Shown here piece by piece: positions 1-64,000 of a DNA stretch of 64,000 bases. The position numbers and the translations under genes were made by a program. The DNA lies in contig NZ_JAKVIR010000001.1 of NCBI RefSeq assembly GCF_022601975.1, forward strand, positions 62,001 through 126,000, in the 5' to 3' direction. Under the pieces are notes generated by a model. The model was not told the DNA's origin and did no database searches. It saw nothing but the letters and a program-made list of their open reading frames with translations. The stretch comes from Pontibacter sp. E15-1. GTDB lineage: Bacteria > Bacteroidota > Bacteroidia > Cytophagales > Hymenobacteraceae. Position 1 is the first letter of the stretch. Each line of letters begins with the position of its first letter.

Positions 1-168
1 TTACCTCTTGGGTGATGGTGGGTAAAACAGACTGAGAGTTTTATCCAGCTTTTGCAAATCGCAGCTTGGGTTAATCAGCTGTTAGCGGGTTAAGATTTAT
101 ACATCAAAACCCCCAGTAACCATACCCTCCACGTCTTAAGAAATGGCGACCAGCCGCTTTCGGCTGAC

Positions 169-1059
169 CTACGGTAGCTTTAGGATGACACCTGACGCCT
201 CGGCTTTTTTGTTGGCACAGCTGGCACACTGCCCTGCGCATGGCTTCTTCTTCAGCTGCCTGAAAGTAAGGATCGGGAAGCGCGTGTGGTAGGCCATGGT
301 TTTGATGTAGTTGCTGCTGAACAGGCGCTGCATCAGGTAATTGTCCTGGGTGGCAAGGATCAGCATGCTGGCTGCCGACTTTTCTGCAAAGTCCGTGATT
401 CCCTCCAGTTGGTCCTCTTCCTCCAGCAGCTTGAGCGACACGATTTCGCCCCCGAGTAGCTTCTCGATTTTCCGCATGGCGGCTTTGTAGCTGCTCAGGT
501 TCTGGCGCTCTGCCCGGGTATATACATGCACCAGCGTCAAGTTTGCGCCCGCCTGCGTTGCAAAGCCAGCTATCTGCCGTAACACGCTTGCCTCCTGATC
601 GGTGAAATCTGTGGCAAAAACCAGGTTCTCCAGCTTCTGGTATGTGGCGGTACAAGGCACCGCCATCACCGGGCAGCTCACTAACTCCATGATGGAGGCG
701 GCATTATTCGGGTCGTTCCGCTCCGCTTCCTGATGTAAAACACAGGTTTCCATCAGCACCAGATCTACACTAAAGTCCCGGACCACGGTTTGTACGCATT
801 CGCTCAGGCTGCCTGGCCGCACCACACACTCAAAAGGCACCCACGCTGCGCTGGATTGCTGACTTTCTCCGAGGAGGCGCCCGCCAAAAGCGCGCAGCTG
901 CTGCATACCCTGACTTTGCTGCGTTAATGTCAGGCCTTCGGTGCCGAGGGTATGGAGCAGCAGGAGCTCTGCCCCAAGCGTGCTGGCCAGGTGTCCGGCG
1001 TAGCGCAGCAGGTTGCTGCCTGCCTTATCAAATTGGATGGGCACCAACACCCGCTTCAT
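169..1059 (-). CDS. Universal stress protein, tandem UspA domains
   Basis: Two UspA domains in tandem, about residues 1-140 and 145-270 of 296. The first opens with the family's MKRVLVPIQFD strand, the second with ENLVFATDFTD. Proteins of this type are cytoplasmic and usually bind ATP or respond to energy and redox stress. I start at MKRVLVP (1059); an upstream ATG at 1077 adds MCKTEN. The C-terminal tail carries CAGQCASC, a Cys-x3-Cys-x2-Cys pattern not typical of UspA, which could bind a metal or respond to redox. It is the last gene of the minus-strand cbb3 oxidase cluster, about 50 bp after the SafE-like gene. UspA genes often sit beside cbb3 genes in FNR-type regulons, so co-regulation is likely. 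Family is certain, role is inferred. Confidence 0.9.
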   Translation of the reverse strand: MKRVLVPIQFDKAGSNLLRYAGHLASTLGAELLLLHTLGTEGLTLTQQSQGMQQLRAFGGRLLGESQQSSAAWVPFECVVRPGSLSECVQTVVRDFSVDLVLMETCVLHQEAERNDPNNAASIMELVSCPVMAVPCTATYQKLENLVFATDFTDQEASVLRQIAGFATQAGANLTLVHVYTRAERQNLSSYKAAMRKIEKLLGGEIVSLKLLEEEDQLEGITDFAEKSAASMLILATQDNYLMQRLFSSNYIKTMAYHTRFPILTFRQLKKKPCAGQCASCANKKAEASGVILKLP

Positions 1060-1107
1060 GTTCTCAGTTTTGCACATAGGTATAGCTCAAGGTCGTGTAT
1101 GTATAAA

Positions 1108-1872
1108 TTATTTCAGCGTATGATGATGCGCGGTAACAGGTTCCGCGTTGCTAGCTTCCGCTGGTTTCGTGCAGCAGCTTATTTCTGTTTTGTGCGCAGC
1201 CGTCACCACCACTTTCGGGCTCAAAAACGGAATCCCGAGCCCCAGGCCCCGCACGATAAACAGCAGGGCGAGGGTGATCCCGACATAGGGCACGGCCCTG
1301 TTGAACGTGCCGCGCATTTTCAGGCTGATGCGCTTGCCAGACAACGACACGAGGAGCATCAGCGGCAAGGTGCCTAGCCCGAACAGCGCCATATAGCCCA
1401 TGGCACCGCCTATACCCGGCGCGCTTATGGCGCCCGCCAGCGCGATGTAGACAAACCCGCAAGGCAGCAGCCCGTTCAGCAGGCCGACCATAAACAAGGC
1501 ACCGAGCGAGTTTTTCCGGAAGAAGTAGCCGATCTGGTGCCGTACCCAGGCCATCAGTTTGTCGGTGCCGAGCCAACGGGTATACCGGCCTTTGCGGGCA
1601 GCGGGCAAAACAAGCAGCAACAGTATGAGCACCCCGGAAACGATGGATACCGTCTGTTGCAGGCCAGCCAGCTGCAGTGTCTCGCCAAAAGCCCCCGCCA
1701 GTGCCCCCAACGAGGCGTAAGTCACGATCCGGCCGCAATTGTACAGGAGCCGGCCAGCGTAGTACCGCCAGCCGGAACTCCCGACAAAGGGCAGCGCCAC
1801 GGCGATAGGGCCGCACATCCCGACGCAGTGGAAGCTGCCAACTAACCCAAAAAGTAAACCGGCCCAGATCAT
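1108..1872 (-). CDS. SafE/DsbD_2-type membrane protein of the cbb3 cluster
   Basis: A 254-residue integral membrane protein with about six hydrophobic segments, of the sulfite exporter TauE/SafE-like (DsbD_2, PF13386) group. The first helix has HCVGMCGP (near residues 15-22) and a later helix has LLPCGFVYIAL; these paired Cys-containing motifs mark the family. Homologues next to cbb3 genes are thought to serve oxidase maturation through copper or thiol transfer; sulfite export is only the historical name. The C-terminal tail has CC and a HHH stretch, which could bind copper (inference). Its ATG overlaps the stop of the ccoH-like gene by 4 bp, so the two are translationally coupled. Confidence 0.88.
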   Translation of the reverse strand: MIWAGLLFGLVGSFHCVGMCGPIAVALPFVGSSGWRYYAGRLLYNCGRIVTYASLGALAGAFGETLQLAGLQQTVSIVSGVLILLLLVLPAARKGRYTRWLGTDKLMAWVRHQIGYFFRKNSLGALFMVGLLNGLLPCGFVYIALAGAISAPGIGGAMGYMALFGLGTLPLMLLVSLSGKRISLKMRGTFNRAVPYVGITLALLFIVRGLGLGIPFLSPKVVVTAAHKTEISCCTKPAEASNAEPVTAHHHTLK

Positions 1873-2345
1873 GGCCTGGTTACTTGTATGGCTTGCTCTG
1901 CAAAATAGGCCACATCGCCCACCGCGAAGTGCACGCGTACTTTCCAGCGCCCTTTCTCTAGCGCGGCGGCGTCAACCATCTGGCTCAGGTCGCGCCCCAC
2001 CTGTAGCGGCAGTTCCTGGTCCAGCGCATTGTCTGAAGGGCGGAAAAGAATGATCTTCCCATGTATGGCCTGGCCTTTAAAGCTCTCGGGGAGCTGCACC
2101 AGGATGCGCTGCCCCGCCCGGTCAAAGGCCACGGCAACGTCTCCAGCCGCTTTTGTTCTGCCCACCATGTTAATGTGGTCCTGATACCGGATCTCCCGTT
2201 CGTAATAGTCTGTGCTTACCAGGTCCACCTCCAGGTGCATGGCCCTGTACACGAACATGGCAATATACCCCATAAACAGCGCCATGACCGCCACAACAGC
2301 GTATGGCCAGAGCGTGAAGGGCGTATTTTCTGCGGTAGTCTTCAT
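1869..2345 (-). CDS. ccoH: FixH/CcoH-like cbb3 assembly protein
   Basis: 158 residues with one N-terminal transmembrane helix (about residues 12-34) followed by YEREIRYQDHIN, the conserved start of the FixH domain, and a periplasmic beta-rich part. FixH/CcoH proteins take part in assembly and stability of cbb3-type cytochrome oxidase. The order ccoG-ccoH-SafE is the usual one in Bacteroidota. It overlaps the next gene by 4 bp and lies 37 bp after ccoG; that gap holds a short degenerate repeat of the CGTTTATCGTTTTTCG kind. Confidence 0.9.
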   Translation of the reverse strand: MKTTAENTPFTLWPYAVVAVMALFMGYIAMFVYRAMHLEVDLVSTDYYEREIRYQDHINMVGRTKAAGDVAVAFDRAGQRILVQLPESFKGQAIHGKIILFRPSDNALDQELPLQVGRDLSQMVDAAALEKGRWKVRVHFAVGDVAYFAEQAIQVTRP

Positions 2346-2382
2346 TTCATTTTTCGTTTATCGTTTTTCGTTGGCCAGCACG

Positions 2383-3789
2383 CTATTGCGCCGGGCCCAG
2401 AAACTTGGTCTTTTGAGTGGTGATCAGTTCATCACCCCGGAACACGCCGATCTCTATCTCAGAGTTTAAGCCGGTAAGTTGCTCCTTCGGAATCTCAGTG
2501 AAGAAAACGCCCTCTGCAATGCCCTGCGCCGGCAGCACCAGCGCGTTGCCCACCACCTCAATCGTGCCCTGCTTGTGGAGCAGCCGGAGCGTGAGCGGTG
2601 CCGCGCGGTTTGTTTTGTTGATGACGGAGATGTTGTACAGGTTGCGGACATGCCCCTGCGCTGTTTGCTGGTAGAGCTGCCCCGGCGTGCGCAGGATGGT
2701 CGCCTCGGCCTCGTCGCGGGTGAGCAGCAGGGTGGTGAGCGCCGACAGCAGCACAACCAGCACCGCCGTGTAGCCCAGCACCCGCGTGGTAAAGAACTTC
2801 CACTCCCTGCCCTCGGCGATGCCTTCCTCAGATTCGTAGCGGATCAGTCCCTCGGGCTTGTCGATCATGCGCATGATGTCGTTGCAGGCGTCGATGCAGG
2901 CGGTGCAGTTGATGCACTCCAGCTGCTGCGCCCCGTTGCGGATGTCTATACCCGTTGGGCATACCTGTACGCACTGGTGGCAGTCAATGCAGTCGCCCTC
3001 GGTGCGCGCCTGGTTCTTGCGCAGTTTCCCGCGCGGCTCGCCACGGCCGTAGTCGTAGGCGACCACCACGGTTTTTTTGTCTTGCATCACGCCTTGCAGG
3101 CGGCCATAAGGGCAAACGATGGTGCAAACCTGCTCCCGAAAAAAAGCAAACACCCCGTAAAACACGCCCGTAAATGCCAGCAAGGTACCAAAGCCTGCCA
3201 GGTGGTGCAGCGGGCCTTCCGTGATAATCTGGCGCAGTTCCTCCACACCGATGATGTAAGCCAGGAAGGTGTTGGCAATCAGGAAAGAGAGTAGCAGAAA
3301 CACGGCTGTTTTGGCGCTTTTCTTCAGGATCTTCTCGGTGTTCCAGGGCATCTTGTCCAGGGCGCGCTGCTTGGTGCTGTCCCCTTCTATGGCGTACTCG
3401 ATGCGGCGGAACACCATCTCCATGAAAATAGTCTGTGGGCATACCCAGCCGCAGAACACGCGCCCATACACCACCGTGAAGAGGATGATGAAAACGACCA
3501 GCACCAGGAAGGCCAGCACCAACAGGAAGAAATCCTGCGGCCAGAAAAGCACGCCGAAAATCACGAACTTACGCTCCACCACGTTCAGCATCAGCAGCGG
3601 CAAGCCGTTGATCCTGATAAAAGGCCCGGCAAAAAAGAGCGCCAGCAGCAGGTAACTGACGTATTTTCGGTAGCTGTAGAGTCGGCCTTTCGGCTTTTTG
3701 GGGTATACCCAAACGCGTTTGCCCTGCTCATCTACTGTCGAAACATGGTCCCGGAACTCGTCGGGGGCGGTATGGATTTTACTTGCCAT
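2383..3789 (-). CDS. ccoG: CcoG/FixG cbb3 oxidase accessory iron-sulfur protein
   Basis: 468 residues. An N-terminal membrane part with about four helices contains FCGWVCPQTIF, and a second CTIVCPYGRLQG motif precedes two ferredoxin-type [4Fe-4S] motifs near residues 265-310 (CIDCHQCVQVCP and CINCTACIDACN). A fifth helix near residue 335 leads to a C-terminal immunoglobulin-like FixG domain. CcoG is a membrane cupric reductase in characterised bacteria and supplies Cu(I) for the CcoN binuclear centre. All cysteines expected from the family are visible. It lies between ccoP and ccoH in the operon; the 151-bp gap to ccoP holds a long inverted repeat. Confidence 0.95.
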   Translation of the reverse strand: MASKIHTAPDEFRDHVSTVDEQGKRVWVYPKKPKGRLYSYRKYVSYLLLALFFAGPFIRINGLPLLMLNVVERKFVIFGVLFWPQDFFLLVLAFLVLVVFIILFTVVYGRVFCGWVCPQTIFMEMVFRRIEYAIEGDSTKQRALDKMPWNTEKILKKSAKTAVFLLLSFLIANTFLAYIIGVEELRQIITEGPLHHLAGFGTLLAFTGVFYGVFAFFREQVCTIVCPYGRLQGVMQDKKTVVVAYDYGRGEPRGKLRKNQARTEGDCIDCHQCVQVCPTGIDIRNGAQQLECINCTACIDACNDIMRMIDKPEGLIRYESEEGIAEGREWKFFTTRVLGYTAVLVVLLSALTTLLLTRDEAEATILRTPGQLYQQTAQGHVRNLYNISVINKTNRAAPLTLRLLHKQGTIEVVGNALVLPAQGIAEGVFFTEIPKEQLTGLNSEIEIGVFRGDELITTQKTKFLGPAQ

Positions 3790-3811
3790 GGCAGTGAATT
3801 AAAAGTTTGGC

Positions 3812-3938
3812 AGTTAGAAGGTTTGGAAGTTAGAGAGCTCTAATATGCTGTCAATCCTGACTCAGACAAACCAGCGGAGGCAAGGCTGGCAAGAGCAGAA
3901 AGTGTTTTTTAACTTTCTAACTTCCAAACCTTCTAACT
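3812..3938. repeat. 23-bp perfect inverted repeat between ccoP and ccoG
   Basis: The segment 3812-3834 (AGTTAGAAGGTTTGGAAG followed by TTAGA) is repeated exactly in reverse complement at 3916-3938, with about 81 bp between. The arms are themselves made of short AGTTAGAAG/AAGTTAGA near-repeats. In the operon mRNA this would form a long-armed hairpin inside the ccoP-ccoG gap. It could stabilise the upstream ccoNOQP message or lower ccoG expression; that role is inference. Confidence 0.75.
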
Positions 3939-3940
3939 TT

Positions 3941-4813
3941 CTACATTTTCTCTCCCTGCGGCTCTTTTGCGTTTGCGGGGTTTGTGCCTTGCAAGCTCAG
4001 GATGTAGCTCGATACTTCCAGGATCTGGTCTTTGGTGAGCTTTCCTTGCCAGGGCACCATCCCTTTGGCCGGCACCCCGAACTTCACGGTTTTAAAGATG
4101 TCGTTCACGTCGCCGCCGTGCATCCAGTAATCATCTGTCAGGTTCGGGCCGACCACCCCCTGCCCTTCCTGGCCGTGGCAGGCGGCACAGTTCGTGCTGA
4201 AGATTGATTTCCCGGACGCCAGCGCGGCGGCGTCTGTCAGCGCTTCGTAGTTGGTCACTGCATTGGGGTCATCGGCATTGCTGGCCGCAAACAGCGCGGC
4301 CTGTTCCATCTCCATGGTATACTCCTCTATTTGGAGCGCCCCCGTCCTGAACACGTGGTAGTGCAGCATATACCCGACGGCAAACACAATGCTCACATAA
4401 AACATGGTTTTCCACCAGGGCGGCAGGTCATTGTCGTATTCCTGTATCCCGTCGAAGTCGTGGTTGGAGTGGATCTCGTCTTTTGCGGTGCCAGTTACCA
4501 CGCTCGCGTCGCCGCGCAGCAGAAACAACACGCGCCCGGCAAAGGAACTGCGGAAGGCTTCGTCGTAGATTGAGTCGCCCAGCATGGGTATAAACAGGCG
4601 GAAAAGCATGACCAGCACGCTGATCATCAACAGGACAATGACTGCCGACAGGGCAATGATGAATAGCAGCGCAGGCGGAAGGTCCAGCCAGGCAACCTCC
4701 TGAGCTGCCACAGCTTCCTGGGCGTGGGCTGCCGGCGCAACCGCCAGCAATATAGTGGCCGCCAGCCCAAGGGCCAGGCCGCTTTTTCGGAACAATTGGT
4801 ATATAGAGTTCAT
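3941..4813 (-). CDS. ccoP: cbb3 oxidase subunit CcoP, single-heme form
   Basis: 290 residues. A signal-like first helix (to about residue 31), a second helix near 45-70, the CcoP N-terminal domain (GIQEYDNDLPPWW near 120-132) with its following helix, then one cytochrome c domain with heme motif CAACH near residue 208 and a distal GMVPWQG methionine. It passes electrons from soluble donors to CcoO. Classical proteobacterial CcoP has two heme-c domains; only one is present here, as commonly seen in Bacteroidota. The start overlaps the ccoQ stop by 4 bp, so translation is coupled. Confidence 0.93.
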   Translation of the reverse strand: MNSIYQLFRKSGLALGLAATILLAVAPAAHAQEAVAAQEVAWLDLPPALLFIIALSAVIVLLMISVLVMLFRLFIPMLGDSIYDEAFRSSFAGRVLFLLRGDASVVTGTAKDEIHSNHDFDGIQEYDNDLPPWWKTMFYVSIVFAVGYMLHYHVFRTGALQIEEYTMEMEQAALFAASNADDPNAVTNYEALTDAAALASGKSIFSTNCAACHGQEGQGVVGPNLTDDYWMHGGDVNDIFKTVKFGVPAKGMVPWQGKLTKDQILEVSSYILSLQGTNPANAKEPQGEKM

Positions 4814-5004
4814 GGGCGTACTTCGTCAAGGGTGGTGTCTTCGTCTTCATTTCCGCAGGCAAAGTGGCTCATTGCCTGCACATGCTTTTTGTCCAGCAGG
4901 GCCACGTACACGAGCAGGCCCAGGAAAAACAGGAAGAAGATACTGAACGAGATCAGCGGGTATATTTCGATGCCGTCAATGGCTTGCAAAACGTTTTTAT
5001 ACAT
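4810..5004 (-). CDS. ccoQ: CcoQ-like small cbb3 oxidase subunit
   Basis: 64 residues with one transmembrane helix (about residues 15-37) and a short acidic cytoplasmic tail (GNEDEDTTLDE). Size, topology and position between ccoNO and ccoP identify it as the CcoQ/FixQ-type subunit, which stabilises the cbb3 complex. Sequence similarity in this family is weak, so the call rests mainly on context. It overlaps ccoP by 4 bp. Confidence 0.8.
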   Translation of the reverse strand: MYKNVLQAIDGIEIYPLISFSIFFLFFLGLLVYVALLDKKHVQAMSHFACGNEDEDTTLDEVRP

Positions 5005-5021
5005 AGCTTTTTGGAGTTTTG

Positions 5022-5146
5022 GGACACAGGACGCAAGACACAGGATGTAAGACTTTTGTTCTCCATACCTGGCTTTTCAGGCAGTGCAGGTGAAAGCAAT
5101 TTTTCAGCGCCTCCTATCTTGTGTCTTGTGTCTAATGTCTTATGTC
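5022..5146. repeat. Imperfect inverted repeat between ccoNO and ccoQ
   Basis: The left arm (5022-5053, GGACACAGGACGCAAGAC onward) and right arm (5118-5146, CTTGTGTCTTGTGTCTAATG onward) are imperfect reverse complements, both built of GACACA/AAGAC units. The right arm ends at the ccoNO stop codon. It resembles the ccoP-ccoG hairpin in design but not in sequence. A role in message processing is possible and unproven. Confidence 0.55.
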
Positions 5147-7308
5147 TAATTTTCTTCTTTCACTTTAATATCGGTGCCCAGGCGTTGCAGATAGGCAATG
5201 AGGGCCACGATCTCTTTGTCGGGCTTCACGTCTATGCCTTCTTTCTTCAGGTCTGCCGCCACGGTGTTGGCCTGCGCCATCAGCTCTTCGTTGGCATTGG
5301 CGATGTAGGTGTCCTCGTAAGGCACGCCCAGCTTTTTCAGCGTCTCCAGTTTCGCCTGTGTCGTGCTCAGGTCGATTTCCTGCTCAAACAGCCAGGGATA
5401 AGGCGGCATGATGGAGCCCGGCGACATGGAGGTTGGATCCAGCATGTGGTTGTAGTGCCAGCTGTGCGGGTACTTGCCGCCCACGCGGTGCAGGTCCGGC
5501 CCGGTGCGCTTGGAGCCCCACAGGAAGTTGTGGTCGTACACGAACTCGCCTGCCTTGGAGTACTCGCCGTAGCGCTCGGTTTCAGAGCGGAAGGGGCGCA
5601 CCATCTGGGTATGGCAGTTCACGCAGCCTTCTTTTATATATAAGTCGCGGCCCTGCAGCTCCAGCGAGGTGTAAGGCTTCACGCTGGCAATGGTCGGCAC
5701 ATTCGACTTGATAACGAAGGCAGGTATAAACTCTACCAGACCGCCGATCAGGATGGCAACCGTGGCGAAGATGGCCATCTGCGTGGGGCGCTTCTCGATC
5801 CAGCTGTGCCAGTGGCCGGCATTCAGGCTCTCGGAGGGCGCGGCTTTGGGTACTTCGGTGCGCTCGTTGGCAACCAGGCGACCAGTCTTAACGGTTTTAT
5901 ACAGGTTGTATACCATCAGGAACACCCCACTCAGGTAGAACAAGCCCCCTACGCCGCGCATGTAATACATTGGCACGATCTGCAGCACCGTCTCCAGGAA
6001 GTTCGGGTACTGCAGGGTGCCTTCTGCGGTAAACTGCTTCCACATCAGGCCTTGCGTGAAACCGGCCCAGTACATGGGTATGGCGTAGAAGAGGATGCCC
6101 AGCGTGCCCAGCCAGAAGTGCGCATTGGCCAGTTTCTTTGAGTGCAGCTGTGTTTTGTACAGGCGTGGGAACAGCCAGTATAGCATGGCAAATGTCAGGA
6201 AGCCGTTCCATCCCAGCGCCCCCACGTGTACGTGCGCCACAATCCAGTCGGTGAAGTGGGCGATGGCGTTCACGTTCTTCAGCGAAAGCATCGGGCCTTC
6301 GAAGGTGGCCATACCATAAGCCGTGATCGCCACCACCATAAACTTGAGCACCGGCTCTTCGCGCACCTTGTCCCAGGCCCCGCGCAGGGTAAGCAAACCG
6401 TTGATCATACCCCCCCAGCTCGGGGCGAGCAACATGATAGAAAACACTACCCCCAGCGACTGCGCCCAGTCCGGCAGCGAGGTATACAGCAGGTGGTGCG
6501 GGCCTGCCCAGATATAGATGAAGATCAGCGACCAGAAGTGTATGATAGACAGGCGGTAGGAGTATACCGGGCGGTTGGCGGCCTTGGGCAGGAAGTAGTA
6601 CATCAGGCCCAGGAACGGCGTGGTCAGGAAGAACGCCACCGCGTTGTGGCCATACCACCATTGCACCAGCGCATCCTGCACGCCGGCATAACCGGAGTAG
6701 CTCTTGAACAGGTTAACCGGCATCTCATACGAGTTCACGATGTGCAGCACTGCCACCGTCAGGAAAGTGGCGATGTAGAACCAGATGGCCACATACATGT
6801 GCTTCTCGCGGCGCTTGGCAAGCGTGCCGAACATGTTCCAGCCAAACACCACCCAGATCAGCGTGATGGCGATATCAATTGGCCACTCCAGCTCGGCATA
6901 TTCTTTCGAGGTGGTAATGCCCAGCGGAAGCGTGATCACGGCAGCCACGATGATCAGCTGCCAGCCCCAGAAGTTGATCTTGCTAAGCAGGTCGCTGTAC
7001 ATGCGGGCCTTGCAGAGGCGCTGCAGCGAGTAGTATACCCCCATGAAGATGGCGTTGCCCACGAAAGCGAAGATAACGGCGTTGGTGTGCAGGGGCCGCA
7101 CCCGGCCGAAGGTGGTATACTGGGTGCCCATGTTCACGTCGGGGTTAGCCAGCTGGAAGGCGATGATCACCCCGATCAGCATGCCGGCGATGCCCCAGAA
7201 CACGGTGGCGATCCCAAAATCCCGAACGATCCTGTTGTCATAGAAGAAGGTGTCGGTCGCCACCCGGTCAGGCGTTTTTCTGAATACTTCTACTAGATTA
7301 GTTGACAT
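5146..7308 (-). CDS. ccoN: cbb3 oxidase subunits I and II fused (CcoN-CcoO)
   Basis: About 720 residues. Residues 1-470 are the twelve-helix CcoN heme-copper oxidase core, including WWYGHNAVAFFLT, WAGPHHLLYTSLPDWAQ and the HVHVGALGWNGF histidines that bind hemes and CuB. From about residue 510 it continues into a CcoO module with one membrane anchor and the heme-c motif CVNCH near residue 560 (CVNCHTQMVRPFRSE). Separate in proteobacteria, these subunits are fused here, as commonly in Cytophagales. This is the high-affinity terminal oxidase for low oxygen. I start at MSTNLVEVF (7308): the family starts there and GGAGGA lies about 10 nt upstream; the 32-codon upstream extension is basic and unlikely. 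First gene of the operon. Confidence 0.95.
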   Translation of the reverse strand: MSTNLVEVFRKTPDRVATDTFFYDNRIVRDFGIATVFWGIAGMLIGVIIAFQLANPDVNMGTQYTTFGRVRPLHTNAVIFAFVGNAIFMGVYYSLQRLCKARMYSDLLSKINFWGWQLIIVAAVITLPLGITTSKEYAELEWPIDIAITLIWVVFGWNMFGTLAKRREKHMYVAIWFYIATFLTVAVLHIVNSYEMPVNLFKSYSGYAGVQDALVQWWYGHNAVAFFLTTPFLGLMYYFLPKAANRPVYSYRLSIIHFWSLIFIYIWAGPHHLLYTSLPDWAQSLGVVFSIMLLAPSWGGMINGLLTLRGAWDKVREEPVLKFMVVAITAYGMATFEGPMLSLKNVNAIAHFTDWIVAHVHVGALGWNGFLTFAMLYWLFPRLYKTQLHSKKLANAHFWLGTLGILFYAIPMYWAGFTQGLMWKQFTAEGTLQYPNFLETVLQIVPMYYMRGVGGLFYLSGVFLMVYNLYKTVKTGRLVANERTEVPKAAPSESLNAGHWHSWIEKRPTQMAIFATVAILIGGLVEFIPAFVIKSNVPTIASVKPYTSLELQGRDLYIKEGCVNCHTQMVRPFRSETERYGEYSKAGEFVYDHNFLWGSKRTGPDLHRVGGKYPHSWHYNHMLDPTSMSPGSIMPPYPWLFEQEIDLSTTQAKLETLKKLGVPYEDTYIANANEELMAQANTVAADLKKEGIDVKPDKEIVALIAYLQRLGTDIKVKEEN

Positions 7309-7439
7309 GTGCGGTGTCCTCCATTTTTGTTTGCGTATGCGATTGATTGTTTTTATGAAGTGCCGTTTCGGCGAGTGGACCAGCCGATGCAGGGTCTGAT
7401 TCACATGTCAAAATTCGGCAGGAACGGCTTCTGAAAAGA

Positions 7440-7473
7440 TGACCAAAGTCAGTATTTGCACTGATTGATATCA
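7440..7473. promoter_or_regulatory. Tandem FNR-like sites upstream of ccoNO
   Basis: Two palindromes, TGACcaaaGTCA (7440-7451) and TGATtgatATCA (7462-7473, extended to CTGAT...ATCAG), lie 22 bp apart and begin 132 bp before the ccoNO start. The core TGAY-N4-RTCA fits the FNR/CRP superfamily. The same pair with the same spacing occurs upstream of ccoI and, with one mismatch, hemN. Binding by an FNR-type activator is inferred. Confidence 0.7.
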
Positions 7474-7906
7474 GCAGCAGGCAGGTATAAATAGAATGAT
7501 ACCAGGGAGGATTAAAGGGTATAACTCACTTAAAAATGGCATTTTATACCACTGCCGCACTACTACGGCACAAAATGAATAAGTGAGGCACACGAACTTG
7601 TGACAGCGTTGGACCGATACGAAAAGTCATACACGCTCACTTATTGCAGGAACTTAAGGAGTTTTCTCTGATTGGAACTGCTGACTCCCTTGCCACTACC
7701 TTAAGCCCGAGCAGATGCGCCGGCAAAGGGAACTGGAGGCAAGAAAGTGGAAAAAGAAAACCTCCAATAGCAAAGGCATCGGAGGTCACAAATTAAAAAG
7801 GGACTTCGTCTCAAAACCGCCAACTTATTTCAGGACGAGACAGTTACAGGAACCGTAGGCTGACTTACCCATTAGTTCTCTGGCACCAAAGTATATATCA
7901 CCCACA
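7474..7906. other. Intergenic region between ccoNO and the efflux operon
   Basis: Beyond the FNR-like pair this stretch has a 10-bp inverted repeat (AATAAGTGAG near 7579 and CTCACTTATT near 7636) and a short basic plus-strand reading frame from an ATG near 7713 (RRQRELEARKW...). Nothing in it is recognisable as a gene; a decayed mobile element is possible. Confidence 0.3.
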
Positions 7907-9025
7907 TCACGACCGTTTCTTATAGCTGAACACCGCCCATGCATTCAGTACCACGGCAAAGCCGATTATGGTCAACAGCTGTTGGCGAATTTCAGATAGC
8001 CCTGCCCCCTTCAGCACCACCAGCCGGATAACGTCTATGAAGTAGGCAACTGGGTTCAGGAGCGTGACCAACTGCGCCCACTCCGGCATGCTGTCTATGG
8101 ACGTATAAAGACCGCTGAGCAGGATAAAGACCATCATCATAAAGAAGGAAATAAGCATGGCCTGCTGCTGGCTGTCGGCGTAGGAAGAGATAAGCAGCCC
8201 GAGCCCCAGCACTGCCAGCAGGTAGATAGCCGCAAACACATAGATTGTAACAAAGCTGCCAACCGGCACAATGCCATACACCACCCAGGAAAGAAAGAAC
8301 CCGACTGTCAGCACCACCAAACCGAGAATCCAGAAGGGGATCAGCTTGCCCAGTATAAAATGATGTTTCTTGATCGGAGTTACGTTTATCTGCTCCATGG
8401 TACCCACCTCCTTCTCCCGCACAATATTAAGCGCTGTGAGGAATGAGCCGACCAGCGTCACCAGAATCACCAGGATTCCCGGCACCATAAAGTATTGGTA
8501 GTTCATGAAGGGGTTGAACCAGTTGGAGGGCACGATTTCTATGCGTGTCTCGGGGTTGAACCGTGGCAACTGTACCCAGTTCAGCCGTACTTCGCGGTTG
8601 TAGTCCTGAATAATCGTCCGCAGGTAAGCGCCTCCCAGGTTGGCTTTCACTCCATTGATCGCGTTGAGCGCCATAAACAGGGTCGCCTCATTCTCGCGTA
8701 CCAGCGTCCGCTCAAACCGTGGCGGGATCTCCAGGATCAGGTCCGCCCTGTCTTCTTCCACCTCGTGCATGGCATCTGCAAAGGATTGTGTGTAAGTGTT
8801 CAGTAAAAAGTACCCCGAGGCGGTGATCTTGTGTACCAGTTCCTGTGAGTATGGCGAATTATCATGGTCTACGATGCTGAGGCGGATGTTCTTCATCTCG
8901 TAGTCTGCCGCCCAGGGCAATACAACCAGCTGCAAAATCGGCATGACGAAAATCATGCGAAGGATGGCCTTGTCCCGGAAGATTTGCCGGAACTCCTTTT
9001 GAAGTAGAAACAGTAGCGTCCTCAT
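7907..9025 (-). CDS. ABC-2 type efflux permease (YbhR/YhhJ-like)
   Basis: 372 residues with the ABC-2 exporter layout: one N-terminal helix (about 22-42), a large extracytoplasmic domain (about 45-170), then five helices; NIVREKEVGTMEQINVTPI is the characteristic cytoplasmic motif after the second helix. It would form the membrane pore of a drug or lipid exporter with the neighbouring permease. Its start overlaps the upstream permease stop by 4 bp. It is the last gene of the TolC-HlyD-ATPase-ATPase-permease-permease operon, the YbhGFSR-type arrangement. Substrate unknown. Confidence 0.93.
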   Translation of the reverse strand: MRTLLFLLQKEFRQIFRDKAILRMIFVMPILQLVVLPWAADYEMKNIRLSIVDHDNSPYSQELVHKITASGYFLLNTYTQSFADAMHEVEEDRADLILEIPPRFERTLVRENEATLFMALNAINGVKANLGGAYLRTIIQDYNREVRLNWVQLPRFNPETRIEIVPSNWFNPFMNYQYFMVPGILVILVTLVGSFLTALNIVREKEVGTMEQINVTPIKKHHFILGKLIPFWILGLVVLTVGFFLSWVVYGIVPVGSFVTIYVFAAIYLLAVLGLGLLISSYADSQQQAMLISFFMMMVFILLSGLYTSIDSMPEWAQLVTLLNPVAYFIDVIRLVVLKGAGLSEIRQQLLTIIGFAVVLNAWAVFSYKKRS

Positions 9026-10128
9026 GCGAGCCGTATCTTAAATTTTTTGATACTCATAAACAGGAAGAACAGCAGCATACCCGATAGTATAAGCGTCTCC
9101 TTCCACACAGCTTCCATCCCGACTCCTTTAATCATCACAGAGCGCACGATGATATAGTACCACTTGGCGGGAACCAGGTGGGATAAAAGCTGTAAAATGG
9201 TTGGCATGTTCTCAATGGGGAACATAAAGCCGCTGAGCATGAGGGCGGGCAGGAACATACCGGTAAGTGAGATGAACATAGCCGTCTGCTGCGAGTCTGT
9301 TATGGCAGAGATTAGCAGGCCCAGCGCCAGCGAGGTTACCGTAAAGAGTATGCTTTGGAGTACCAGCAAAGTGAGGCTTCCGTTAATGGGCACATCCAGC
9401 ACAAAATAACTTAACATCAGGATAGTGGCAATATTTATCAGGGAGAGCAGCAGGTACGGAACGGCCTTTGCCGTGACGATTTTCATCGGCTGTACCGGCG
9501 AAACCAGCAGCACTTCCATCGTACCGGTTTCCTTCTCCCGCACAATGGTGATGGCCGTCATCATGGTACAGACCAGCATGAGCACCATCGCCATCACACC
9601 GGGCACAAAGCTATAGGCGCCTTTCAGTTGGGGGTTATAGAGCATCCGAAACTGAGTGGTAATGGTATAGGGGAGATTGCGGCCATCGGTGATCCGGTCC
9701 TGAAAATCCAGAATGACCGCAGCCGCATAGTTTGTCAGGGTGTTAGCGACGTTAGGGTCTGAGGCATCCGCGATCAGCTGCACCTGGGCATTGTGGAGGT
9801 GGAGCAGATCGGAGCCAAAATTTGGGGGAAGCACAACCGCCATTTTAATGTTTCCCTTTTTAAACTCCTCTTCCACCTCCTGATAAGACCGCAGGCGCTT
9901 TTCTATATTGAAATAGCGGCTGGCCTGCAGTTCGGCAATGAGGGAGGAAGTTGCCTCGTCTTTAGACTGGTCAAACACGGCGATGTCAGCATTCTTTACC
10001 TCGTTGGTGAGGGCAAAGCCAAAGATAACCACCAGAATCACCGGCATGCCCAGCAGAATGAACATCGTGCGCGGATCGCGGAAAATGTGATAGAACTCTT
10101 TCCTTACAAAGGAAATGAACTGTTTCAT
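9022..10128 (-). CDS. ABC-2 type efflux permease (YbhS-like)
   Basis: 368 residues with the same architecture as its partner: helix near 20-42, extracytoplasmic domain, and five helices after residue 175, with TIVREKETGTMEVLLVSPV as the signature motif. The two permeases are paralogues that probably form a heterodimer. About 48 bp separates it from the upstream ATPase gene, while it overlaps the downstream permease by 4 bp. Confidence 0.93.
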   Translation of the reverse strand: MKQFISFVRKEFYHIFRDPRTMFILLGMPVILVVIFGFALTNEVKNADIAVFDQSKDEATSSLIAELQASRYFNIEKRLRSYQEVEEEFKKGNIKMAVVLPPNFGSDLLHLHNAQVQLIADASDPNVANTLTNYAAAVILDFQDRITDGRNLPYTITTQFRMLYNPQLKGAYSFVPGVMAMVLMLVCTMMTAITIVREKETGTMEVLLVSPVQPMKIVTAKAVPYLLLSLINIATILMLSYFVLDVPINGSLTLLVLQSILFTVTSLALGLLISAITDSQQTAMFISLTGMFLPALMLSGFMFPIENMPTILQLLSHLVPAKWYYIIVRSVMIKGVGMEAVWKETLILSGMLLFFLFMSIKKFKIRLA

Positions 10129-10176
10129 GCGTTCGCTCTTTTAAATACGTATGGGCTGCCACTTCATGGCTGGTGT

Positions 10177-10926
10177 TTAATCTGCCCTGGTAGCTTTTCT
10201 GGCCAGCTTGATGAATACATCCTCCATGCTGCCCACCTCATACTGCTGCTTCAGATTTTTCGGGGTATCCAGGGCATCGATGCGGCCATCCACCATAATG
10301 GAAACGCGGTTGCAGTATTCCGCCTCGTCCATGTAGTGCGTCGTCACGAAAACCGTGATACCCGACTCTGCCGCCTCATAAATCATGGTCCAGAACTCCC
10401 GCCGCGTGACAGGGTCCACACCGCCGGTAGGTTCGTCCAGGAAAACGATTTCCGGCTCATGGAATATCGCCACCGAGAAAGCCAGCTTCTGTTTCCAGCC
10501 CAGCGGCAACGACTTCACCAGCTTGTTCTCCTCCTCCTTCAGGCGCAGCTGGTGTAGCAGCCGCGCTGTGTTGTCCTTGATGAACTGGTCACTCATCCCA
10601 TAAATGCCCGCGAAGAACCGGATATTCTCCCGCACTGTCAGATCTTCGTAGAGCGAAAATTTTTGGCTCATATAGCCAATGCTACGCTTTATCTGCTCAG
10701 TTTGCCGGTATACATCAAAGCCTGCCACGGTAGCCTCGCCGTCCGAAGGTATAGACAGGCCGCTCAGCATGCGGATGGCCGTGGTTTTACCGGCACCGTT
10801 AGCTCCCAGAAATCCGAAAATCTCCCCCTTCTCCACCTCAAAAGAGATGGCATCCACGGCTGTGAAATCGCCGAAGCGTTTGGTCAGCTGATTTGCTGTG
10901 ATTACCTTTTCTTTATCTATTCCCAT
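10177..10926 (-). CDS. ABC transporter ATP-binding protein (efflux)
   Basis: About 249 residues with the nucleotide-binding elements: Walker A GANGAGKTT, Q-loop YMSQKFSLYEDLTV, and Walker B IVFLDEPTGGVDP, with an H-loop VTTHYMDEAE. The signature motif is weak: LPLGWKQKLAF stands where LSGGxxQ is usual. I start at MGIDKEK (10926), whose ATG shares one base with the upstream ATPase stop (TGATG); the longer frame would overlap that gene by 34 bp. Together with the next gene it corresponds to the two halves of a YbhF-type double ATPase. Confidence 0.9.
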   Translation of the reverse strand: MGIDKEKVITANQLTKRFGDFTAVDAISFEVEKGEIFGFLGANGAGKTTAIRMLSGLSIPSDGEATVAGFDVYRQTEQIKRSIGYMSQKFSLYEDLTVRENIRFFAGIYGMSDQFIKDNTARLLHQLRLKEEENKLVKSLPLGWKQKLAFSVAIFHEPEIVFLDEPTGGVDPVTRREFWTMIYEAAESGITVFVTTHYMDEAEYCNRVSIMVDGRIDALDTPKNLKQQYEVGSMEDVFIKLARKATRAD

Positions 10927-11852
10927 CAAGAGTCCGTTTTCATTAGCGCTATAAAACAATCTTCCACATCAGGCTTAATTTGCTGTAGCTCCAGCGACTC
11001 ATGCTGCTGTTCCTGCAGGTACGCCTGCAGTTCCTGCTGCTGGTTCTCCTTTTGCAGCACGGCATGGTGGTACTCCCCGAACGCATAGCTGTCGAACAGG
11101 CCGGGGAAACTCTGCAGGTCCTTCAGGAGGCGAAACATATTATCTGCCTTGACGGCCACCAGGGGATTTTCAAAGTCCCTGATGATGCCTTCCGGCGTGT
11201 TAATCGACATAATCTCACCGGTCTGTATCAGCGCCACGCGGTCGCAGAGGCTGGCTTCATCCATGTAGGGGGTGGAGACCAGTATGGTTATCCCCTGCTC
11301 CTTTAGCTTTCGCAGCATCTCCCAGAACTCCTTCCGCGACACGGCATCCACCCCGGTGGTGGGCTCATCCAGGAACAGTACAGAAGGCCGGTGAATCAGC
11401 GCGCAGCTCAGTGCCAGCTTCTGCTTCATACCTCCCGACAGCTTGCCTGCCTTTCGGTCTTTGAAGGGCTCGATCTGCTCATAAATATCCTTGATCAAGT
11501 CGTAGTTTTCCCCTACCGTGGTATGGAAGATGGTCGCGAAGAACTTCAGGTTCTCCTCTACCGTCAGGTCCTGGTAAAGCGAGAAGCGACCCGGCATATA
11601 CCCTACCCGCTTCCGTATTTCCCTGTAGTCCTCCACCACGTCATACCCATCTACCTGCGCCTGGCCGCCTTCAGGCACCAGCAGCGTTGTCAGGATGCGG
11701 AAGAGCGAGGTCTTCCCGGCACCATCCGGCCCAATGATCCCGAACAGCTCCCCTCGCTCCACCTCAAAGGAAACCCCTTTCAGCGCATGCGTCACCTCCT
11801 TTTTGGTGCCATAGCGCTTCTCCAGGTTATCGGCTTTCACAGCTGTGCTCAT
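10926..11852 (-). CDS. ABC transporter ATP-binding protein (efflux)
   Basis: 308 residues. Walker A GPDGAGKTS, Q-loop YMPGRFSLYQDLTV, signature LSGGMKQKLAL, Walker B VLFLDEPTTGVD, H-loop STPYMDEASLCD (proline in place of the common threonine-histidine pattern). Residues beyond 220 form a Gln-rich extension (QKENQQQELQAYLQEQQHE) seen in YbhF-like proteins. Unlike its partner it has a full signature motif, so this half may carry the main catalytic site with the other site degenerate (inference). It overlaps the HlyD gene by 4 bp. Confidence 0.92.
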   Translation of the reverse strand: MSTAVKADNLEKRYGTKKEVTHALKGVSFEVERGELFGIIGPDGAGKTSLFRILTTLLVPEGGQAQVDGYDVVEDYREIRKRVGYMPGRFSLYQDLTVEENLKFFATIFHTTVGENYDLIKDIYEQIEPFKDRKAGKLSGGMKQKLALSCALIHRPSVLFLDEPTTGVDAVSRKEFWEMLRKLKEQGITILVSTPYMDEASLCDRVALIQTGEIMSINTPEGIIRDFENPLVAVKADNMFRLLKDLQSFPGLFDSYAFGEYHHAVLQKENQQQELQAYLQEQQHESLELQQIKPDVEDCFIALMKTDS

Positions 11853-12808
11853 TTCTCCTCCTCTCCTTCCCCCGACAACCTGACTTCTCCATACATACCT
11901 ACCTTCAGGTAGCCGTCATTCTTCACCCGAACTTTTATGGCATAAACCAGGTTTGCGCGTTCCTCTTTCGTCTGTATGGTTTTTGGAGTGAATTCTGCTT
12001 TATCCGAAACCCAGGTTATGGTGCCAGGCAGTTCTTTGTAGCCTTCTCCCTGGTCTACGAACACGTTTACCTGCTGTCCCAGCCGCACCTGCGGCAGCTG
12101 ACTGCCGGTGATGTAGGCACGCAGGGTCATGGTGGAGAGGTCTGCTATTTTGTAAAGGGGCTTGCCCGGTGCAGTAATCTCCCCCTCCTCGGCGTAGGTA
12201 GAAAGCACGGTGCCACTGACCGGGTTGGTGATGCTGGCGTCGTCCAGTTGGTTCTCCAGCTGTGCCACGCGTTTCTGCAGCGGCTTGTTTTCGCTCAGTA
12301 TACCACGGTTCTGGGTGTAAGTGGCAGTGCGTTGCACGTTTATCTGCTGCTGCGTTACCTCCATCTGCCCTTTCAGCACATCTATCTGCGAATTTATATC
12401 GTCGAGCTGCTTGCCTGTGGCAGCGTCGGCGGCGATGAGGTTCTGCGTGCGTTTCTGCTCCCGCTCCAGCGCAGCCAGTTGTGCCTTCTGTACCTTTAAC
12501 TGGTTCCAGAGCAATTCTATCTGCGGCTGCACATCCAGGGTTTTCTCCTGCAGGGCTTCTATGCTTGCCTCCACTTGCTCCTTCTGCAGCACCAGGTTCT
12601 GCGCATCAATCGCCCCGACCACCTTTCCTGCTGCCAGCTGCTGCCCCTCTTCCACGGTAAAGGAGTCAATCCTGCCACCCAGTTCTGAAGAAACGATCAC
12701 TTCATCGGCCTCAAAGGTACCGGTGGCGTCAAATTCCGGCTCATCGCTACCGCAACCGGAAAGTAGTAGCCCAATTACCAGCGTATACAAAAACTGCGTC
12801 TTTCTCAT
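11849..12808 (-). CDS. HlyD/YbhG-type periplasmic adaptor lipoprotein
   Basis: 319 residues. A lipoprotein signal with LLLSGC (Cys19) suggests an inner-membrane anchor. A split biotinyl-lipoyl domain (GGRIDSFTVEEGQQLAAGKVVGAID) flanks a long alpha-helical coiled-coil hairpin (about 75-190, rich in Gln and Glu), then a beta-barrel domain (GTVLSTYAEEGEITAPGKPL). It bridges the ABC permeases to the TolC-like channel. Overlaps the downstream ATPase by 4 bp and follows tolC by 17 bp. Confidence 0.92.
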   Translation of the reverse strand: MRKTQFLYTLVIGLLLSGCGSDEPEFDATGTFEADEVIVSSELGGRIDSFTVEEGQQLAAGKVVGAIDAQNLVLQKEQVEASIEALQEKTLDVQPQIELLWNQLKVQKAQLAALEREQKRTQNLIAADAATGKQLDDINSQIDVLKGQMEVTQQQINVQRTATYTQNRGILSENKPLQKRVAQLENQLDDASITNPVSGTVLSTYAEEGEITAPGKPLYKIADLSTMTLRAYITGSQLPQVRLGQQVNVFVDQGEGYKELPGTITWVSDKAEFTPKTIQTKEERANLVYAIKVRVKNDGYLKVGMYGEVRLSGEGEEEK

Positions 12809-12825
12809 AAAACAAAATATTCAGG

Positions 12826-14136
12826 TTAGTGGCCAAGTAGGGTACTATAGGTGATCTTTGCCTGTAACAGTTGCAGTTGGTGCAGGATAAGGGTAAGCCT
12901 GGCCTGATCCTCGGCATATACCTCGCGCAGGTAGTCGTTGGCGGTTATCACCCCGTTCTCCAGCTGGGCATTGGCAGCGGCCTTTACTTTCCTGCGCAAC
13001 GCCGCAATCTCCCTGTCGGTCTCCAAAAGCTGCGCTAGCTTCTCTATCTCGGCTTGCTGCTGCTTCAGCTGCGCATTTGTGTTGAGCAGAAAAGTTTCGC
13101 GTTGCACCTCTGTCAGCTGCTGCTGCACAGCAAGTATTCGTTTGTCGTTCCGGTAAGTATAGAAATTGCTGATAGACCAATTCAACCGAACCCCTCCCAT
13201 ATACCACCAGTCTGCTCCATTCTGCAGGAAATTAAGACCTGGATTTCCATACCCGCTTTGCCCAAACAGACTTGTCTTAGGCAGGTTGCGGGCTAATATC
13301 AGCTTATTCTGCTGCTCCAGTAGTGTTCGTTGGGTGGAGTATAGTTTCAGCTCCGGGCGCTGTATCTCAGCTTTACCGGCAAGCTCTGTTTCAGCAGGAA
13401 CGGCAAGTGTAACGCTTTCAACCAGTGTCTGTCCCAGGAAGAGGGAAAGCGTCTGCAGCGTGGCCTGGCGGGAGGCCTGCAGTTCAGTCCGGCGCTGGGT
13501 ATTTTTAAGAAGTTCAGCTTGCAGCAGGTATAAATTTGACTTGAAGCTCACCCCGTTTTTTACCTGCGCGTCCACCTTCCGGATACCTGCCTCCAAATCC
13601 TGCTGCACCAGATTTACCTGTTCCAGCTGCTGGTCCAATAGAAGGGTGCCCAGGTACAGCTGATTTATGCGTTCCCGGAGCTTATGCAGCTCCACTTCAA
13701 CCTGCTGCGTTTCTACGGCTGTGCTTAATTGCGCTACGTTCTTTTGCTGCCGTATAACCCCGCCGTCGTAAACCAGCTGGTTCACATCGGCAGTTATCCT
13801 GTATTGCTCTTTAGGTGGCGAGGGAATCTCCATGTTGGGCAGCTCTAAGGGCACATTCGTGACATCCGATTGGTAAGTAGCCTGCCCATTAACAGAGAGT
13901 TGGGGCAGGTAGCCTTTGTTCAGCCTGTCCAGCGTGTACTGCTCCGTTTGCCGCAGCAGGTCGCGCTGCCGCGTAATTGGGTAGTTTTGCTGTGCCAGTT
14001 CCTGGGCCTTCTCTAATGTGAGCGTTGGCATTTGTTGGGCATAGAGGCCACAAGGCACCAGGCCTGCCAGAAGCAGTAGCAGCTTAATCGTTCTATTCAA
14101 CCATTCACTTAACCGCGGCATAAACTCAGTTTGCAT
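12826..14136 (-). CDS. TolC family outer-membrane efflux protein
   Basis: About 436 residues: signal peptide ending near GLYAQQ, then long helical repeats with two related halves (LTLEKAQELAQQNYPITRQRDLL first, RPELKLYSTQRTLLEQQ second), the OEP pattern. It forms the outer-membrane duct for the adjacent HlyD-ABC exporter. First gene of the operon. I prefer ATG 14136 (MQTEF); 14175 (MGCVK) and 14121 (MPRLS) are also possible and no start has a strong ribosome site. A TetR-type operator half lies about 105 bp upstream. Confidence 0.9.
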   Translation of the reverse strand: MQTEFMPRLSEWLNRTIKLLLLLAGLVPCGLYAQQMPTLTLEKAQELAQQNYPITRQRDLLRQTEQYTLDRLNKGYLPQLSVNGQATYQSDVTNVPLELPNMEIPSPPKEQYRITADVNQLVYDGGVIRQQKNVAQLSTAVETQQVEVELHKLRERINQLYLGTLLLDQQLEQVNLVQQDLEAGIRKVDAQVKNGVSFKSNLYLLQAELLKNTQRRTELQASRQATLQTLSLFLGQTLVESVTLAVPAETELAGKAEIQRPELKLYSTQRTLLEQQNKLILARNLPKTSLFGQSGYGNPGLNFLQNGADWWYMGGVRLNWSISNFYTYRNDKRILAVQQQLTEVQRETFLLNTNAQLKQQQAEIEKLAQLLETDREIAALRRKVKAAANAQLENGVITANDYLREVYAEDQARLTLILHQLQLLQAKITYSTLLGH

Positions 14137-14240
14137 GGACAACTTATTTCTTATTATCAGTTTTACGCATCCCATTCTTTTATGAGTGCTATCTATTATA
14201 TATTACATCTTGTTTTAGGCTTCAAACAATGTATTTGTGT

Positions 14241-14252
14241 GTGAATGTTCAC
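14241..14252. promoter_or_regulatory. Probable TetR operator for the efflux operon
   Basis: GTGAATGTTCAC is a 12-bp near-palindrome with one mismatch to the core GTGAACGTTCAC of the perfect palindrome beside the tetR start. It lies upstream of tolC, in the gap between the TetR gene and the operon. A further half-site (TGTTCAC) is near 14414-14420. Confidence 0.65.
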
Positions 14253-14418
14253 TAACTAATATGCCTCTAAAAAAAGTCAGTTCCTTTTAAAACTGACTCA
14301 AGATCGAGGCCAGGAGCAAGTGGTTTTCTCAGTTATCAGTTAAGATGAGAAAAACAGGTATACAACAAAAATCACTGGGTATATCGGCAATACACACTTA
14401 TTATACTATATTGATTGT

Positions 14419-15009
14419 TCACTTTTTCTTTATGATAATTAATAAGGCATCCAGGAGCTTGTTTCCATCTTCATGAATATCGGCCTTAAAACCTGACAGC
14501 CGCCACTTCAACATCTGTAGCCTGAAGGAGGCCATCACAACATGTGTCAGCATTTCGGCCGTAACTTCATCCGTAAAAACACCTGATTGCTGGCCATCTA
14601 CCAAGGTGGGCAGCAAATGACTCATTTTTACTTTCATTATTTTAAGCAAAGCCTCATTAATTCTCTGACTTTCTTCCATTAGCCCATCTGAAAGCACGGC
14701 AACCACAAAATATGGCTTCTGCTCAAAGAACATAAACTGACTTTGGAACAGGGCCCTAAATTTCTCTTCAGGAGTTCCAGCACCCTCACTTACTTTAGTA
14801 AAGCGTTCATCCATTTTTTCAGCCAGGTAATTCAACATGGCCACAATGATATCTTCCTTACTAGAGAAATGACGATAAATGGCACTTTCAGAAAACTTCA
14901 TCTCTTTCGCCATGTTCTTTATGGTCAGGCCGCTAACACCAGATGCAGAAAGTATCTTTCCAGCTGCTTCTATTATTTCTAGTTGCCTGTATGTTACATC
15001 TGTAGTCAT
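14419..15009 (-). CDS. TetR family repressor of the efflux operon
   Basis: 196 residues. The N-terminal TetR helix-turn-helix spans about residues 10-55 (IKNMAKEMKFSESAIYRHF), followed by an all-helical ligand-binding domain. It is transcribed in the same direction as the efflux operon and lies 280 bp upstream of it. Two related palindromes, one before its own gene and one before tolC, suggest autoregulation and repression of the pump relieved by a pump substrate (inference). Confidence 0.92.
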   Translation of the reverse strand: MTTDVTYRQLEIIEAAGKILSASGVSGLTIKNMAKEMKFSESAIYRHFSSKEDIIVAMLNYLAEKMDERFTKVSEGAGTPEEKFRALFQSQFMFFEQKPYFVVAVLSDGLMEESQRINEALLKIMKVKMSHLLPTLVDGQQSGVFTDEVTAEMLTHVVMASFRLQMLKWRLSGFKADIHEDGNKLLDALLIIIKKK

Positions 15010-15024
15010 GGAGAATCAACATTA

Positions 15025-15056
15025 TTCTTTGAGAGTGAACGTTCACTCTCAAAGAA
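15025..15056. promoter_or_regulatory. Perfect 32-bp palindrome, TetR operator
   Basis: A perfect palindrome centred between 15040 and 15041 with core GAGTGAACGTTCACTC, beginning 15 bp upstream of the tetR start. Length and position fit a TetR-family autoregulatory operator; the core recurs, with one change, upstream of tolC. Confidence 0.8.
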
Positions 15057-15137
15057 AGACATAAATTTCTGCCGATGCAAGGTTTCCCCTGAAAATAAAA
15101 AAAGAGACTCTTTCTTTACACTCCAACTTAAAACAAA

Positions 15138-15298
15138 GAGTAGGTTTAAATTTCATTTTTGGAAGCGAAAAATGTTCAGGAAGGGTTCTGACGAGGCGTT
15201 TTTTGAGCCGCATAGCAGCGTTATGGGGCGATAAAAAGGTGAAGTCAGGTTCCTTGATGGACGTTTTGTAGCCCAAAAGATGAATTTTAAACATGCTC
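15138..15298 (-). repeat. 161-bp MITE, copy 1
   Basis: Inverted relative to copy 2 at 20462-20622 and exactly the same length, alignable end to end without gaps. The terminal GAGCATGTTTAAAATTCAT (read on the minus strand from 15298) resembles the ends of the IS5-family remnant at 34225-34763, so it is probably a non-autonomous derivative. A TTA lies at 15299-15301; the matching target duplication on the other side has decayed. No protein is predicted. Confidence 0.7.
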
Positions 15299-15442
15299 TT
15301 AGGCCAATTTCGAGCAACTTAATGTCTAAATCCTGTAGAATAGGCTATAACTTCAGTTTTAGATATCCCCAATCAAAAACAGCTGTAGTATAGTAGAGGT
15401 ACCGGCAGCAATCCGTTGCGTAGAAAGCGCAGCGGCTACAAG

Positions 15443-15622
15443 CTACAGCTTTTCGTCTTCTCCGGGCTTGCGGGCCGGTGCCGGTTCATCATCAAACAGC
15501 ATGCGCACCGCCGGGGTATAATCGTCGTCATACTGGCCGGTGCGCACCGCCCATAAAAACGCGCCCAGGAAAAGCGCGGCCACCGTTATACTAATCCCGA
15601 TCATCAGAAAAATTATGTACAT
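15443..15622 (-). CDS. ccoS: cbb3 oxidase assembly protein CcoS
   Basis: 59 residues: one N-terminal helix (MYIIFLMIGISITVAALFLG), then the CcoS hallmark FLWAVRTGQYDD with a short charged tail. CcoS is needed to insert cofactors into cbb3 oxidase. I start at MYIIFL (15622), which matches the family; a longer frame to 15664 adds a non-conserved stretch. It follows ccoI by 67 bp in the same direction, the usual pairing. Confidence 0.9.
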   Translation of the reverse strand: MYIIFLMIGISITVAALFLGAFLWAVRTGQYDDDYTPAVRMLFDDEPAPARKPGEDEKL

Positions 15623-15689
15623 GGATTCTGGTATGTATAGGTATAAATTGAAATCACAAAGCAAGCAGCTACCGGACCGGAAGCCCAGC

Positions 15690-18092
15690 CTACAGTCCGG
15701 CCCGTTTTGCGGCGATTTTCACTGACAGCGTGGCGAACACGATCACGCTGAGCGAGCTGATGGGCATGAGTATAGCCGAGGCGATGGGGGAAAACAGCCC
15801 CTGCACCGCCAGCGACAAGCCGATGACATTGTACACCAGCGACACGGCAAACGCAGCCAGGATGATCCGCATGCTTGTTTTGGAGAAGCGCAGGAACTTA
15901 CTCAGCCGGTCGAAGGCGGAGGCATCCAGAATCGCGTCGCAGGAGGGCGAGAAGTTGGTGATGCTGTTGGTCAGGGCTATACCGGCATCGCTCTGGCGCA
16001 AGGCCCCGGCGTCGTTCAGCCCGTCACCCACCATCAACACCTTGTGGCGGTGACTTTGGAGTTGCTGTATGTACTCCAGCTTTTGTACCGGGCTCTGACT
16101 GAAATTGAGCGCTGCCTCAGCCCCCAGCAGTTTCTGCAGGCGCGCCCGCTCATGGTCGTTGTCGCCGGAAAGCACCGCAATGCGCTTGTCGCTCAGTTCG
16201 GTCAGGATGCCTTTCAGGCCCTGCCGATACACATTGTAGAAGGTATAATAGCCCAGCACTACACCGTCCACAGCGATGTATACACTCGTTTTCAGGGAAT
16301 CTGAGGTATGGCCCGGCGCAATGCCCAAATAGGCGGCAGACCCGGCGCGGATGAAACTGCCATTCACTTTGCCCGACACCCCTTTGCCAGCATACTCCTG
16401 AAAATCATCCACATCCGTGGTGTCGGCTGGCAGGCTCTGGAAAATACGCTGGCTGAGCGGGTGCGTGGAGTGGCGCAGCACCGATTTTATACCCTGCTCC
16501 TGGGCACTTGTAAGCGCTTTGCCGGTATAGCCCAACTCCGCAGCGCTGGTCTCGGTCAGGGTGCCCGTCTTGTCGAAAACAACGGTGTCGATGCTGGCGA
16601 GCGCCTCTACCACCGCCGTGTTTTTCAGGTAAAACTTGTTCTTGCCGAACACCCGCAGGGTATGGCCGTGCACAAAAGGCGCGGCCAGCGACAGCGCGCA
16701 CGGGCAGGCGATGATCAGCACTGAGGTAAAGGATTTCATGGCCATGTTCAGGTCGCGCGGCACCCAGTAGGCAAGCGCCCCGGCGGCAATCAGCAGCGTG
16801 GCGATGATAAACCACTTGCCCGCCACGTTGGAATAGGTGCTCACGCGCTGCTCCTCGTTCTTGGAGAACACGCTGTCGTTCCACAGCTGGGTCAGGTAAC
16901 TCTGCGAGACTTCCTTTACCACTTCCAGCTCGATGCTCTCCCCCACCTGCCGTCCGCCGGCGTAAATCACCTCGCCCGCCACCATCTCCACGGGTTCCGA
17001 CTCGCCGCTCACAAAGCTATAGTCAATCCGGGCGGAGCCGCACAGCAAGAGGGCATCTGCCGGTAGCAGCTCCTGGTTGCGGATCCTGACGCGGTCGCCC
17101 ACCTTCAGGTTCCGAACCGCTACAGCAGCTTCCGCCTCATCGCGCAGCACCGTTACCGATACCGGAAAATAGGCGGTATAATCTCTGTCGAAGGAAAGCG
17201 TGTCGTAGGTTTTCTGCTGGAAGTATTTGCCAATCAGCATAAAGAACACCAGGCCAGTGAAGGAGTCGAAATAGCCCGGGCCGGTACCGGTAACGACCTG
17301 ATAGAAGCTGACTGTAAAAAGCGCCAGCAGGCCGGTGGCAATGGGCACGTCTATGTTCACCATCCGCTGTTTTATACCCCCCACCGCCGAAGTAAAGAAA
17401 CCACGCGCACTGTACAGGAGCACCGGCAGCGAGAGCAGCAGGCTCAAATATCCGAAAAAGGTGCCGTATGTGCGCTGCAGCCCGTCTGTCACGGAGAGGT
17501 ACTCCGGGAAAGCCAGCAGCATCACGTTCCCGAAACAAAAGCCCGCGATTCCCAGCTTGTACAGGAGCGTGCGATTCGGCTTGCTGGTCTTCCTGCCATC
17601 TGTGTCGGCCAGGGTAATTTCCGGCTCATAGCCGATCCGGGCCAGGAGCGCCACGACCTCGCGCAGCGTGGTTTGCTGGTGCAGAAAAGTGAGCGAGATC
17701 TCCTTGCGCATGAAATTTACCCGAGACTCTGAAATACCCGGGTTCAGCCTGAAAAGGTTTTCCAGCAGCCAGATGCAGGAGCTGCAATGCATCTGGGGCA
17801 CGTGAAAGGTGAGCTTGCAGATGGAGTCGTTGCGGAAATTGATCAACTGGGCGGCCACGCCGGCATCATCGAGGTAAGCAAAGCGGGCTTCCTGCTGTAG
17901 GGCTTTGCCCGTTATGCCCGGGTTTTGCTCCAGGGTATAATAGGTGCAGAGGTTGTTGTCCTCCAGCAGTTCGTAAACGGTTTTGCAACCGGCACAGCAA
18001 AAGGATTTCCCGTGTGCGAGTATCAGTTCATCAACGCATTCATCCCCGCAATGATAGCAGTACTGAACATCGGTTAGAAGTGCGGTTTCCAT
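15690..18092 (-). CDS. ccoI: CcoI-type copper-transporting P-type ATPase
   Basis: 800 residues. N-terminal Cys cluster (CYHCGDEC, then CCAGC, residues about 12-36) is the P-type ATPase-associated metal-binding region; an HMA-like domain with MHCSSC follows near residue 105. The membrane motif CPCALSLAAPF precedes the phosphorylation site DKTGTLTE; GDGLNDAG completes the ATP-binding region. CcoI/FixI exports Cu(I) for assembly of cbb3 oxidase rather than for copper resistance. First gene of a ccoI-ccoS pair with a tandem FNR-like site 56 bp upstream. It differs clearly from the second P1B ATPase at 21613. Confidence 0.94.
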   Translation of the reverse strand: METALLTDVQYCYHCGDECVDELILAHGKSFCCAGCKTVYELLEDNNLCTYYTLEQNPGITGKALQQEARFAYLDDAGVAAQLINFRNDSICKLTFHVPQMHCSSCIWLLENLFRLNPGISESRVNFMRKEISLTFLHQQTTLREVVALLARIGYEPEITLADTDGRKTSKPNRTLLYKLGIAGFCFGNVMLLAFPEYLSVTDGLQRTYGTFFGYLSLLLSLPVLLYSARGFFTSAVGGIKQRMVNIDVPIATGLLALFTVSFYQVVTGTGPGYFDSFTGLVFFMLIGKYFQQKTYDTLSFDRDYTAYFPVSVTVLRDEAEAAVAVRNLKVGDRVRIRNQELLPADALLLCGSARIDYSFVSGESEPVEMVAGEVIYAGGRQVGESIELEVVKEVSQSYLTQLWNDSVFSKNEEQRVSTYSNVAGKWFIIATLLIAAGALAYWVPRDLNMAMKSFTSVLIIACPCALSLAAPFVHGHTLRVFGKNKFYLKNTAVVEALASIDTVVFDKTGTLTETSAAELGYTGKALTSAQEQGIKSVLRHSTHPLSQRIFQSLPADTTDVDDFQEYAGKGVSGKVNGSFIRAGSAAYLGIAPGHTSDSLKTSVYIAVDGVVLGYYTFYNVYRQGLKGILTELSDKRIAVLSGDNDHERARLQKLLGAEAALNFSQSPVQKLEYIQQLQSHRHKVLMVGDGLNDAGALRQSDAGIALTNSITNFSPSCDAILDASAFDRLSKFLRFSKTSMRIILAAFAVSLVYNVIGLSLAVQGLFSPIASAILMPISSLSVIVFATLSVKIAAKRAGL

Positions 18093-18147
18093 CTCAGTTT
18101 TCCTTTATATATGGTATAAAGGTAGCGGGAGGCGCTGTCGGAAAAGA

Positions 18148-18181
18148 TGACAAGTGTCACCCGTTGCCCTGATCCTGATCA
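18148..18181. promoter_or_regulatory. Tandem FNR-like sites upstream of ccoI
   Basis: TGACaagtGTCA (18148-18159) and TGATcctgATCA (18170-18181) are perfect palindromes 22 bp apart, the same order and spacing as upstream of ccoNO. Flanks also match (GAAAAGA before the first, CAGCAG/CAGCAGG after the second). Binding by an FNR-type activator is inferred. Confidence 0.72.
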
Positions 18182-18225
18182 GCAGGAAAAGGTGCCGGGG
18201 TTGTTTTTGATTGGGGTATACGGCA

Positions 18226-19602
18226 TTAAATGGACTTGCTGAACACCTGCTGCTCGGCAGTGTTCGCCGTTTCGCGCAGCCTGCGGTCGAATTTGGCGCA
18301 CACGTTGCGCACAAAGGCCTGGCCCGCCGCGGTTATCGTGAGCCTGTCTTCTGAAAGCACGATCAGTTGCTCTTCGGCCATCTGCTGCAGCTCCGCCAGG
18401 GCGTTGGCGTCTACGCTCTGCAGCAGCCTCTCGTTCAGCTCAAGCTCACCGCGACAGGCAAGCTGTAGGATGGCCTCTTTCAGCAGCAGGTCTTCTTCGC
18501 TCAGAAAGTGCCCTTTCAGCGCGGCCAGTTCTCCGGCGGCTATCGCTTGCTGGTAGGCCTCCACCGTTTTCAGGTTCTGCATGTAAGCATACCTGGCATC
18601 GCTGATAGAGGACGTGCCCAGGCCAAGGAGCAGTTCTGTCGGGCATGTGGTATAGCCCATAAAGTTGCGGTGCAGCTCCTTCCGCTGGTATGCCTTGTAC
18701 AGGGCATCCTGCGGCAAGGCAAAGTGATCCATGCCGATGTCGGTATACCCGAGCGCCCGGAATCTTCGGAGGCCGAGCTCGTAAAGGGCGCGTTTCGCGG
18801 CGTTGTCGGGCAGATCTTTTTCGGCATAGCTGCGTTGGCCCGGCTTTACCCAGGGCACATGCGCGTACGAGTAAAAGGCAATACGGTCCGGCATCAGCGC
18901 AGCCACCTTGTCAATCGTGTCGCCCACGGTCTCCAGGGTCTGGTGAGGCAACCCGTAGATCAGGTCGAAATTCACGGACGCGTAGCCGATGCTGCGGGCC
19001 GCTTCGGTAACGCGCCTCACGTTTTCGAAGGGCTGCACACGGTTGATCGTGACCTGCACTTTCGGGTCGAAATCCTGAATACCGTAACTCACCCTCCGAA
19101 ACCCAAGGTCATAGAGCGTTTGCAGGTGCTCGGCCGTGGTGTTGTTCGGATGGCCCTCGAAGCTGAACTCTTTTTCCGGGTGAAATTCTGCCCCGGCATA
19201 AATCCCCTCCAGCAGTTTGCGCAGGTTCGCCGGTTTGAAAAAGGTAGGCGTGCCTCCGCCCAGGTGCACCTCGCGCAGAATGGGCTTTTCGGGAAAATGG
19301 CGCGAGTACTGCCCCCACTCCCGCAAAACAGCCTGTATATACCCCTCCTCTACCCCGTGGTTTTTAGTGATCCGGGTATTGCAGCCGCAATAGGTGCAAA
19401 GCTGCTCACAAAACGGCAGGTGTATATACAGGCTTATACCCTTCGTGGCATTCGAGGCGACAAAGGTATGTTTTACCACGTCCATCCAGCGCTTTGCATC
19501 GGGCGCGGCCTGGCTCCAGTAAGGCACGGCAGGGTAACTGGTATAGCGCGGTGCGGGCACGTTGTATTTCTGAATCAGAGACTCTTTTTGCGTATGCTGC
19601 AT
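18226..19602 (-). CDS. hemN: Oxygen-independent coproporphyrinogen III dehydrogenase
   Basis: About 458 residues. Radical SAM enzyme with CEQLCTYCGC (Cys-x3-Cys-x2-Cys, residues about 62-71), the glycine-rich LGGGTPTFF and the N-terminal YNVPAPRYTSYP typical of HemN. It decarboxylates coproporphyrinogen III to protoporphyrinogen IX without oxygen, supplying heme under low oxygen, which fits the cbb3 genes nearby. I start at MQHTQKESL (19602); ATG 19614 would add four residues. An FNR-like tandem site lies about 70 bp upstream. Confidence 0.95.
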   Translation of the reverse strand: MQHTQKESLIQKYNVPAPRYTSYPAVPYWSQAAPDAKRWMDVVKHTFVASNATKGISLYIHLPFCEQLCTYCGCNTRITKNHGVEEGYIQAVLREWGQYSRHFPEKPILREVHLGGGTPTFFKPANLRKLLEGIYAGAEFHPEKEFSFEGHPNNTTAEHLQTLYDLGFRRVSYGIQDFDPKVQVTINRVQPFENVRRVTEAARSIGYASVNFDLIYGLPHQTLETVGDTIDKVAALMPDRIAFYSYAHVPWVKPGQRSYAEKDLPDNAAKRALYELGLRRFRALGYTDIGMDHFALPQDALYKAYQRKELHRNFMGYTTCPTELLLGLGTSSISDARYAYMQNLKTVEAYQQAIAAGELAALKGHFLSEEDLLLKEAILQLACRGELELNERLLQSVDANALAELQQMAEEQLIVLSEDRLTITAAGQAFVRNVCAKFDRRLRETANTAEQQVFSKSI

Positions 19603-19670
19603 TTTTCTGCGCATAAAAGATTTGACTTTTACACTCCGGCAAAGTACAGCGAAATCAGCCAGTGCCTGAC

Positions 19671-19704
19671 TGATGCCCGACAGGCGAGGGAATGATTTAT
19701 ATCA
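19671..19704. promoter_or_regulatory. Tandem FNR-like sites upstream of hemN
   Basis: TGATttatATCA (19693-19704) is a perfect palindrome; 22 bp nearer the gene is TGATgcccGACA (19671-19682), with one mismatch in its second half. Order and spacing repeat the ccoNO and ccoI promoters. Confidence 0.6.
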
Positions 19705-20117
19705 CTTTTCTGATAATCCTGGTTCCGGATGGGTTGGCTGGTGGGTTGGCTAACCAGGCTCTGCTACGGCCTAAGTTTATATCTCATACCTACCTCATAC
19801 CTACTCAGCGTCAAGAGCGACACACCGAAGTATGCACCGCCTTATGTATTACAGCGTAGCTGCTGAATCAGCCCAGTATTTTGGCCCCGGTTCATTAGGC
19901 AGATGGCCTTTTTATACTGAAGATGACTGGTGAGGTAGCTACAACTCGCATAAAACGGGTCGTGTAGGTTTTTTTTCTGTAATAAATAAATAAATTTTTG
20001 CCTCCCCCCCTGGTGGTTGATGTACATTGCTTAGAACCATTAAATAAGGCACGGTTTGTTTTCATACAGTGGTTTAGCTGCTGTGCCTGCAGGATTTTAT
20101 TTAAAAATTATAAAACT
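19705..20117. other. Intergenic region between hemN and the Cys-rich gene
   Basis: This divergent gap carries the hemN regulatory sites on its left and presumably the promoter of the Cys-rich gene on its right. I see an AT-rich stretch (AATAAATAAATAAATT near 19980) but no convincing TAnnTTTG box and no gene. Confidence 0.3.
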
Positions 20118-20441
20118 ATGAAGAAGGTCAGCAAAGAGATGCAAGCGTGCATCGACGCATGTTACCGCTCCGTTACAGCCGCCAAAGTCTGCTTAGACGT
20201 ACATATGGGGGAGCCAGATATGAAAAAATGTCACCAGCTCTGCCTGGATGCCATTGATATGGCCACAGCCTGTGCCAGCATGTGCGCAGCTAGTTCCGAC
20301 TACGTGAGACAGGTTGGCAAGCTGTGCGCCCAGGTGTGCAGCGATTGTGCAGATGCCTGTGCCAAGTTCGACAGTGAAGTGTGCCAGGAGTGTGCCAAGG
20401 CATGCCGCGACTGTGCCGATAAATGCGGCATGCTGGCGTAG
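20118..20441 (+). CDS. Four-helix Cys-rich copper-binding protein (Csp/DUF326-like)
   Basis: 107 residues containing 16 cysteines in helical heptad-like spacing (CIDACYRSVTAAKVC, CHQLC, CASMC, CAQVCSDCADAC, CQECAKACRDCADKC). This is the DUF326/PF03860 pattern; characterised Csp proteins are four-helix bundles that store many Cu(I) ions inside the bundle. No signal peptide is visible, so a cytosolic store is likely. The ATG is at 20118; the open frame extends upstream without an obvious start. It precedes a CsoR-type regulator gene and a metal ATPase on the same strand, with a MITE inserted after it. Confidence 0.9.
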   Translation: MKKVSKEMQACIDACYRSVTAAKVCLDVHMGEPDMKKCHQLCLDAIDMATACASMCAASSDYVRQVGKLCAQVCSDCADACAKFDSEVCQECAKACRDCADKCGMLA

Positions 20442-20461
20442 GCGCCTTATAGTCTGATTAA

Positions 20462-20622
20462 GAGCGTGCTTAAAATTCATCTTTTGGGCTGCAAACTGTC
20501 CATCGAGGAATCTGACTTAACCTTTTTAGCGCCCCATAGCGTTGCTATTCGGCTCAAATAACGCTTCGCCAGAAACCTTCCTGAACGTTTTTTGCTTTCA
20601 AACACGCAAAGCATACCTGCTC
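20462..20622 (+). repeat. 161-bp MITE, copy 2, with TAA target duplication
   Basis: Begins GAGCGTGCTTAAAATTCAT and ends GCATACCTGCTC, flanked by TAA at 20459-20461 and 20623-20625. It aligns over its whole length with 15138-15298 in reverse orientation. TNA-type duplications fit IS5-family (IS427/IS1031-type) transposition. It separates the Cys-rich gene from the regulator gene and could supply a terminator or promoter (inference). Confidence 0.75.
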
Positions 20623-20695
20623 TAAACATGAAAGACCTGGCAAACTGTGCCGGGTCTTTTCTGTAAACTTGTTTAGCCAAAATTAACGAAGCTTC

Positions 20696-21070
20696 ATGTT
20701 ACCCAAAGATTTAACCAGAGACATAAAGAACCGCCTGAAAAGTATAAGCGGGCAGGTAGACGGTATCACCAGAATGCTGGATGAGGACAAATCACCCAAA
20801 GCCATACTCCTGCAGCTGAAGTCGGTGGAGAGCGCACTGCAGAAAGCGCACCACCTGCTGCTGGACGAGGTGTACCGAAAGACACTAGCCATCCAGATCG
20901 TAAATGCGCGGAACTCCTGCCCGGGCGACTGCGGCAACGAAGACAAGATTGAGGCGCTCCGGCGACAGTTCCCCGACCTGAAACTGGAAGAACTGACGCT
21001 TAAGATGGAGGAGCTAGAGGAACTTACCCAGTGGCTGGAGAAGTACCTGAAAGAAGAAAAAAAAGTATAG
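20696..21070 (+). CDS. CsoR/FrmR-family metal-sensing regulator, atypical ligands
   Basis: 124 residues, helical CsoR/RcnR/FrmR family (PF02583): RLKSISGQVDGITRMLDEDK is the family signature. In copper-type CsoR the ligands are a Cys after EDKY, then His and Cys in DEHLSHC. Here those positions read EDKSP and DEVYRKT, so all three are absent. Candidates instead are His52-His53 and Cys75/Cys79 (CPGDC) in a C-terminal stretch; the last 35 residues are an acidic coiled coil not found in short CsoR proteins. It probably represses the downstream operon and senses something other than classical Cu(I). Followed after 1 bp by a membrane-protein gene. Confidence 0.88.
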   Translation: MLPKDLTRDIKNRLKSISGQVDGITRMLDEDKSPKAILLQLKSVESALQKAHHLLLDEVYRKTLAIQIVNARNSCPGDCGNEDKIEALRRQFPDLKLEELTLKMEELEELTQWLEKYLKEEKKV

Positions 21071-21071
21071 G

Positions 21072-21509
21072 GTGCGCACTCCGCAGAGAAAAGAGCTCCT
21101 GGCGATCGTGCTATTGGCGTTCCCCCTTAACTTACTTTGGGAAAACCTGCATGCACCACTTTATGAGAATGTCCTCCTCTCCATGCAAAAGTTTATGCTA
21201 CTATGCACGCTAGCTGATATCCTGATTACGCTGCTGATCTATGCTTTTGTTGGCCTCCTGCTGCAGGAACCGCGTTGGCTGAGCAAAATGAGCTGGCGGA
21301 AAGTGCTCCTTGCCTTGTCGGTGAGTATGGTAACGGCTGTCACCATGGAGAAAATCCCCTTGCTCCTTGGCTGGTGGGGCTATAGTGCCCGCATGCCACT
21401 GCTGCCATGGGTACAGGTAGGGCTCACACCGTTCCTGCAGATCAGCTTGTTGCCTCTGCTCACTTTATTGCTTGGCTCTTTTTTCTCTACTTTTGGAAAA
21501 CGAGGCTAA
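21072..21509 (+). CDS. Unrecognised four-helix membrane protein
   Basis: 145 residues, GTG start one base after the regulator's stop codon, so almost certainly co-translated. About four hydrophobic segments. Features that look conserved in character are LLWENLHAPLY in the first helix, MEKIPLLLGWWGYSARMP, and GLTPFLQI near the end; Glu, His and Met residues within or near membrane could bind a metal. I do not recognise the family. Given its place between a metal regulator and a metal ATPase, a part in metal transport or sensing is likely, but this is context only. Confidence 0.75.
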   Translation: MRTPQRKELLAIVLLAFPLNLLWENLHAPLYENVLLSMQKFMLLCTLADILITLLIYAFVGLLLQEPRWLSKMSWRKVLLALSVSMVTAVTMEKIPLLLGWWGYSARMPLLPWVQVGLTPFLQISLLPLLTLLLGSFFSTFGKRG

Positions 21510-21612
21510 ATTCAATTTGCACACCCCCCTCCCCTAGGCCATAACTTTCGGCACAATCCCAACCTCGGATTATCGCGCATCACATAAAATTTAAAAACCA
21601 ACCTTTATCAAG

Positions 21613-24009
21613 ATGGCAACAGAAACAATTCAGCTGAAAGTCTCCGGGCTGATGTGCTCGTTCTGCACCATGAGCGTAGAGACTGCCTTAAAACGTTATG
21701 CAGGCATAAAGAGTGTGATGGTTAACCTGGTGCATGGCATTGTGCTGGTGGAGGCCGACACTGCGCAGATAACCAGAGAGCAGCTAACCGAAGCCGTAGA
21801 GCGGCTAGGTTACAGTGTGTCCAGCTCGGAGGTGCAGCAGTACAAGGCCGATGAAGATTTGTTTCAGGTCATTAAGCAGCGGGGCGCTATCGGCATGGCA
21901 CTTTCCATCGTGGATCTGCTGATTGACCCGATCAATATTTTTGGCTTGCCAGCGCTATACAGAGCCTGGTTTAGTTTTGGAGTAGCGCTAACGGTGCTGT
22001 TGTGGGTGGGGTATCCCATCCTTCGCAAAACCATAATGGCCATTAGCCAGCGGGTGATCAATGCCAATGTGTTGCTATCGGCTGGCGCCTGGGGCTCATT
22101 CATCATAGGAACGCTCTCCTTGTTCAGTCCTGACTGGCCAAACTTCCTTCCCGTTGCCTCATGGCTCATGTCGCTGCACCTTTTCTTTGCCTACTTCAAG
22201 TTAAATACGCGCAAGAAAGCATCTGAGGCGGTGCGGAAGCTCCTGTCATTGCAACCTGCCCGGGCAAGGGTGCTGCGTGGAAACCAGTTTGTAGACGTAC
22301 TGACCAAAGATGTTTTGATGGAGGAAGTGGTAGAGGTGCGGCCTGGTGAGCGGATATCACTTGACGGGGAAGTGATCCAGGGTATAGCCAGTGTCGATGA
22401 GTCCAGCTTTACCGGCGAATCTGTGCCTGTCACGAAGGAAAAGGGCAGCGCGGTGATAGGAGGCACACTGAATCTGGACGGAGCCTTGCAGGTAAGGGTA
22501 TCCAAAACCGGGGAAGACAGCTTCCTGAGCCAGATTGTCAGGCTGATGAGTTCAATTTCCGAGCGTAAGCCGCCGATAGAACTACTCGCAGACCGCTTGA
22601 TGAACTATTACGGGCCGGTGGTCTTTATCGTCGCCGGGCTGTCTTTCGCAGCATGGGCTATCTTCACGGGTAATTACACCCAGGCCACGTTGGCACTGAT
22701 CACGACGATCATCATGGGCTACCCTTGTGCACTGGGTATCACAACGCCAATGCTGGCGGCCATTGCAGGAGGCAAAGGTATTTCGATTGGCCTTTTGGTG
22801 AAAGCGAGTGAGGTGTTTTATGGGCTCTCTACGGTAAACACAGTCATATTCGACAAAACCGGCACACTCACCTATGGGAAACCCACTGTAACAAATGTAG
22901 AGACCTTTGGCCAAGAGCGGCTTGAAGTGCTCTCTTTATTGGCGGCAGTGGAGAGTAAGTCAGAACACCCTATTGGACAATCTATTGCTTTTTATGCCCA
23001 GCGCGAAGGTGCAACCAGCCGCGAAGTAGAGAATTTCAGGGCTGTTGCCGGGAAAGGAGTGAAAGCGACCTATCTGGGCGACGAAATACTTGCCGGAAAA
23101 CCTTCTTTTCTGCTTGAAAATGGCATGCGGCTGCCAGAACAAGTCATGAACCGGATTGTCAGTCTTAGTGCCGAAGGCAAGACGGTGATAGGCATTACGA
23201 TGCGGGAAAGCATCATGTGTATTATTGCGCTCCAGGACACCCCTCGGCGAGGTGCAGCGCGGGCTGTTCAGAAGCTTAATCAGAATGGCATCCATACGGT
23301 AATGCTTACCGGTGACGCGCAGGCCGTTGCCAGCGCCGTTGCCCAGGAGATTGGTATCCGGGAAGTGAAAGCAGAACTGCTGCCAACCGATAAAGTGGCG
23401 GCCATCACTAGCCTTCAGCAGCAAGGCAGAAGAGTGGCCATGGTGGGAGACGGCATAAACGACGCCCCTGCCCTGGCCCAAGCTGACGTGGGCATTGCCA
23501 TCGCAGCAGGAACTGACGTGGCAATTGAGTCGGCAGGAGTTATCCTGATAGGGGATAAGCTAATTGACGTGGTAAATGCCCTAACGCTAGGGAAAGCCAG
23601 CTACCGCACCATGACCGGGAACGTGATCGTGGCGGTGCTTTTTAACGTGGTGGGCATGCTGCTGGCAGCCTTCGGCCTTATTACTCCACTACTGGCCATT
23701 GCCGTGATGATCGTAAGTATATTTGCCATCCTGCTGAACACTCTTCGCATCCGCAGCATTAAACTGGAAAAAGCGGAGGAGACCAGTTCGGAGGCCTTGG
23801 CTGAGGCGGTGTACAAAATTCCCGACATGGTGTGCGAAGGCTGCGCAGGAGCCGTTGCTGCCTGCCTGAAAGAACTGCGTGGCGTAAAGCGTATAAAGCC
23901 GAAAGTAACCCGGAAAGAGGTATACATCAGCTATGAACCCGCAAAAGTGACACCGGAGCAATTGAAAAACGCCATTACCACCGCGGGGTTTACAGCCCTG
24001 GAGGCTTAG
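21613..24009 (+). CDS. P1B-type heavy-metal ATPase with YPC motif and two HMA domains
   Basis: 798 residues. N-terminal HMA domain with GLMCSFC (Cys15, Cys18); actuator motif TGES; membrane metal-site motif GYPCALG (Tyr370-Pro-Cys372) where copper pumps have CPC; phosphorylation site DKTGTLT (Asp414); hinge GDGINDAPA; and a second HMA domain at the extreme C-terminus (MVCEGC, Cys741 and Cys744). The Tyr replacement removes one of the two invariant Cu(I) cysteines, and a C-terminal HMA is unusual. It is an exporter of a soft metal, but Cu(I) is not assured; Hg(II) or another thiol-seeking ion is possible. Downstream are an HMA lipoprotein, a CcdA-like protein and a thioredoxin-like protein. 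Confidence 0.93.
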   Translation: MATETIQLKVSGLMCSFCTMSVETALKRYAGIKSVMVNLVHGIVLVEADTAQITREQLTEAVERLGYSVSSSEVQQYKADEDLFQVIKQRGAIGMALSIVDLLIDPINIFGLPALYRAWFSFGVALTVLLWVGYPILRKTIMAISQRVINANVLLSAGAWGSFIIGTLSLFSPDWPNFLPVASWLMSLHLFFAYFKLNTRKKASEAVRKLLSLQPARARVLRGNQFVDVLTKDVLMEEVVEVRPGERISLDGEVIQGIASVDESSFTGESVPVTKEKGSAVIGGTLNLDGALQVRVSKTGEDSFLSQIVRLMSSISERKPPIELLADRLMNYYGPVVFIVAGLSFAAWAIFTGNYTQATLALITTIIMGYPCALGITTPMLAAIAGGKGISIGLLVKASEVFYGLSTVNTVIFDKTGTLTYGKPTVTNVETFGQERLEVLSLLAAVESKSEHPIGQSIAFYAQREGATSREVENFRAVAGKGVKATYLGDEILAGKPSFLLENGMRLPEQVMNRIVSLSAEGKTVIGITMRESIMCIIALQDTPRRGAARAVQKLNQNGIHTVMLTGDAQAVASAVAQEIGIREVKAELLPTDKVAAITSLQQQGRRVAMVGDGINDAPALAQADVGIAIAAGTDVAIESAGVILIGDKLIDVVNALTLGKASYRTMTGNVIVAVLFNVVGMLLAAFGLITPLLAIAVMIVSIFAILLNTLRIRSIKLEKAEETSSEALAEAVYKIPDMVCEGCAGAVAACLKELRGVKRIKPKVTRKEVYISYEPAKVTPEQLKNAITTAGFTALEA

Positions 24010-24043
24010 TCCATGTATAAAACTAACCAAAACCAGTTTGCAG

Positions 24044-24418
24044 ATGAAATTAATAACGCAAGTGAGTTCTTTTAGTAGCAAAGTGGCGGTTGTGCCACTA
24101 GTATTGCTGGCTGTTATGCTTGGGGGTTGCTCAGACCCAGAGCAAGTGCCGGGCGCGGCAACGCAGGATCTTTCTGCCTCCAAACTTAAACGTACCACTA
24201 TACCCATTGAGGGGATGACCTGCAATGCCTGCGTGGCCAGTGTCAAGAGCAAGCTTAAATCTTTAGAGGGCGTGCAGCAAATTGAGGTGAGCCTGCAGCA
24301 CCGTAACGTGACCTTTAGCTACCAACCGTCCGAATTGACGCCAAGTCAGGTGCAGCAGGCGATAAATGAGATCGGGTACAAGGCCGGCACACCTATAGAG
24401 GAAGGAGCCAAGCAGTGA
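24044..24418 (+). CDS. HMA-domain lipoprotein (MerP-like)
   Basis: 124 residues: lipoprotein signal with LGGC, short linker, then one HMA domain with IEGMTCNAC. It would be a periplasmic, lipid-anchored metal carrier, handing a soft metal to or from the ATPase or the next membrane protein. The ATG at 24044 is preferred over an upstream TTG. It overlaps the following GTG start by 4 bp, so the two products are probably made in equal amounts and may work together, as MerP does with MerT (analogy only). Confidence 0.88.
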   Translation: MKLITQVSSFSSKVAVVPLVLLAVMLGGCSDPEQVPGAATQDLSASKLKRTTIPIEGMTCNACVASVKSKLKSLEGVQQIEVSLQHRNVTFSYQPSELTPSQVQQAINEIGYKAGTPIEEGAKQ

Positions 24419-25104
24419 CTTTAGAGGACTTCTTTGGCAGTTTCGGGTCGGGCCTATCTGAAGCCTCATTCCTAAGCCTGGGAATTGCGCTGTTGGCAGG
24501 TATAGTATCCAGCGGCGTTTGTCCGTGCACGCTCCCGGTAGGGCTTGGTATGGCAGGACTGGTGAGCAGTAACACGGATGCAAGAAACCAAGGCGGGTTG
24601 CTGATTGCGGTGGCGTTCTTCATGGGCATTCTGGTGAACCTCACGCTGTTGGGTGCGCTTGCCGGAAAGCTTGGCGTGATTCTGACAGAATCTTTTGGTC
24701 GCTATTGGGCCCTGCTGATGGTCTTCGTCTCTCTGATAGCCGCCATAGTCGCTTTCTATGGCCCTCGCCTGCAGGTTAGCCGCCTGGCATCGCTCCGAAA
24801 GCCGGGTATGGGAGGGGCCTTTATGTATGGCTTTATCTTTAGCCTGGGCACCTCTGCCGCGCCGCTTTTGCTGCTGCTTTCCGTTGCGGCAGCCACCGCC
24901 GACCCGTACTACGGCTTATTGCTGGCATTTTTCTTCGGCTTGGGCAGGGGGCTTCCATTTCTATTGGTGGGCCTTTTTGCCGGGGCTGTGTCTCGGTTGG
25001 CGCGGCTATCCTGGCTTAGGCGCATCATTCAGGTTGTCAGCGGCTGTGCGCTGCTCTTTGTGGGGTTCTACTACGGCAAAGTTTTCCTCGATCTGATGCC
25101 TTAG
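24415..25104 (+). CDS. CcdA/DsbD-like membrane protein
   Basis: 229 residues with six predicted helices. First helix region has SSGVCPCTLPVGLG, the proline- and cysteine-containing motif of the CcdA/DsbD transmembrane family, but with CPC. Such proteins move reducing equivalents across the membrane; some relatives move metals. GTG start overlaps the stop of the HMA lipoprotein gene. In the CcdA family a second Cys-Pro motif lies in helix four; here I find only GTSAAPLLL at that place, so the classical two-cysteine relay seems incomplete and metal transport is a fair alternative. Confidence 0.85.
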   Translation: MTLEDFFGSFGSGLSEASFLSLGIALLAGIVSSGVCPCTLPVGLGMAGLVSSNTDARNQGGLLIAVAFFMGILVNLTLLGALAGKLGVILTESFGRYWALLMVFVSLIAAIVAFYGPRLQVSRLASLRKPGMGGAFMYGFIFSLGTSAAPLLLLLSVAAATADPYYGLLLAFFFGLGRGLPFLLVGLFAGAVSRLARLSWLRRIIQVVSGCALLFVGFYYGKVFLDLMP

Positions 25105-25225
25105 GCGTTAAGTCTGCCTGTGTTTATTGATACGGGAGCGTATTTGGAGCCCAAAGCCCCAGGAATAAATCCCGCGCCTTAGCGCAAAAGCTTGTTGTCT
25201 AAAATAAGAGTCTAGTTGAGTCACC

Positions 25226-25262
25226 TTGTTTGCTTCCCCCCCACCCCACTGTTGTATCTTTG
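25226..25262 (+). promoter_or_regulatory. Bacteroidota-type promoter for the thioredoxin-like gene
   Basis: TATCTTTG at 25255-25262 fits the -7 consensus TAnnTTTG, with TTGTTTG at 25226-25232 as the -33 element about 22 bp before. The gene starts 48 bp downstream, so it can be expressed apart from the ATPase operon. Confidence 0.6.
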
Positions 25263-25309
25263 TATTACCCTTGCAAGGAATCAGATGTTAAACTAAAAGA
25301 TAATAAGGT

Positions 25310-25579
25310 ATGAAACGCAAAGTAGAAATTTTCACGGCTGGTTGCCCTGTGTGTGAGCCAGTTGTACAAATGGTAAAAGACCTGACATGCGACAGCTGCG
25401 ATGTCACCGTTTATAACATGGCAGAAATGTGCGACGATAAGTCCTGCCTGGCCAAAGCGAAAGCGTATGGCGTAGTTAGAATGCCAGCCGTTGCCGTGGA
25501 CGGCAAGCTGCTGAACTGCTGTCAGAATAACGCGATAACAAAAGAAGAGCTGATCAGCGCTGGCATTGGTCAGAACTAG
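25310..25579 (+). CDS. Cys-rich thioredoxin-fold protein
   Basis: 89 residues with thioredoxin-like fold: active-site GCPVC (Cys12, Cys15), cis-proline in MPAVAVDG, no signal peptide. Unusually it has eight cysteines: the active pair, CDSC (27, 30), Cys41 and Cys46 in MCDDKSC, and adjacent Cys70-Cys71. The extra thiols suggest metal or persulfide binding besides disulfide exchange. It is the last gene of the metal island and has its own promoter and a strong terminator. Confidence 0.88.
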   Translation: MKRKVEIFTAGCPVCEPVVQMVKDLTCDSCDVTVYNMAEMCDDKSCLAKAKAYGVVRMPAVAVDGKLLNCCQNNAITKEELISAGIGQN

Positions 25580-25593
25580 CAGAAGTTAATTTA

Positions 25594-25642
25594 AAAAAGC
25601 ACGGCAACGCTCCCATTGTGTGGGAGCGCTGCCGTGCTTTTA
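25594..25642 (+). terminator. Rho-independent terminator of the metal island
   Basis: A stem of about 20 bp with one mismatch (AAAGCACGGCAACGCTCCCA paired with 25621-25640) around a 5-base loop, ending in CTTTTAA. It starts 15 bp after the stop codon of the thioredoxin-like gene. Confidence 0.85.
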
Positions 25643-26000
25643 AGGACTACCTGCAAAGTAGTAGGTGCTGTATCCAGAAAATCCCCACGCTTACAGGCGG
25701 TTGAGTTCTTTAATTGCCACTACTGCGCGTTATACATTGCCGAAGCGTTCTGTTACCTGCACCGCTACTTGCAGCCCCCTCCGACACCTCCGCGAAAAAC
25801 ATTAAATCAGTGCGCTGCGACTCCGCCCATGTGTGCTTGACTATCAGTGGACCGACAGTGCCCCACCATAGGTGAATGGTCCTATTCCTGACCGCGCTGG
25901 CGGTCAGCCTCTTCACTGAAGAGAGCAGGCAACGCGTGACTCAACTGAGGCTGGAGCTTTGCGAACAGTTCAGCACGTAATCCTCAAATGAGATCAGTTT
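25643..26000. other. Non-coding gap at the edge of the AT-rich region
   Basis: No convincing reading frame, repeat or RNA was found. It marks the change from the metal island to the more AT-rich minus-strand block that follows. Confidence 0.3.
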
Positions 26001-27038
26001 TTATGAGCTTTTTTGCCTTCTCAGTATTTTTACAATGCGGCTGTATATAATTTCTGATAAATTCCAGTTGTATCCATCAAAATCTGTGGTGTTTGTAAAT
26101 TGAATCACAACTGTGTCGATGTCTTTGTGGTATTTTGCGATACTCTGATAGCCGGGAACCAGACCCGTATGCTCGTACACATAGATGGAGGTATAAATAT
26201 CCTGTTCCCCCTCCTCAAATAAAGAGCCATCGTTTAATGCCCTCAGGAATGTACCCACATCGGCTGCGGTAGCCAGCATTCCCTGGTCCTCAGTTTTTAA
26301 ATCGCTTTCATAGCCAACGTAATAGCCACTCATCACATCGTCTATATCCACATCACGAATGGACCCGAAGGTGTTTTTTAGTCCGAGAGGGGTCAATATT
26401 TCCTCCTTGATGTATTGGAATTTGCTATAGCCCACAACCTTTTCAATGAGTTCTGAAATCAACAAATAATTCGTGTTTGAATACGCATAGTCTTCACCTG
26501 GTTCAAAGTCAGCCGGCGAGTCCAGGATTAATTCAAGCGCTTCTTTGCTGCTTTTTGGTGGGTCAATCCAAAAGTTTGGGGTGTCCGTAAAATTAGGGAT
26601 GCCACTCCGATGCTGCACCATCATTCTTAAGGAAATCTTATCCGCATTTTGAATTCGTCCGACAAGCTCTGGAAAATAATCGGCAAGCGTTTTATCCAAA
26701 GACAGGCGTTTGTCATTTACCAATTTGGTGATAGCAACAGCATCATATAACTTGCTGATACTGGCAATTTTGAACAATGAATGAGGATCGGCGGGTATCT
26801 TTTTCTCCCTGTTTTTCCATCCAGCAGCGTAAAAGGCTGGTTCCTTCCTTCCTTGATCTACATAGACAATAATCCCATCAAACCCATGATCAATTGCTTC
26901 ATTTACTTGTTCCTGAACTGTGTCAGGTAGTGGTACTATCCAAGCCCATACCAAAACCCATGGCACGAAGAACAAGGAGCCTATGCTTGCAAGAATAAAT
27001 ACTATTCTGAGAATTCGTTTTGTTTGTTTCTTCATCAT
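26001..27038 (-). CDS. Serine beta-lactamase-like hydrolase
   Basis: 345 residues. N-terminal membrane anchor or signal (about 10-35), then the beta-lactamase (class C/DD-peptidase) fold: SxxK as SISK (Ser93, Lys96), YSN in DYAYSNTNY, and HTG in EHTGLVPGY in the KTG position. Family members include D-alanyl-D-alanine carboxypeptidases, esterases and peptidases; the substrate cannot be told. ATG at 27038 or 27035. The gene is AT-richer than the window average and stands alone, fitting acquisition by transfer. Confidence 0.88.
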   Translation of the reverse strand: MMKKQTKRILRIVFILASIGSLFFVPWVLVWAWIVPLPDTVQEQVNEAIDHGFDGIIVYVDQGRKEPAFYAAGWKNREKKIPADPHSLFKIASISKLYDAVAITKLVNDKRLSLDKTLADYFPELVGRIQNADKISLRMMVQHRSGIPNFTDTPNFWIDPPKSSKEALELILDSPADFEPGEDYAYSNTNYLLISELIEKVVGYSKFQYIKEEILTPLGLKNTFGSIRDVDIDDVMSGYYVGYESDLKTEDQGMLATAADVGTFLRALNDGSLFEEGEQDIYTSIYVYEHTGLVPGYQSIAKYHKDIDTVVIQFTNTTDFDGYNWNLSEIIYSRIVKILRRQKSS

Positions 27039-27303
27039 ACTATTTCAGGACGGCGCACTTGCATTAAATTGCTCATAACATTTCGGATATGAATAGCAGC
27101 CGATTTGGAACACAAATTTTTTCGGATAAAAACAGACCATATTTGTATTTGCCTACTACTCGACCAATTTAATTACCAGAGTTAGCGTTTGTTTTTAGCT
27201 GAATAGAACCGGATTTTATGCCTTATTTCTAATTCTTAATTTCTAATTTGGCAAAGCACTACTTTAGTTATAGCGATTAAACCGCTATCATTTTTATCCT
27301 TAG

Positions 27304-28410
27304 TCAGGCTTCTGGCATTTTTCGCAGGTTGTATTTAATAGCTGTAATTTTTAGTTTTAACCACGTCCAATTATGATTCTCTAATTTCCATTCCGCTTTC
27401 AATTCCACAGGAATTTTTATACCATTCCGCTCTTCGGTTTTGTTTGCGGTAACCGTCCATTCCGTAGCTTCGGTATCATTTGCATCTTTATATCGCATTG
27501 CCACGAATTTTTTAAAATTGCCGGTTTCGTCAAAGTGGAAAACACCTGAACCTTTTGTTCCTCTATATTCCATTGTTGCTTTGGCGGAATATTCATCAAT
27601 TGTTTCCCAAGAGATATAATGGCTTAAAGCCGAAGAAGGAAACCATACTATTTCGGCTAAATATCGCTGCAATGTTGCTTGATTTACCTTTTGATTGTTT
27701 TTAGCATTTGCAATCGGGAAGAGCGAAAACAGCTTTATTGTCATTTCTCCTTGCCCATTTTCAAATTTGTCTCTCCCGACCACATCTAACAATGGATTCA
27801 TTTTTAGATTTACAGACCAATTAAAAGCAGGCGGTTCAATTGTGAAATACTGTTTAGCTTTGGCGTTGCTCCAATCTTTTTGCTCCGGTTTCATCAACAT
27901 TTGTAAGTCTTGCTCTATATAAATATTGCAAACCGCTTCTTTACCAATTGTTCCGCTATTCAATAACCATTTCTGCACTACTGCCGGTAAGCCCGAAATC
28001 ATTTTCTCCGTGAGGATGTACGTCTCTATCGTGTTTGAATTCTCAAACATTTTTGCTGTTTCATCACTCACTTTGCTCTTAAAGCGGAAAGTTAAATACG
28101 CGAGTACTATTGAAACGAAAATAATCAAATTTACAATTGTCCCGAATTTGGCATCACTCCAATAGTTTAGGATTAAAAACTGTGAAATAATAACGCCCAC
28201 ACTTCCGATTTTCCACCAATAGTGAGACTGGATTGACAAAAGAAATACGACAACAGCAAACAAGATAAAAGTCAACAACCATATTATTCCAAACGGTTTG
28301 GAAATCGGTTCAGAAATGGCATTAAACTCCGATAAACCAAATGCTTTTAGAAACCCGAACAAATGGATAATTCCGTGTAATCCAATTACTGTTATGAAAG
28401 CTATTCGCAT
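27304..28410 (-). CDS. Conserved membrane protein, DUF6544/DUF6920-like
   Basis: 368 residues. Four N-terminal hydrophobic segments (to about residue 110) are followed by a soluble domain of about 230 residues with VQKWLLNSG, WFPSSAL and YRGTKGSGVFHFDETG motifs, matching a family of unknown function that I recall as DUF6544/DUF6920. No function is established. AT-rich like its neighbours and without operon partners. Confidence is high that it is a real gene, lower on the family number. Confidence 0.75.
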   Translation of the reverse strand: MRIAFITVIGLHGIIHLFGFLKAFGLSEFNAISEPISKPFGIIWLLTFILFAVVVFLLSIQSHYWWKIGSVGVIISQFLILNYWSDAKFGTIVNLIIFVSIVLAYLTFRFKSKVSDETAKMFENSNTIETYILTEKMISGLPAVVQKWLLNSGTIGKEAVCNIYIEQDLQMLMKPEQKDWSNAKAKQYFTIEPPAFNWSVNLKMNPLLDVVGRDKFENGQGEMTIKLFSLFPIANAKNNQKVNQATLQRYLAEIVWFPSSALSHYISWETIDEYSAKATMEYRGTKGSGVFHFDETGNFKKFVAMRYKDANDTEATEWTVTANKTEERNGIKIPVELKAEWKLENHNWTWLKLKITAIKYNLRKMPEA

Positions 28411-28552
28411 TGTTCCTTTTGCTTGAGGCCGCCTAGGGTATAAGCGGAAGGCTATTCGGCTTATCTGCAGAATGCGTGGAGTAGAGTTGGCAGGTTAGCT
28501 TCGAGCTTCTGTACCTTTTGCAAACAAACCTTAGATCGCCCATTCCAGATCA

Positions 28553-30037
28553 CTAAAGCATCTCCTGCATATGCTTTTTGATATTGGCATCCGCATATAT
28601 TTTCTGAACCATAGCTCCATACAACTCCGCAAAGCGCTCGTTTTTAGCAAGATCACCAAAAAGAGACTGCTGTTTGATAAAGGCCAGCGGGTCTGTTATG
28701 GTCTGTTTCGCCGCTTCGTAAAGCTCGGTACTCAGGGCATCGATAATTTCGAGGGGCTGTCCATTTTTATCGGTTTGCTTATCACTGTAGTAGCACCAGG
28801 CAGCCATGACCAATGTTGCATACTCAATGCTTTTATCTGCGGCTAAATTTTCCTGAAGGGTCGCGATCAAAAATTTGGGCAACTTGGCAGAACTTTCCGA
28901 ACAAATGCGGCTAACGCTGTCCTTTATGTTAGGATTGGCAAAGCGCGCCTCCAGACTGTCTTTGTATGCTGTCAGATCAATCCCTTTCACCTCATCCAAG
29001 ACCGGGGTGGCCTCTTTATCCATAAACGCTCTCAGGTAAGTAACGAACGTTTTGTCTTCCATACAGGCATTAATGGTTTTGTGCCCGTGTAGCGCGCCCA
29101 AAATACCCAACACAGAATGGCCCGCGTTAAGCAGCCGGAGTTTCATTTTCTCATAGGGCTTCACATCGGGAACAAACTGCACCCCTACCTTTTCGAATTC
29201 GGGTCGCCCATCGGAAAATTTGTCCTCCACGACCCATTGTATGAATGGCTCACAGGTTACCGGCCACGCGTCCTCTATTCCGTATGTTTCCGCTACGTAA
29301 GCTATATCCGCTTGGGTGGTGACAGGCGTTATGCGGTCAACCATACTATTCGGGAAACATACCTCTCGTTCAATCCAGGTAGCCAATGCTGCATTCTGTT
29401 CCTTTGCAAATGATAATAACATAGCACGCGTTACATCGCCGTTGTGCTGAATATTATCGCAAGACAATACGGTGAATGCCTTTAGCCCTGCATCACGCCG
29501 TTTCTTTAGAGCGGCCGTTAAAAACCCATATACCGTTTTAGGGCTGTCAGGATTTTTTAAATCGTGTTGAGTATCAGGGTTCCCGAAGTCAAATTCCCCT
29601 GTCGAAGGGTTGAAATTATAGCCTCCTTCGGTAATGGTGAGCGAAACGATTTTGGTAGCAGAGTCGGCCATACGCGCTATGACGAACATAGGATCATCCA
29701 CCCCCAGCAAGAAATCGGTAATCGAGCCTATAATCTGTGGCGCTATCGTTCCATCAGGGTGCTTCACGATAAGGGTATAAAGACCGTCTTGCATTTTAAG
29801 AACGTCGTGCATTTTTCTATCGCCTTCGCGCAACCCTATACCGCAGATGCCCCATGCAGGAGCATTCAATTTTTCCTGAAGCTTATGGGTATAAAACGCC
29901 TGGTGCGCCCGGTGAAAACCGCCGACACCAATATGCACCATACCTGCCTTTAGCTCATTTCTGGGGTAAGCAGGACATGGAATGCGGGCGGCAATTTGGT
30001 TCAGATTCTGTTGATTTAGTTGCAACGTGTTTTCCAT
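28553..30037 (-). CDS. Mannitol dehydrogenase family oxidoreductase
   Basis: About 494 residues of the polyol-specific long-chain dehydrogenase family: VHIGVGGFHRAHQAFYTHKL at the Rossmann start and the C-terminal domain with KLRLLNAGHSVLGILG, where the Lys is catalytic. Members oxidise mannitol or reduce fructuronate or tagaturonate with NAD. I start at MENTLQLN (30037), 5 bp after the permease gene; the upstream extension would overlap that gene. The pairing with an NCS1 permease suggests a small operon importing and oxidising one substrate, which I cannot name. Confidence 0.9.
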   Translation of the reverse strand: MENTLQLNQQNLNQIAARIPCPAYPRNELKAGMVHIGVGGFHRAHQAFYTHKLQEKLNAPAWGICGIGLREGDRKMHDVLKMQDGLYTLIVKHPDGTIAPQIIGSITDFLLGVDDPMFVIARMADSATKIVSLTITEGGYNFNPSTGEFDFGNPDTQHDLKNPDSPKTVYGFLTAALKKRRDAGLKAFTVLSCDNIQHNGDVTRAMLLSFAKEQNAALATWIEREVCFPNSMVDRITPVTTQADIAYVAETYGIEDAWPVTCEPFIQWVVEDKFSDGRPEFEKVGVQFVPDVKPYEKMKLRLLNAGHSVLGILGALHGHKTINACMEDKTFVTYLRAFMDKEATPVLDEVKGIDLTAYKDSLEARFANPNIKDSVSRICSESSAKLPKFLIATLQENLAADKSIEYATLVMAAWCYYSDKQTDKNGQPLEIIDALSTELYEAAKQTITDPLAFIKQQSLFGDLAKNERFAELYGAMVQKIYADANIKKHMQEML

Positions 30038-30042
30038 AGTAA

Positions 30043-31758
30043 TTATGCTTTTTTGTGTTTTCCCCGTTGCAGAACCCAATAGGCAGCAACGAAATAGACA
30101 ATCGTACAGATAAAGGCGTACCGGTAAAATTGCTCACGATTTTGCAAGTACATGTTTTCATCAGAACTGCCAAATAGTACTATACTGGCCAATACTAAAA
30201 TGATGATAAGCGCCATAATCGAGATGCTTTTAAGCACCCGTGAGAAAAGGGAGTGATCTTTTATATGCTTGTCCTCTAGTTTGGCTTTTTGCTCTTGAAA
30301 CCTGGCGATATTTTCGTTCCGCATTGATTCCTGTTCCTCGGCTATAGGGTATTCTTTTTTAGCACCATAGCGTGCTGCCAGGAATGTATAGACAAGGATG
30401 GTGAAAACCCAGGTGGGGATAAACAAATAAAAGAAAGACATCGCATTAAGCGCGTTCAACCCAAACCCGAATATCAAGCCCAAAGCCCATGAAGCCACAG
30501 CGGGTGTGTTAAACGTCAATTCGCGGTAAGTCGCCCAATAACGGGTATACCCTATTCTGGGGAAAATTTGATGCTCGGCGAAGACAATCGCGCCTACAGG
30601 AACCACTATCAGGCCGGCATACGTCAACAGGGGCAGTATTTGGGAAAACACGAACGGGAAACATGCTATCGCTATTGTGACCAACCCAACCGTGAGGGTA
30701 GTTTTCATGCGCGAGTGGTTGTAGAAGATGGCCTGCGCAGCTAATCCTGCCCTATAAAGGTTCGTAATGGCTGTGGTCCAGCCCGCTACGATCACGATCA
30801 CAAATCCAGACCAGCCCAGGGCATAGTAGGCAACGTCGCCTGGATCGAGTTCCACTATGGATTTCCCTAGTATTACGGCAGCCCCGGCTCCCATAATACC
30901 CGCTGCAATCCAGGCGACATAGTGCCCGAACATCATTCCGGTACTTGTGGCCAGCCCGTAAATCTTCTTTTTCGCGAAACGCAAAAGCGCCATGTCTATA
31001 AGGCCGAAGTGCGTAATGGTGTTGGCGGCCCAGGCGAAACCGATCACCTCAACTAACCCGATGCCCGGTTGGCCGTTACTGTCGATCCCTGTCCATATGG
31101 ATTGATCGCCCAACGCTATAAAATCATTCCATCCGGCTGGCAATGGCTTGCCTAAAACTGCCAGGGATAGTGCGGGCAAAAGCACCATAGCCCCGCTGGT
31201 AAACATGGCGAACAACCAGGGAGCACAGATTCCGGAAAATTCAGAAACGGCATTAAACCCATAAATCGCGATAGAAACTACCACTACACCGACACCAAAT
31301 ACAATCAAAACAAACCAAAGATTTGTGGGGTACCAGTTTAGTTGGGCAGGTATGTCAAATGCAAAACGAACCGCCGTGGCCGATACCGTGATCATGGCAG
31401 CGGATATGACTGAAAAGATGACAACATTCGCCCAGTTGTAAAGCTTGGTCATCGAGTCGCCGGCGATCTTATTGAGATAGGTATAGAGGCTAAGCCGTGT
31501 GTCGACTGCAATAGGTGACGTAATCAGTGTCCAGCTGAGGACGGCCAGGACATTGCCAATCAGTAACCCCAACAAAATATCCATTGTCTTGGCACCCAGC
31601 GCGACAAATGTCGCCCCAATAACAAACTCGGTCGCGGCGACATGCTCGGCAGCATACAGTCCTGCAAAATGAGTCCAATCATGCAACTTATACTTGGCAA
31701 TTGGCAATTGTTCTTCGTCAAGGTCTTCAAGTTGTTGAAAATCGTTGGTCGTTTTCAT
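30043..31758 (-). CDS. NCS1-family permease (cytosine/purine permease-like)
   Basis: 571 residues with about twelve transmembrane helices plus two extra near the C-terminus. HVAATEFVIGATFVALGAKT and the later helices follow the cytosine/purine/allantoin NCS1 pattern; a charged loop (about 470-510) is larger than in CodB-like proteins. It is the first gene of a two-gene operon with the mannitol-dehydrogenase-family enzyme. NCS1 proteins usually import nucleobases, hydantoins or vitamins, so a polyol or sugar-acid substrate would be unusual. Confidence 0.88.
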   Translation of the reverse strand: MKTTNDFQQLEDLDEEQLPIAKYKLHDWTHFAGLYAAEHVAATEFVIGATFVALGAKTMDILLGLLIGNVLAVLSWTLITSPIAVDTRLSLYTYLNKIAGDSMTKLYNWANVVIFSVISAAMITVSATAVRFAFDIPAQLNWYPTNLWFVLIVFGVGVVVVSIAIYGFNAVSEFSGICAPWLFAMFTSGAMVLLPALSLAVLGKPLPAGWNDFIALGDQSIWTGIDSNGQPGIGLVEVIGFAWAANTITHFGLIDMALLRFAKKKIYGLATSTGMMFGHYVAWIAAGIMGAGAAVILGKSIVELDPGDVAYYALGWSGFVIVIVAGWTTAITNLYRAGLAAQAIFYNHSRMKTTLTVGLVTIAIACFPFVFSQILPLLTYAGLIVVPVGAIVFAEHQIFPRIGYTRYWATYRELTFNTPAVASWALGLIFGFGLNALNAMSFFYLFIPTWVFTILVYTFLAARYGAKKEYPIAEEQESMRNENIARFQEQKAKLEDKHIKDHSLFSRVLKSISIMALIIILVLASIVLFGSSDENMYLQNREQFYRYAFICTIVYFVAAYWVLQRGKHKKA

Positions 31759-31909
31759 ATTTTAACCTGGCGTTGGAAGTTAAATTCTTATAAAGTTTTG
31801 ATGTAAGAGCTGCGCTTAATTTTGAAAACGTAATGATTTGATGCACCACGAAGTCTTATTTACAGGGCGAACGAGGCGCAGACGAGGTATGGCTTATATA
31901 AAAGAGCTT

Positions 31910-32173
31910 GTGTGCGCCTAGCAGGAGCACCTGATACTGAAGGTATTAAATTATTCAAGAGGGTACAAGTCTCTTTACGGGTAAGCTGGTAAAGCATGCT
32001 AGCTAACAGCAAGGTGGTTCGCCTGGTGCCGCTAGAAAACGAGCCGTATGCGCTTCGGAGGTATGGCTGGTGAAAGGGGCGGCTAAGCTTTCGTGAACCG
32101 CCGTATACGCAACCCATACGTATGGTGGTGCGAGCGGCGCACCCTAGCAGCTAACGCTGGCGGGGTATTCTAC
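31910..32173 (+). mobile_element. Group II intron relic without its reverse transcriptase
   Basis: The 5' end GTGTGCGCC fits the group II GUGYG start. GATACTGAAGGTA, GGGTACAAGTCTC, GCTAGCTAACAGCAAGG and GAAAACGAGCCGTATG follow the order of domain I elements in bacterial introns. Near the end ACCGCCGTA...TATGGTGGT forms a nine-pair lower domain V stem, followed by a domain VI-like hairpin and TTCTAC. Only about 264 nt remain, so most of domains I-IV and the maturase gene are missing. Domain V has a C-A mismatch in its upper stem. It is probably inactive. The 3' end overlaps the stop codon of the antiporter gene on the other strand. Confidence 0.6.
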
Positions 32174-33687
32174 TCGGTTGTGCCTTCACTTTTGACGTTG
32201 CCTGGTTGGTGTTTTTTTATATTGTTTGGCTTGTAAAGGCATTCTTTTACTTCTGTATAATCTTCCTTTTTATCTGCAAGCACCATTAACGTATCGTTTG
32301 CTTTAATTTCGGTAGAACCACCTGGGCGAATGTATTCTTTATCACGCTTTATCATGATAATAAATGCGGATTTTGGAAAATTCAAATCAACAATTCTTTT
32401 GTTTACGGCAAAAAAGTCGGGCAAAATCTTAAATTCTTGCAGAGAAGATTTTGGCAGATCTAAAATGAATTTATCTATTTCGGTAATCTTTTTTAGTTTT
32501 TCAGGCAGGGCCACTTTTAGCCATTTTGCAAAGATTGACAACGTTGTCCCCTGAATTAGGATTGATGTTACTGAAATAAAAAATACGATATTGAAAATCA
32601 TATTTGCTTTTTCAATTCCCGCCAAGAGTGGGTACGTGGCAAATACAATCGGAACAGCACCACGTAACCCCACCCAGGAAATATACAACCGTCTTCTTAG
32701 TTTCATTTTGAAAAAGATCAAGCTGAGAAAAACGCTTATAGGGCGAGCAACTAAGATCAGGAACAACGAAATAAGCAGTCCAATGCCGATATATGGAATT
32801 ATTTGGGATGGGAAAACTAGTAGGCCTAGCGTAAGGAACAAGACAATTTGCATCAGCCAAGCCAAACCATCATACATTTTCAAAATGGTTTTCTTGTGTA
32901 TAAGGTCCTGATTTCCTAAGTACACCGCACAAATGTATATGGCAAGAAAGCCGTTGCCACCGAAAAAATCAGTAGTCGAAAATGTGATGAACATCAGCGC
33001 AATAACCAAAACAGGGTATAACCCCTCAAAGTCAAGTTTGATTTTGTTGATGATGTATTTACTAAGAATTCCGAATACAAAGCCTGCAATGGCCCCCAAA
33101 ATCATTTGCTGAAAAAATAAGGGGACAATGGAAACAATGCTTCGATCTTGGTTGATTACTAAAGTCAAAAAGGCAATAGTTAGCACATAGGCCATTGGAT
33201 CGTTACTTCCACTTTCTAACTCTAATGTCGGTCTCAGATTTGTTTTCAGTGAGAGGCTCTTTGAACGCAAAATTGAGAACACGGCGGCTGCGTCAGTAGA
33301 TGAAACGATTGCGCCTAAAAGCATACTTTCATAAATGGTAAAATCGGTAATAAACCAAACAAATGTCCCGAGTGAAAGGGCTGTCAGTAAAACGCCTAAG
33401 GTTGATAGAACAAGTCCTTCTTTGAGAATGGGTTTTATGGACTTCCAATCGGTATCGAGCCCCCCTGAAAACAAAATAAAGTTTAGTGAAACAACACCGA
33501 TGAGTTGGGCTATTTTTGGGTCATCAAAGTGGATGCCGCCTATACCATCAGAACCTGCCAACATTCCGATAGCCAAAAAGAGTATTAAAGTCGGTACTCC
33601 AAATTTATAAGTTGTCTTACCTACGATAATGCTAATAAAAAGCAAGATAGAGCCAACTAATAGTATGTTTTCAATCGTTAAATCCAT
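32170..33687 (-). CDS. Cation/proton antiporter with TrkA-C domain (NhaP2/CvrA-like)
   Basis: 505 residues: about twelve helices in the CPA fold with STDAAAVFSILRS and the acidic ELESGSNDPMAYVL motif typical of K+(Na+)/H+ antiporters, then a cytoplasmic RCK_C domain (about 400-480, DFFAVNKRIVDLNFPKSAFI). Probably expels K+ or Na+ in exchange for protons. The last codons (GTTE then TAG) run into the group II intron end, so the native C-terminal tail may have been slightly changed by the insertion. AT-rich. Confidence 0.9.
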   Translation of the reverse strand: MDLTIENILLVGSILLFISIIVGKTTYKFGVPTLILFLAIGMLAGSDGIGGIHFDDPKIAQLIGVVSLNFILFSGGLDTDWKSIKPILKEGLVLSTLGVLLTALSLGTFVWFITDFTIYESMLLGAIVSSTDAAAVFSILRSKSLSLKTNLRPTLELESGSNDPMAYVLTIAFLTLVINQDRSIVSIVPLFFQQMILGAIAGFVFGILSKYIINKIKLDFEGLYPVLVIALMFITFSTTDFFGGNGFLAIYICAVYLGNQDLIHKKTILKMYDGLAWLMQIVLFLTLGLLVFPSQIIPYIGIGLLISLFLILVARPISVFLSLIFFKMKLRRRLYISWVGLRGAVPIVFATYPLLAGIEKANMIFNIVFFISVTSILIQGTTLSIFAKWLKVALPEKLKKITEIDKFILDLPKSSLQEFKILPDFFAVNKRIVDLNFPKSAFIIMIKRDKEYIRPGGSTEIKANDTLMVLADKKEDYTEVKECLYKPNNIKKHQPGNVKSEGTTE

Positions 33688-33865
33688 TCTTTATTTTTAT
33701 ATAAAAAAACTATTTATTGTTAAGAAACCCGTCAAATAGTTCTATTGTTTTTTCTGTGTTATCAACCATACCATATTAATTTAAAGTGGGGGCGGGCAGC
33801 ATGGCAGCAAACGTACTTGGCTTTGCCGTGGTGTAGCTATAATAAAGATGTGGTTGTAGCAAGTT

Positions 33866-33985
33866 TTATTGTTTCACTTCAATTTCCACAGCTACTGTCT
33901 CCTTGTTCTTTAGTTTGGGGACCAAAGCATGGTAGGTAATAAGAAATAAAAGTAAAATAGCGAAGAATGGTTGTATTCTTTTCAT
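33866..33985 (-). CDS. Possible 39-residue single-helix membrane protein
   Basis: A short frame, MKRIQPFFAILLLFLITYH then a hydrophilic tail VPKLKNKETVAVEIEVKQ. A basic start, one hydrophobic helix and a charged tail are the expected features of a small membrane protein, and an AT-rich leader precedes it. I know no family. It lies alone between the antiporter gene and the IS remnant; it may also be the start of a gene that has been cut. Confidence 0.35.
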   Translation of the reverse strand: MKRIQPFFAILLLFLITYHALVPKLKNKETVAVEIEVKQ

Positions 33986-34224
33986 AAGTATGGGTTAGGT
34001 ATTTATAATGACAAACATAAAATTCTAACAGCTAAACTTATACAATAGCTGTCCTACTTATGACCCTGTCTTTCCTTGTTGGTTGCAAGGTTGTGTATTC
34101 CTTACCCATGTATAATTTTAGATAAGTTACACCTCATTGCAAACAGGAGTATTCTGTTCCTTCTGTCTGCACTATGTATGGAGGTAGCACGCGTAATTAA
34201 ATCACATACAACTGCCTGAGTTAA

Positions 34225-34763
34225 TAGCATGTTTGAATTTGTGATAGGGTAAAAAAGAGCGAGTCAATCCGTAAGTTAAATGTGACGAAAAATTCAAGTT
34301 TATGGAATCTCAGTATGAGAGACTTACTGACCCGCAATGGGCAGTGGTGAAGGCATCGCTGTCTGTAGAAAGGAAACGCAAACACTACTTGCGGGTTATA
34401 GGCAACGCTATTTTTTACATGCTCCGGGTGGGCGGGCAGTGGCCCCAAAGGGTACCTGCACCGCATGGAGACGACACTGGCCGATGTGGCCTACGAGAAG
34501 GTGTTCATGGAGTGGGTGGGCGAGAACCTGCTGGGCGTGGAGCTGGAGATCCGTTCCAAGCAGCCAGGCGCCGCGGGCTTTGTGCCGGTCAGATGGCGGT
34601 GGGTCACCGAGCGGGCTTTCGGCATGTTCAGCTTCTTCCGCAGGCTCGGCAAGGACCACGAAAAACGCCTGAAAGTGCCCAAAACTGGGCCTTGTGGCAC
34701 AACTGCCGGGTGATATTAAACCGAACTGACTGAAAAACAGAAAGTTAAAATTTAAGCATACTC
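34225..34763 (+). mobile_element. IS5-family insertion sequence remnant
   Basis: Imperfect 16-bp terminal inverted repeats (TAGCATGTTTGAATTT at 34225 and AAATTTAAGCATACTC at 34748) flanked by TAA at 34222-34224 and 34764-34766, a TNA target duplication. Inside is a deleted transposase. At 539 bp it is about half the size of an intact IS5/IS427-type element. The MITEs at 15138 and 20462 share end sequence with it. Confidence 0.75.
34302..34733 (+). pseudogene. IS5-family transposase, internally deleted
   Basis: The first 47 residues (MESQYERLTDPQWAVVKASL to FYMLRVGGQW) match the start of IS5/IS427-type transposases. After about 34442 the continuation is in another frame and is the C-terminal part: LADVAYEKVF (second catalytic Asp region), GFVPVRWRWVTERAFGMFSFFRRL (catalytic Glu). 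The middle, including the first catalytic Asp, is missing, so it cannot be active. Confidence 0.8.
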
Positions 34764-34879
34764 TAAAAGGCTGCGCATACTTGATGACGTAAAGTTTGCC
34801 GGCTGCCCTGTGGTTGCGACCTGTAGAAAACAAGGAAATTATTCAGCCCTGCCTATACATACCCGGCGGGCAAAGCACT

Positions 34880-34916
34880 AAAAAAACCAGGCCCGAACAC
34901 TTTGGAACGGGCCTGG
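34880..34916 (-). terminator. Rho-independent terminator after the SusCD-GH29 operon
   Basis: Read on the minus strand: CCAGGCCCGTTCC, a short loop, then GGGCCTGG followed by seven T. It lies about 10 bp after the GH29 stop codon and closes the susC-susD-susE-like-GH29 operon. Confidence 0.85.
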
Positions 34917-34925
34917 ATGTGGAAT

Positions 34926-36476
34926 TTACATAGAGATGCTAAATGCGCATGCATACTTGCCTTGCGGCACGTCAGGCGTTTTGATCACCAGCCCCTCGCT
35001 GGTCTGTTTCCAGTCTACTTTTGCGGAGGAGCCCAGCATTTTCACCTGCTTGATTTTGCTTCCTGCCAGGTACTTGCTCTTGCTGCCAAACGAGGTGATC
35101 TTGTACGAACCGTCTTTGCTGAAGTCCATGGCAATGGCGTAAACAGTATCGCCTTTTTTGGTGAACCGGAAGTCATCGCTGGTCAGCTCCTTGTTTTTGC
35201 CCTCTGTATGATGGCCAGTGGCCACCTCTGTTGGGCCCTCCCCGAAGATTACCCACGGTCGGGTGCCATAGATGGCCGCCCCGTTCGTTTTTAGCCAGTT
35301 GCCAATCTCCTTCAGAACAAGCTTCTGATCCTCAGGTATGGTGCCGTCAGCTTTCGGGCCCACGTTCAGCAGCAGGTTACCGTTTTTGCTCACGATGTCG
35401 ATCAGGTCGTCCACGATGGTGTTCGGCGTTTTGGAGTCCCAGTTGGTAACGTGGCTCCAGGAGTTCTTCCCGATGGACGTGTCTGTCTGCCAAGGGTACG
35501 CGTTGATGTCAGACATCTTTCCTCTTTCAAGGTCCAGCACGTTGGTGCCCGGAGGGTATGACTCGAAACCGCCGAAGTTTTTGTTCTGCAGCACCACTTC
35601 CTTGCCCCACTCCAGGCCTTTGTTGTAGTAATAAGCCGCCAGTTTAGGGTGGTATGGCCGATACTCTGCTCTATCGAGCACAAAATCAAACCAGAGGATG
35701 TCCGGCTGGTAGTTGTCGATGATGTCTTTCGTTCTGGCCCACCACATCTCCAGGAACTGGCTGTCGGCGGGGGTATACGGCACGTGCGCCCTTCCATACA
35801 AATCAGCGTACGCGGGGTCTGAGGTGTCAAACTCAGGCTTGTGGTTAAAGTAGTCCCAGTTAAAGGCCAGGTGCGAAGAGGCACCGACTTTCAGGCCCTT
35901 TTTCTTCCCTGCCTTCACCAGCTCGCCCAAAACGTCTCGCTTGGGGCCCATGTCCTTCGCGTTCCAGCGGGTTACCTTCGAGGCATACATGGCAAAAGAG
36001 TCGTGGTGCTCTGCCACGGGCACGATATACTTCGCACCGGCATCCTGAAAGATGCGCACCCACTCGTCGGGGTTAAACTTCTCGGCCTTGAACATGGGTA
36101 TAAAGTCTTTATACCCGAATTTGCCTGGCTGGCCATGCTTCTCCACATGGTACTTGTAAATGCCGGATGGCTCTTTCTGCATCACCTTGCCGTCGCCGCC
36201 CCATACCACCGAATCCTGGTACATGTTGCGCGGGTACCACTCACTTCCGTAAGCCGGCACACTGTACGGCCCCCAATGGATGAATATCCCGAGCTTCGCG
36301 TCTCGGAACCACTCCGGCGTTTCGTATTTCCGCAGCGAGTCCCAGTCGGGGGTATAGCTGGCTGCTGCTTTATCTGGCTTGCTTGCAGCGTTCTTCGTGC
36401 TGCCTTGCGCTATGATGATGTATGCTCCCATCGCCAGGAATAGCGCCAGGATCACACCGATGTATTTTGGCTTCAT
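34926..36476 (-). CDS. GH29 alpha-L-fucosidase/L-galactosidase, first copy
   Basis: 516 residues: N-terminal signal or anchor, then a GH29 TIM barrel. KLGIFIHWGPYSVPAYGSEWYPRNMY is the usual start region, AEHHDSFAMY and YQPDILWFDF (nucleophile Asp near residue 261) complete the active site; C-terminal beta-sandwich. GH29 enzymes remove alpha-L-fucose; in algal-galactan loci some members instead remove alpha-L-galactose, of which fucose is the 6-deoxy form. With GH86, GH16 and GH117 in the locus, L-galactosidase activity on porphyran fragments is likely (inference). Last gene of the susCD operon. Confidence 0.9.
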   Translation of the reverse strand: MKPKYIGVILALFLAMGAYIIIAQGSTKNAASKPDKAAASYTPDWDSLRKYETPEWFRDAKLGIFIHWGPYSVPAYGSEWYPRNMYQDSVVWGGDGKVMQKEPSGIYKYHVEKHGQPGKFGYKDFIPMFKAEKFNPDEWVRIFQDAGAKYIVPVAEHHDSFAMYASKVTRWNAKDMGPKRDVLGELVKAGKKKGLKVGASSHLAFNWDYFNHKPEFDTSDPAYADLYGRAHVPYTPADSQFLEMWWARTKDIIDNYQPDILWFDFVLDRAEYRPYHPKLAAYYYNKGLEWGKEVVLQNKNFGGFESYPPGTNVLDLERGKMSDINAYPWQTDTSIGKNSWSHVTNWDSKTPNTIVDDLIDIVSKNGNLLLNVGPKADGTIPEDQKLVLKEIGNWLKTNGAAIYGTRPWVIFGEGPTEVATGHHTEGKNKELTSDDFRFTKKGDTVYAIAMDFSKDGSYKITSFGSKSKYLAGSKIKQVKMLGSSAKVDWKQTSEGLVIKTPDVPQGKYACAFSISM

Positions 36477-36570
36477 TTTCTTTCTTTATGATTAAAATCT
36501 CTCTACTTCCACTCCTAAATGGCCTCTTGCCGGACTCCTGTGTAGCGCAGCCCGGCAAGAGGCCCCTCAC

Positions 36571-38073
36571 TCAGGACTCATTTTCGTAAATCATGATCTC
36601 GTCCAGGTACATGATGTATGGGCTTCCGTCATTTGATCCGATCATCTGGTAATGCAGTTTGAAATCGGCCCATCCCTCGGTGGTCGTGTTCAGGACCTGC
36701 CGCTTGGTGTGCCACTGGCCATCCAGCTCGGACCCGCAGCAGTTGCCGTTCCACATCTTCAGCGCATCCGACCAGGCGGCCCCGGGCTGCAGCCTGAACG
36801 TCCACTCGCCGCCAGCCCAGTTCCCGACAAATTTGTAGCTATACTCCAACACGTAGGTCTTGCCCGCCTCCAGGGCCGTCGGCACGACAGCGGATTGCAG
36901 CACATAGTTGTTTTGAGGGCTATTGGGCGCTGTCATTTTCAGGCTGTAGGCTCCCTTAAATGCGTTCTGGGTGGACAGTACAACGACTACTCCCGCAGGG
37001 TTTCCCCCTGTGGGGCCAGCCCAGTTAGGGCCAAGCGTGCCGCTCTCGAAAGTGCCGTATGGGAAGAGGTTCTTCTTGAAAACCGCCACTTCCATCGGGC
37101 CGAAGTCATCGATCGTGTATCCGTCTGTGGAGGAGATGGCCCCGTCAGTATAGGCAAGGGTGGCCTTCTGGCTGTTCTTGATGTTTGCGGAAGGGGTTAT
37201 GTTGAGGATACTGGCGTCGTTTGCGTCCACGGCCACCTTTGCGAGGGCAGCAGGCTGGCCATCTACCTGAAGCGACAAGGCGCTGGCGGCATTTGCCAGC
37301 GTGCCCGCATCCACCTCTCTGCTAAAGAACACCTGCACCACGCCACCTTCGGTCTCGGCCACCTTGATGATCGCTACGGGTTCGGTGGATGGGATCACCT
37401 CCACAAAACCCTTTAGCAACACGGTGTCCGGCCGCCCGAACGGGCTCAGGCGAGACGTGATCAGCTGCACGTCGTAGGTGCCCAGCTTCTTGTAGAGCAC
37501 GGCCACGGTGCTATCGCCCGGTGCGGTTCCGGCTGCCTCCGGCGATCCGCCCGAAAACTTCCATACCCGTGTGTCCGGTTTGCCCGTGCTGGCATCTTTG
37601 TAGTACACTAGGTTACCCGCCTCAATCGTGATTTTGCCGGTAGCCGGGTTGTACGCGCCGCTTTCGGCACCCGCCTTCGAGGTGGTATACCCGATGTTGG
37701 TGGTGATGGTATCCAGCACCGTGATGCTGAAGGTGGTGTCCAGCACAGTTTCTGAGCCGGCAAACGTAGCTTTGAGACGGACCTTCTGAATGCCTGTTTT
37801 GTTGAACTTGACATGTATGACATCCTTAACCGAAGTGGTGTCGTTGTTGTCGTTCATCACCTCGGCTCCTTCCGGCAGGCTCCACCTTCTCTCTTTCACA
37901 CCCTGCGACAGGTCAGCGAAAGAGCTGAAGTCGCCTACCTGCAAGGTGGCCTTGCTGCGCGACACCACAGGGTCGGCAAAACTGCCGCCCGGCACTTCGT
38001 ATTCTTTCTCGCAGGCATTTATACCCATTGCCAGTAACAGGAGCGCCGCTATTTTATATAGGTTATTTTTCAT
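36571..38073 (-). CDS. SusE-like surface glycan-binding lipoprotein
   Basis: About 500 residues: lipoprotein signal with INAC (Cys21), PKD/Ig-like domains (about 30-130 and 150-235), a bacterial Ig/SbsA-like domain (240-340), and a C-terminal carbohydrate-binding sandwich (about 345-500, FPYGTFESGTLGPNW). By position after susD it serves as the surface glycan-binding protein of the locus. The ATG is 38073; an upstream TTG adds three residues. Sequence among these proteins varies, so specificity cannot be read. Confidence 0.82.
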   Translation of the reverse strand: MKNNLYKIAALLLLAMGINACEKEYEVPGGSFADPVVSRSKATLQVGDFSSFADLSQGVKERRWSLPEGAEVMNDNNDTTSVKDVIHVKFNKTGIQKVRLKATFAGSETVLDTTFSITVLDTITTNIGYTTSKAGAESGAYNPATGKITIEAGNLVYYKDASTGKPDTRVWKFSGGSPEAAGTAPGDSTVAVLYKKLGTYDVQLITSRLSPFGRPDTVLLKGFVEVIPSTEPVAIIKVAETEGGVVQVFFSREVDAGTLANAASALSLQVDGQPAALAKVAVDANDASILNITPSANIKNSQKATLAYTDGAISSTDGYTIDDFGPMEVAVFKKNLFPYGTFESGTLGPNWAGPTGGNPAGVVVVLSTQNAFKGAYSLKMTAPNSPQNNYVLQSAVVPTALEAGKTYVLEYSYKFVGNWAGGEWTFRLQPGAAWSDALKMWNGNCCGSELDGQWHTKRQVLNTTTEGWADFKLHYQMIGSNDGSPYIMYLDEIMIYENES

Positions 38074-38134
38074 ATTCTTCAACGTTTATTGTTTTACCAA
38101 ATGCATTGGACTGAGCCACTTACCTTGTGTTTGC

Positions 38135-39766
38135 CTAAAGATTTGGGTTGGTTAGCTGCTCGGTTACCGGTATCGGGAAGTAATCGTGCAGGGCGGGGTT
38201 ATAGTCCTGCGCGGCTTCCACAAACTCCTGCACCACAAAGAACTTCCCTTCATCACCGGGTTGGTACCACCGGATGTTCTGCCCGTCCAGCGTGAACTTC
38301 ATGGCCGCCAGCCTGCTGTACTGCTCTTTAATCTTGCCCCATCGTCTCAGGCTTTCCCAGCGCAGGTCGTGGCCCTCAAACATCAGCTCCAGCGGTTGCT
38401 CCACCCACATAATGTGCTCCATCAGTGCGGTTGCGTCGTAGGCTGCCGCCTCCAGCTCTACCACGCCGGCGCGGTCGCGGATCTGGTTCACAAGCGCTAG
38501 TGCCTCCGAAACGCTGCCACCGGTTTGCAGCAACGTCTCAGCATAAAGCAGGTAAACTTCTGCCAGCCGGATCACCCGCTCGTTGATGCCCGAGTTCATC
38601 GTCAGGGGCTCACGCTCCATTTTCCAATTCTGGTACTTCTTCAGGTAAGATGCCTCGCGATTATTATACTCCCCCCCCTTGTCAGACGGCTTTTGGTATA
38701 AGGTAGAGCCCAGGTCGTTTGCAATGGCAATAGACGCGGATGTTCTGAGCGAGTACACATCATCCGCCTCATACCGCGGATCGGTAGGGTCCATGGGGTC
38801 TTCCTTGAAAAGCATGGTTACCCAATAGGATGGCATGATGACGCGGAAGCCTCCCCCTGTGGTTGACCCCAGGGTATAGTTCCGGTTCGTGCCCTCAGAC
38901 CCGATAGGCCCGTCGTTGGCTCCATAGATGTTGCCCGACTTGGCAGTGGCTGAAAAAGGCACCTCAAATATTGACTCGGCGTTAAACTCATGCTCTTCGT
39001 CAAAGTTCCACCCGATGTCCGGGGTCAGGGAGTAGAGGTCAGGGCGGTCGATGACGGCTTTGAAGTAGCCTTTGGCTTTCTCATACTCCCCCTCATTGAT
39101 CCACAGCTTCCCGAGCATCGCGCTGGCTGCTCCCCAGGTGGCTCTGCCCACGTTGTTTGCGTTCCAGGTTTTGGGAAGATGGGCCTCGGCATACTCAAAG
39201 TCTTCCAAAATCAGCTGGAAGACATCCTCTTTCGGAGCAGGCGACTTGCTGAAATCCTCCTTCACTTTTGGGGTAGACGTATGCAGAATCACGCTGCCGC
39301 CATTATACCCCTGGTAAAGAATGTAGTAAAAGAATCCGCGCAGGAACCTTGCCTGGGCCTCCACAGTCTGCCGCTGCTCCACATCCTGGATTACGCCCAG
39401 ATGCTCCAGCACCTGGTTGGCCCGATAAACGCCTTCGTAAGCGCTATCCCATTTCTGCTTCACAACGCCGGTGTTATCATTGAATGTCAGTGTGTTGAGC
39501 GACCTGGCGTTGGCGTTCCAGTTGTTTGGGCGGCCCAGGTCTGAGCGCACCGGCAACTCTGTGGTTGCGGTGGCGCCCATCACCCCCTGAAACTGCAGGG
39601 CGGCATACGTGGCGATAAGCCCCTGCCCCACCTGGTCTGCGTCCTTCCAAAAGGAGTCGGCATTCAGGGCATTCGGGTTCACCTTGTCCAGGAAATCGTC
39701 TGTTTCGCAACCTGTGTTCAAAAACAACAGGCCGGCACACAAAAAGAGTTTGCTTATATTTTTCAT
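38135..39766 (-). CDS. susD: SusD/RagB nutrient-binding lipoprotein
   Basis: About 543 residues with lipoprotein signal NTGC (Cys20), the SusD start FLDKVNPNALNADSFWKDADQ, four TPR-like repeats and the C-terminal RIAEVYLLYAETLL-type motif (VIRLAEVYLLYAETLL). It caps SusC on the cell surface and helps load galactan fragments. I start at MKNISKLF (39766); upstream codons to 39889 are non-conserved and overlap susC. Only 19 bp lie between susC and this start. Confidence 0.95.
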   Translation of the reverse strand: MKNISKLFLCAGLLFLNTGCETDDFLDKVNPNALNADSFWKDADQVGQGLIATYAALQFQGVMGATATTELPVRSDLGRPNNWNANARSLNTLTFNDNTGVVKQKWDSAYEGVYRANQVLEHLGVIQDVEQRQTVEAQARFLRGFFYYILYQGYNGGSVILHTSTPKVKEDFSKSPAPKEDVFQLILEDFEYAEAHLPKTWNANNVGRATWGAASAMLGKLWINEGEYEKAKGYFKAVIDRPDLYSLTPDIGWNFDEEHEFNAESIFEVPFSATAKSGNIYGANDGPIGSEGTNRNYTLGSTTGGGFRVIMPSYWVTMLFKEDPMDPTDPRYEADDVYSLRTSASIAIANDLGSTLYQKPSDKGGEYNNREASYLKKYQNWKMEREPLTMNSGINERVIRLAEVYLLYAETLLQTGGSVSEALALVNQIRDRAGVVELEAAAYDATALMEHIMWVEQPLELMFEGHDLRWESLRRWGKIKEQYSRLAAMKFTLDGQNIRWYQPGDEGKFFVVQEFVEAAQDYNPALHDYFPIPVTEQLTNPNL

Positions 39767-39785
39767 AATAGATTCCGTCTTTTGA

Positions 39786-42700
39786 TTAAAAATCGATGGT
39801 AACGCCTGTTCTGTAGGTTGCCGACACCGGGTACTTGCCTGTGTCGATGCTGTTGAGCAGTGGGTTGCTCGATGCCACCTCCGGGTCAAACCCGGTATAG
39901 TTCGTCCAGGTCACCGGGTTTTGCGCGCTCACGTAAAGCCTCACTTTGGCGATGTGCACCCGTTTTGTTAAGGTGCCTGGCAGCGTATACCCCAGAATCA
40001 CGTTTCGAAGCCGCAGGAAAGAGCCGTCTTCCCTGAAATAATCAGAATAGGTGCGCACATTGGGGTGCTCCGAGTTTGTCCTGGGGCTTGGGATGTCAGA
40101 ATCCGGGTTGTTGGGAGACCAGCCATACACCATATCCTTGTGGCGCTTCACCGAGTAGGCGTAGGCCTTCGGGCCGTTGTAAATTTCGGTTCCTTCCACC
40201 CCGTAGAACTGCACCGACAGGTCAAACTTCTTGTAGTCCATACCCAGGTTGAGGCCATACTCAAAATCCGGAAGGCCGCTTCCCGCAAATTCACGGTCGT
40301 CGTTGGTGATGGCGTTGTCGCCGTTGGTGTCCACGTACCGCAGGTCACCGAGCTGTGCCGACGGCACGATCTTCTGGTATTCTGTCAGCTCTTCCTGTGT
40401 TTTGACCACACCGGAGGTAGGAATCAGGAACAGAGAGCCAGCGGGCAGGCCTTCCTTGAAAACGGCAGCCGGTTCTGTCTGGTCCTGTCGGGTTATGATA
40501 GGCCAGCCGCCGTAAACTACCTGACCGTTCACCATCTGCGTCACTTTGTTCACGTTTTTGGTGAACGTGCCGTTTACCCTGAAGCCAATATCCCCGATGT
40601 TGTCCCTGAAGCCTGCGGCAATCTCAATTCCCTTGTTTTCCATGTTGCCCACGTTCTGGATAAAATCCTCGAAGTTGCCCCAGGCACCGCCAGACGGAGG
40701 CGTCCGCACTGGCAACAGCATGTCCTGCTTGTCCTGCTTGTACAGGTCAACGGTCAGGTCTCCGCGGCCTCCGAGGAACTGCAGGTCCACGCCAACGTTG
40801 TTCGAGATGTTGGTTTCCCACTTGATGCTTGGGTCAGCGAAACCGGGCTGGATCAGGCCGCTCACCAACTGGCCACCCAGAATGTAGTCGGCCGCCGACA
40901 TTACCTGCGCGGCATAGGCATAGTTCGGGATGCGGTCGCTGCCTGTGCGGCCATACCCGTAGCGCACCTTAAACTCGTTCACGACTGTGCGCAGCGGCTC
41001 AAAAAACGGCTCTTCCGACACGTTCCAGCCCAACGACAGCGACGGGAACGTTGCCCATCTGTTCTCAGGACCAAACCGCGATGATCCGTCTCGGCGCACT
41101 ACGGCGCTCAGCAAATACTTGGACTTGTAAGAGTACTGAAACCTTCCGAGCAAAGAAACGGAAGACCATTCGCTGAGGTCTTCTGCAGCCTGTGGGTCAA
41201 GGCCGTTGCTCAGGGTTGGCGTCTCGTTCGAGGACAGGCCCTGCACACGCACCCGCCGGGAGTTGTAGTCCTGCGTTTCGTAGGTGTTACCGGCCAGCAA
41301 CGCTATCTTATGGTCGCCGAATGTTTTGGAATAGTTTGCCGTGTACTCCTGAATGGTGCGCATGTTGTACTGGTCGGTATACTGCAACCGCGGATTCAGA
41401 TTACTGGCCACCTTGTTCAGCACCCCCTCCTGATCCAGGATGGTATAGCCCGGCTCAAAGTAACGCGCTGTGGCGTTCCAGATGGAGCCGCCAACGTTCG
41501 CTGCCAGGTCCAGCCCATCCAAAAGCTTGTAAGAGAGGCGCAGGTTGCCATTAAATGAGTTCTCCTCATTGTCAGACTCCTGCTTCAGCTTTCCGACAAA
41601 GCCTCCCAGCACCTCTGGGTTGGTGCCGCCGATCGTGATCACGTCATCGCGGGTGTTTGGCCCTTTTCTGTAAGGGGCTTGCCTAATGGCATCATACATC
41701 AACGCCCAGGGCTCGTTGTTTTTCACGCTGTGGCTCACGCCCAGCGTTGCCTGCGCCTTGAATTTGTCCTGCTCATACACGGTGTTGGTCCGAACCGACT
41801 GCTTTTCATACGAGCTGTTGATCAGGGAGCCGTCCTGCGAGAAAACCGTTCCCACCACATTAAATTTCAGTTGCTCTTTGCCCCCGCTGATGCTCAGGCT
41901 GTGGCTTTGCGTGGGTGCGTTGTCCACCTGAAGCTCATTCATCCAGTCTGTGTCATAGAAAAGTGCGTCCGGGTTGCTCTCGAGCGGGAAAAACCGGCCC
42001 GTGGTGTTAAAGCGCTGCTCCAGGTCGGTGATGTACAACGACTCCGCCGTGTTTGCCAGGTGGATGTCGGAGGTGATTTTCTGCACACCGTAGTATGAGT
42101 CCAGCGAAACCTGCATTCTGCCGGCCTTGCCGGTTTTCGTGGTGATCAGGATAACGCCCGCGGAGGCCCTTGTACCGTAAATGGCAGCCGAGGCGCCATC
42201 TTTCAACACCTCGATGGACTCAATCTCCTGGGGCGCGATGTTCGGGTTGGAGGCATAGGTTACCCCATCCACCACATACAAAGGCTCTGACCCTCCGGCC
42301 GAGAAAGAGGAAATACCCCGGATATTGATGATGGCGTTAGAGCCCGGAGACCCGCTGCTGTTGCGCACGCTCACACCGGCAAGCTGCCCTTGTATGGCGG
42401 TGGCAAAGTCTGAGGTGCCCAGCTTGTTGATTTCTTCGCTCTTGATCTGGGAGATGGCCCCGGTGGCCTCTCTTTTCAGCTGCTGCCCATACCCGATCAC
42501 CACCACCTCGTCGAGGGCTTGCGCGTCAGTATCCAGCGACACGTCTACTCTGGACCTGCCGTTAAGGCTAACGGTTTTGGTTTTGAAGCTGATGAAGCTG
42601 AAGGTCAGCTCCGCGTTTGGGCTGGCCACGGTTAATTTATACCTTCCCTCCCCATCGGTCACGGTGCCGTTGCCTGTGGCTTTCACCAAAACGGTAACGC

Positions 42701-42860
42701 CGGGCAGCCCCTCAGCATTTTCGCTGGAGGTGACTTTGCCTTCTACTATAGTCTGCGAAAATCCATCAAAGTGGATCAGCAGCATCGCCATGAAAAGACA
42801 CCACATAACTGTGCTGTGCGTTCCTGGCGATTTCAATCTTACGTGGAAATGCTTTCTCAT
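39786..42860 (-). CDS. susC: SusC-like TonB-dependent transporter
   Basis: 1024 residues: signal peptide, carboxypeptidase-D-like regulatory domain (EGKVTSSENAEGLPGVTVLV), plug domain (ALDEVVVIGYGQQLKREATGA; VYVVDGV-like LYVVDGVTY) and a 22-strand barrel ending in TGVTIDF with terminal Phe. Imports oligosaccharides across the outer membrane using TonB energy together with SusD. First gene of the operon, divergent from the hybrid regulator gene, with a TAACTTTG promoter box about 78 bp upstream. Confidence 0.96.
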   Translation of the reverse strand: MRKHFHVRLKSPGTHSTVMWCLFMAMLLIHFDGFSQTIVEGKVTSSENAEGLPGVTVLVKATGNGTVTDGEGRYKLTVASPNAELTFSFISFKTKTVSLNGRSRVDVSLDTDAQALDEVVVIGYGQQLKREATGAISQIKSEEINKLGTSDFATAIQGQLAGVSVRNSSGSPGSNAIINIRGISSFSAGGSEPLYVVDGVTYASNPNIAPQEIESIEVLKDGASAAIYGTRASAGVILITTKTGKAGRMQVSLDSYYGVQKITSDIHLANTAESLYITDLEQRFNTTGRFFPLESNPDALFYDTDWMNELQVDNAPTQSHSLSISGGKEQLKFNVVGTVFSQDGSLINSSYEKQSVRTNTVYEQDKFKAQATLGVSHSVKNNEPWALMYDAIRQAPYRKGPNTRDDVITIGGTNPEVLGGFVGKLKQESDNEENSFNGNLRLSYKLLDGLDLAANVGGSIWNATARYFEPGYTILDQEGVLNKVASNLNPRLQYTDQYNMRTIQEYTANYSKTFGDHKIALLAGNTYETQDYNSRRVRVQGLSSNETPTLSNGLDPQAAEDLSEWSSVSLLGRFQYSYKSKYLLSAVVRRDGSSRFGPENRWATFPSLSLGWNVSEEPFFEPLRTVVNEFKVRYGYGRTGSDRIPNYAYAAQVMSAADYILGGQLVSGLIQPGFADPSIKWETNISNNVGVDLQFLGGRGDLTVDLYKQDKQDMLLPVRTPPSGGAWGNFEDFIQNVGNMENKGIEIAAGFRDNIGDIGFRVNGTFTKNVNKVTQMVNGQVVYGGWPIITRQDQTEPAAVFKEGLPAGSLFLIPTSGVVKTQEELTEYQKIVPSAQLGDLRYVDTNGDNAITNDDREFAGSGLPDFEYGLNLGMDYKKFDLSVQFYGVEGTEIYNGPKAYAYSVKRHKDMVYGWSPNNPDSDIPSPRTNSEHPNVRTYSDYFREDGSFLRLRNVILGYTLPGTLTKRVHIAKVRLYVSAQNPVTWTNYTGFDPEVASSNPLLNSIDTGKYPVSATYRTGVTIDF

Positions 42861-42937
42861 AAGCTTTGGTTTATAGGTTTATGTTTCGTTTGTTAGGGGT
42901 GAAAACCTGGATTTGACTGAGATAAAATCGAGTAATA

Positions 42938-42970
42938 CAAAGTTACCTATACCTGCAGACGCCCAGGGAA
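42938..42970 (-). promoter_or_regulatory. Bacteroidota-type promoter of the susC operon
   Basis: On the minus strand TAACTTTG (42938-42945) matches the TAnnTTTG -7 consensus. The -33 region is only TTTC-like, as expected if an activator such as the neighbouring hybrid regulator is needed. Confidence 0.5.
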
Positions 42971-43488
42971 ATTTTCGGGTTGAATGGCGGGGGAGGATTT
43001 ACCGATAGGGGGTATATACTGTGTTTTGTAGAGGGGCTTTTTTAGCAGCGTACAGTAAAAACCCGATTCAGAGCGCCTAGAGCCCTTTTCTGGAAAGAAG
43101 TTTTTTGCCCCTTCATCAGGCAAAATTACAGTGAGCACTCACCTTTCAGTGTGCTCACATCAGATTAAAGTTATTTTGTTTTAGCGAAAGGTTCTACATA
43201 TTTGTAGTCTGATGCTTTTTGCTTGGGCATGCCGTGCCGCCCCGACCGGATAGTGTTTCAGACACGCGTATCGTTTTGATGCGTCCCGCTCCAGCCCATA
43301 CCTGCTACATGCGTGGAACCAGGCCACAGCATACCGGAAGCGAAACAGAAGAAAGGGAAACGCAATGCTGCGGCACCTGGCGACAGCACTGCCTCTGGCA
43401 AGAAAGGTATATCGGAGGCAAACAACGCGCTGGAACAGATGCTGGATAACGTTGGTTGTATTTAGCGCTGGCCATTAATAAACCTACC
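42971..43488. other. Long divergent intergenic region, susC and hybrid regulator
   Basis: About 500 bp without a supported gene. It holds the GTGAG...CTCAC motifs and a possible plus-strand promoter (TTTTG near 43176 and CATATTTG near 43196) for the regulator. The 43210-43440 part is GC-rich and I see nothing definite in it; it may be a long 5' leader. Confidence 0.35.
43131..43158. promoter_or_regulatory. Possible LacI-type operator between susC and the regulator
   Basis: GTGAGCACTCAC (43131-43142) is a near-palindrome with CA at the centre, and a further GTGCTCAC lies at 43151-43158, itself the reverse complement of the first eight bases. The latter continues as GCTCACATCA, which recurs in the LacI gene's own upstream region. 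Candidate site for that LacI protein. Confidence 0.4.
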
Positions 43489-46400
43489 ATGAGATTATTA
43501 TCTACACTTGCATTCTTACTGCTAATCAGTTTAGGATCATTTACTGGCCACACGCAGACCCCAAAATTTCATGGCGACTTTGACGTATACTCTACCAGGC
43601 ACGGCCTGTCTCAAAACGATGTGCGGTGCCTGTTTCAGGATTCTTATGGCTTTATATGGATCGGGACGAACGGCGGGCTCAATCGCTTCGACGGGTACTC
43701 GTTCACGACGTACCAGAAGGAAGTAAGCTACCAGTCTATCTCCAGTAACCTCATCAGCAAGATCATAGAGGACGCCTACGGCAACCTCTGGATTGGGACA
43801 GACGACCAGGGGGTGATGTTCTTCCAGCGGGACACAGAGAAGTTCTTCCATATCAAGAACGACAAGGAAAACCCCAACCTGCTCACCGACAACCATATCC
43901 TGTCCATGCTGATAGACCAGAACCAGACGATCTGGGTGGGCACGACACATGGGCTCAACAAGATCAGGTTCGATTACAAAACCAAAAAGGCCAAGGTGGA
44001 GCACCTCGTCTCCTCCCCCAACAACCCCTCCTCTATCAGCCACAACACAATCTCCGGCATTTTTGAGGATGGCTTTGGCAATCTCTGGTTTGGCACGGCA
44101 AACGGGCTGAACCGTTATATCAACACAAAGAGCGGCAAGCCCCAGTTCATCCATTACAACAGCACGACCTCTGAGGCTATACGTGAGATTACCTCCAACG
44201 ACACCAGCCTGCTGATCGCCTATACCTCAGCCGTGCTCGCGCTTCCTTTCAGGGAAATAAACAAGAACAACCCCACTTTCAGAACAGTCCTGAACCGATC
44301 CTACTCCGCTATCCTCTCCGACAAAAAGGGAAACATCTGGGGGATCAATACCAACGGCGCGCATGTGAGCTACCTGGAGGGCGGCAAGCGAAAGACGCAG
44401 GATTTTACCAGCAGCTGGTCTGACCCCAACAGCCTGAGCCGGAACGTGACCACTGCCATTCTCGAGGACCGATCGGGTATGATCTGGGTCGGTACGAACG
44501 GCGGCGGGCTCAACATGTACAACCCGAACAAAAAGAATTTCGAGCACTTTGAGAAGAACAAGTTCGAAAACAGCCTTTCCTACAACAAAATCAGGGCGGT
44601 GGAGGAAGACCCCATGGGCAACCTCTGGATTGGCACCGAGGGAGGCGGGCTAAACCTGCTGCCCCACACCAGCAGCAAAGCCTATGAGAACGGCTTTGTG
44701 CATTTCGACGTGAACCCGATGGGGGAAAACTATGTGTATGCCATTGAGGCTGCAACCTTCCAGGATAAAACCAGGATTTTCATCGGCACCGGGCACAACT
44801 CACACCTGGAAGTGCTGGATGCGCGTGATGTTGCACACGTGAAAAGAAGCGTTTTCAACCACATCGCCTTTAAAGCCCCTGTGTTTGCCCTGAAACAGGA
44901 CTCTGATGGGATCTTGTGGGTCGGCACCTACGACAATGGCCTTTTCCGGGTGCAGTTTGATGCGCAGGGAGAGTATGAGAGGCATTCGCATTTCAAATAC
45001 AGTCCGCGCGACGATTCCAGCCTTTCCTCCAACATCATCCGGAGCATCGCCGAAGACAGGCAAGGCAACATCTGGATCGGGACCGACAGGGGGATAAACA
45101 AAATCTCACGGACAGAGCGCCCCAAGGCATCCCCGAACTTTATCCGCTACATGCATAACCCGAACGACTCGCTTAGCCTAAGCTATAATTACATCCTGCC
45201 CATCTTTGTGTCTGAGGCAGGCAACGTGTGGGTGGGCACGCTTGGCGGCGGCCTGAACAAAATCATACCCGGAACTACCCCCAACAACGACAGGTTTGAG
45301 TGGATAACGACGCAGAACGGCTTGCCCAACAACGTCGTGAAATCGATTGAGGAGGACGAGGAGGGCAATCTTTGGATAGGGTCGAACGGTGGCCTCTCTA
45401 AGTTTAACCCAAAAACCAGGCAGATCGTCAACTTCGGGATCGGCGACGGGCTGCAGGATCTGGAGTATGGGGAGATCGCCTCCACGGCAAGAGCCTCCGG
45501 AGAGATGATCTTTGGGGGTGTCAATGGCTTCAATGTGTTTTACCCCGCCAAAATTTCAGAGGATGTCTCGACCGCGAATGTTGTTTTTACGGACCTGCAG
45601 ATCCTCAACCGCACGGTAAACACAGGCGAAGAGGTAAACGGCCGCATCATCCTGGGGAAGAACATCAACGACCTTTCGGAGCTGCGCCTGAAGCATGACG
45701 AGAACAGCTTCTCGGTAAGCTTTGCCGCCCTGCACTACGCCACCCCCAAAAAAAATAAGTATGCCTACAAGCTGGACGGGTTTGACAATGAGTGGATTTA
45801 TACCTCGGAGCAAAGCAGGATTGCCAAATACACGAACCTGGAGCCCGGCGATTATACCCTAAAAGTGAAGGCCAGCAACAGCGACGGCGTCTGGAACGAC
45901 TCGCCCATCACGCTTGGCATTGTGGTGGCCCCGCCTATCTGGAAAACCAACTTCGCGATGGCTTGCTACTTCATTCTCTTTGTGCTGGCCCTGTGGTTTT
46001 CCAGGAGGTACTCCATCATCGTTAACACCAGAAAGAAGCATTTGCTGATGGAGCACCTGGAGAAAGAGAAGACCGAAGAGCTGAGCCAGCTGAAGCTGCA
46101 GTTCTTCACCAACATCTCGCACGAGTTCCGGACGCCCCTGACCCTGATTCTGGGCCTGATCGAGCGGCTCAAGAACACGCCGAACGCGTTCCGCGACGAT
46201 GACCGGGTGGTTTACTACGAGAAGATTTACCGCAACTCGCAGGTACTCCTCAACCTGGTGAATCAGCTGCTGGACTTCCGGAAAATTGAGCAGGGAAAAA
46301 CCAAGGTGCGCGTGGCCTACGGCGATATTGGCGAGTACACAAAGGGCCTCTGCGAGAATTTCAACGAGCTGGCCCGCAGGAATAGCATCGACTTTAACTT

Positions 46401-47691
46401 TATCTGCGAAACGGAGCTGAAAGGCTATTACGACCGCGACATCATTGAGCGCATCGTGTTTAACCTGCTCTCCAATGCCTTTAAGTTTACCAACCATGAG
46501 GGCGAGATCACCACAAGCCTTGAAAAAGACAAAACCCCTGGTTTCCTGCGCCTTGAGGTGTCAGACACCGGAATGGGGATGGACCCTGACGTGCAGGCGC
46601 ACCTGTTCGAGCGGTTCTCGCATACCCACGTCAAGCGGGAACAGGGATCGGGCATTGGGCTGGCCTTTATCAAATCGCTGATAGAATTGTACCATGGCAC
46701 CATCACCTTTGATTCGAAGCCGAATATCGGTACCACCTTTCGCGTGACGTTCCCCTATACCAGGGAGGCTTTTAAAAACGACATCCTGCTGGGAGAGGAA
46801 ACCGGCCAGGCAGACACCAAAAAGGAAATGGACTGGATTCTGGACTTGGACCAGTCGATGGCCAAAAGCGAAACCGCCGCCACCGGCAACAAAGAGCACA
46901 ATATCCTGCTGGTGGAGGACAATGAGGATATCCTGTTTTATCTCAGCGAGCACTTTAAGAACGCCTACAACATCTACATCGCCCATGAAGGCAAAGAGGC
47001 CCTGGAAATTTGCCTCCGGGAGCACATTGACCTGGTGGTGAGCGATGTGATGATGCCCGAGATGGATGGGCTGGAGTTCTGCGAGGCGCTCAAAAGCGAT
47101 GACCGCATCAACCACATCCCAATTATCCTGCTCACAGCCAAGAAGTCTCCGGACAACAAAGTGAAGGGGTATGAAAAAGGCGCTGACGCCTATATCGCCA
47201 AGCCCTTCAACATGGTGGAGCTGGAGACGCGTATGGAAGCGCTCATCGCCTCCCGAAAGAATATCCTGGCCAAGCTCCGCAAGAACATCAGCCTCGAGCC
47301 ATCTGAAATCGAGATTACCTCGCTGGATGAGAAATTCCTGAAGCGCGTGATTTCCTATATCGAAGAGAACATCGGGTTAACGGAGTTTACCGTGGAGATG
47401 CTGGCCAAAGAATGCGGCATGTCCCAGCTGCACCTCAACAAGAAACTCAAGGTGCTGGTAGGCCAGACGGCCAACGCGTTTGTCCGGAGCATTCGGTTGA
47501 AGCGCGCGGCCCAGCTTTTGGCTAAAAACCGCTATTCGGTAAACGAGGTGATGTATGAGGTAGGGTTTATGGACGCCAAGTACTTCAGGACGTGCTTCAA
47601 AAAAGAGTTCGGCACGCCCCCTTCTGAGTACCAGAAAAATGCGGTGGATGAGAGTGAGCATACAGACTTGCCTGAAGCAGAGAAAGTGTAG
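43489..47691 (+). CDS. Hybrid two-component regulator (HTCS) of the galactan locus
   Basis: About 1400 residues. Signal peptide; fourteen or so periplasmic propeller repeats (consensus GNLWIGTxGGLN); Y_Y_Y domain (to about 815); transmembrane helix about 823-843; histidine kinase with HEFRTPLTLILG (His878) and a GSGIGLAF ATP-binding box; receiver with VSDVMMPEMDG (Asp1186); C-terminal AraC-type helix-turn-helix (CGMSQLHLNKKLK to GTPPSEYQ). HTCS proteins sense an oligosaccharide in the periplasm and switch on their polysaccharide locus. Divergent from susC. The start is ATG 43489 before the signal peptide; the frame is open from an upstream TTG. Confidence 0.95.
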   Translation: MRLLSTLAFLLLISLGSFTGHTQTPKFHGDFDVYSTRHGLSQNDVRCLFQDSYGFIWIGTNGGLNRFDGYSFTTYQKEVSYQSISSNLISKIIEDAYGNLWIGTDDQGVMFFQRDTEKFFHIKNDKENPNLLTDNHILSMLIDQNQTIWVGTTHGLNKIRFDYKTKKAKVEHLVSSPNNPSSISHNTISGIFEDGFGNLWFGTANGLNRYINTKSGKPQFIHYNSTTSEAIREITSNDTSLLIAYTSAVLALPFREINKNNPTFRTVLNRSYSAILSDKKGNIWGINTNGAHVSYLEGGKRKTQDFTSSWSDPNSLSRNVTTAILEDRSGMIWVGTNGGGLNMYNPNKKNFEHFEKNKFENSLSYNKIRAVEEDPMGNLWIGTEGGGLNLLPHTSSKAYENGFVHFDVNPMGENYVYAIEAATFQDKTRIFIGTGHNSHLEVLDARDVAHVKRSVFNHIAFKAPVFALKQDSDGILWVGTYDNGLFRVQFDAQGEYERHSHFKYSPRDDSSLSSNIIRSIAEDRQGNIWIGTDRGINKISRTERPKASPNFIRYMHNPNDSLSLSYNYILPIFVSEAGNVWVGTLGGGLNKIIPGTTPNNDRFEWITTQNGLPNNVVKSIEEDEEGNLWIGSNGGLSKFNPKTRQIVNFGIGDGLQDLEYGEIASTARASGEMIFGGVNGFNVFYPAKISEDVSTANVVFTDLQILNRTVNTGEEVNGRIILGKNINDLSELRLKHDENSFSVSFAALHYATPKKNKYAYKLDGFDNEWIYTSEQSRIAKYTNLEPGDYTLKVKASNSDGVWNDSPITLGIVVAPPIWKTNFAMACYFILFVLALWFSRRYSIIVNTRKKHLLMEHLEKEKTEELSQLKLQFFTNISHEFRTPLTLILGLIERLKNTPNAFRDDDRVVYYEKIYRNSQVLLNLVNQLLDFRKIEQGKTKVRVAYGDIGEYTKGLCENFNELARRNSIDFNFICETELKGYYDRDIIERIVFNLLSNAFKFTNHEGEITTSLEKDKTPGFLRLEVSDTGMGMDPDVQAHLFERFSHTHVKREQGSGIGLAFIKSLIELYHGTITFDSKPNIGTTFRVTFPYTREAFKNDILLGEETGQADTKKEMDWILDLDQSMAKSETAATGNKEHNILLVEDNEDILFYLSEHFKNAYNIYIAHEGKEALEICLREHIDLVVSDVMMPEMDGLEFCEALKSDDRINHIPIILLTAKKSPDNKVKGYEKGADAYIAKPFNMVELETRMEALIASRKNILAKLRKNISLEPSEIEITSLDEKFLKRVISYIEENIGLTEFTVEMLAKECGMSQLHLNKKLKVLVGQTANAFVRSIRLKRAAQLLAKNRYSVNEVMYEVGFMDAKYFRTCFKKEFGTPPSEYQKNAVDESEHTDLPEAEKV

Positions 47692-48020
47692 GCAGCCGCT
47701 ACCGGTATACCCTGCTTACCCCACCCTGCATGAATTGCCCCACAGTCCTGAGCCCTGATTTTCTAGGCCAATGGGCTGTGCCAAAAGCTTTGGTAGCGCA
47801 CGTTAGCCGCATGCCTCCCGCTACCGGCATACCCTGCTTTTCTGTTGGGGCAACCCATTGCGCATACTACTGTCCTTCTAACGTGCTAGTTTAGTTCAGA
47901 AGCTGTCAACTGATCACAGCCCCCGAAGCGCTGCCTGAGATGTTTTTGTGCTGCATCCAAGAAAAGGCAACGGGAGGGCGCTTCAGGCAGCTATGCATCC
48001 ATTTACTTGACACCTTCCCC
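47692..48020. repeat. Intergenic direct repeat after the HTCS gene
   Basis: CCGCTACCGGTATACCCTGC (continuing TT) at 47696-47717 recurs with one change at 47818-47839, 122 bp apart. No gene is seen. Function unknown; remnant duplication or paired regulator sites are possible. Confidence 0.45.
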
Positions 48021-48192
48021 ATGAACAGGCATACCCGTACATTGCTCTACCTCTGTATCCTGCTGCTATCGGCCTGCGGCGGTCCGGCTTACGCTAAAAG
48101 TAGGAGAAGCCAGGCTGAGAACCTGGTTTACCACCGACGCCGGAGAGTATTTCCCGGCTTACTACATTCGGGCTACTCGTGTCCATGACTAA
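48021..48192 (+). pseudogene. Truncated lipoprotein gene with frameshift (possible)
   Basis: An ATG opens MNRHTRTLLYLCILLLSACGG, a clear lipoprotein signal with SAC lipobox. The same frame then turns Arg-rich and ends at 48188, while the +1 frame from about 48090 reads KVGEARLRTWFTTDAGEYF and on to a TAA at 48190, which looks more protein-like. I read this as the head of a surface lipoprotein that has lost its body. The original function cannot be named. Confidence 0.3.
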
Positions 48193-48220
48193 ACACCTAC
48201 ACCATACGCTATACATATCC

Positions 48221-49735
48221 ATGAAAAAAATCAGCCTCGCTCTTCTTCTTTTGTTGCACACAGGGCTTTCCTGCCTCGGGCAACAGCCCAACGTGGTCGT
48301 GATTCTGGCCGATGACATTGGCACAGGCGACATCTCGTTCTACCAGCGGTTACACCCTGGCAACGTAATGGTGGAAACGCCTAACATCGACCGGTTGGCG
48401 CAGCATGGCATGTATTTTACCAATGCCCACGCCCCTGCCGCCCTTTGCGCGCCATCCCGTTACGCCATCATGACCGGAAACAACACCTATCGCAGTTACC
48501 AGCCCTGGGGGGTATGGGGAGCTTACGAGCGCTCTCCCATCGAACCGGGTCAGCTCACGCTGGGCAAACTGATGCAGCAGGCAGGGTATCACACCGCTTT
48601 TTTAGGCAAATGGCACATGGGCGGCGACTGGAACCGGAAAAGCGATACTACCCGGATTTACCGAAGCCCAAGAAAAGCCCCGGAAATGGATGTCGACATT
48701 ACGAAACGCGTAGGAGGTGGCCCTTTGCAAAACGGGTTTGACTATGCGCTAACGCTTCCTTCCGGCGTGCAGGATGTGCCGTATGCGGTATATGAACACG
48801 GAAAGTGGACGCCCCTGAAACCGGGCGCTGAAATTGGCCTGATCACGCAAGAAAACATGCGTAAAATCGGGGTGGATCTGGACAAGGACGAAGGCCTTGG
48901 CGACCTGGCCTGGGATCCGCATACGATGGGGCCGCTGCTTGCCCAAAAAGCGGTCAGTTATATAGAGGAACAGTCCCGGAAAAAGCAGCCTTTTTTCATG
49001 TACTACAGCTCGCAGGCAGTGCATCTGCCGCATACCCCGCCAGCAACCCTGAACGGCAGAAAAATAGCCGGAAGCACCCCTGAAAAGCACCTCGACATGA
49101 TTGTAGAGCTTGATGAGCAGGTGGGTATGATCGTGGATGCCCTGAAAGCAACCGGCAAGTATGAGAACACCCTGATCATCTTCACTTCAGACAACGGGGG
49201 ATTAATGTTCCCAACCACCCTTGCTACTGGCCACCAACCTAACAGCATTTACCGCAGCGGCAAAAACAGCATTTACGAAGGAGGCCACCGGGTGCCCTTC
49301 ATTGCCTCATGGCCGGGGAAAATAAAGGAAGGGCGCGCTTCGGACGAACTAGTGGTGGGGCTGGACATTATGGCTACCCTGGCAGGCATCAACAAACAGG
49401 GCATCCCGCAAGGCCAGGCACTGGACTCGCATAACTTATTGCCGCTTTTGCTTGGTAAACAAGGAGCGCACGGACATGCGTATCTGCTGCTTCAGGGCGG
49501 TACGGGGCATGAGGCATCCTACCATGAGGGAGACTGGAAACTGATTGTTCAACTAGACCCAGCAGATAAAACCGATCAGACCCGCACCCCCATCGCACTC
49601 TTCGACCTACGTAAAAATCCTTCGGAAATTGAGCAAAGCAACCTCCTCAATACCCTTCCGGAAAAGGCGCAGGAGCTTTTTAACAAGTATAACAAGCGCC
49701 GGGACATGGAAGGAAGGACTGCCTCGCTTCGTTAA
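48221..49735 (+). CDS. S1-family sulfatase
   Basis: About 504 residues with Sec signal peptide. NVVVILADDIGTGD is the metal-binding start, CAPSRYAIMTG holds the Cys76 converted to formylglycine, and GKWHMGG and FTSDNGG are further active-site motifs. Removes sulfate esters; in this locus the likely substrate is L-galactose-6-sulfate or another sulfated unit of porphyran. I start at MKKISLALL (48221), the signal peptide; upstream GTG codons are not convincing. It is the only locus enzyme on the plus strand, following the regulator. Confidence 0.93.
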   Translation: MKKISLALLLLLHTGLSCLGQQPNVVVILADDIGTGDISFYQRLHPGNVMVETPNIDRLAQHGMYFTNAHAPAALCAPSRYAIMTGNNTYRSYQPWGVWGAYERSPIEPGQLTLGKLMQQAGYHTAFLGKWHMGGDWNRKSDTTRIYRSPRKAPEMDVDITKRVGGGPLQNGFDYALTLPSGVQDVPYAVYEHGKWTPLKPGAEIGLITQENMRKIGVDLDKDEGLGDLAWDPHTMGPLLAQKAVSYIEEQSRKKQPFFMYYSSQAVHLPHTPPATLNGRKIAGSTPEKHLDMIVELDEQVGMIVDALKATGKYENTLIIFTSDNGGLMFPTTLATGHQPNSIYRSGKNSIYEGGHRVPFIASWPGKIKEGRASDELVVGLDIMATLAGINKQGIPQGQALDSHNLLPLLLGKQGAHGHAYLLLQGGTGHEASYHEGDWKLIVQLDPADKTDQTRTPIALFDLRKNPSEIEQSNLLNTLPEKAQELFNKYNKRRDMEGRTASLR

Positions 49736-49878
49736 ACGTTAAAGCGTCGGCATACCGGTTTGCCGTCAGGGAGTGGCAGATAGTATACACAGCACATGTA
49801 TAGATTTATACTACTATCAATTAGAATTTACACAGTCAAATTTGACGTTACGCAGGAGAGTCGTGAAGTTCGTAAAAG

Positions 49879-50250
49879 TCCCCCTTGGGGGTAGGGGCCC
49901 TCGACGAAGAAGGGGGCAGGGGGATGATAGGCGGCCGGAAGAACCTTGCCTGCTCTTGCTTGATGAGATATTGTTTCTAAAATATCTCACAGTAGATTGT
50001 CAGTAGGGAGTGTCATCCCCCTAACCCCCTTCAAAGGGTAGGGCCGTTAAGTTCTAAGAATTTGCACCATGTCTTCACGTAAAGATTTAATATAGCAGAA
50101 AAACGATTCTCCCCTTGAGGGGAGTTAGAGGGGTGTTTGCTCTTTGCGAAAGGTTATTTTTGCTGGCTTTACACCCCTGCGGTCCCCTCAAGGGGACAAT
50201 TTTCGTTAGAACTTAACGGCACTACCTCTTGGGAGGGGGACTAAAGAGGG
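49879..50250. repeat. REP-like intergenic repeat cluster with nested inverted arms
   Basis: Five CCCCTT-type modules occur here: TCCCCCTTGGGGGTAGGGG (near 49881), CATCCCCCTAACCCCCTT (near 50013), CTCCCCTTGAGGGGAGTTAG (near 50111), GGTCCCCTCAAGGGGACA (near 50181) and CTCTTGGGAGGGGGAC (near 50225). They alternate in orientation. A perfect 14-bp inverted repeat (GCCGTTAAGTTCTA at 50043-50056 and its complement at 50207-50220) encloses two of them. Such modules are scattered between genes in many Bacteroidota genomes. The rest of 49736-50478 holds no gene that I can see. Confidence 0.65.
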
Positions 50251-50478
50251 CATAGCGTAACAGAAAGCAATATACACTGCACGAAAATACTTCAATACGC
50301 TAAATCCATTCGATAATAGTATTATAAATGTGCTGTGTTTGCTTGTCCCGATTTTAAATCGTGATCATACCCCTATCAAACAGTTTATACCACTATCTAT
50401 TGATTGTGGTAGTTTACCGTCTCTTGCTGTAAGAAACCAGGGAGTGGCCGTAATCGAGTAAAAATTTAACGAAAGGCT

Positions 50479-52014
50479 TTAGAAAATCCCGGCCGGTGCC
50501 TCTTCAAGTTCAACCTTAAAAGTGATGGCGTTTTTCGCGGGGTGCTCAGCGGGCAACTGAATTACCAGGCCGTCCTTCTCCTGCGTCCAGGTGAGTGGCT
50601 GGCCATAGCCAAGTATAGTGACAGCCTTGATTTTGTCGTTAATGATATGCTGGTCGCTACCAAGCGCCTTTAGCTTGATTGTCCCGCGTCCCTGCTCCCA
50701 CTGTAGCATAAAAGCATACACCGTCGGGCCCTTTTGGGTATAGCGGAAGTCTTCTGCGGTAAAGCCGGTATCTTTCAGGTTGCCGTGCAGCACCATGTGC
50801 GCGTTGGTGGGGCCCTGCCCGAAAACGGCGAAAGGCCTGGTGCCGTAGATGGCTTCCCCGTTAACCTTTAGCCACTGCCCGATCTCCCGCAAATTGGCCT
50901 GCTGGTCGGCTGAGATGTTGCCGTGCACATCCGGGGCCACATTGAGCAGCAGGTTGCCGTTTTTGCTCACAATATCGATCAGGTCGTTTATGAGGCCTTT
51001 GGCGGGTTTGGTGGTCCACTTGCTGGTATATGACCACATCCAGCCACCCGGCGACATGTCGGTTTGCCAGGGCAGTTCCCGGATACGGTCGAGTTTTCCG
51101 CTTTCGATATCCAGCACGGCGGCCCCGTCAGGGATCGGCTTGTAGCTGATGTTTTTGTAATTCAGCACCACACCCTGCTTGCTTTTAGCGGCCTGGTTGT
51201 AGTAGTTGGCCAGCAGCTTTTTGCGCATTTCCTCGTACTCGGGGTTGCTAAAGCCCAGGTCGAACCACAACAGGTCAGGCTGGTAGAGCTTGATCATGTC
51301 CATGGTGCGGTCATACACGTTGTCGACATGCTCGGCGCTGTGCGGGTCTGTAATTTTGTGAGGCTTGCCGTAGAAATCCTCATACCTGGGGTCCGTGGTA
51401 TCGGTTCCCTGGCGGTATCCCCACCAGTACCAGCCATAGGCGTAGTGCGAGGACATGCCCATTTTCATACCGGCCTTCCGGCCTGCTTCGAACAGCGCTC
51501 CCACAATATCCTTCTTCGGGCCCATGTTGGCGGCATTCCATTTGGTTTTGGTAGAGGCATACATGGCAAAACCGTCACAATGCTCTGCCACCGGCACTAC
51601 ATAGCGGGCACCCGCCTCCTCAAACAGGGCCATCCATTGCCGGGCATCAAAGTTCCCCCCGGTAAACTGGGGTATAAAATCCTTATACCCAAATTTTTCT
51701 GTGCCCCCGTAAGCTTCAATGTGATGCTGGAAGACGTCATTTTTACGGTCTGGATTGGGGTTTCCCTTGATATCGACGATGTTCTCGCGATACATGTGGT
51801 ACCCATAGAAAGGGCCGAGGTAGTCTGGCACCACGTATGGGCCCCAATGGATGAATATCCCGAACTTGGCGTCGTGGAACCACTCCGGTGTTTTGTATTG
51901 CAGCAGCGACTCCCAGGTCGGCTTGTATTTCCTGGCCTGGGCCTGTGCCGGGTTTTGCACGAAAAGCAGCCCTACCAGAACAATCGCTTTCAGGATGTGT
52001 AATTTGCGCATCAT
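50479..52014 (-). CDS. GH29 alpha-L-fucosidase/L-galactosidase, second copy
   Basis: About 511 residues with signal peptide (to QAQA). KFGIFIHWGPYVVPDYLGPF, AEHCDGFAMY and YQPDLLWFDLGF (nucleophile Asp) are the GH29 landmarks. It is a paralogue of the copy at 34926 but clearly diverged (DYLGPFYGYHMY against AYGSEWYPRNMY near the substrate pocket), so the two may act on different linkages or sulfation states. ATG 52014 (MMRKL) chosen over an upstream TTG. It lies 67 bp after the broken GH2 gene, on the same strand. Confidence 0.9.
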   Translation of the reverse strand: MMRKLHILKAIVLVGLLFVQNPAQAQARKYKPTWESLLQYKTPEWFHDAKFGIFIHWGPYVVPDYLGPFYGYHMYRENIVDIKGNPNPDRKNDVFQHHIEAYGGTEKFGYKDFIPQFTGGNFDARQWMALFEEAGARYVVPVAEHCDGFAMYASTKTKWNAANMGPKKDIVGALFEAGRKAGMKMGMSSHYAYGWYWWGYRQGTDTTDPRYEDFYGKPHKITDPHSAEHVDNVYDRTMDMIKLYQPDLLWFDLGFSNPEYEEMRKKLLANYYNQAAKSKQGVVLNYKNISYKPIPDGAAVLDIESGKLDRIRELPWQTDMSPGGWMWSYTSKWTTKPAKGLINDLIDIVSKNGNLLLNVAPDVHGNISADQQANLREIGQWLKVNGEAIYGTRPFAVFGQGPTNAHMVLHGNLKDTGFTAEDFRYTQKGPTVYAFMLQWEQGRGTIKLKALGSDQHIINDKIKAVTILGYGQPLTWTQEKDGLVIQLPAEHPAKNAITFKVELEEAPAGIF

Positions 52015-52081
52015 CAAGTGGAGTTTTAAAATATAAATGATTGAAAGTTAGCGTGTGCCACAGAATCACCCGGCATCGCGC

Positions 52082-54988
52082 TTAAGGTATAAACCGCTTC
52101 AACGCAAAGGCATTCAGCCATACCCCCTTCTCTCCGTTTGCGTCCTCAAACCGTATTTCCACCGGACCGTTGCCATCGCAAGTGAACGAAAGATAGGTGC
52201 AGCCCGCGCCACTTTTGGGCAGGACCTTGCCTTCCGAAACAGTCACGGCCCCTTTTTCCGAAGTTCTGGCGGTGCGTAAGGTATAGCTGATCTGTTTCGC
52301 GTAGGGGATGTCCAACACGTTCAGGGATTTCAGGCGGTCTTTATTCGGGTCCATCGAGTCGGTGTTGGGTTTGGGCGCGTGGTGGTAGGTCGTGAGGGTA
52401 TAGCTGCCCTTTGGCAACTTGTCGAACCTGAGCACGAGGCCTTCCGGATCGATCCCCATGACGCCTTCTCCCATGGCAAACCCATACTTGCCCATCACGT
52501 TCATCTCGCCGAGCGGCTTCATCACCCCCTCCGCAGAGGCGCAGCTTATCGTGGCGTCGAATCCGCCGAATGCCGGGAACGATTTCTGAAACACCGCTTC
52601 CTCGTCTCCTCCCGTCCAGGCTGTCCACCCGAATTGCACCAACTGGTCTTTGCCGCCAATGTCTGCCTGCAGCACGTCCACTTCTGTGTAGGGCTCCGTC
52701 ACGGCAAGCTGCGAGTGCATGGGCACAGACTGGAAGCTTGCTTTGTCGTTTTTTAAGCCCTTCGCGGAGGCAGTAAGCGTTATTTTACCAGCCGTGGTGC
52801 CCGCTTTGATCAGGATGGGCGCATGGCCGTTGGCTGCCTTGACGGGGTTTGCGCCAATGGTTGTGCCGTCACCTACGATACTGGCTGGGCCTTTTACCGA
52901 AAAGGAAATCTCCTGCGCATTGTCTTTTATCACTGTCCCGTTTTCGTCTACCACATAAGCATAGCCAACCAGTATGTCTCCTCCGTCGGCTTCGAAAGCG
53001 CGGCCCACAGTATCGAGCGCCAGCTTGATGCCACTTGCCCTTCGGGGCGTGAACACCGACTTTTCTGCCATCACGCTGCCGCCTGCCCAGCCTTTCGCCG
53101 TCAGTTTGCCGGCTTCGTATCGCTGTATGCTAAACCTAAACGACGGGTGCTGCAAGCCTTTGTAAATACCGCTTTTATCCGGTCGCTGCCTTGCGATTTG
53201 CTTGCCGTTTAGGTACAAGCCTACCTCTTCAGCATTGCTGTATACCACCACCTCCTTTGTCTCGGGTTTCCACTCAGAGTCGATGTGCAGGTAGGGCTGT
53301 GCTTTCCTCTCGGCAGGAAACCAGGGCGTGATGCCGTAGGGGTGCCTGAAAACAGTCATTAGGCCACCAGGGCGCACTTTTTCGGGCCAGCGGCCCTCTG
53401 ATGGGTGAAAGGTATAATAATCGTGCGCCGTCCAGGCAATCAGGCCTGTCTGAAGCGGATCAAGCACGTTCTGCGCCACCAGCTCAACACTTTCCGGGCC
53501 TTCCATGGCCAGCATGGGCTCATGCCGGTACCACTCCACCGGGCCGTATACCATCTGCCCGTAAATATCAGTCATCCCGGAGGTTTGCCACCCGGTCCAA
53601 CGGCTGCTTTGGGAGGCTGTAAGCCGTGTGGGGTCCTCCTGCTTTACCGCCAGATGCACCTGCGGCACGTAGCCCCTGTGGTTTATACCTCCGCCCCAAA
53701 TCACGACAGACGGATGGTTCCGGTGGTTGCGCACCATGGTACGGGCCGCCTTCTCCAGGTTATCGAACCAGGCAGCATTGCCGATGCTGATCCAGGTGGG
53801 GGCCTCTTCGTACACCAGTATGCCCAACTCGTCGCAGGCTTCCACCAGCGAATTGTCCTGTGGGTAGTGCGCCGTGCGCACCACGTTAAAGCCGAGTTCT
53901 TTAAACTGAAGCATGTCTTTTCTGTGCAGGGAGTTGGGTACCGCATCGCCAATGTACCCGAAGTGCTGATGCCGGTTTGCGCCGATCAGTTCAATGGGCT
54001 CTCCGTTTAACAGGAAGCCTTCCCGGGGATGCAGCTCAAACTTCCGGACACCCACTTTGCACTCTACCGCATCCAATAATTTGCCACCGCTGTACACACT
54101 GGTCTGCAGGCGGTACAGGTATGGATCGTGCGTAGACCATAGCCTCAGGTTTTCCTCGATGCCGCCAATCTGCGCAAACGCTGTCCTGCTGTTTGGGGCC
54201 ACTTGCTGTTCGTTCGCCATTTTCAGCACCACCATCCCGTCCCGGTCGATCACCCGGTTTACCACTGTCAGGGTAGTGACGGTGTCTGTTTCGTTGTGCA
54301 CCTGCGTTTTCACGTCCAGGGTGGCGTTTTTATTCACCGGGTCTACGGAGGGAGTCGTGAAGGTGACACCCGCGTTCATTTCCTCCCAGTTGAAAGTGAT
54401 GCGCACGGGCGCTGTCGTGACCAGGTAAACATCCCGGTAAAGGCCGCTGAACTTCACATAGTCAAACGGGCCCGGGTCAGGCGGCACATCCATTCTTCAC
54501 CGGTTGTCCACCAAAAGCGTCAGCTGGTTTTTGGCCCCTTTTTCCACAAAGGTCGATATGTCAAAATGAAAGGGCGTATACCCTCCTACTTTGTGCTGGC
54601 CAACGTGCTTTCCGTTCACCCATACATCCGTTACCTGGTGCGCCCCCTCAAACTCCACATACACCTTTTGGGCATCGGCGGGCACGGTAACGTCGCGGCG
54701 GTACCAGCCCACGTTCCGCTGGAAGGTTTCCTGGCTCTTCTCGTCTGTGCTATTGTTGAGGTTCAGCGACGCTAACTCCAGCGTGTGCGGCACATGCACC
54801 GTCTGCCAGTCAGCATCGTTCACGTTTTTCTGGTAATAAGTGGCCTCCGGATTACCGGCGAAAAACTTCCAGCCTATGTTCAGGGAGGTTTTAGTACGAG
54901 GCGATGGCTCATAGCCATTCGTTTTTTGGGCGTACAGCTTACCTGCTATCAGAAGGCAGGCACACAGCATCCAGAACCGTTGGGGCAT
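52082..54988 (-). pseudogene. GH2 beta-galactosidase-like gene split by one in-frame TGA
   Basis: Two adjacent frames (54988-54497 and 54493-52082) are in the same phase, separated by a TGA at 54497-54499: the protein reads VDNR, stop, RMDVPPDPGPFDYVKFSGLYRDVYLV. Together they make one GH2 protein of about 968 residues: signal peptide, sugar-binding domain, Ig-like domain, TIM barrel (GANRHQHFGYIGDAVPNS), DUF4982-type and C-terminal domains. The acid/base region reads NHPSVVIWGGGINHRG where GH2 normally has a Glu (GNE); the nucleophile candidate is in AMEGPES. Would remove terminal beta-galactose from galactan fragments. A recent mutation or a sequencing error is as likely as recoding. Confidence 0.82.
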
Positions 54989-55044
54989 AGCAATTAATGT
55001 TTAAATAGTTTCGTATAGGTATGGCCAGGTCAAGTCTGAACTTC

Positions 55045-56106
55045 TTAGCTGGCGTTCATGAGCACTCGCACAATTGGTTTGAAATTGCTTGCAGGCTGCA
55101 CTTTTCTTGTCGACTCGCGCAGCACCAGGCTTGTCGGCAGATTCTCGAAGTGCACTTTCGGCGAGGTTGGGTTGGCGATGTGCCAGAGCAGTAATTCTGC
55201 GGCCCGCCTGCCCATGTTCTCCGCCGGCTGGTGCACCGTAGACAGTTTTGGGGACATATAGGTAGCCACGGGCTCATCGGCGAAACCAATGATGGACACA
55301 TCCTCCGGTATAGATTTGCCATGATGCTTGAGGCGCTGCACTGCCTCAAAGGCCACATAGTCGTTAAAGCAAAGCAGGCCATCCACGTCATCGCTCAGGA
55401 TCAGGGTTTCCAGCCTGGCTTTCCAGGTAGGGTCATCCACAGGCAGGATATACTTGTCCTGCACCAGCAGGCCATTTTGCTTCATGCCCTCTTTGTAACC
55501 CGTCAGCCGGGTAAAGCTCGTCGACAGGTTTTCGGGCCCGGCCAGGTGCACAATTTTCTTGCGGCCAGTTTGCACCATATGGGTAACCGCCTCCACGCAA
55601 CCCGGGAAATCGTCCGTCAGCACATGCGAGGCATCCAGGTCTTCGCACATCCTGTCCAGGAAAACCACCGGAACGTTATCCTCCAGGGTCTCTAAAAAGT
55701 GGCTGAAGTCAGTGGTGCTGTGGGCATAGGACGCGATGATGCCGTCCACGCGCATGTTGTTAAGCATCCCGACAGCCTTTACCTCTTTCTCATGGCACTC
55801 TTCGTGCACGTTAATAAACAGGTGATACCCGTGTTCATTCACGACTTTGTTCACACCATCCAGCACCTTAGAGAAGTAGTGGTGCGTGAACTCGGGTAGT
55901 ATGATCCCGATGTTTTTAGATTGCTTCCTGAGCAGGTTGATCGCAAACGGATTCGGTTTATACCCCCACTTGTTCGCCAGTTCAAGTATAGCCTTCCTGG
56001 TTTGGTCGCTCATCCTTCCTTCGTTGTTCAGCGCCCGCGAAACCGTTGAGGTAGATACGCCCAACTGGTTTGCCAAATCAACAATTTTTATTCTTCCGCC
56101 TGCCAT
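55045..56106 (-). CDS. LacI family transcriptional regulator
   Basis: About 353 residues: N-terminal LacI helix-turn-helix (IVDLANQLGVSTSTVSRALN), hinge helix, and a periplasmic-binding-protein-like sensor domain (NIGIILPEFTHHYFSKVLDG; SIIGFADEPVATYMSP). Probably binds a monosaccharide released from the galactan and controls part of the locus, an internal sensor beside the HTCS that senses outside oligosaccharides. ATG 56106 chosen (MAGGRIKI, AAAGG about 9 nt upstream); 56130 is possible. Candidate operators at 56257 and 43131. Confidence 0.92.
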   Translation of the reverse strand: MAGGRIKIVDLANQLGVSTSTVSRALNNEGRMSDQTRKAILELANKWGYKPNPFAINLLRKQSKNIGIILPEFTHHYFSKVLDGVNKVVNEHGYHLFINVHEECHEKEVKAVGMLNNMRVDGIIASYAHSTTDFSHFLETLEDNVPVVFLDRMCEDLDASHVLTDDFPGCVEAVTHMVQTGRKKIVHLAGPENLSTSFTRLTGYKEGMKQNGLLVQDKYILPVDDPTWKARLETLILSDDVDGLLCFNDYVAFEAVQRLKHHGKSIPEDVSIIGFADEPVATYMSPKLSTVHQPAENMGRRAAELLLWHIANPTSPKVHFENLPTSLVLRESTRKVQPASNFKPIVRVLMNAS

Positions 56107-56256
56107 AGTTGTGTGCCTTTGTTTTACCATTTCAAGGTACTGACAACCTACTGAACAGGCCGTGGTAGAATGTTGTGGAAAGCGGGGGTATTTTTAACAA
56201 AAGGGGCAGAAAACGCCAAAAAGCAGGTAAATTATCACTTTTTTTATTTTTATAGT

Positions 56257-56272
56257 GTGAGTAGTCGCTCAC
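56257..56272. promoter_or_regulatory. Possible LacI-type operator upstream of lacI
   Basis: GTGAGtagtcgCTCAC, an inverted repeat with 6-base centre, about 150 bp before the LacI start and after the mutarotase stop. It shares GCTCACATCA with the susC-HTCS intergenic region. The remainder of 56131-56441 shows no gene. Confidence 0.4.
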
Positions 56273-56441
56273 ATCATGCGCCATCGGTGACAGGGATTCC
56301 GCTGTCGGCTTCGCTTTAAACACTGCCGCCGGGGAGGTATTATACCTGCCGAACATCAGGGCCGGAAGTGCCCATACCCTTGTATAGTTGGATGGAATTG
56401 TGGCTGTGTATCCAGAGTACCCAGCGATGACTTTTAAGGGG

Positions 56442-56828
56442 TTATTCAAGCTTGAAAATCTGATCCATCAACATCCACTTCTCCCCGTTTTTGGCCCAGG
56501 GCAGTTGCTGCTGGTAGTTCCACATCAGCTGCTCCCATTCCTGCACCGATGGGTTTTCGGCATCGGCGACGGCCTTTTTTTCAAAATCAAAGTTGTCTGC
56601 CACCTCCATAATCATAAACAGCCGATTGCCGATCAGGTAGATTTCCATGTCCAGAATCCCCGCCGACTTTATACTCTCTGTTATCTCAGGCCAGGCGTTT
56701 CCGCTGTCGTGGTATACCTTGTACTGCTCAATCAGTTCCGCATTATCTTTCAGGTCGCATGCAAGACAATATCTTTTCACTCTTCTACTGTTTAGGCTTT
56801 CTTGAATATTCATTTGCTGGTCTTCCAT
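56442..56828 (-). CDS. L-rhamnose/L-fucose mutarotase family protein
   Basis: About 128 residues (123 if MNIQES at 56813 is the start) of the RhaM-like dimeric alpha/beta barrel family: RYCLACDLKDNAELIEQYKVYH with its catalytic His, MEIYLIGNRLFMIMEV, and a C-terminal W-rich MWNYQQQLPWA. It interconverts anomers of L-rhamnose or L-fucose. Here the physiological sugar may be L-galactose, released from porphyran by sulfatase and GH29 (inference). Same strand as the GH86 and LacI genes. Confidence 0.88.
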   Translation of the reverse strand: MEDQQMNIQESLNSRRVKRYCLACDLKDNAELIEQYKVYHDSGNAWPEITESIKSAGILDMEIYLIGNRLFMIMEVADNFDFEKKAVADAENPSVQEWEQLMWNYQQQLPWAKNGEKWMLMDQIFKLE

Positions 56829-56903
56829 GGGTTGCACATGAAAATTGCGCCGGCAGACAAACTGCATGCGCTACATTTGTTTGCAGGCTATGCCAACCCA
56901 CTT

Positions 56904-58997
56904 CTAGTTTCTCACTACCCGTTGGCTAAACCTTTTTCCATCTACCGTTACACTGACCAGGTACATACACTGCTTGATGTCGTCTGTGTTCAAGCGCATG
57001 AAACCATCCGAGAAAGGGATGCTTTTAGACAATACCTTCTTTCCGTCCATGGCATAGAGCACAACATCAGCCACATGGTTTTTTGCCTCCGGCACTTTAA
57101 ACACGAGCTGATTTCTGAAAGGGTTGGGGTAAACGGCCCATTCGGTTGGCTCCGCATACGGCCTCATACCCAGCGGAATGTCAACGGCCGTGTCAAACTT
57201 GTCGAGTTGTAGAATCAGAGACGCCAGGTGCCCGCCCGCATCGGGGAAGGTAACCGTCACGGTGTTCGTTTCTGCCAGAAGGGAGTGGTGCACCGGCACC
57301 TCTATCATGCCGAAGAAATCCTCCCGGTTAGCCTGATCGTAGCCTTTCCAGTTGTCAGGCATCTGCACCGAGCGGCCGTTTACGGTAATTTTTGGCGACT
57401 TGGACATGGTGTGCTTCCGCCCAATGCTCATGCGCAGCACGCCATACCCGCTGCCTGCCGCCACCCCGCTAAACTTAAACGTGAGCGGCTGGTCTTTGGC
57501 AATAGGCTGCAAGTGTTTGTCGGCGTAGTATTTAGTGGTTTTGATGGCGTTGCCATAGCTGACAGCCTCATCCAGGGTAATGCTGAGAATTTTCGTTTCG
57601 CCCGGTATCAGTTCCAGCTCCGCAGGGGCCGTGGCCAGCGTTTCATCGGTATACTGTGGGCGCTGCTGATCATAAATCCTCAGCGAGCGCATCCGGGCAC
57701 CTGATGCCTCAGGCAGGGCAGCCACCCCATCCAATCTGGCTATTTTGGTCTCATCAGCCAGGTTGTTGAGGGCAATGTGCAGCACGTTGCCGTCTAAAAA
57801 CGCGTGGGTCTGCACATCCGGGTTCTGCGACCGGGCCAGCACCCGGTCGCCCTTTATACCGGCCCAAAGCTTGTAGAAGTAGATTCTGGCCGTAAAATCA
57901 AATTCTTGCGGGTCCGGCTGGCCGATGGTCACCGGTTTCCAGAGGGTTGCGCCATAGGGCTGGTAGTTGTTGGCGGCGGTTAAATGCCAGGTTGCCTTGT
58001 CCGTGATGAAGGGTATAGACAGGAGCAGGTCGTTCTGGCGGTCCAGCAGGTTGAAAAGCAGATGATTGATGGACTTGACACTCTGGATGCTTTTCACGTC
58101 GCTATACGCATCCGGGTACCCTTTCTCAATCCCGCCATATTCTGATATGGCGTGCGGTATGATTTTGCCCCACTTGGCGTAACTGTAGGTTTCGATCAGG
58201 TCCAGAATCGCCTCCGAGTTACTTCCGGATCTTCGGGTATCCTGGCCGGTTACGTTGATCCCATCGTAGAGGTGCGTGGCAAAGCCATCCATATGCTCGC
58301 CGGCCACATCCATAAACATTTTCATGCGACTGTCCCAATGCCCGAAATCCCATAACTCCACAGAGGGCCAGGCGCTGGAGTAACCGATTACTTTCATGTT
58401 CGCCAGTTCAGGGGTCTCGTGCAGCTTCTTGCCGATGGCGCCAAACCACTCCGCCATTCTCCGCCGCATCAGGGCATCGTCAGGCTGCTGCTCTTTAAAC
58501 ACATTGTCGCCGGCATGCACAAAAGGCTCGTTTATCGGCTCGTAGAACTCCGGCCTGCCACTCTGCTCTACGTGGTTTTTGTAGTATTCCGCGGCCCACT
58601 CGGCCGCTGCGTTCACGTCGATGTTATACCGGATCACATTCTGCGGATGGTCGGTTCCTACCAGCCCCTTCTTCACCTCGCGCACGGTGCCAGGTCCGGT
58701 TTTAGGCTGAGGGTACACGCCTACCTCCCCTGCCTTCTGCTTCGCGTAACTAAACGGCGACCAAAAGCTCCTTCCCACCGAAACATCGTAATCAGTCAGA
58801 AACTTACTGATGTCGGGGTCATTGTCGTTGCCGGAGTGGATCTTAAAGTACTTCTCCCGGTCTAACGCCGATTCGTCCCCGACAAAACGCTGGGTGGTCG
58901 GGTCTATTTGAACGATCACGGTTTCCTGCGCAAGGGCAAGGCTGCTGGTTGCGCACAATAAAAAAGCCAGCAAGGTGAGTTTGTAACGTATCTGCAT
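56904..58997 (-). CDS. GH86 beta-agarase/beta-porphyranase with type IX sorting tail
   Basis: About 697 residues: signal peptide (to LALA), GH86 catalytic barrel (EFYEPINEPFVHAGDNVF contains the acid/base Glu; ISEYGGIEKGY the likely nucleophile), two beta-sandwich domains, and a C-terminal type IX secretion domain (YPNPFRNQLVFKV to KRFSQRVVRN). It is an endo-enzyme cutting beta-linked galactose bonds in agar or porphyran and would be exported and fixed to the surface by T9SS. I start at MQIRYKL (58997); the 43 upstream codons run into a hairpin after the GH16 gene. Confidence 0.92.
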   Translation of the reverse strand: MQIRYKLTLLAFLLCATSSLALAQETVIVQIDPTTQRFVGDESALDREKYFKIHSGNDNDPDISKFLTDYDVSVGRSFWSPFSYAKQKAGEVGVYPQPKTGPGTVREVKKGLVGTDHPQNVIRYNIDVNAAAEWAAEYYKNHVEQSGRPEFYEPINEPFVHAGDNVFKEQQPDDALMRRRMAEWFGAIGKKLHETPELANMKVIGYSSAWPSVELWDFGHWDSRMKMFMDVAGEHMDGFATHLYDGINVTGQDTRRSGSNSEAILDLIETYSYAKWGKIIPHAISEYGGIEKGYPDAYSDVKSIQSVKSINHLLFNLLDRQNDLLLSIPFITDKATWHLTAANNYQPYGATLWKPVTIGQPDPQEFDFTARIYFYKLWAGIKGDRVLARSQNPDVQTHAFLDGNVLHIALNNLADETKIARLDGVAALPEASGARMRSLRIYDQQRPQYTDETLATAPAELELIPGETKILSITLDEAVSYGNAIKTTKYYADKHLQPIAKDQPLTFKFSGVAAGSGYGVLRMSIGRKHTMSKSPKITVNGRSVQMPDNWKGYDQANREDFFGMIEVPVHHSLLAETNTVTVTFPDAGGHLASLILQLDKFDTAVDIPLGMRPYAEPTEWAVYPNPFRNQLVFKVPEAKNHVADVVLYAMDGKKVLSKSIPFSDGFMRLNTDDIKQCMYLVSVTVDGKRFSQRVVRN

Positions 58998-59054
58998 GCG
59001 GGGGTCCTTTGGTTTTGATTTATACCTGTTTATACCTAATGTAGGCAGCCTGCG

Positions 59055-59109
59055 CCAATTCATACCGGGCAACCCTTTGCGCAGCAAGGCGTCGCCCGGT
59101 ATGAATTGG
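59055..59109 (-). terminator. Long hairpin immediately after the GH16 stop
   Basis: Perfect 16-bp inverted repeat, CCAATTCATACCGGGC at 59055-59070 and its complement at 59094-59109, with a 23-base loop that can pair further (CCTTTGC/GCAAGG). The stem begins at the base after the GH16 stop codon. No T-run follows, so it may stabilise the upstream message rather than terminate. Confidence 0.55.
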
Positions 59110-60306
59110 CTAGTAGGACAAATCATAGGTTACGATGCTTAGGGTCTTACCTGTGCGCTTGTGAACAAGCCGTGCCTCCAGTTGGTAGTTTTTCGCTTTG
59201 TCCGGCACGAACTCCAGTTTGATGGTAGCGTGGCCCCTGCCATACCCCTGGTATGCATCCAGCACCTGCGCCTGCAGGTCATTGCCTTTCTTGTCTGCCA
59301 GTTCCCTGATGGTATACTGCAGCTTCGCGTTTTCATTGGCGGTGTACACATACTCTACCTCCAGGGCCTTGCCCTCAAAAACACTGCCCGGCACGTTGGT
59401 CAGTTCCAGCCTGTTTTCATAGAGATCAAGATCTGTTTCCGATTCCTTTACCCGCTGGTTGACAGGCACTAATTTGTAAGCGCGAATCCAGTCGTAGGAA
59501 GCGGTGTTCAGCTGATCGTTTCGCAGCTCATCCTCTGACGGCGCCGGTTGCCAGTCGTAGGTTTCGGTAACCATGTTGATGTGCATCGGCCGGTCAAAAG
59601 GCTGCTCCGAAACGTCTTTGCGGAACTTCACGGACTGATGGAATTTGCCATCAGCGAAAAAGGCCACTTCCTCGGCGTTTTTCCACCAGGCACCATAGGT
59701 ATGGAAATCATCCGACACACTAGTCTGTAGCGTTGCGCCCGCCCCTTTCGAGATAAAGTTCTCCTTGCCTCCCTCGCATTTAATGTAGCGAAAGTGCGTG
59801 TTGGAGTTCATGCCATTGATAAACTTGTCGAACACGGGGTTTCCGCCCACACACTCCTGAATATCCAGTTCCTGGCTATACTGGTCTTTTGGGCAATCCG
59901 TGGATTTGAGGTTCACCTTGTCATTCGACATCCAGAAGGTGGTGGACATATTGAGTTTAGAGGCTTTGAACTTGCACTCGTAATAGCCAAAATGCGCAGC
60001 AGATTTAGACACCACCGCACCCCCATACATCGTGAAGCCATCCCTTGGTTTATCCAGCACGCCGCTCCTGATCAACAGCATGCCGTTCTGCTGGCTAACT
60101 GCCCCCGGCTCAAACAGGGCTGGCCTGCGTCCTTCCCAGCCGGGGTAGTGCGTGTACCACTTTCCTTTGTCCAGCCTGTTGCCGTCAAACTCATCGGAAA
60201 ACTCGGCTTGCAGCACCCACCGGTACCCCAGGGGTGGCAGCGGAGGTATGGCGTAAAGCATGTTGGTGCATGCCATCAGAACTAGTAGCATAAAGGTTCT
60301 TTTCAT
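59110..60306 (-). CDS. GH16 beta-porphyranase/beta-agarase-like
   Basis: 398 residues: signal peptide (to LYA), GH16 jelly roll with ELDIQE (catalytic Glu146 and Glu151, the ExDxxE form of clan GH-B), WVLQAEFSDEFDGNRLDKGKW at the start and WIRAYKLV at the end of the catalytic domain (about residue 280), followed by a domain of about 110 residues of unknown role. The Trp-rich THYPGWEGRRPALF insertion resembles porphyranase/agarase subfamilies. Endo-cleavage of the red-algal galactan. It lies 112 bp before GH86 on the same strand, separated by a hairpin. Confidence 0.9.
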   Translation of the reverse strand: MKRTFMLLVLMACTNMLYAIPPLPPLGYRWVLQAEFSDEFDGNRLDKGKWYTHYPGWEGRRPALFEPGAVSQQNGMLLIRSGVLDKPRDGFTMYGGAVVSKSAAHFGYYECKFKASKLNMSTTFWMSNDKVNLKSTDCPKDQYSQELDIQECVGGNPVFDKFINGMNSNTHFRYIKCEGGKENFISKGAGATLQTSVSDDFHTYGAWWKNAEEVAFFADGKFHQSVKFRKDVSEQPFDRPMHINMVTETYDWQPAPSEDELRNDQLNTASYDWIRAYKLVPVNQRVKESETDLDLYENRLELTNVPGSVFEGKALEVEYVYTANENAKLQYTIRELADKKGNDLQAQVLDAYQGYGRGHATIKLEFVPDKAKNYQLEARLVHKRTGKTLSIVTYDLSY

Positions 60307-60412
60307 CGTAGTTGGCTTTGTTTAATTTAACTTTTGTAGTAATCAGAACTTTCGCATCTAATCGAAACACGGAGCGAAAGCAGTCTGCAGCCTGCCGTTG
60401 TTGTGTGTTCTC

Positions 60413-60429
60413 ACCAACAACTTGTTGGT
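60413..60429. promoter_or_regulatory. Palindrome upstream of the GH16 gene
   Basis: ACCAACAAcTTGTTGGT is a perfect inverted repeat with a single central base, 107 bp upstream of the GH16 start. Possible operator. The remaining part of 60307-60648 shows no gene. Confidence 0.4.
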
Positions 60430-60648
60430 CAAAAGACGCAACAAGGGCAGCTTTGCGAAAGTCCTGGTAATGTCGGTTAAGAGCATGGAATCAGGGCGTT
60501 CATTTTTAGACTTTGATATTAGATGCCATGTTGCTGCACGCTGCCTATATAACCATACAACCTGTGTTATATGCAACGGTAGATGCAACTTTAAGAGCGT
60601 GCAAGATGGGGGCGGCAGGCCATGCTTCAGAAGCAGTTGGCCTGCACT

Positions 60649-61860
60649 CTAAAAATTGCCCAACGCTTCTGGGTGAAACTGCTGCTTCATTCTAAAGCCT
60701 TTGATGTATTGCCAGTCGTAGCTCACATACTGATGCGTGAGGCCCCACTGCAGCGCCGCCAACGGAAATTTGTCGTTATCAACGGTTTTGTCTAAGCCAG
60801 CGGCGGGAGGCCCCCATTTGATGTGCGACATGATCTCGAAGTTTACCCCGTCCGGCGACCACTGAATGGTATTTCGCTCCGGACCGTCTGTGATAATCAA
60901 GGCTGCTATACCGCCTCGGTATGGCCACACACACAGCTCATGGCCACTGTTGGTGATCGGGTTAAACGCTGATTTCACGTAAGGCCCTTCCAACTTATCG
61001 GCAATGGCTACCCCCCATTTGATCTCGCGCCCGCCAAAGGTATTGTGCTCGCCCATTCGCTCACCTTTGTAATACAGGTAAAACTTATTGTTGAAGTATA
61101 CCAGCGTAGGGTCGTGCACTTTGTGGCTGTCGAAAGAACCCTGCTTTTTAACCTTGAAGCGGCTATCCTCTTCCCCCAGCCACTCCCCGTCGTCGGTTGG
61201 GGAAAGAATGGGTTTGTCGAGTTTCACAAAAGGCCCCGCAGGTGAATCGGAGATGGCCATACCCACCTGATTTTTCACCCGGTTTACATAAGGGTACTTC
61301 ACTGTCTGGTAAATCAGGATGTACTTGCCCTCGTGCATCAGTACCTGCGGTGTGAAAACAGACCGGTCATCGTAGGCACCCGCTGGCCCGCGCCCTACGG
61401 CCATGCCCTGCTCCTTCCAGGTTTCCCCATCCTCAGAGGTGGCATACCATACATCTGTCTTGTCCCACGGGAATACCTTGTTTTCAGGGTCGCCGGTTCC
61501 GAAGCCAGCTGTTTTGCCCGTTGCCTTCGAGTAGTAAACGTAGTACTTCCCATCCACCTTGATCAGGTCACTTGGGTCGCGGCGGGTCACACCTTCCTGA
61601 TAGGCAAAGTCTCCTTTCAGTTCGTACGTTTCAAACTCTGCATACCAGTTTGGCCCTTTGGCATAATTCCGCTCCAGGGCACGCTTAGAGGCAGCGCTCA
61701 AATTACCTTCTTTCGGGATGGCCAAATACTCATACACCGAATCAGGTATGGCACTGTAATCGGTGGCGCTGTCTGACTGTGCGATTGGCTTTTCTGATTG
61801 GCAACCAGTGTAAAGCATACCGGTTAGCAGCATCATGAATGCGAGACTGGTGTTTTTCAT
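60649..61860 (-). CDS. GH117 3,6-anhydro-L-galactosidase
   Basis: 403 residues with lipoprotein signal YTGC (Cys20). [25 protein letters not shown] is the N-terminal dimer-swap region typical of GH117, and [20 protein letters not shown] opens the five-bladed propeller with the catalytic Asp. GH117 is an exo-enzyme that removes alpha-1,3-linked 3,6-anhydro-L-galactose from the non-reducing end of neoagaro-oligosaccharides. Its presence says the target polymer contains agarose units, so a porphyran-agarose hybrid. Same strand as its neighbours, with about 340 bp on either side, so it may be its own transcript. Confidence 0.93.
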
Positions 61861-62056
61861 ATTTCAGGTATTGATTACCTCAATTTATCGATATTTTTTG
61901 TGTCCCCGTGCGCAACCCTTTTCCCTGCACGTGTCATCAACTCCCATCTTTTGCCATGAGGCTTAGGGTCTTGCCCTCCCGTGAAAGTTGGCTGCGCCAT
62001 GCCCATGGTATGACGCAGGCACTTTGTCAGTAGAAGTAGTATGAATATCCTTGAAA

Positions 62057-62093
62057 TCTGGAAGGTATGGACTCTATTCTGGAAGGTATGGAC
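62057..62093. promoter_or_regulatory. 21-bp-period direct repeat upstream of GH117
   Basis: TCTGGAAGGTATGGAC occurs at 62057-62072 and again at 62078-62093, a period of 21 bp, two turns of DNA. AraC-type domains such as that of the HTCS bind direct repeats at this period, so this could be an HTCS site, about 200 bp before the GH117 start. Confidence 0.4.
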
Positions 62094-62153
62094 GCTATGG
62101 TGAAACGAATAAACTTCACAGGGACTTTGCCCCGCTCGCAGAGGCTTAATAGA

Positions 62154-62183
62154 GGCACTTGCAAGGCCGCAACCGCAAGTGCC
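62154..62183 (-). terminator. Possible terminator hairpin after the second sulfatase
   Basis: GGCACTTGC at 62154-62162 pairs with GCAAGTGCC at 62175-62183, and GGCCGCA/TGCGGCC offers an alternative fold. It lies 12 bp after the sulfatase stop. There is no strong T-run, so the call is weak. Confidence 0.4.
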
Positions 62184-62195
62184 CTGCGGCCGAGG

Positions 62196-63764
62196 TTACT
62201 GCTGTTTTTGATAATCCGGTCTTGTCGGGGCGGTGCGCACCTCCTCCCACAGCGAGGCCAGTTCCTGCGCTTCGCTGGTATGCTCCCCGATCACGTTCTG
62301 CTGCTCCGCCATGTCCTCTTTTAGGTGGTAGAGCCTTGGCGAAGTGCCCCATCCTGCCCTGACACCCTTGACTGCCAGCCAGTCTGGGGTTGCGCCTCCG
62401 GCGGTGATGTACTTCCAGCCGTTTTTGCGCACGGCGAAGGCATAGGCTTCTTCCACCAGATATGGCCTGGATTCGGTGCTGGCGGCTCTCCACGATTCCA
62501 GCATGTTAAAGCTGTCCGGGGCCTCGTTGCCTGCCAGGCTGTGGCCAACCAGCGAAGCAAAGGAGGCATACAAATCCACCTGGCTTAGCATCGCGTTGCT
62601 CTTGGTGCCCGGCTTTATCCTGCCTTTCCAGTACACGATGGTGGGTACGCGGGTGCCTGCCTCCAGCACACTGTATTTTCCCCCGCCAAAGTCACCGCTT
62701 GGTTTGTGTTCCCCTAACAGCTCCACGGCGCGGTCCGCGTAGCCGTCATCCAGCACAGGGCCGTTGTCCGACGTAAAAATCACGAGGGTGTTTTCCAGCA
62801 GCCCCTGCTGCGCTAAGGCGTCCATGAGTTCAGACACTGCCCAGTCCATCTGCAGAATCGCGTCTCCCCTTGGGCCCATGCCGCTCTTGCCGACAAAACG
62901 GCTGTTCGGCACACGCGGCACATGGATGTCGTGGAGGGCATAGTATAGGAAAAAAGGCTTGTCGTCAGCGGCTCCGATAAACTCTTTTGCCTTCGTGGAG
63001 AGCATGTCAGCCAGCGTCTCATCTTCCCACAGCGCGGACTCGCCGCCCTTCATGTAGCCGATGCGGCTAACGCCGTTGGTGATTGTGCCGCTGTGCTGCG
63101 GGTCAGCCCCCATCTTGAGCAGGTCGGGCCGCTCCATACCCGTAGGCCGGTCACTGATGTTCTCTGCATAGCTCACCTCCACCGGGTCGTTCGGGTCCAG
63201 GCCCACAATCTGCTGGTTCTCCATGTACACCGTCGGCACACGGTCACCTGTCGAGGGGAGGATGAAGCTGTAGTCGAAGCCGATCTCCTTCGGACCGGGC
63301 CCCACACGCTCATTCCAGTTGATATTGCCACGCCCCAGGCCAAGGTGCCATTTGCCAATAACGGCTGTGCGGTAGCCGTTTTGCTGCAGCATTTTGGGCA
63401 GGGTCGGGAGCTGCGGGTCGATGATCAGCGGGGCGTCTCCCGGAAGCACGGCGGCCTTGTTCCGGAACGCATAGCTCCCTGTCAGCAGCGAGTACCGGGA
63501 GGGGGTGCAGGTGGCTGCCGTGCAGTGGGCATCTGTAAACTGGGCACCTTCGGCGGCCAATTGGTCTATGGCAGGCGTCTTCAGCCCTTTGGCCCCATAC
63601 ACGCCAATATCTCCGTAGCCCACGTCATCAGAATAGATAATGACAATGTTGGGCTTGCTTTGCTTACTGCCATGGCCTTCTGATGCAGCAGAAGGGTTAC
63701 TGCATGCAGCCAAACTTACTGAAGCAGCAAGTAAACTTAATAGGTAAATTCGCTTGATAACCAT
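62196..63764 (-). CDS. S1-family sulfatase, lipoprotein
   Basis: 522 residues: lipoprotein signal SLAAC (Cys21), then sulfatase motifs NIVIIYSDDVGYGDIG, CTPSRYSLLTG (Cys86 for formylglycine), GKWHLGLG and FTSDNGP. Anchored in the periplasm or at the outer membrane. It differs from the sulfatase at 48221 in the loops around the active site, so the two probably remove sulfate from different positions on the galactan. It is in the minus-strand block after the partial GH16 gene. Confidence 0.93.
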   Translation of the reverse strand: MVIKRIYLLSLLAASVSLAACSNPSAASEGHGSKQSKPNIVIIYSDDVGYGDIGVYGAKGLKTPAIDQLAAEGAQFTDAHCTAATCTPSRYSLLTGSYAFRNKAAVLPGDAPLIIDPQLPTLPKMLQQNGYRTAVIGKWHLGLGRGNINWNERVGPGPKEIGFDYSFILPSTGDRVPTVYMENQQIVGLDPNDPVEVSYAENISDRPTGMERPDLLKMGADPQHSGTITNGVSRIGYMKGGESALWEDETLADMLSTKAKEFIGAADDKPFFLYYALHDIHVPRVPNSRFVGKSGMGPRGDAILQMDWAVSELMDALAQQGLLENTLVIFTSDNGPVLDDGYADRAVELLGEHKPSGDFGGGKYSVLEAGTRVPTIVYWKGRIKPGTKSNAMLSQVDLYASFASLVGHSLAGNEAPDSFNMLESWRAASTESRPYLVEEAYAFAVRKNGWKYITAGGATPDWLAVKGVRAGWGTSPRLYHLKEDMAEQQNVIGEHTSEAQELASLWEEVRTAPTRPDYQKQQ

Positions 63765-63910
63765 TCGTCAGTATAAGTTGAGCGCTGTAATTCTAACTTA
63801 CTAAAAATACTTTTGCATTACTGCTGGATGACCAGCCGCACAGTCTGTGCCTGCTGCTTGTCATGGGCTGAAACCACCTACATTCCTTGGCGCATCGCCC
63901 ACCGGCTGTT

Positions 63911-64000
63911 TTACTTTTCAACAGGCTTGTAAATCCGAATCCAATCCACTTTAAAGGTATGGTCTTCTTTCTTTGCGAGTTCACTGTCTGTTGGCGTAAA
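63911..64000 (-). CDS. GH16 glycosidase, C-terminal end only (cut by window edge)
   Basis: The last 29 codons of a minus-strand gene running off the right edge: FTPTDSELAKKEDHTFKVD then WIRIYKPVEK and a TAA at 63911. The KVDWIRIYKPV strand is the usual last strand of a GH16 catalytic domain; the neighbouring GH16 has WIRAYKLV at the same place. Probably a second porphyranase/agarase. Family call rests on a short stretch. Confidence 0.6.
   Translation of the reverse strand, partial: FTPTDSELAKKEDHTFKVDWIRIYKPVEK

Follow-up and report, generated by a model that had tools for sequence, protein, structure and literature searches.

The DNA analysed here, referred to as the window, is a 64,000-nucleotide stretch of Pontibacter sp. 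E15-1 (assembly GCF_022601975.1, contig NZ_JAKVIR010000001.1, forward-strand positions 62,001 to 126,000). Open reading frames and family searches locate a metal island of seven genes on its plus strand, from position 20118 to position 25579, in which the HMA lipoprotein and CcdA-like genes overlap by four bases. The seven genes, with the residues named for them in a sequence-only reading of this DNA, were all recovered by translation, family searches and alignment. The features of the island are as follows:

19997..20029, plus strand: C-tract promoter-like site upstream of the Csp-like gene (TTTG-N22-TACATTG, C7 in the spacer)
20118..20441, plus strand: Csp-like gene, encoding a 16-Cys four-helix protein of 107 aa, similar to DUF326/cytosolic copper storage proteins
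20696..21070, plus strand: CsoR-family repressor gene (PF02583), with CPGDC (C75, C79) and without the C36/H61/C65 ligands
20918..20932, plus strand: CPGDC codons of the CsoR-family repressor, counted on the translation
21072..21509, plus strand: gene for a 145-aa membrane protein of no named family, with a GTG start
21516..21548, plus strand: C-tract promoter-like site upstream of the ATPase gene (TTTG-N22-TAACTTT, C6 in the spacer)
21613..24009, plus strand: YPC-clade P1B ATPase gene, with HMA domains at both ends
22720..22728, plus strand: YPC motif codons of the ATPase (residues 370-372)
24044..24418, plus strand: HMA lipoprotein gene, with a MerP/CopZ-like domain and a lipobox, LGGC, read from the sequence
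24415..25104, plus strand: CcdA/DsbD_TM-like gene, with CPC (C36, C38) in the first helix
25229..25261, plus strand: C-tract promoter-like site upstream of the thioredoxin-fold gene (TTTG-N22-TATCTTT, C7 in the spacer)
25310..25579, plus strand: thioredoxin-fold gene, encoding 89 aa with 8 Cys (active-site motif GCPVC, then CxxC and CC)
25596..25640, no strand assigned: terminator-like hairpin of 20 pairs at the end of the island (symmetric; score taken from the minus strand)

The YPC ATPases

In a tree of 80 P1B sequences, the ATPases with a YPC motif form one clade of 25 rows (SH-aLRT 100), which is still recovered when the signature columns are left out (SH-aLRT 95). The clade signature is fixed at several sites in 25/25 rows. 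The TM4 motif is YPC in all of them, versus CPC (40), CPH (9), SPC (5) or CPG (1) in the other 55 sequences; FN in TM7 and MxxS[VIL] in TM8 are equally constant, and the Tyr of TM7 with the second Ser of TM8 is found in 27 of the 40 CPC rows. The motif of the first HMA domain is CS[FL]C, and a C-terminal HMA motif is present in 12/25 rows. YPC ATPases occur in six phyla; the pump was found in 9 of 204 genomes of the family (E ≤ 1e-190), and a DNA pattern for YPC matched in 14 of 395 Bacteroidota genomes, with four matches, including the window's own, inside P1B ATPases. The YPC pump is apparently a so far undescribed branch of the heavy-metal ATPases: no description of the clade was recognised in the parts consulted of the open PMC literature (including PMC8261052, PMC11227200 and PMC10654040).

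The YN pair of TM7 and the MxxSS motif of TM8 have roles in the P1B-1 Cu(I) ATPases. The YPC clade shares with P1B-1 Cu(I)/Ag(I) pumps such as CopA the HMA-P1B architecture, the DKTGT motif, the TM7 Asn, the TM8 Met and the first TM8 Ser, but three copper-signature positions are altered in 25/25 rows, namely the first Cys of TM4 (YPC for CPC), the TM7 Tyr (F for Y) and the second TM8 Ser (V, I or L), and CS[FL]C in the first HMA domain is a further difference. The membrane site of the window pump combines a single TM4 Cys with Phe in place of Tyr and Val/Ile in place of Ser, and would be the site of metal transport. ZntA-type Zn/Cd/Pb/Hg ATPases are likewise soft-metal P1B pumps, and one NCBI model bears the name zinc/cadmium/mercury/lead; however, the 13 CPC pumps without YN/MxxS, which we take to be ZntA-like, are placed elsewhere in the tree, and YPC replaces CPC here.

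Profile scores give a broader picture. The window ATPase passes the broad NCBI copper model TIGR01511 (426.5 versus a cut-off of 397 bits), the cadmium-family model TIGR01512 (368.6 versus 313.5), the CopZ model NF033795 (92.5 versus 91) and TIGR00003 (67 versus 62), and falls below the cut-offs of the MerTP, MerP and UxxU models in the same NCBI profile search. It would therefore count as a P1B-1 pump by its TIGR01511 score, but by residues it has neither CPC nor YN/MxxSS. The passing of TIGR01511 and TIGR01512, and the closeness of the Csp-like protein to cytosolic copper storage proteins among PDB sequences, indicate that the sequence-only reading went too far in holding that every part departs from the copper standard. 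These matches also favour an island for Cu(I)/Ag(I) efflux and storage whose ligand residues have drifted, in which the ATPase would pump, the Csp-like protein store and the CsoR protein sense through new ligands, a reading that we consider rather unlikely. The three positions altered throughout the clade argue against it, as do the further CPC and CPH pumps encoded elsewhere in the host genome.

Genomic neighbourhoods of the pump relatives

Linkage of YPC pumps to mer genes was observed in five of the six phyla. In 12 Bacteroidota genomes compared pump by pump, mer-type genes (MerT, MerA or GDCCVxC) lie within 8 kb of 9/12 YPC pumps, versus 4/55 other P1B pumps (MerT or MerA alone: 8/12 versus 3/55), a control confined to Bacteroidota in which the genomes are related and four Hymenobacter plasmids are near-copies. 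By the same measure, CusA or multicopper oxidase genes accompany 4/12 YPC pumps and 23/55 other pumps, with no bias towards YPC. Outside Bacteroidota, 11 of the 15 loci examined are mer-linked, as a count without a control.

The arrangements vary with the lineage. On a Manganitrophus plasmid, an ATPase 67% identical over its length has MerR directly upstream, with MerA divergent, the former barely above the NCBI MerR cut-off (151.8 versus 150.85) and the latter above its own (530.7 versus 454.45). In Cytobacillus, the order CsoR-Trx-HMA-CcdA-HMA-YPC ATPase is followed, two genes further, by merR1 with merT, merP and merA, while Afipia and Nitrobacter present a single row, HMA-ATPase-MFS-MerR-family-Trx-CcdA-MerT-MerP or cation transporter, with merT downstream of the pump. 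Methylobacterium has MerR-family-ATPase-HMA-CcdA, with merT, merP, merF, merA and merB some 6 kb further, and in haloarchaea merA lies upstream of the pump, with one to three genes intervening. The MerR-family proteins of Methylobacterium, Leisingera, Halobacillus, Gloeocapsa, Burkholderia and Deinococcus score below the MerR cut-off. A Natrarchaeobaculum locus without mer genes, considered as a counter-example, was ruled out, its pump being CPC and not YPC. As a point against a mercury role, the window's own pump has no mer-type gene within 8 kb, and family searches of the seven proteins found no MerA, MerT, MerP or MerR; the host genome encodes two MerTP and two MerA proteins above cut-off, all outside the island. 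Relatives of the pump often reside on plasmids that also carry ars and RND genes. That metal-resistance genes generally gather on mobile DNA tempers the weight of the mer linkage.

The mer linkage of the pump relatives across phyla, beyond the same-genome control in Bacteroidota and without enrichment of copper neighbours, supports the earlier suggestion that the island serves something other than ordinary copper efflux, perhaps Hg(II), and weighs against the Cu(I)/Ag(I) reading. Copper or silver may still be the substrate: copper-type genes adjoin YPC pumps in Cupriavidus, Paraburkholderia and Thalassobaculum, and among the fetched loci with a CsoR-Trx pair, Cus-type RND, adaptor or multicopper oxidase matches are found in 14/21 (one of them, L061, based on a 38-residue piece) and mer-type matches in 9/21.

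These neighbourhoods also bear on whether the seven genes form a system at all. They could be loose metal-resistance genes brought together by chance on a mobile island, as the patchy distribution of the pump and the plasmids with ars and RND genes would allow; the Csp, Trx and 145-aa proteins are present in some loci and missing in others, and in one locus (L053) CsoR and Trx stand next to a pump-gene fragment only. We hold this to be very improbable: the order pump-HMA-CcdA is kept in Methylobacterium and in 10/10 close Bacteroidota loci whose pump gene is complete (five of them with an intervening MFS gene), the CsoR gene lies within 6 kb of the Trx gene in 21/21 loci, and three promoter-like sites share one exact layout.

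Regulator and other proteins of the island

On alignment with Mycobacterium tuberculosis CsoR (2hh7), the positions of the Cu ligands C36, H61 and C65 are occupied by P34, V59 and T63 in the window CsoR, a further point against a copper sensor. The CPGDC motif is kept as CxG[DN]C in 24/24 loci, the window included. CstR-type Cys positions correspond to C36 and C65, and are likewise absent here. The window protein thus resembles CsoR/CstR/RcnR repressors in its PF02583 match and in G/C-tract sites of the kind described in PMC3902906, and differs from them in having CxGxC in place of the ligand set.

The three C-tract promoter-like sites have exactly the same 22-base spacing, which suggests that they belong to one regulon. 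The framed pattern TTTG-N{3,7}-CCCCCC-N{10,18}-TANNTTT, composed after the sites had been seen, has two matches in the whole 5.6 Mb genome, each inside the island. The simple pattern CCCCCCNCCCC is not above chance in the window (5 with at most one mismatch versus 6.77 expected), so that the framed form alone is distinctive, and a sigma-70-type scan gave 2 sites versus 5.0 expected.

In CcdA/DsbD transporters the two key cysteines are divided between TM1 and TM4, as are C278 and C397 of the host's own DsbD. The CcdA-like protein of the island differs in having C36 and C38 (CPC) in TM1 and no Cys in TM4. CPC in TM1 is shared by the eight Bacteroidota proteins examined and by Methylobacterium, and those of Afipia, Nitrobacter, Paraburkholderia, Cupriavidus and one of two Leisingera copies have CPxC in TM4, so that both cysteines have been relocated into one helix by two different routes. 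This placement argues for a metal route rather than a disulfide relay. No PDB sequence matched the protein at E 0.1, and a structure model from three sequences (pLDDT 43.7, pTM 0.31) was not used.

The thioredoxin-fold protein contains GCPVC, matches PF13192 with 22.4 bits, below the Pfam cut-off of 24.8, and matches PDB 2k8s (E 3.8e-5). The eight cysteines reported for it are present, although the number is variable, 5 to 8 in the relatives counted; in the close relative Pontibacter sp. FD36, Trp replaces the first active-site Cys. Relatives adjoin MerR-family and MerF genes in Gloeocapsa, MerR-family-MerT-MerP-GDCCVxC in Burkholderia and a MerR-family gene in Halobacillus. In a table of PMC12195606, actinobacterial TrxA- and CcdA-type proteins, alike in type to those of the island, are called mercury transporters, and the only pump listed, a HAD-type ATPase, has a name that covers lead, cadmium, zinc and mercury.

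The adjacent DsbD_TM and thioredoxin-like folds could also belong to a thiol-redox repair or persulfide system, in which they would send electrons to the periplasmic HMA lipoprotein while CsoR senses the thiol state. The two Cys of a regulator whose metal ligands are gone would suit such a role, and a Thermus CsoR-family repressor reacts to cysteine reactivity (PMC10318464). We nevertheless judge it improbable, given the lack of a TM4 Cys in the CcdA-like protein, the Trp of FD36, the absence of CstR-type Cys positions and the absence, among the seven proteins, of any match over cut-off to sulfur-oxidation or sulfurtransferase families. The first two also weaken the earlier proposal that export is coupled to thiol redox chemistry; polysulfide sensing found no support.

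Members of the Csp family bind Cu(I). The Csp-like protein matches DUF326/PF03860 and nine PDB sequences (best E 1.5e-7), of which eight bear the name copper storage or CSP3 and the ninth is uncharacterised; it shares with the copper storage proteins the four-helix Cys-rich family, but is set beside a YPC pump, and its metal role here is predicted from the family. The 145-aa membrane protein matches nothing in Pfam or NCBIfam at E 0.001, and its relatives occur in metal loci; a helical model from the lone sequence, of low confidence (pLDDT 69.5, pTM 0.34), was not used. Scans of viral contigs gave no confirmed relative of this protein or of the CcdA-like protein.

A proposed soft-metal regulon

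We give about even weight to the reading of the island, from its sequence, as a soft-metal stress regulon with Hg(II) on thiols as the likeliest substrate; it would be a module for the sensing, storage and export of such a metal. At no fewer than three promoters, a CsoR-type repressor would bind C-tract operators lying in the spacer from the -33 to the -7 element; a metal or metal-thiol adduct occupying its CxGxC pair would release it. The 16-Cys four-helix and 8-Cys thioredoxin-fold proteins could bind cytosolic metal as thiolates, for storage or for transfer. Its entry points to the YPC ATPase would be the CSFC domain and the C-terminal HMA domain, and the pump would carry it to the periplasm. 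MerT cysteines are paired in one helix, and the HMA lipoprotein with a paired-Cys-helix membrane protein recalls the layout of MerP with MerT; the two may pass metal on at the outer face rather than act as a disulfide relay. The neighbourhoods of relatives add to this likeness with mer operons, from which the island differs in lacking MerA, MerT, MerP and MerR and in its CsoR-type regulator. Export of Hg(II) beside an importing MerT would look futile unless the two handle different loads.

More generally, it is possible, though doubtful, that the YPC ATPases are a separate Hg(II)-exporting P1B subfamily, which with the MerT-like CPC-helix CcdA-like relay and the CxGxC CsoR sensor would provide reductase-independent mercury resistance, around a pump common to bacteria and haloarchaea. 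Since the window pump passes a model named copper-translocating, its annotation could change. For Pontibacter, the island may be a disposal route for mercury or a similar metal; for the P1B ATPases, it points to a branch that is set apart by its signature and whose likely substrate is accessible to assay. If that substrate is Hg(II), mer loci would gain an export arm that is missing from reductase-based models.

Make-up of the island and its flanks

The island consists of seven genes on the plus strand (20118-25579), and the composition given by the sequence-only reading, including the 16-Cys protein, the YPC ATPase and the 8-Cys thioredoxin-fold protein, is present as it described:

First gene, plus strand: 16-Cys DUF326 protein (family match and Cys count)
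Second gene, plus strand: CsoR-family repressor
Third gene, plus strand: 145-aa membrane protein of no named family
Fourth gene, 21613-24009, plus strand: P1B ATPase with YPC in TM4 and an HMA domain at each end
Fifth and sixth genes, plus strand: HMA lipoprotein, overlapping by 4 bases a CcdA/DsbD_TM-like gene
Seventh gene, after a 205-base gap, plus strand: 8-Cys thioredoxin-fold protein
Behind the thioredoxin-fold gene: 20-pair hairpin that closes the island

Just upstream, on the opposite strand, lie a radical SAM gene, which we take to be HemN-like, and a gene for a P1B ATPase with an ATPase-cat_bd domain (15690-18092), presumably FixI/CcoI-like; a beta-lactamase-family (PF00144) protein is encoded downstream. 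These three genes are not counted as island members. In Pontibacter sp. FD36, of the same genus as the host, the gene for the 145-aa protein is apparently decayed (L029:4920-5430, between csoR and the pump) and adjoins a gene for a small secreted HMA protein, and Trp replaces the first active-site Cys of the thioredoxin-fold protein (L029:10414-10674). Pontibacter actiniarum encodes a relative of the 145-aa protein beside a P-type ATPase named for copper (L168:5950-6417), and Deinococcus peraridilitoris encodes one in the region of its YPC pump (L067:16679-17200).

The YPC pump and its mer-type neighbours

Once near-identical copies had been removed, the fetched loci yielded 80 P1B ATPases: 25 YPC, 40 CPC, 9 CPH, 5 SPC and 1 CPG proteins. 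All YPC sequences fall on one side of one branch (SH-aLRT 100), and this split holds at SH-aLRT 95 without the TM4, TM7, TM8 and N-terminal HMA columns (79 rows, one long-branch row being left out), both trees being quick searches without bootstrap in which the program flagged long branches. The YPC pumps are a clade rather than an oddity. The TM7 aromatic residue is F in 25/25 YPC pumps and Y in 27/40 CPC and 9/9 CPH pumps; the second TM8 Ser is replaced by V, I or L in 25/25 YPC pumps and kept in 27/40 CPC pumps; and the first HMA motif detected reads CSFC or CSLC in every YPC pump and in none of the 40 CPC pumps. Of the 25 YPC pumps, 12 have a CxxC motif at the C-terminal end. The clade includes members from Bacteroidota, Nitrospirota, Bacillota, Pseudomonadota, Deinococcota and haloarchaea. 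No description of a YPC pump was found in the literature searched; journals outside that search may hold one.

A search at E<=1e-190 detected the pump in 9 of the 204 family genomes (host counted) and, in a 395-genome sample of the phylum, in the host only; the YPC codon pattern identified 4 true pumps in the same sample, the window's own counted. Several copies are plasmid-borne. The module is patchy in its spread and probably mobile.

As a same-genome control, we fetched the stretches around all 68 P1B places (E<=1e-60; 12 YPC and 56 others) of 12 Bacteroidota genomes that encode a YPC pump. Two places were dropped (G000:C42:6261, merged with its neighbour, and G353:C7:37177, with an unreadable motif) and the window's FixI-like pump was added, giving 67 pumps (12 YPC and 55 others). 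Of the YPC pumps, 9/12 have a mer-type gene (coding for MerT, MerA or a GDCCVxC protein) at a distance of up to 8 kb, versus 4/55 of the others. This comparison is slightly biased toward YPC, since the sequence on one side falls short of 8 kb for one YPC pump and for nine others. Fisher's p is 3e-6 with four near-copy Hymenobacter plasmids counted separately; taken as one unit, they bring the YPC count to 6/9. The corresponding figures are 5/12 versus 3/55 within 6 kb, and 8/12 versus 3/55 for MerT or MerA alone within 8 kb, whereas CusA or multicopper oxidase genes occur within 8 kb of 4/12 YPC pumps and 23/55 others. No mer-type gene lies within 8 kb of the YPC pump in the window, FD36 or genome G353. 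The host has two MerTP proteins above cut-off, one encoded about 71 kb away on the same contig, and two such MerA proteins.

Outside Bacteroidota, 11 of 15 YPC loci picked for taxonomic spread (near-copies L034, L035 and L090 left out), a set that has no control, have a gene annotated as mer within the stretch retrieved; 8/12 is the fairer count because four haloarchaeal loci are much alike. None was annotated in the stretches of L067, L072, L089 and L092, and of the six phyla of the clade only the one represented by the Deinococcus locus has no mer gene. In Candidatus Manganitrophus plasmids, a 67% identical pump directly follows merR, with merA divergent; both MerR and MerA exceed NCBI curated cut-offs, MerR by a narrow margin. 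Cytobacillus firmus presents the row CsoR-Trx-HMA-CcdA-HMA-pump, with merR1-T-P-A two genes on, and Afipia and Nitrobacter the row HMA-pump-MFS-MerR-family-Trx-CcdA-MerT. The Methylobacterium row, MerR-family-pump-HMA-CcdA, precedes merT-P-F-A-B by some 6 kb; a Methylobacterium MerR-family regulator, upstream of a YPC pump, has a fused C-terminal HMA domain (L065:4475-5155). In Cupriavidus, the pump row is followed by merR-T-P-A, and copper genes lie on the opposite side. Unlike the window protein, the thioredoxin-fold proteins encoded in the Cytobacillus row and in those of proteobacteria belong to a plainer type that lacks the extra cysteines.

The CsoR-family regulator and its C-tract sites

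A CxG[DN]C motif is present in the aligned part of 24/24 CsoR loci (the window and some near-copies counted), and its cysteines are the sole ones of that part in 23. At the positions of the copper ligands of Mycobacterium tuberculosis CsoR (C36/H61/C65), the window protein has P, V and T, whereas the Cytobacillus firmus CsoR retains the classic cysteine positions. The only other PF02583 match in the host is a copy on contig C27.

G/C-tracts are described as the base of CsoR-family operators in PMC3902906. Three window sites, upstream of csp, the ATPase gene and trx, consist of TTTG, exactly 22 bases holding a C6-C7 run, and TAnnTT. This spacing fits the Bacteroides-type -33/-7 layout with its TAnnTTTG element. 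The 5.6 Mb genome has two matches to the pattern TTTG-N{3,7}-CCCCCC-N{10,18}-TANNTTT, each of them within the island, and 0 to the reversed control; the pattern was written after the sites had been seen, so that the search is not a blind test. A looser form (C5, N24) found once elsewhere in the window, at 33811, is probably a chance match. In FD36, promoter-like sites of the C-tract type precede csp and a small HMA gene leading to the pump; none was found in most of the Hymenobacter loci scanned.

The CcdA-like protein and the proposed function

Eight aligned Bacteroidota CcdA-like proteins and that of Methylobacterium have CPC in the first helix and no Cys at the fourth-helix position. Afipia, Nitrobacter, Paraburkholderia, Cupriavidus and the second of two Leisingera copies show the reverse, CPxC in the fourth helix without a first-helix Cys; Marinobacter, Thalassobaculum, Cytobacillus and the first of the Leisingera copies have one Cys in each helix. 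In the DsbD of the host, C278 and C397 occupy the usual places, whereas the island protein has no fourth-helix Cys. A Cys pair within one helix would fit a metal site better than an inter-helix disulfide relay. A predicted structure of this protein gave an unusable model and was set aside.

We read the island as a putative soft-metal regulon. The CxGxC pair of the CsoR-type repressor would sense the metal, thiolates would store and shuttle it, the YPC pump would drive its export with ATP, and the periplasmic HMA lipoprotein would work with the CPC membrane partner. Export is the default direction for the YPC pump because P1B pumps are described as exporters in PMC10654040. Hg(II) appears to be the best single substrate, with about an even chance of being the right one.

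Next comes Cu(I) or Ag(I), a less likely substrate by our estimate, which is favoured by the neighbours of the CsoR-Trx pair, and these also speak against mercury as the only metal: among 21 Bacteroidota CsoR-Trx loci (L063 and L066 seem to be one region; L064, a copy of the FD36 locus, was left out), 14 have a Cus-type RND protein, its adaptor or a multicopper oxidase, versus 9 with mer-type matches in the fetched stretch. At two loci (L052:10645-11985 and L057:11098-12429), a gene for a glutathione-reductase/MerA-like FAD oxidoreductase lies close to both the CsoR-Trx pair and ArsR-MerTP-GDCCVxC genes, and similar ones lie near each of the two MerTP genes of the host. The second CsoR-Trx-Csp set of the host, on contig C27 (L046:6756-7817), adjoins an RND gene and has C-tract sites ahead of csoR and trx; it also adjoins a gene related to that for the 145-aa protein. 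Given both counts and the position of the C27 set, the sensor-storage half of the regulon may therefore serve more than one soft metal, and the pump half may be more mer-linked than the sensor-storage half.
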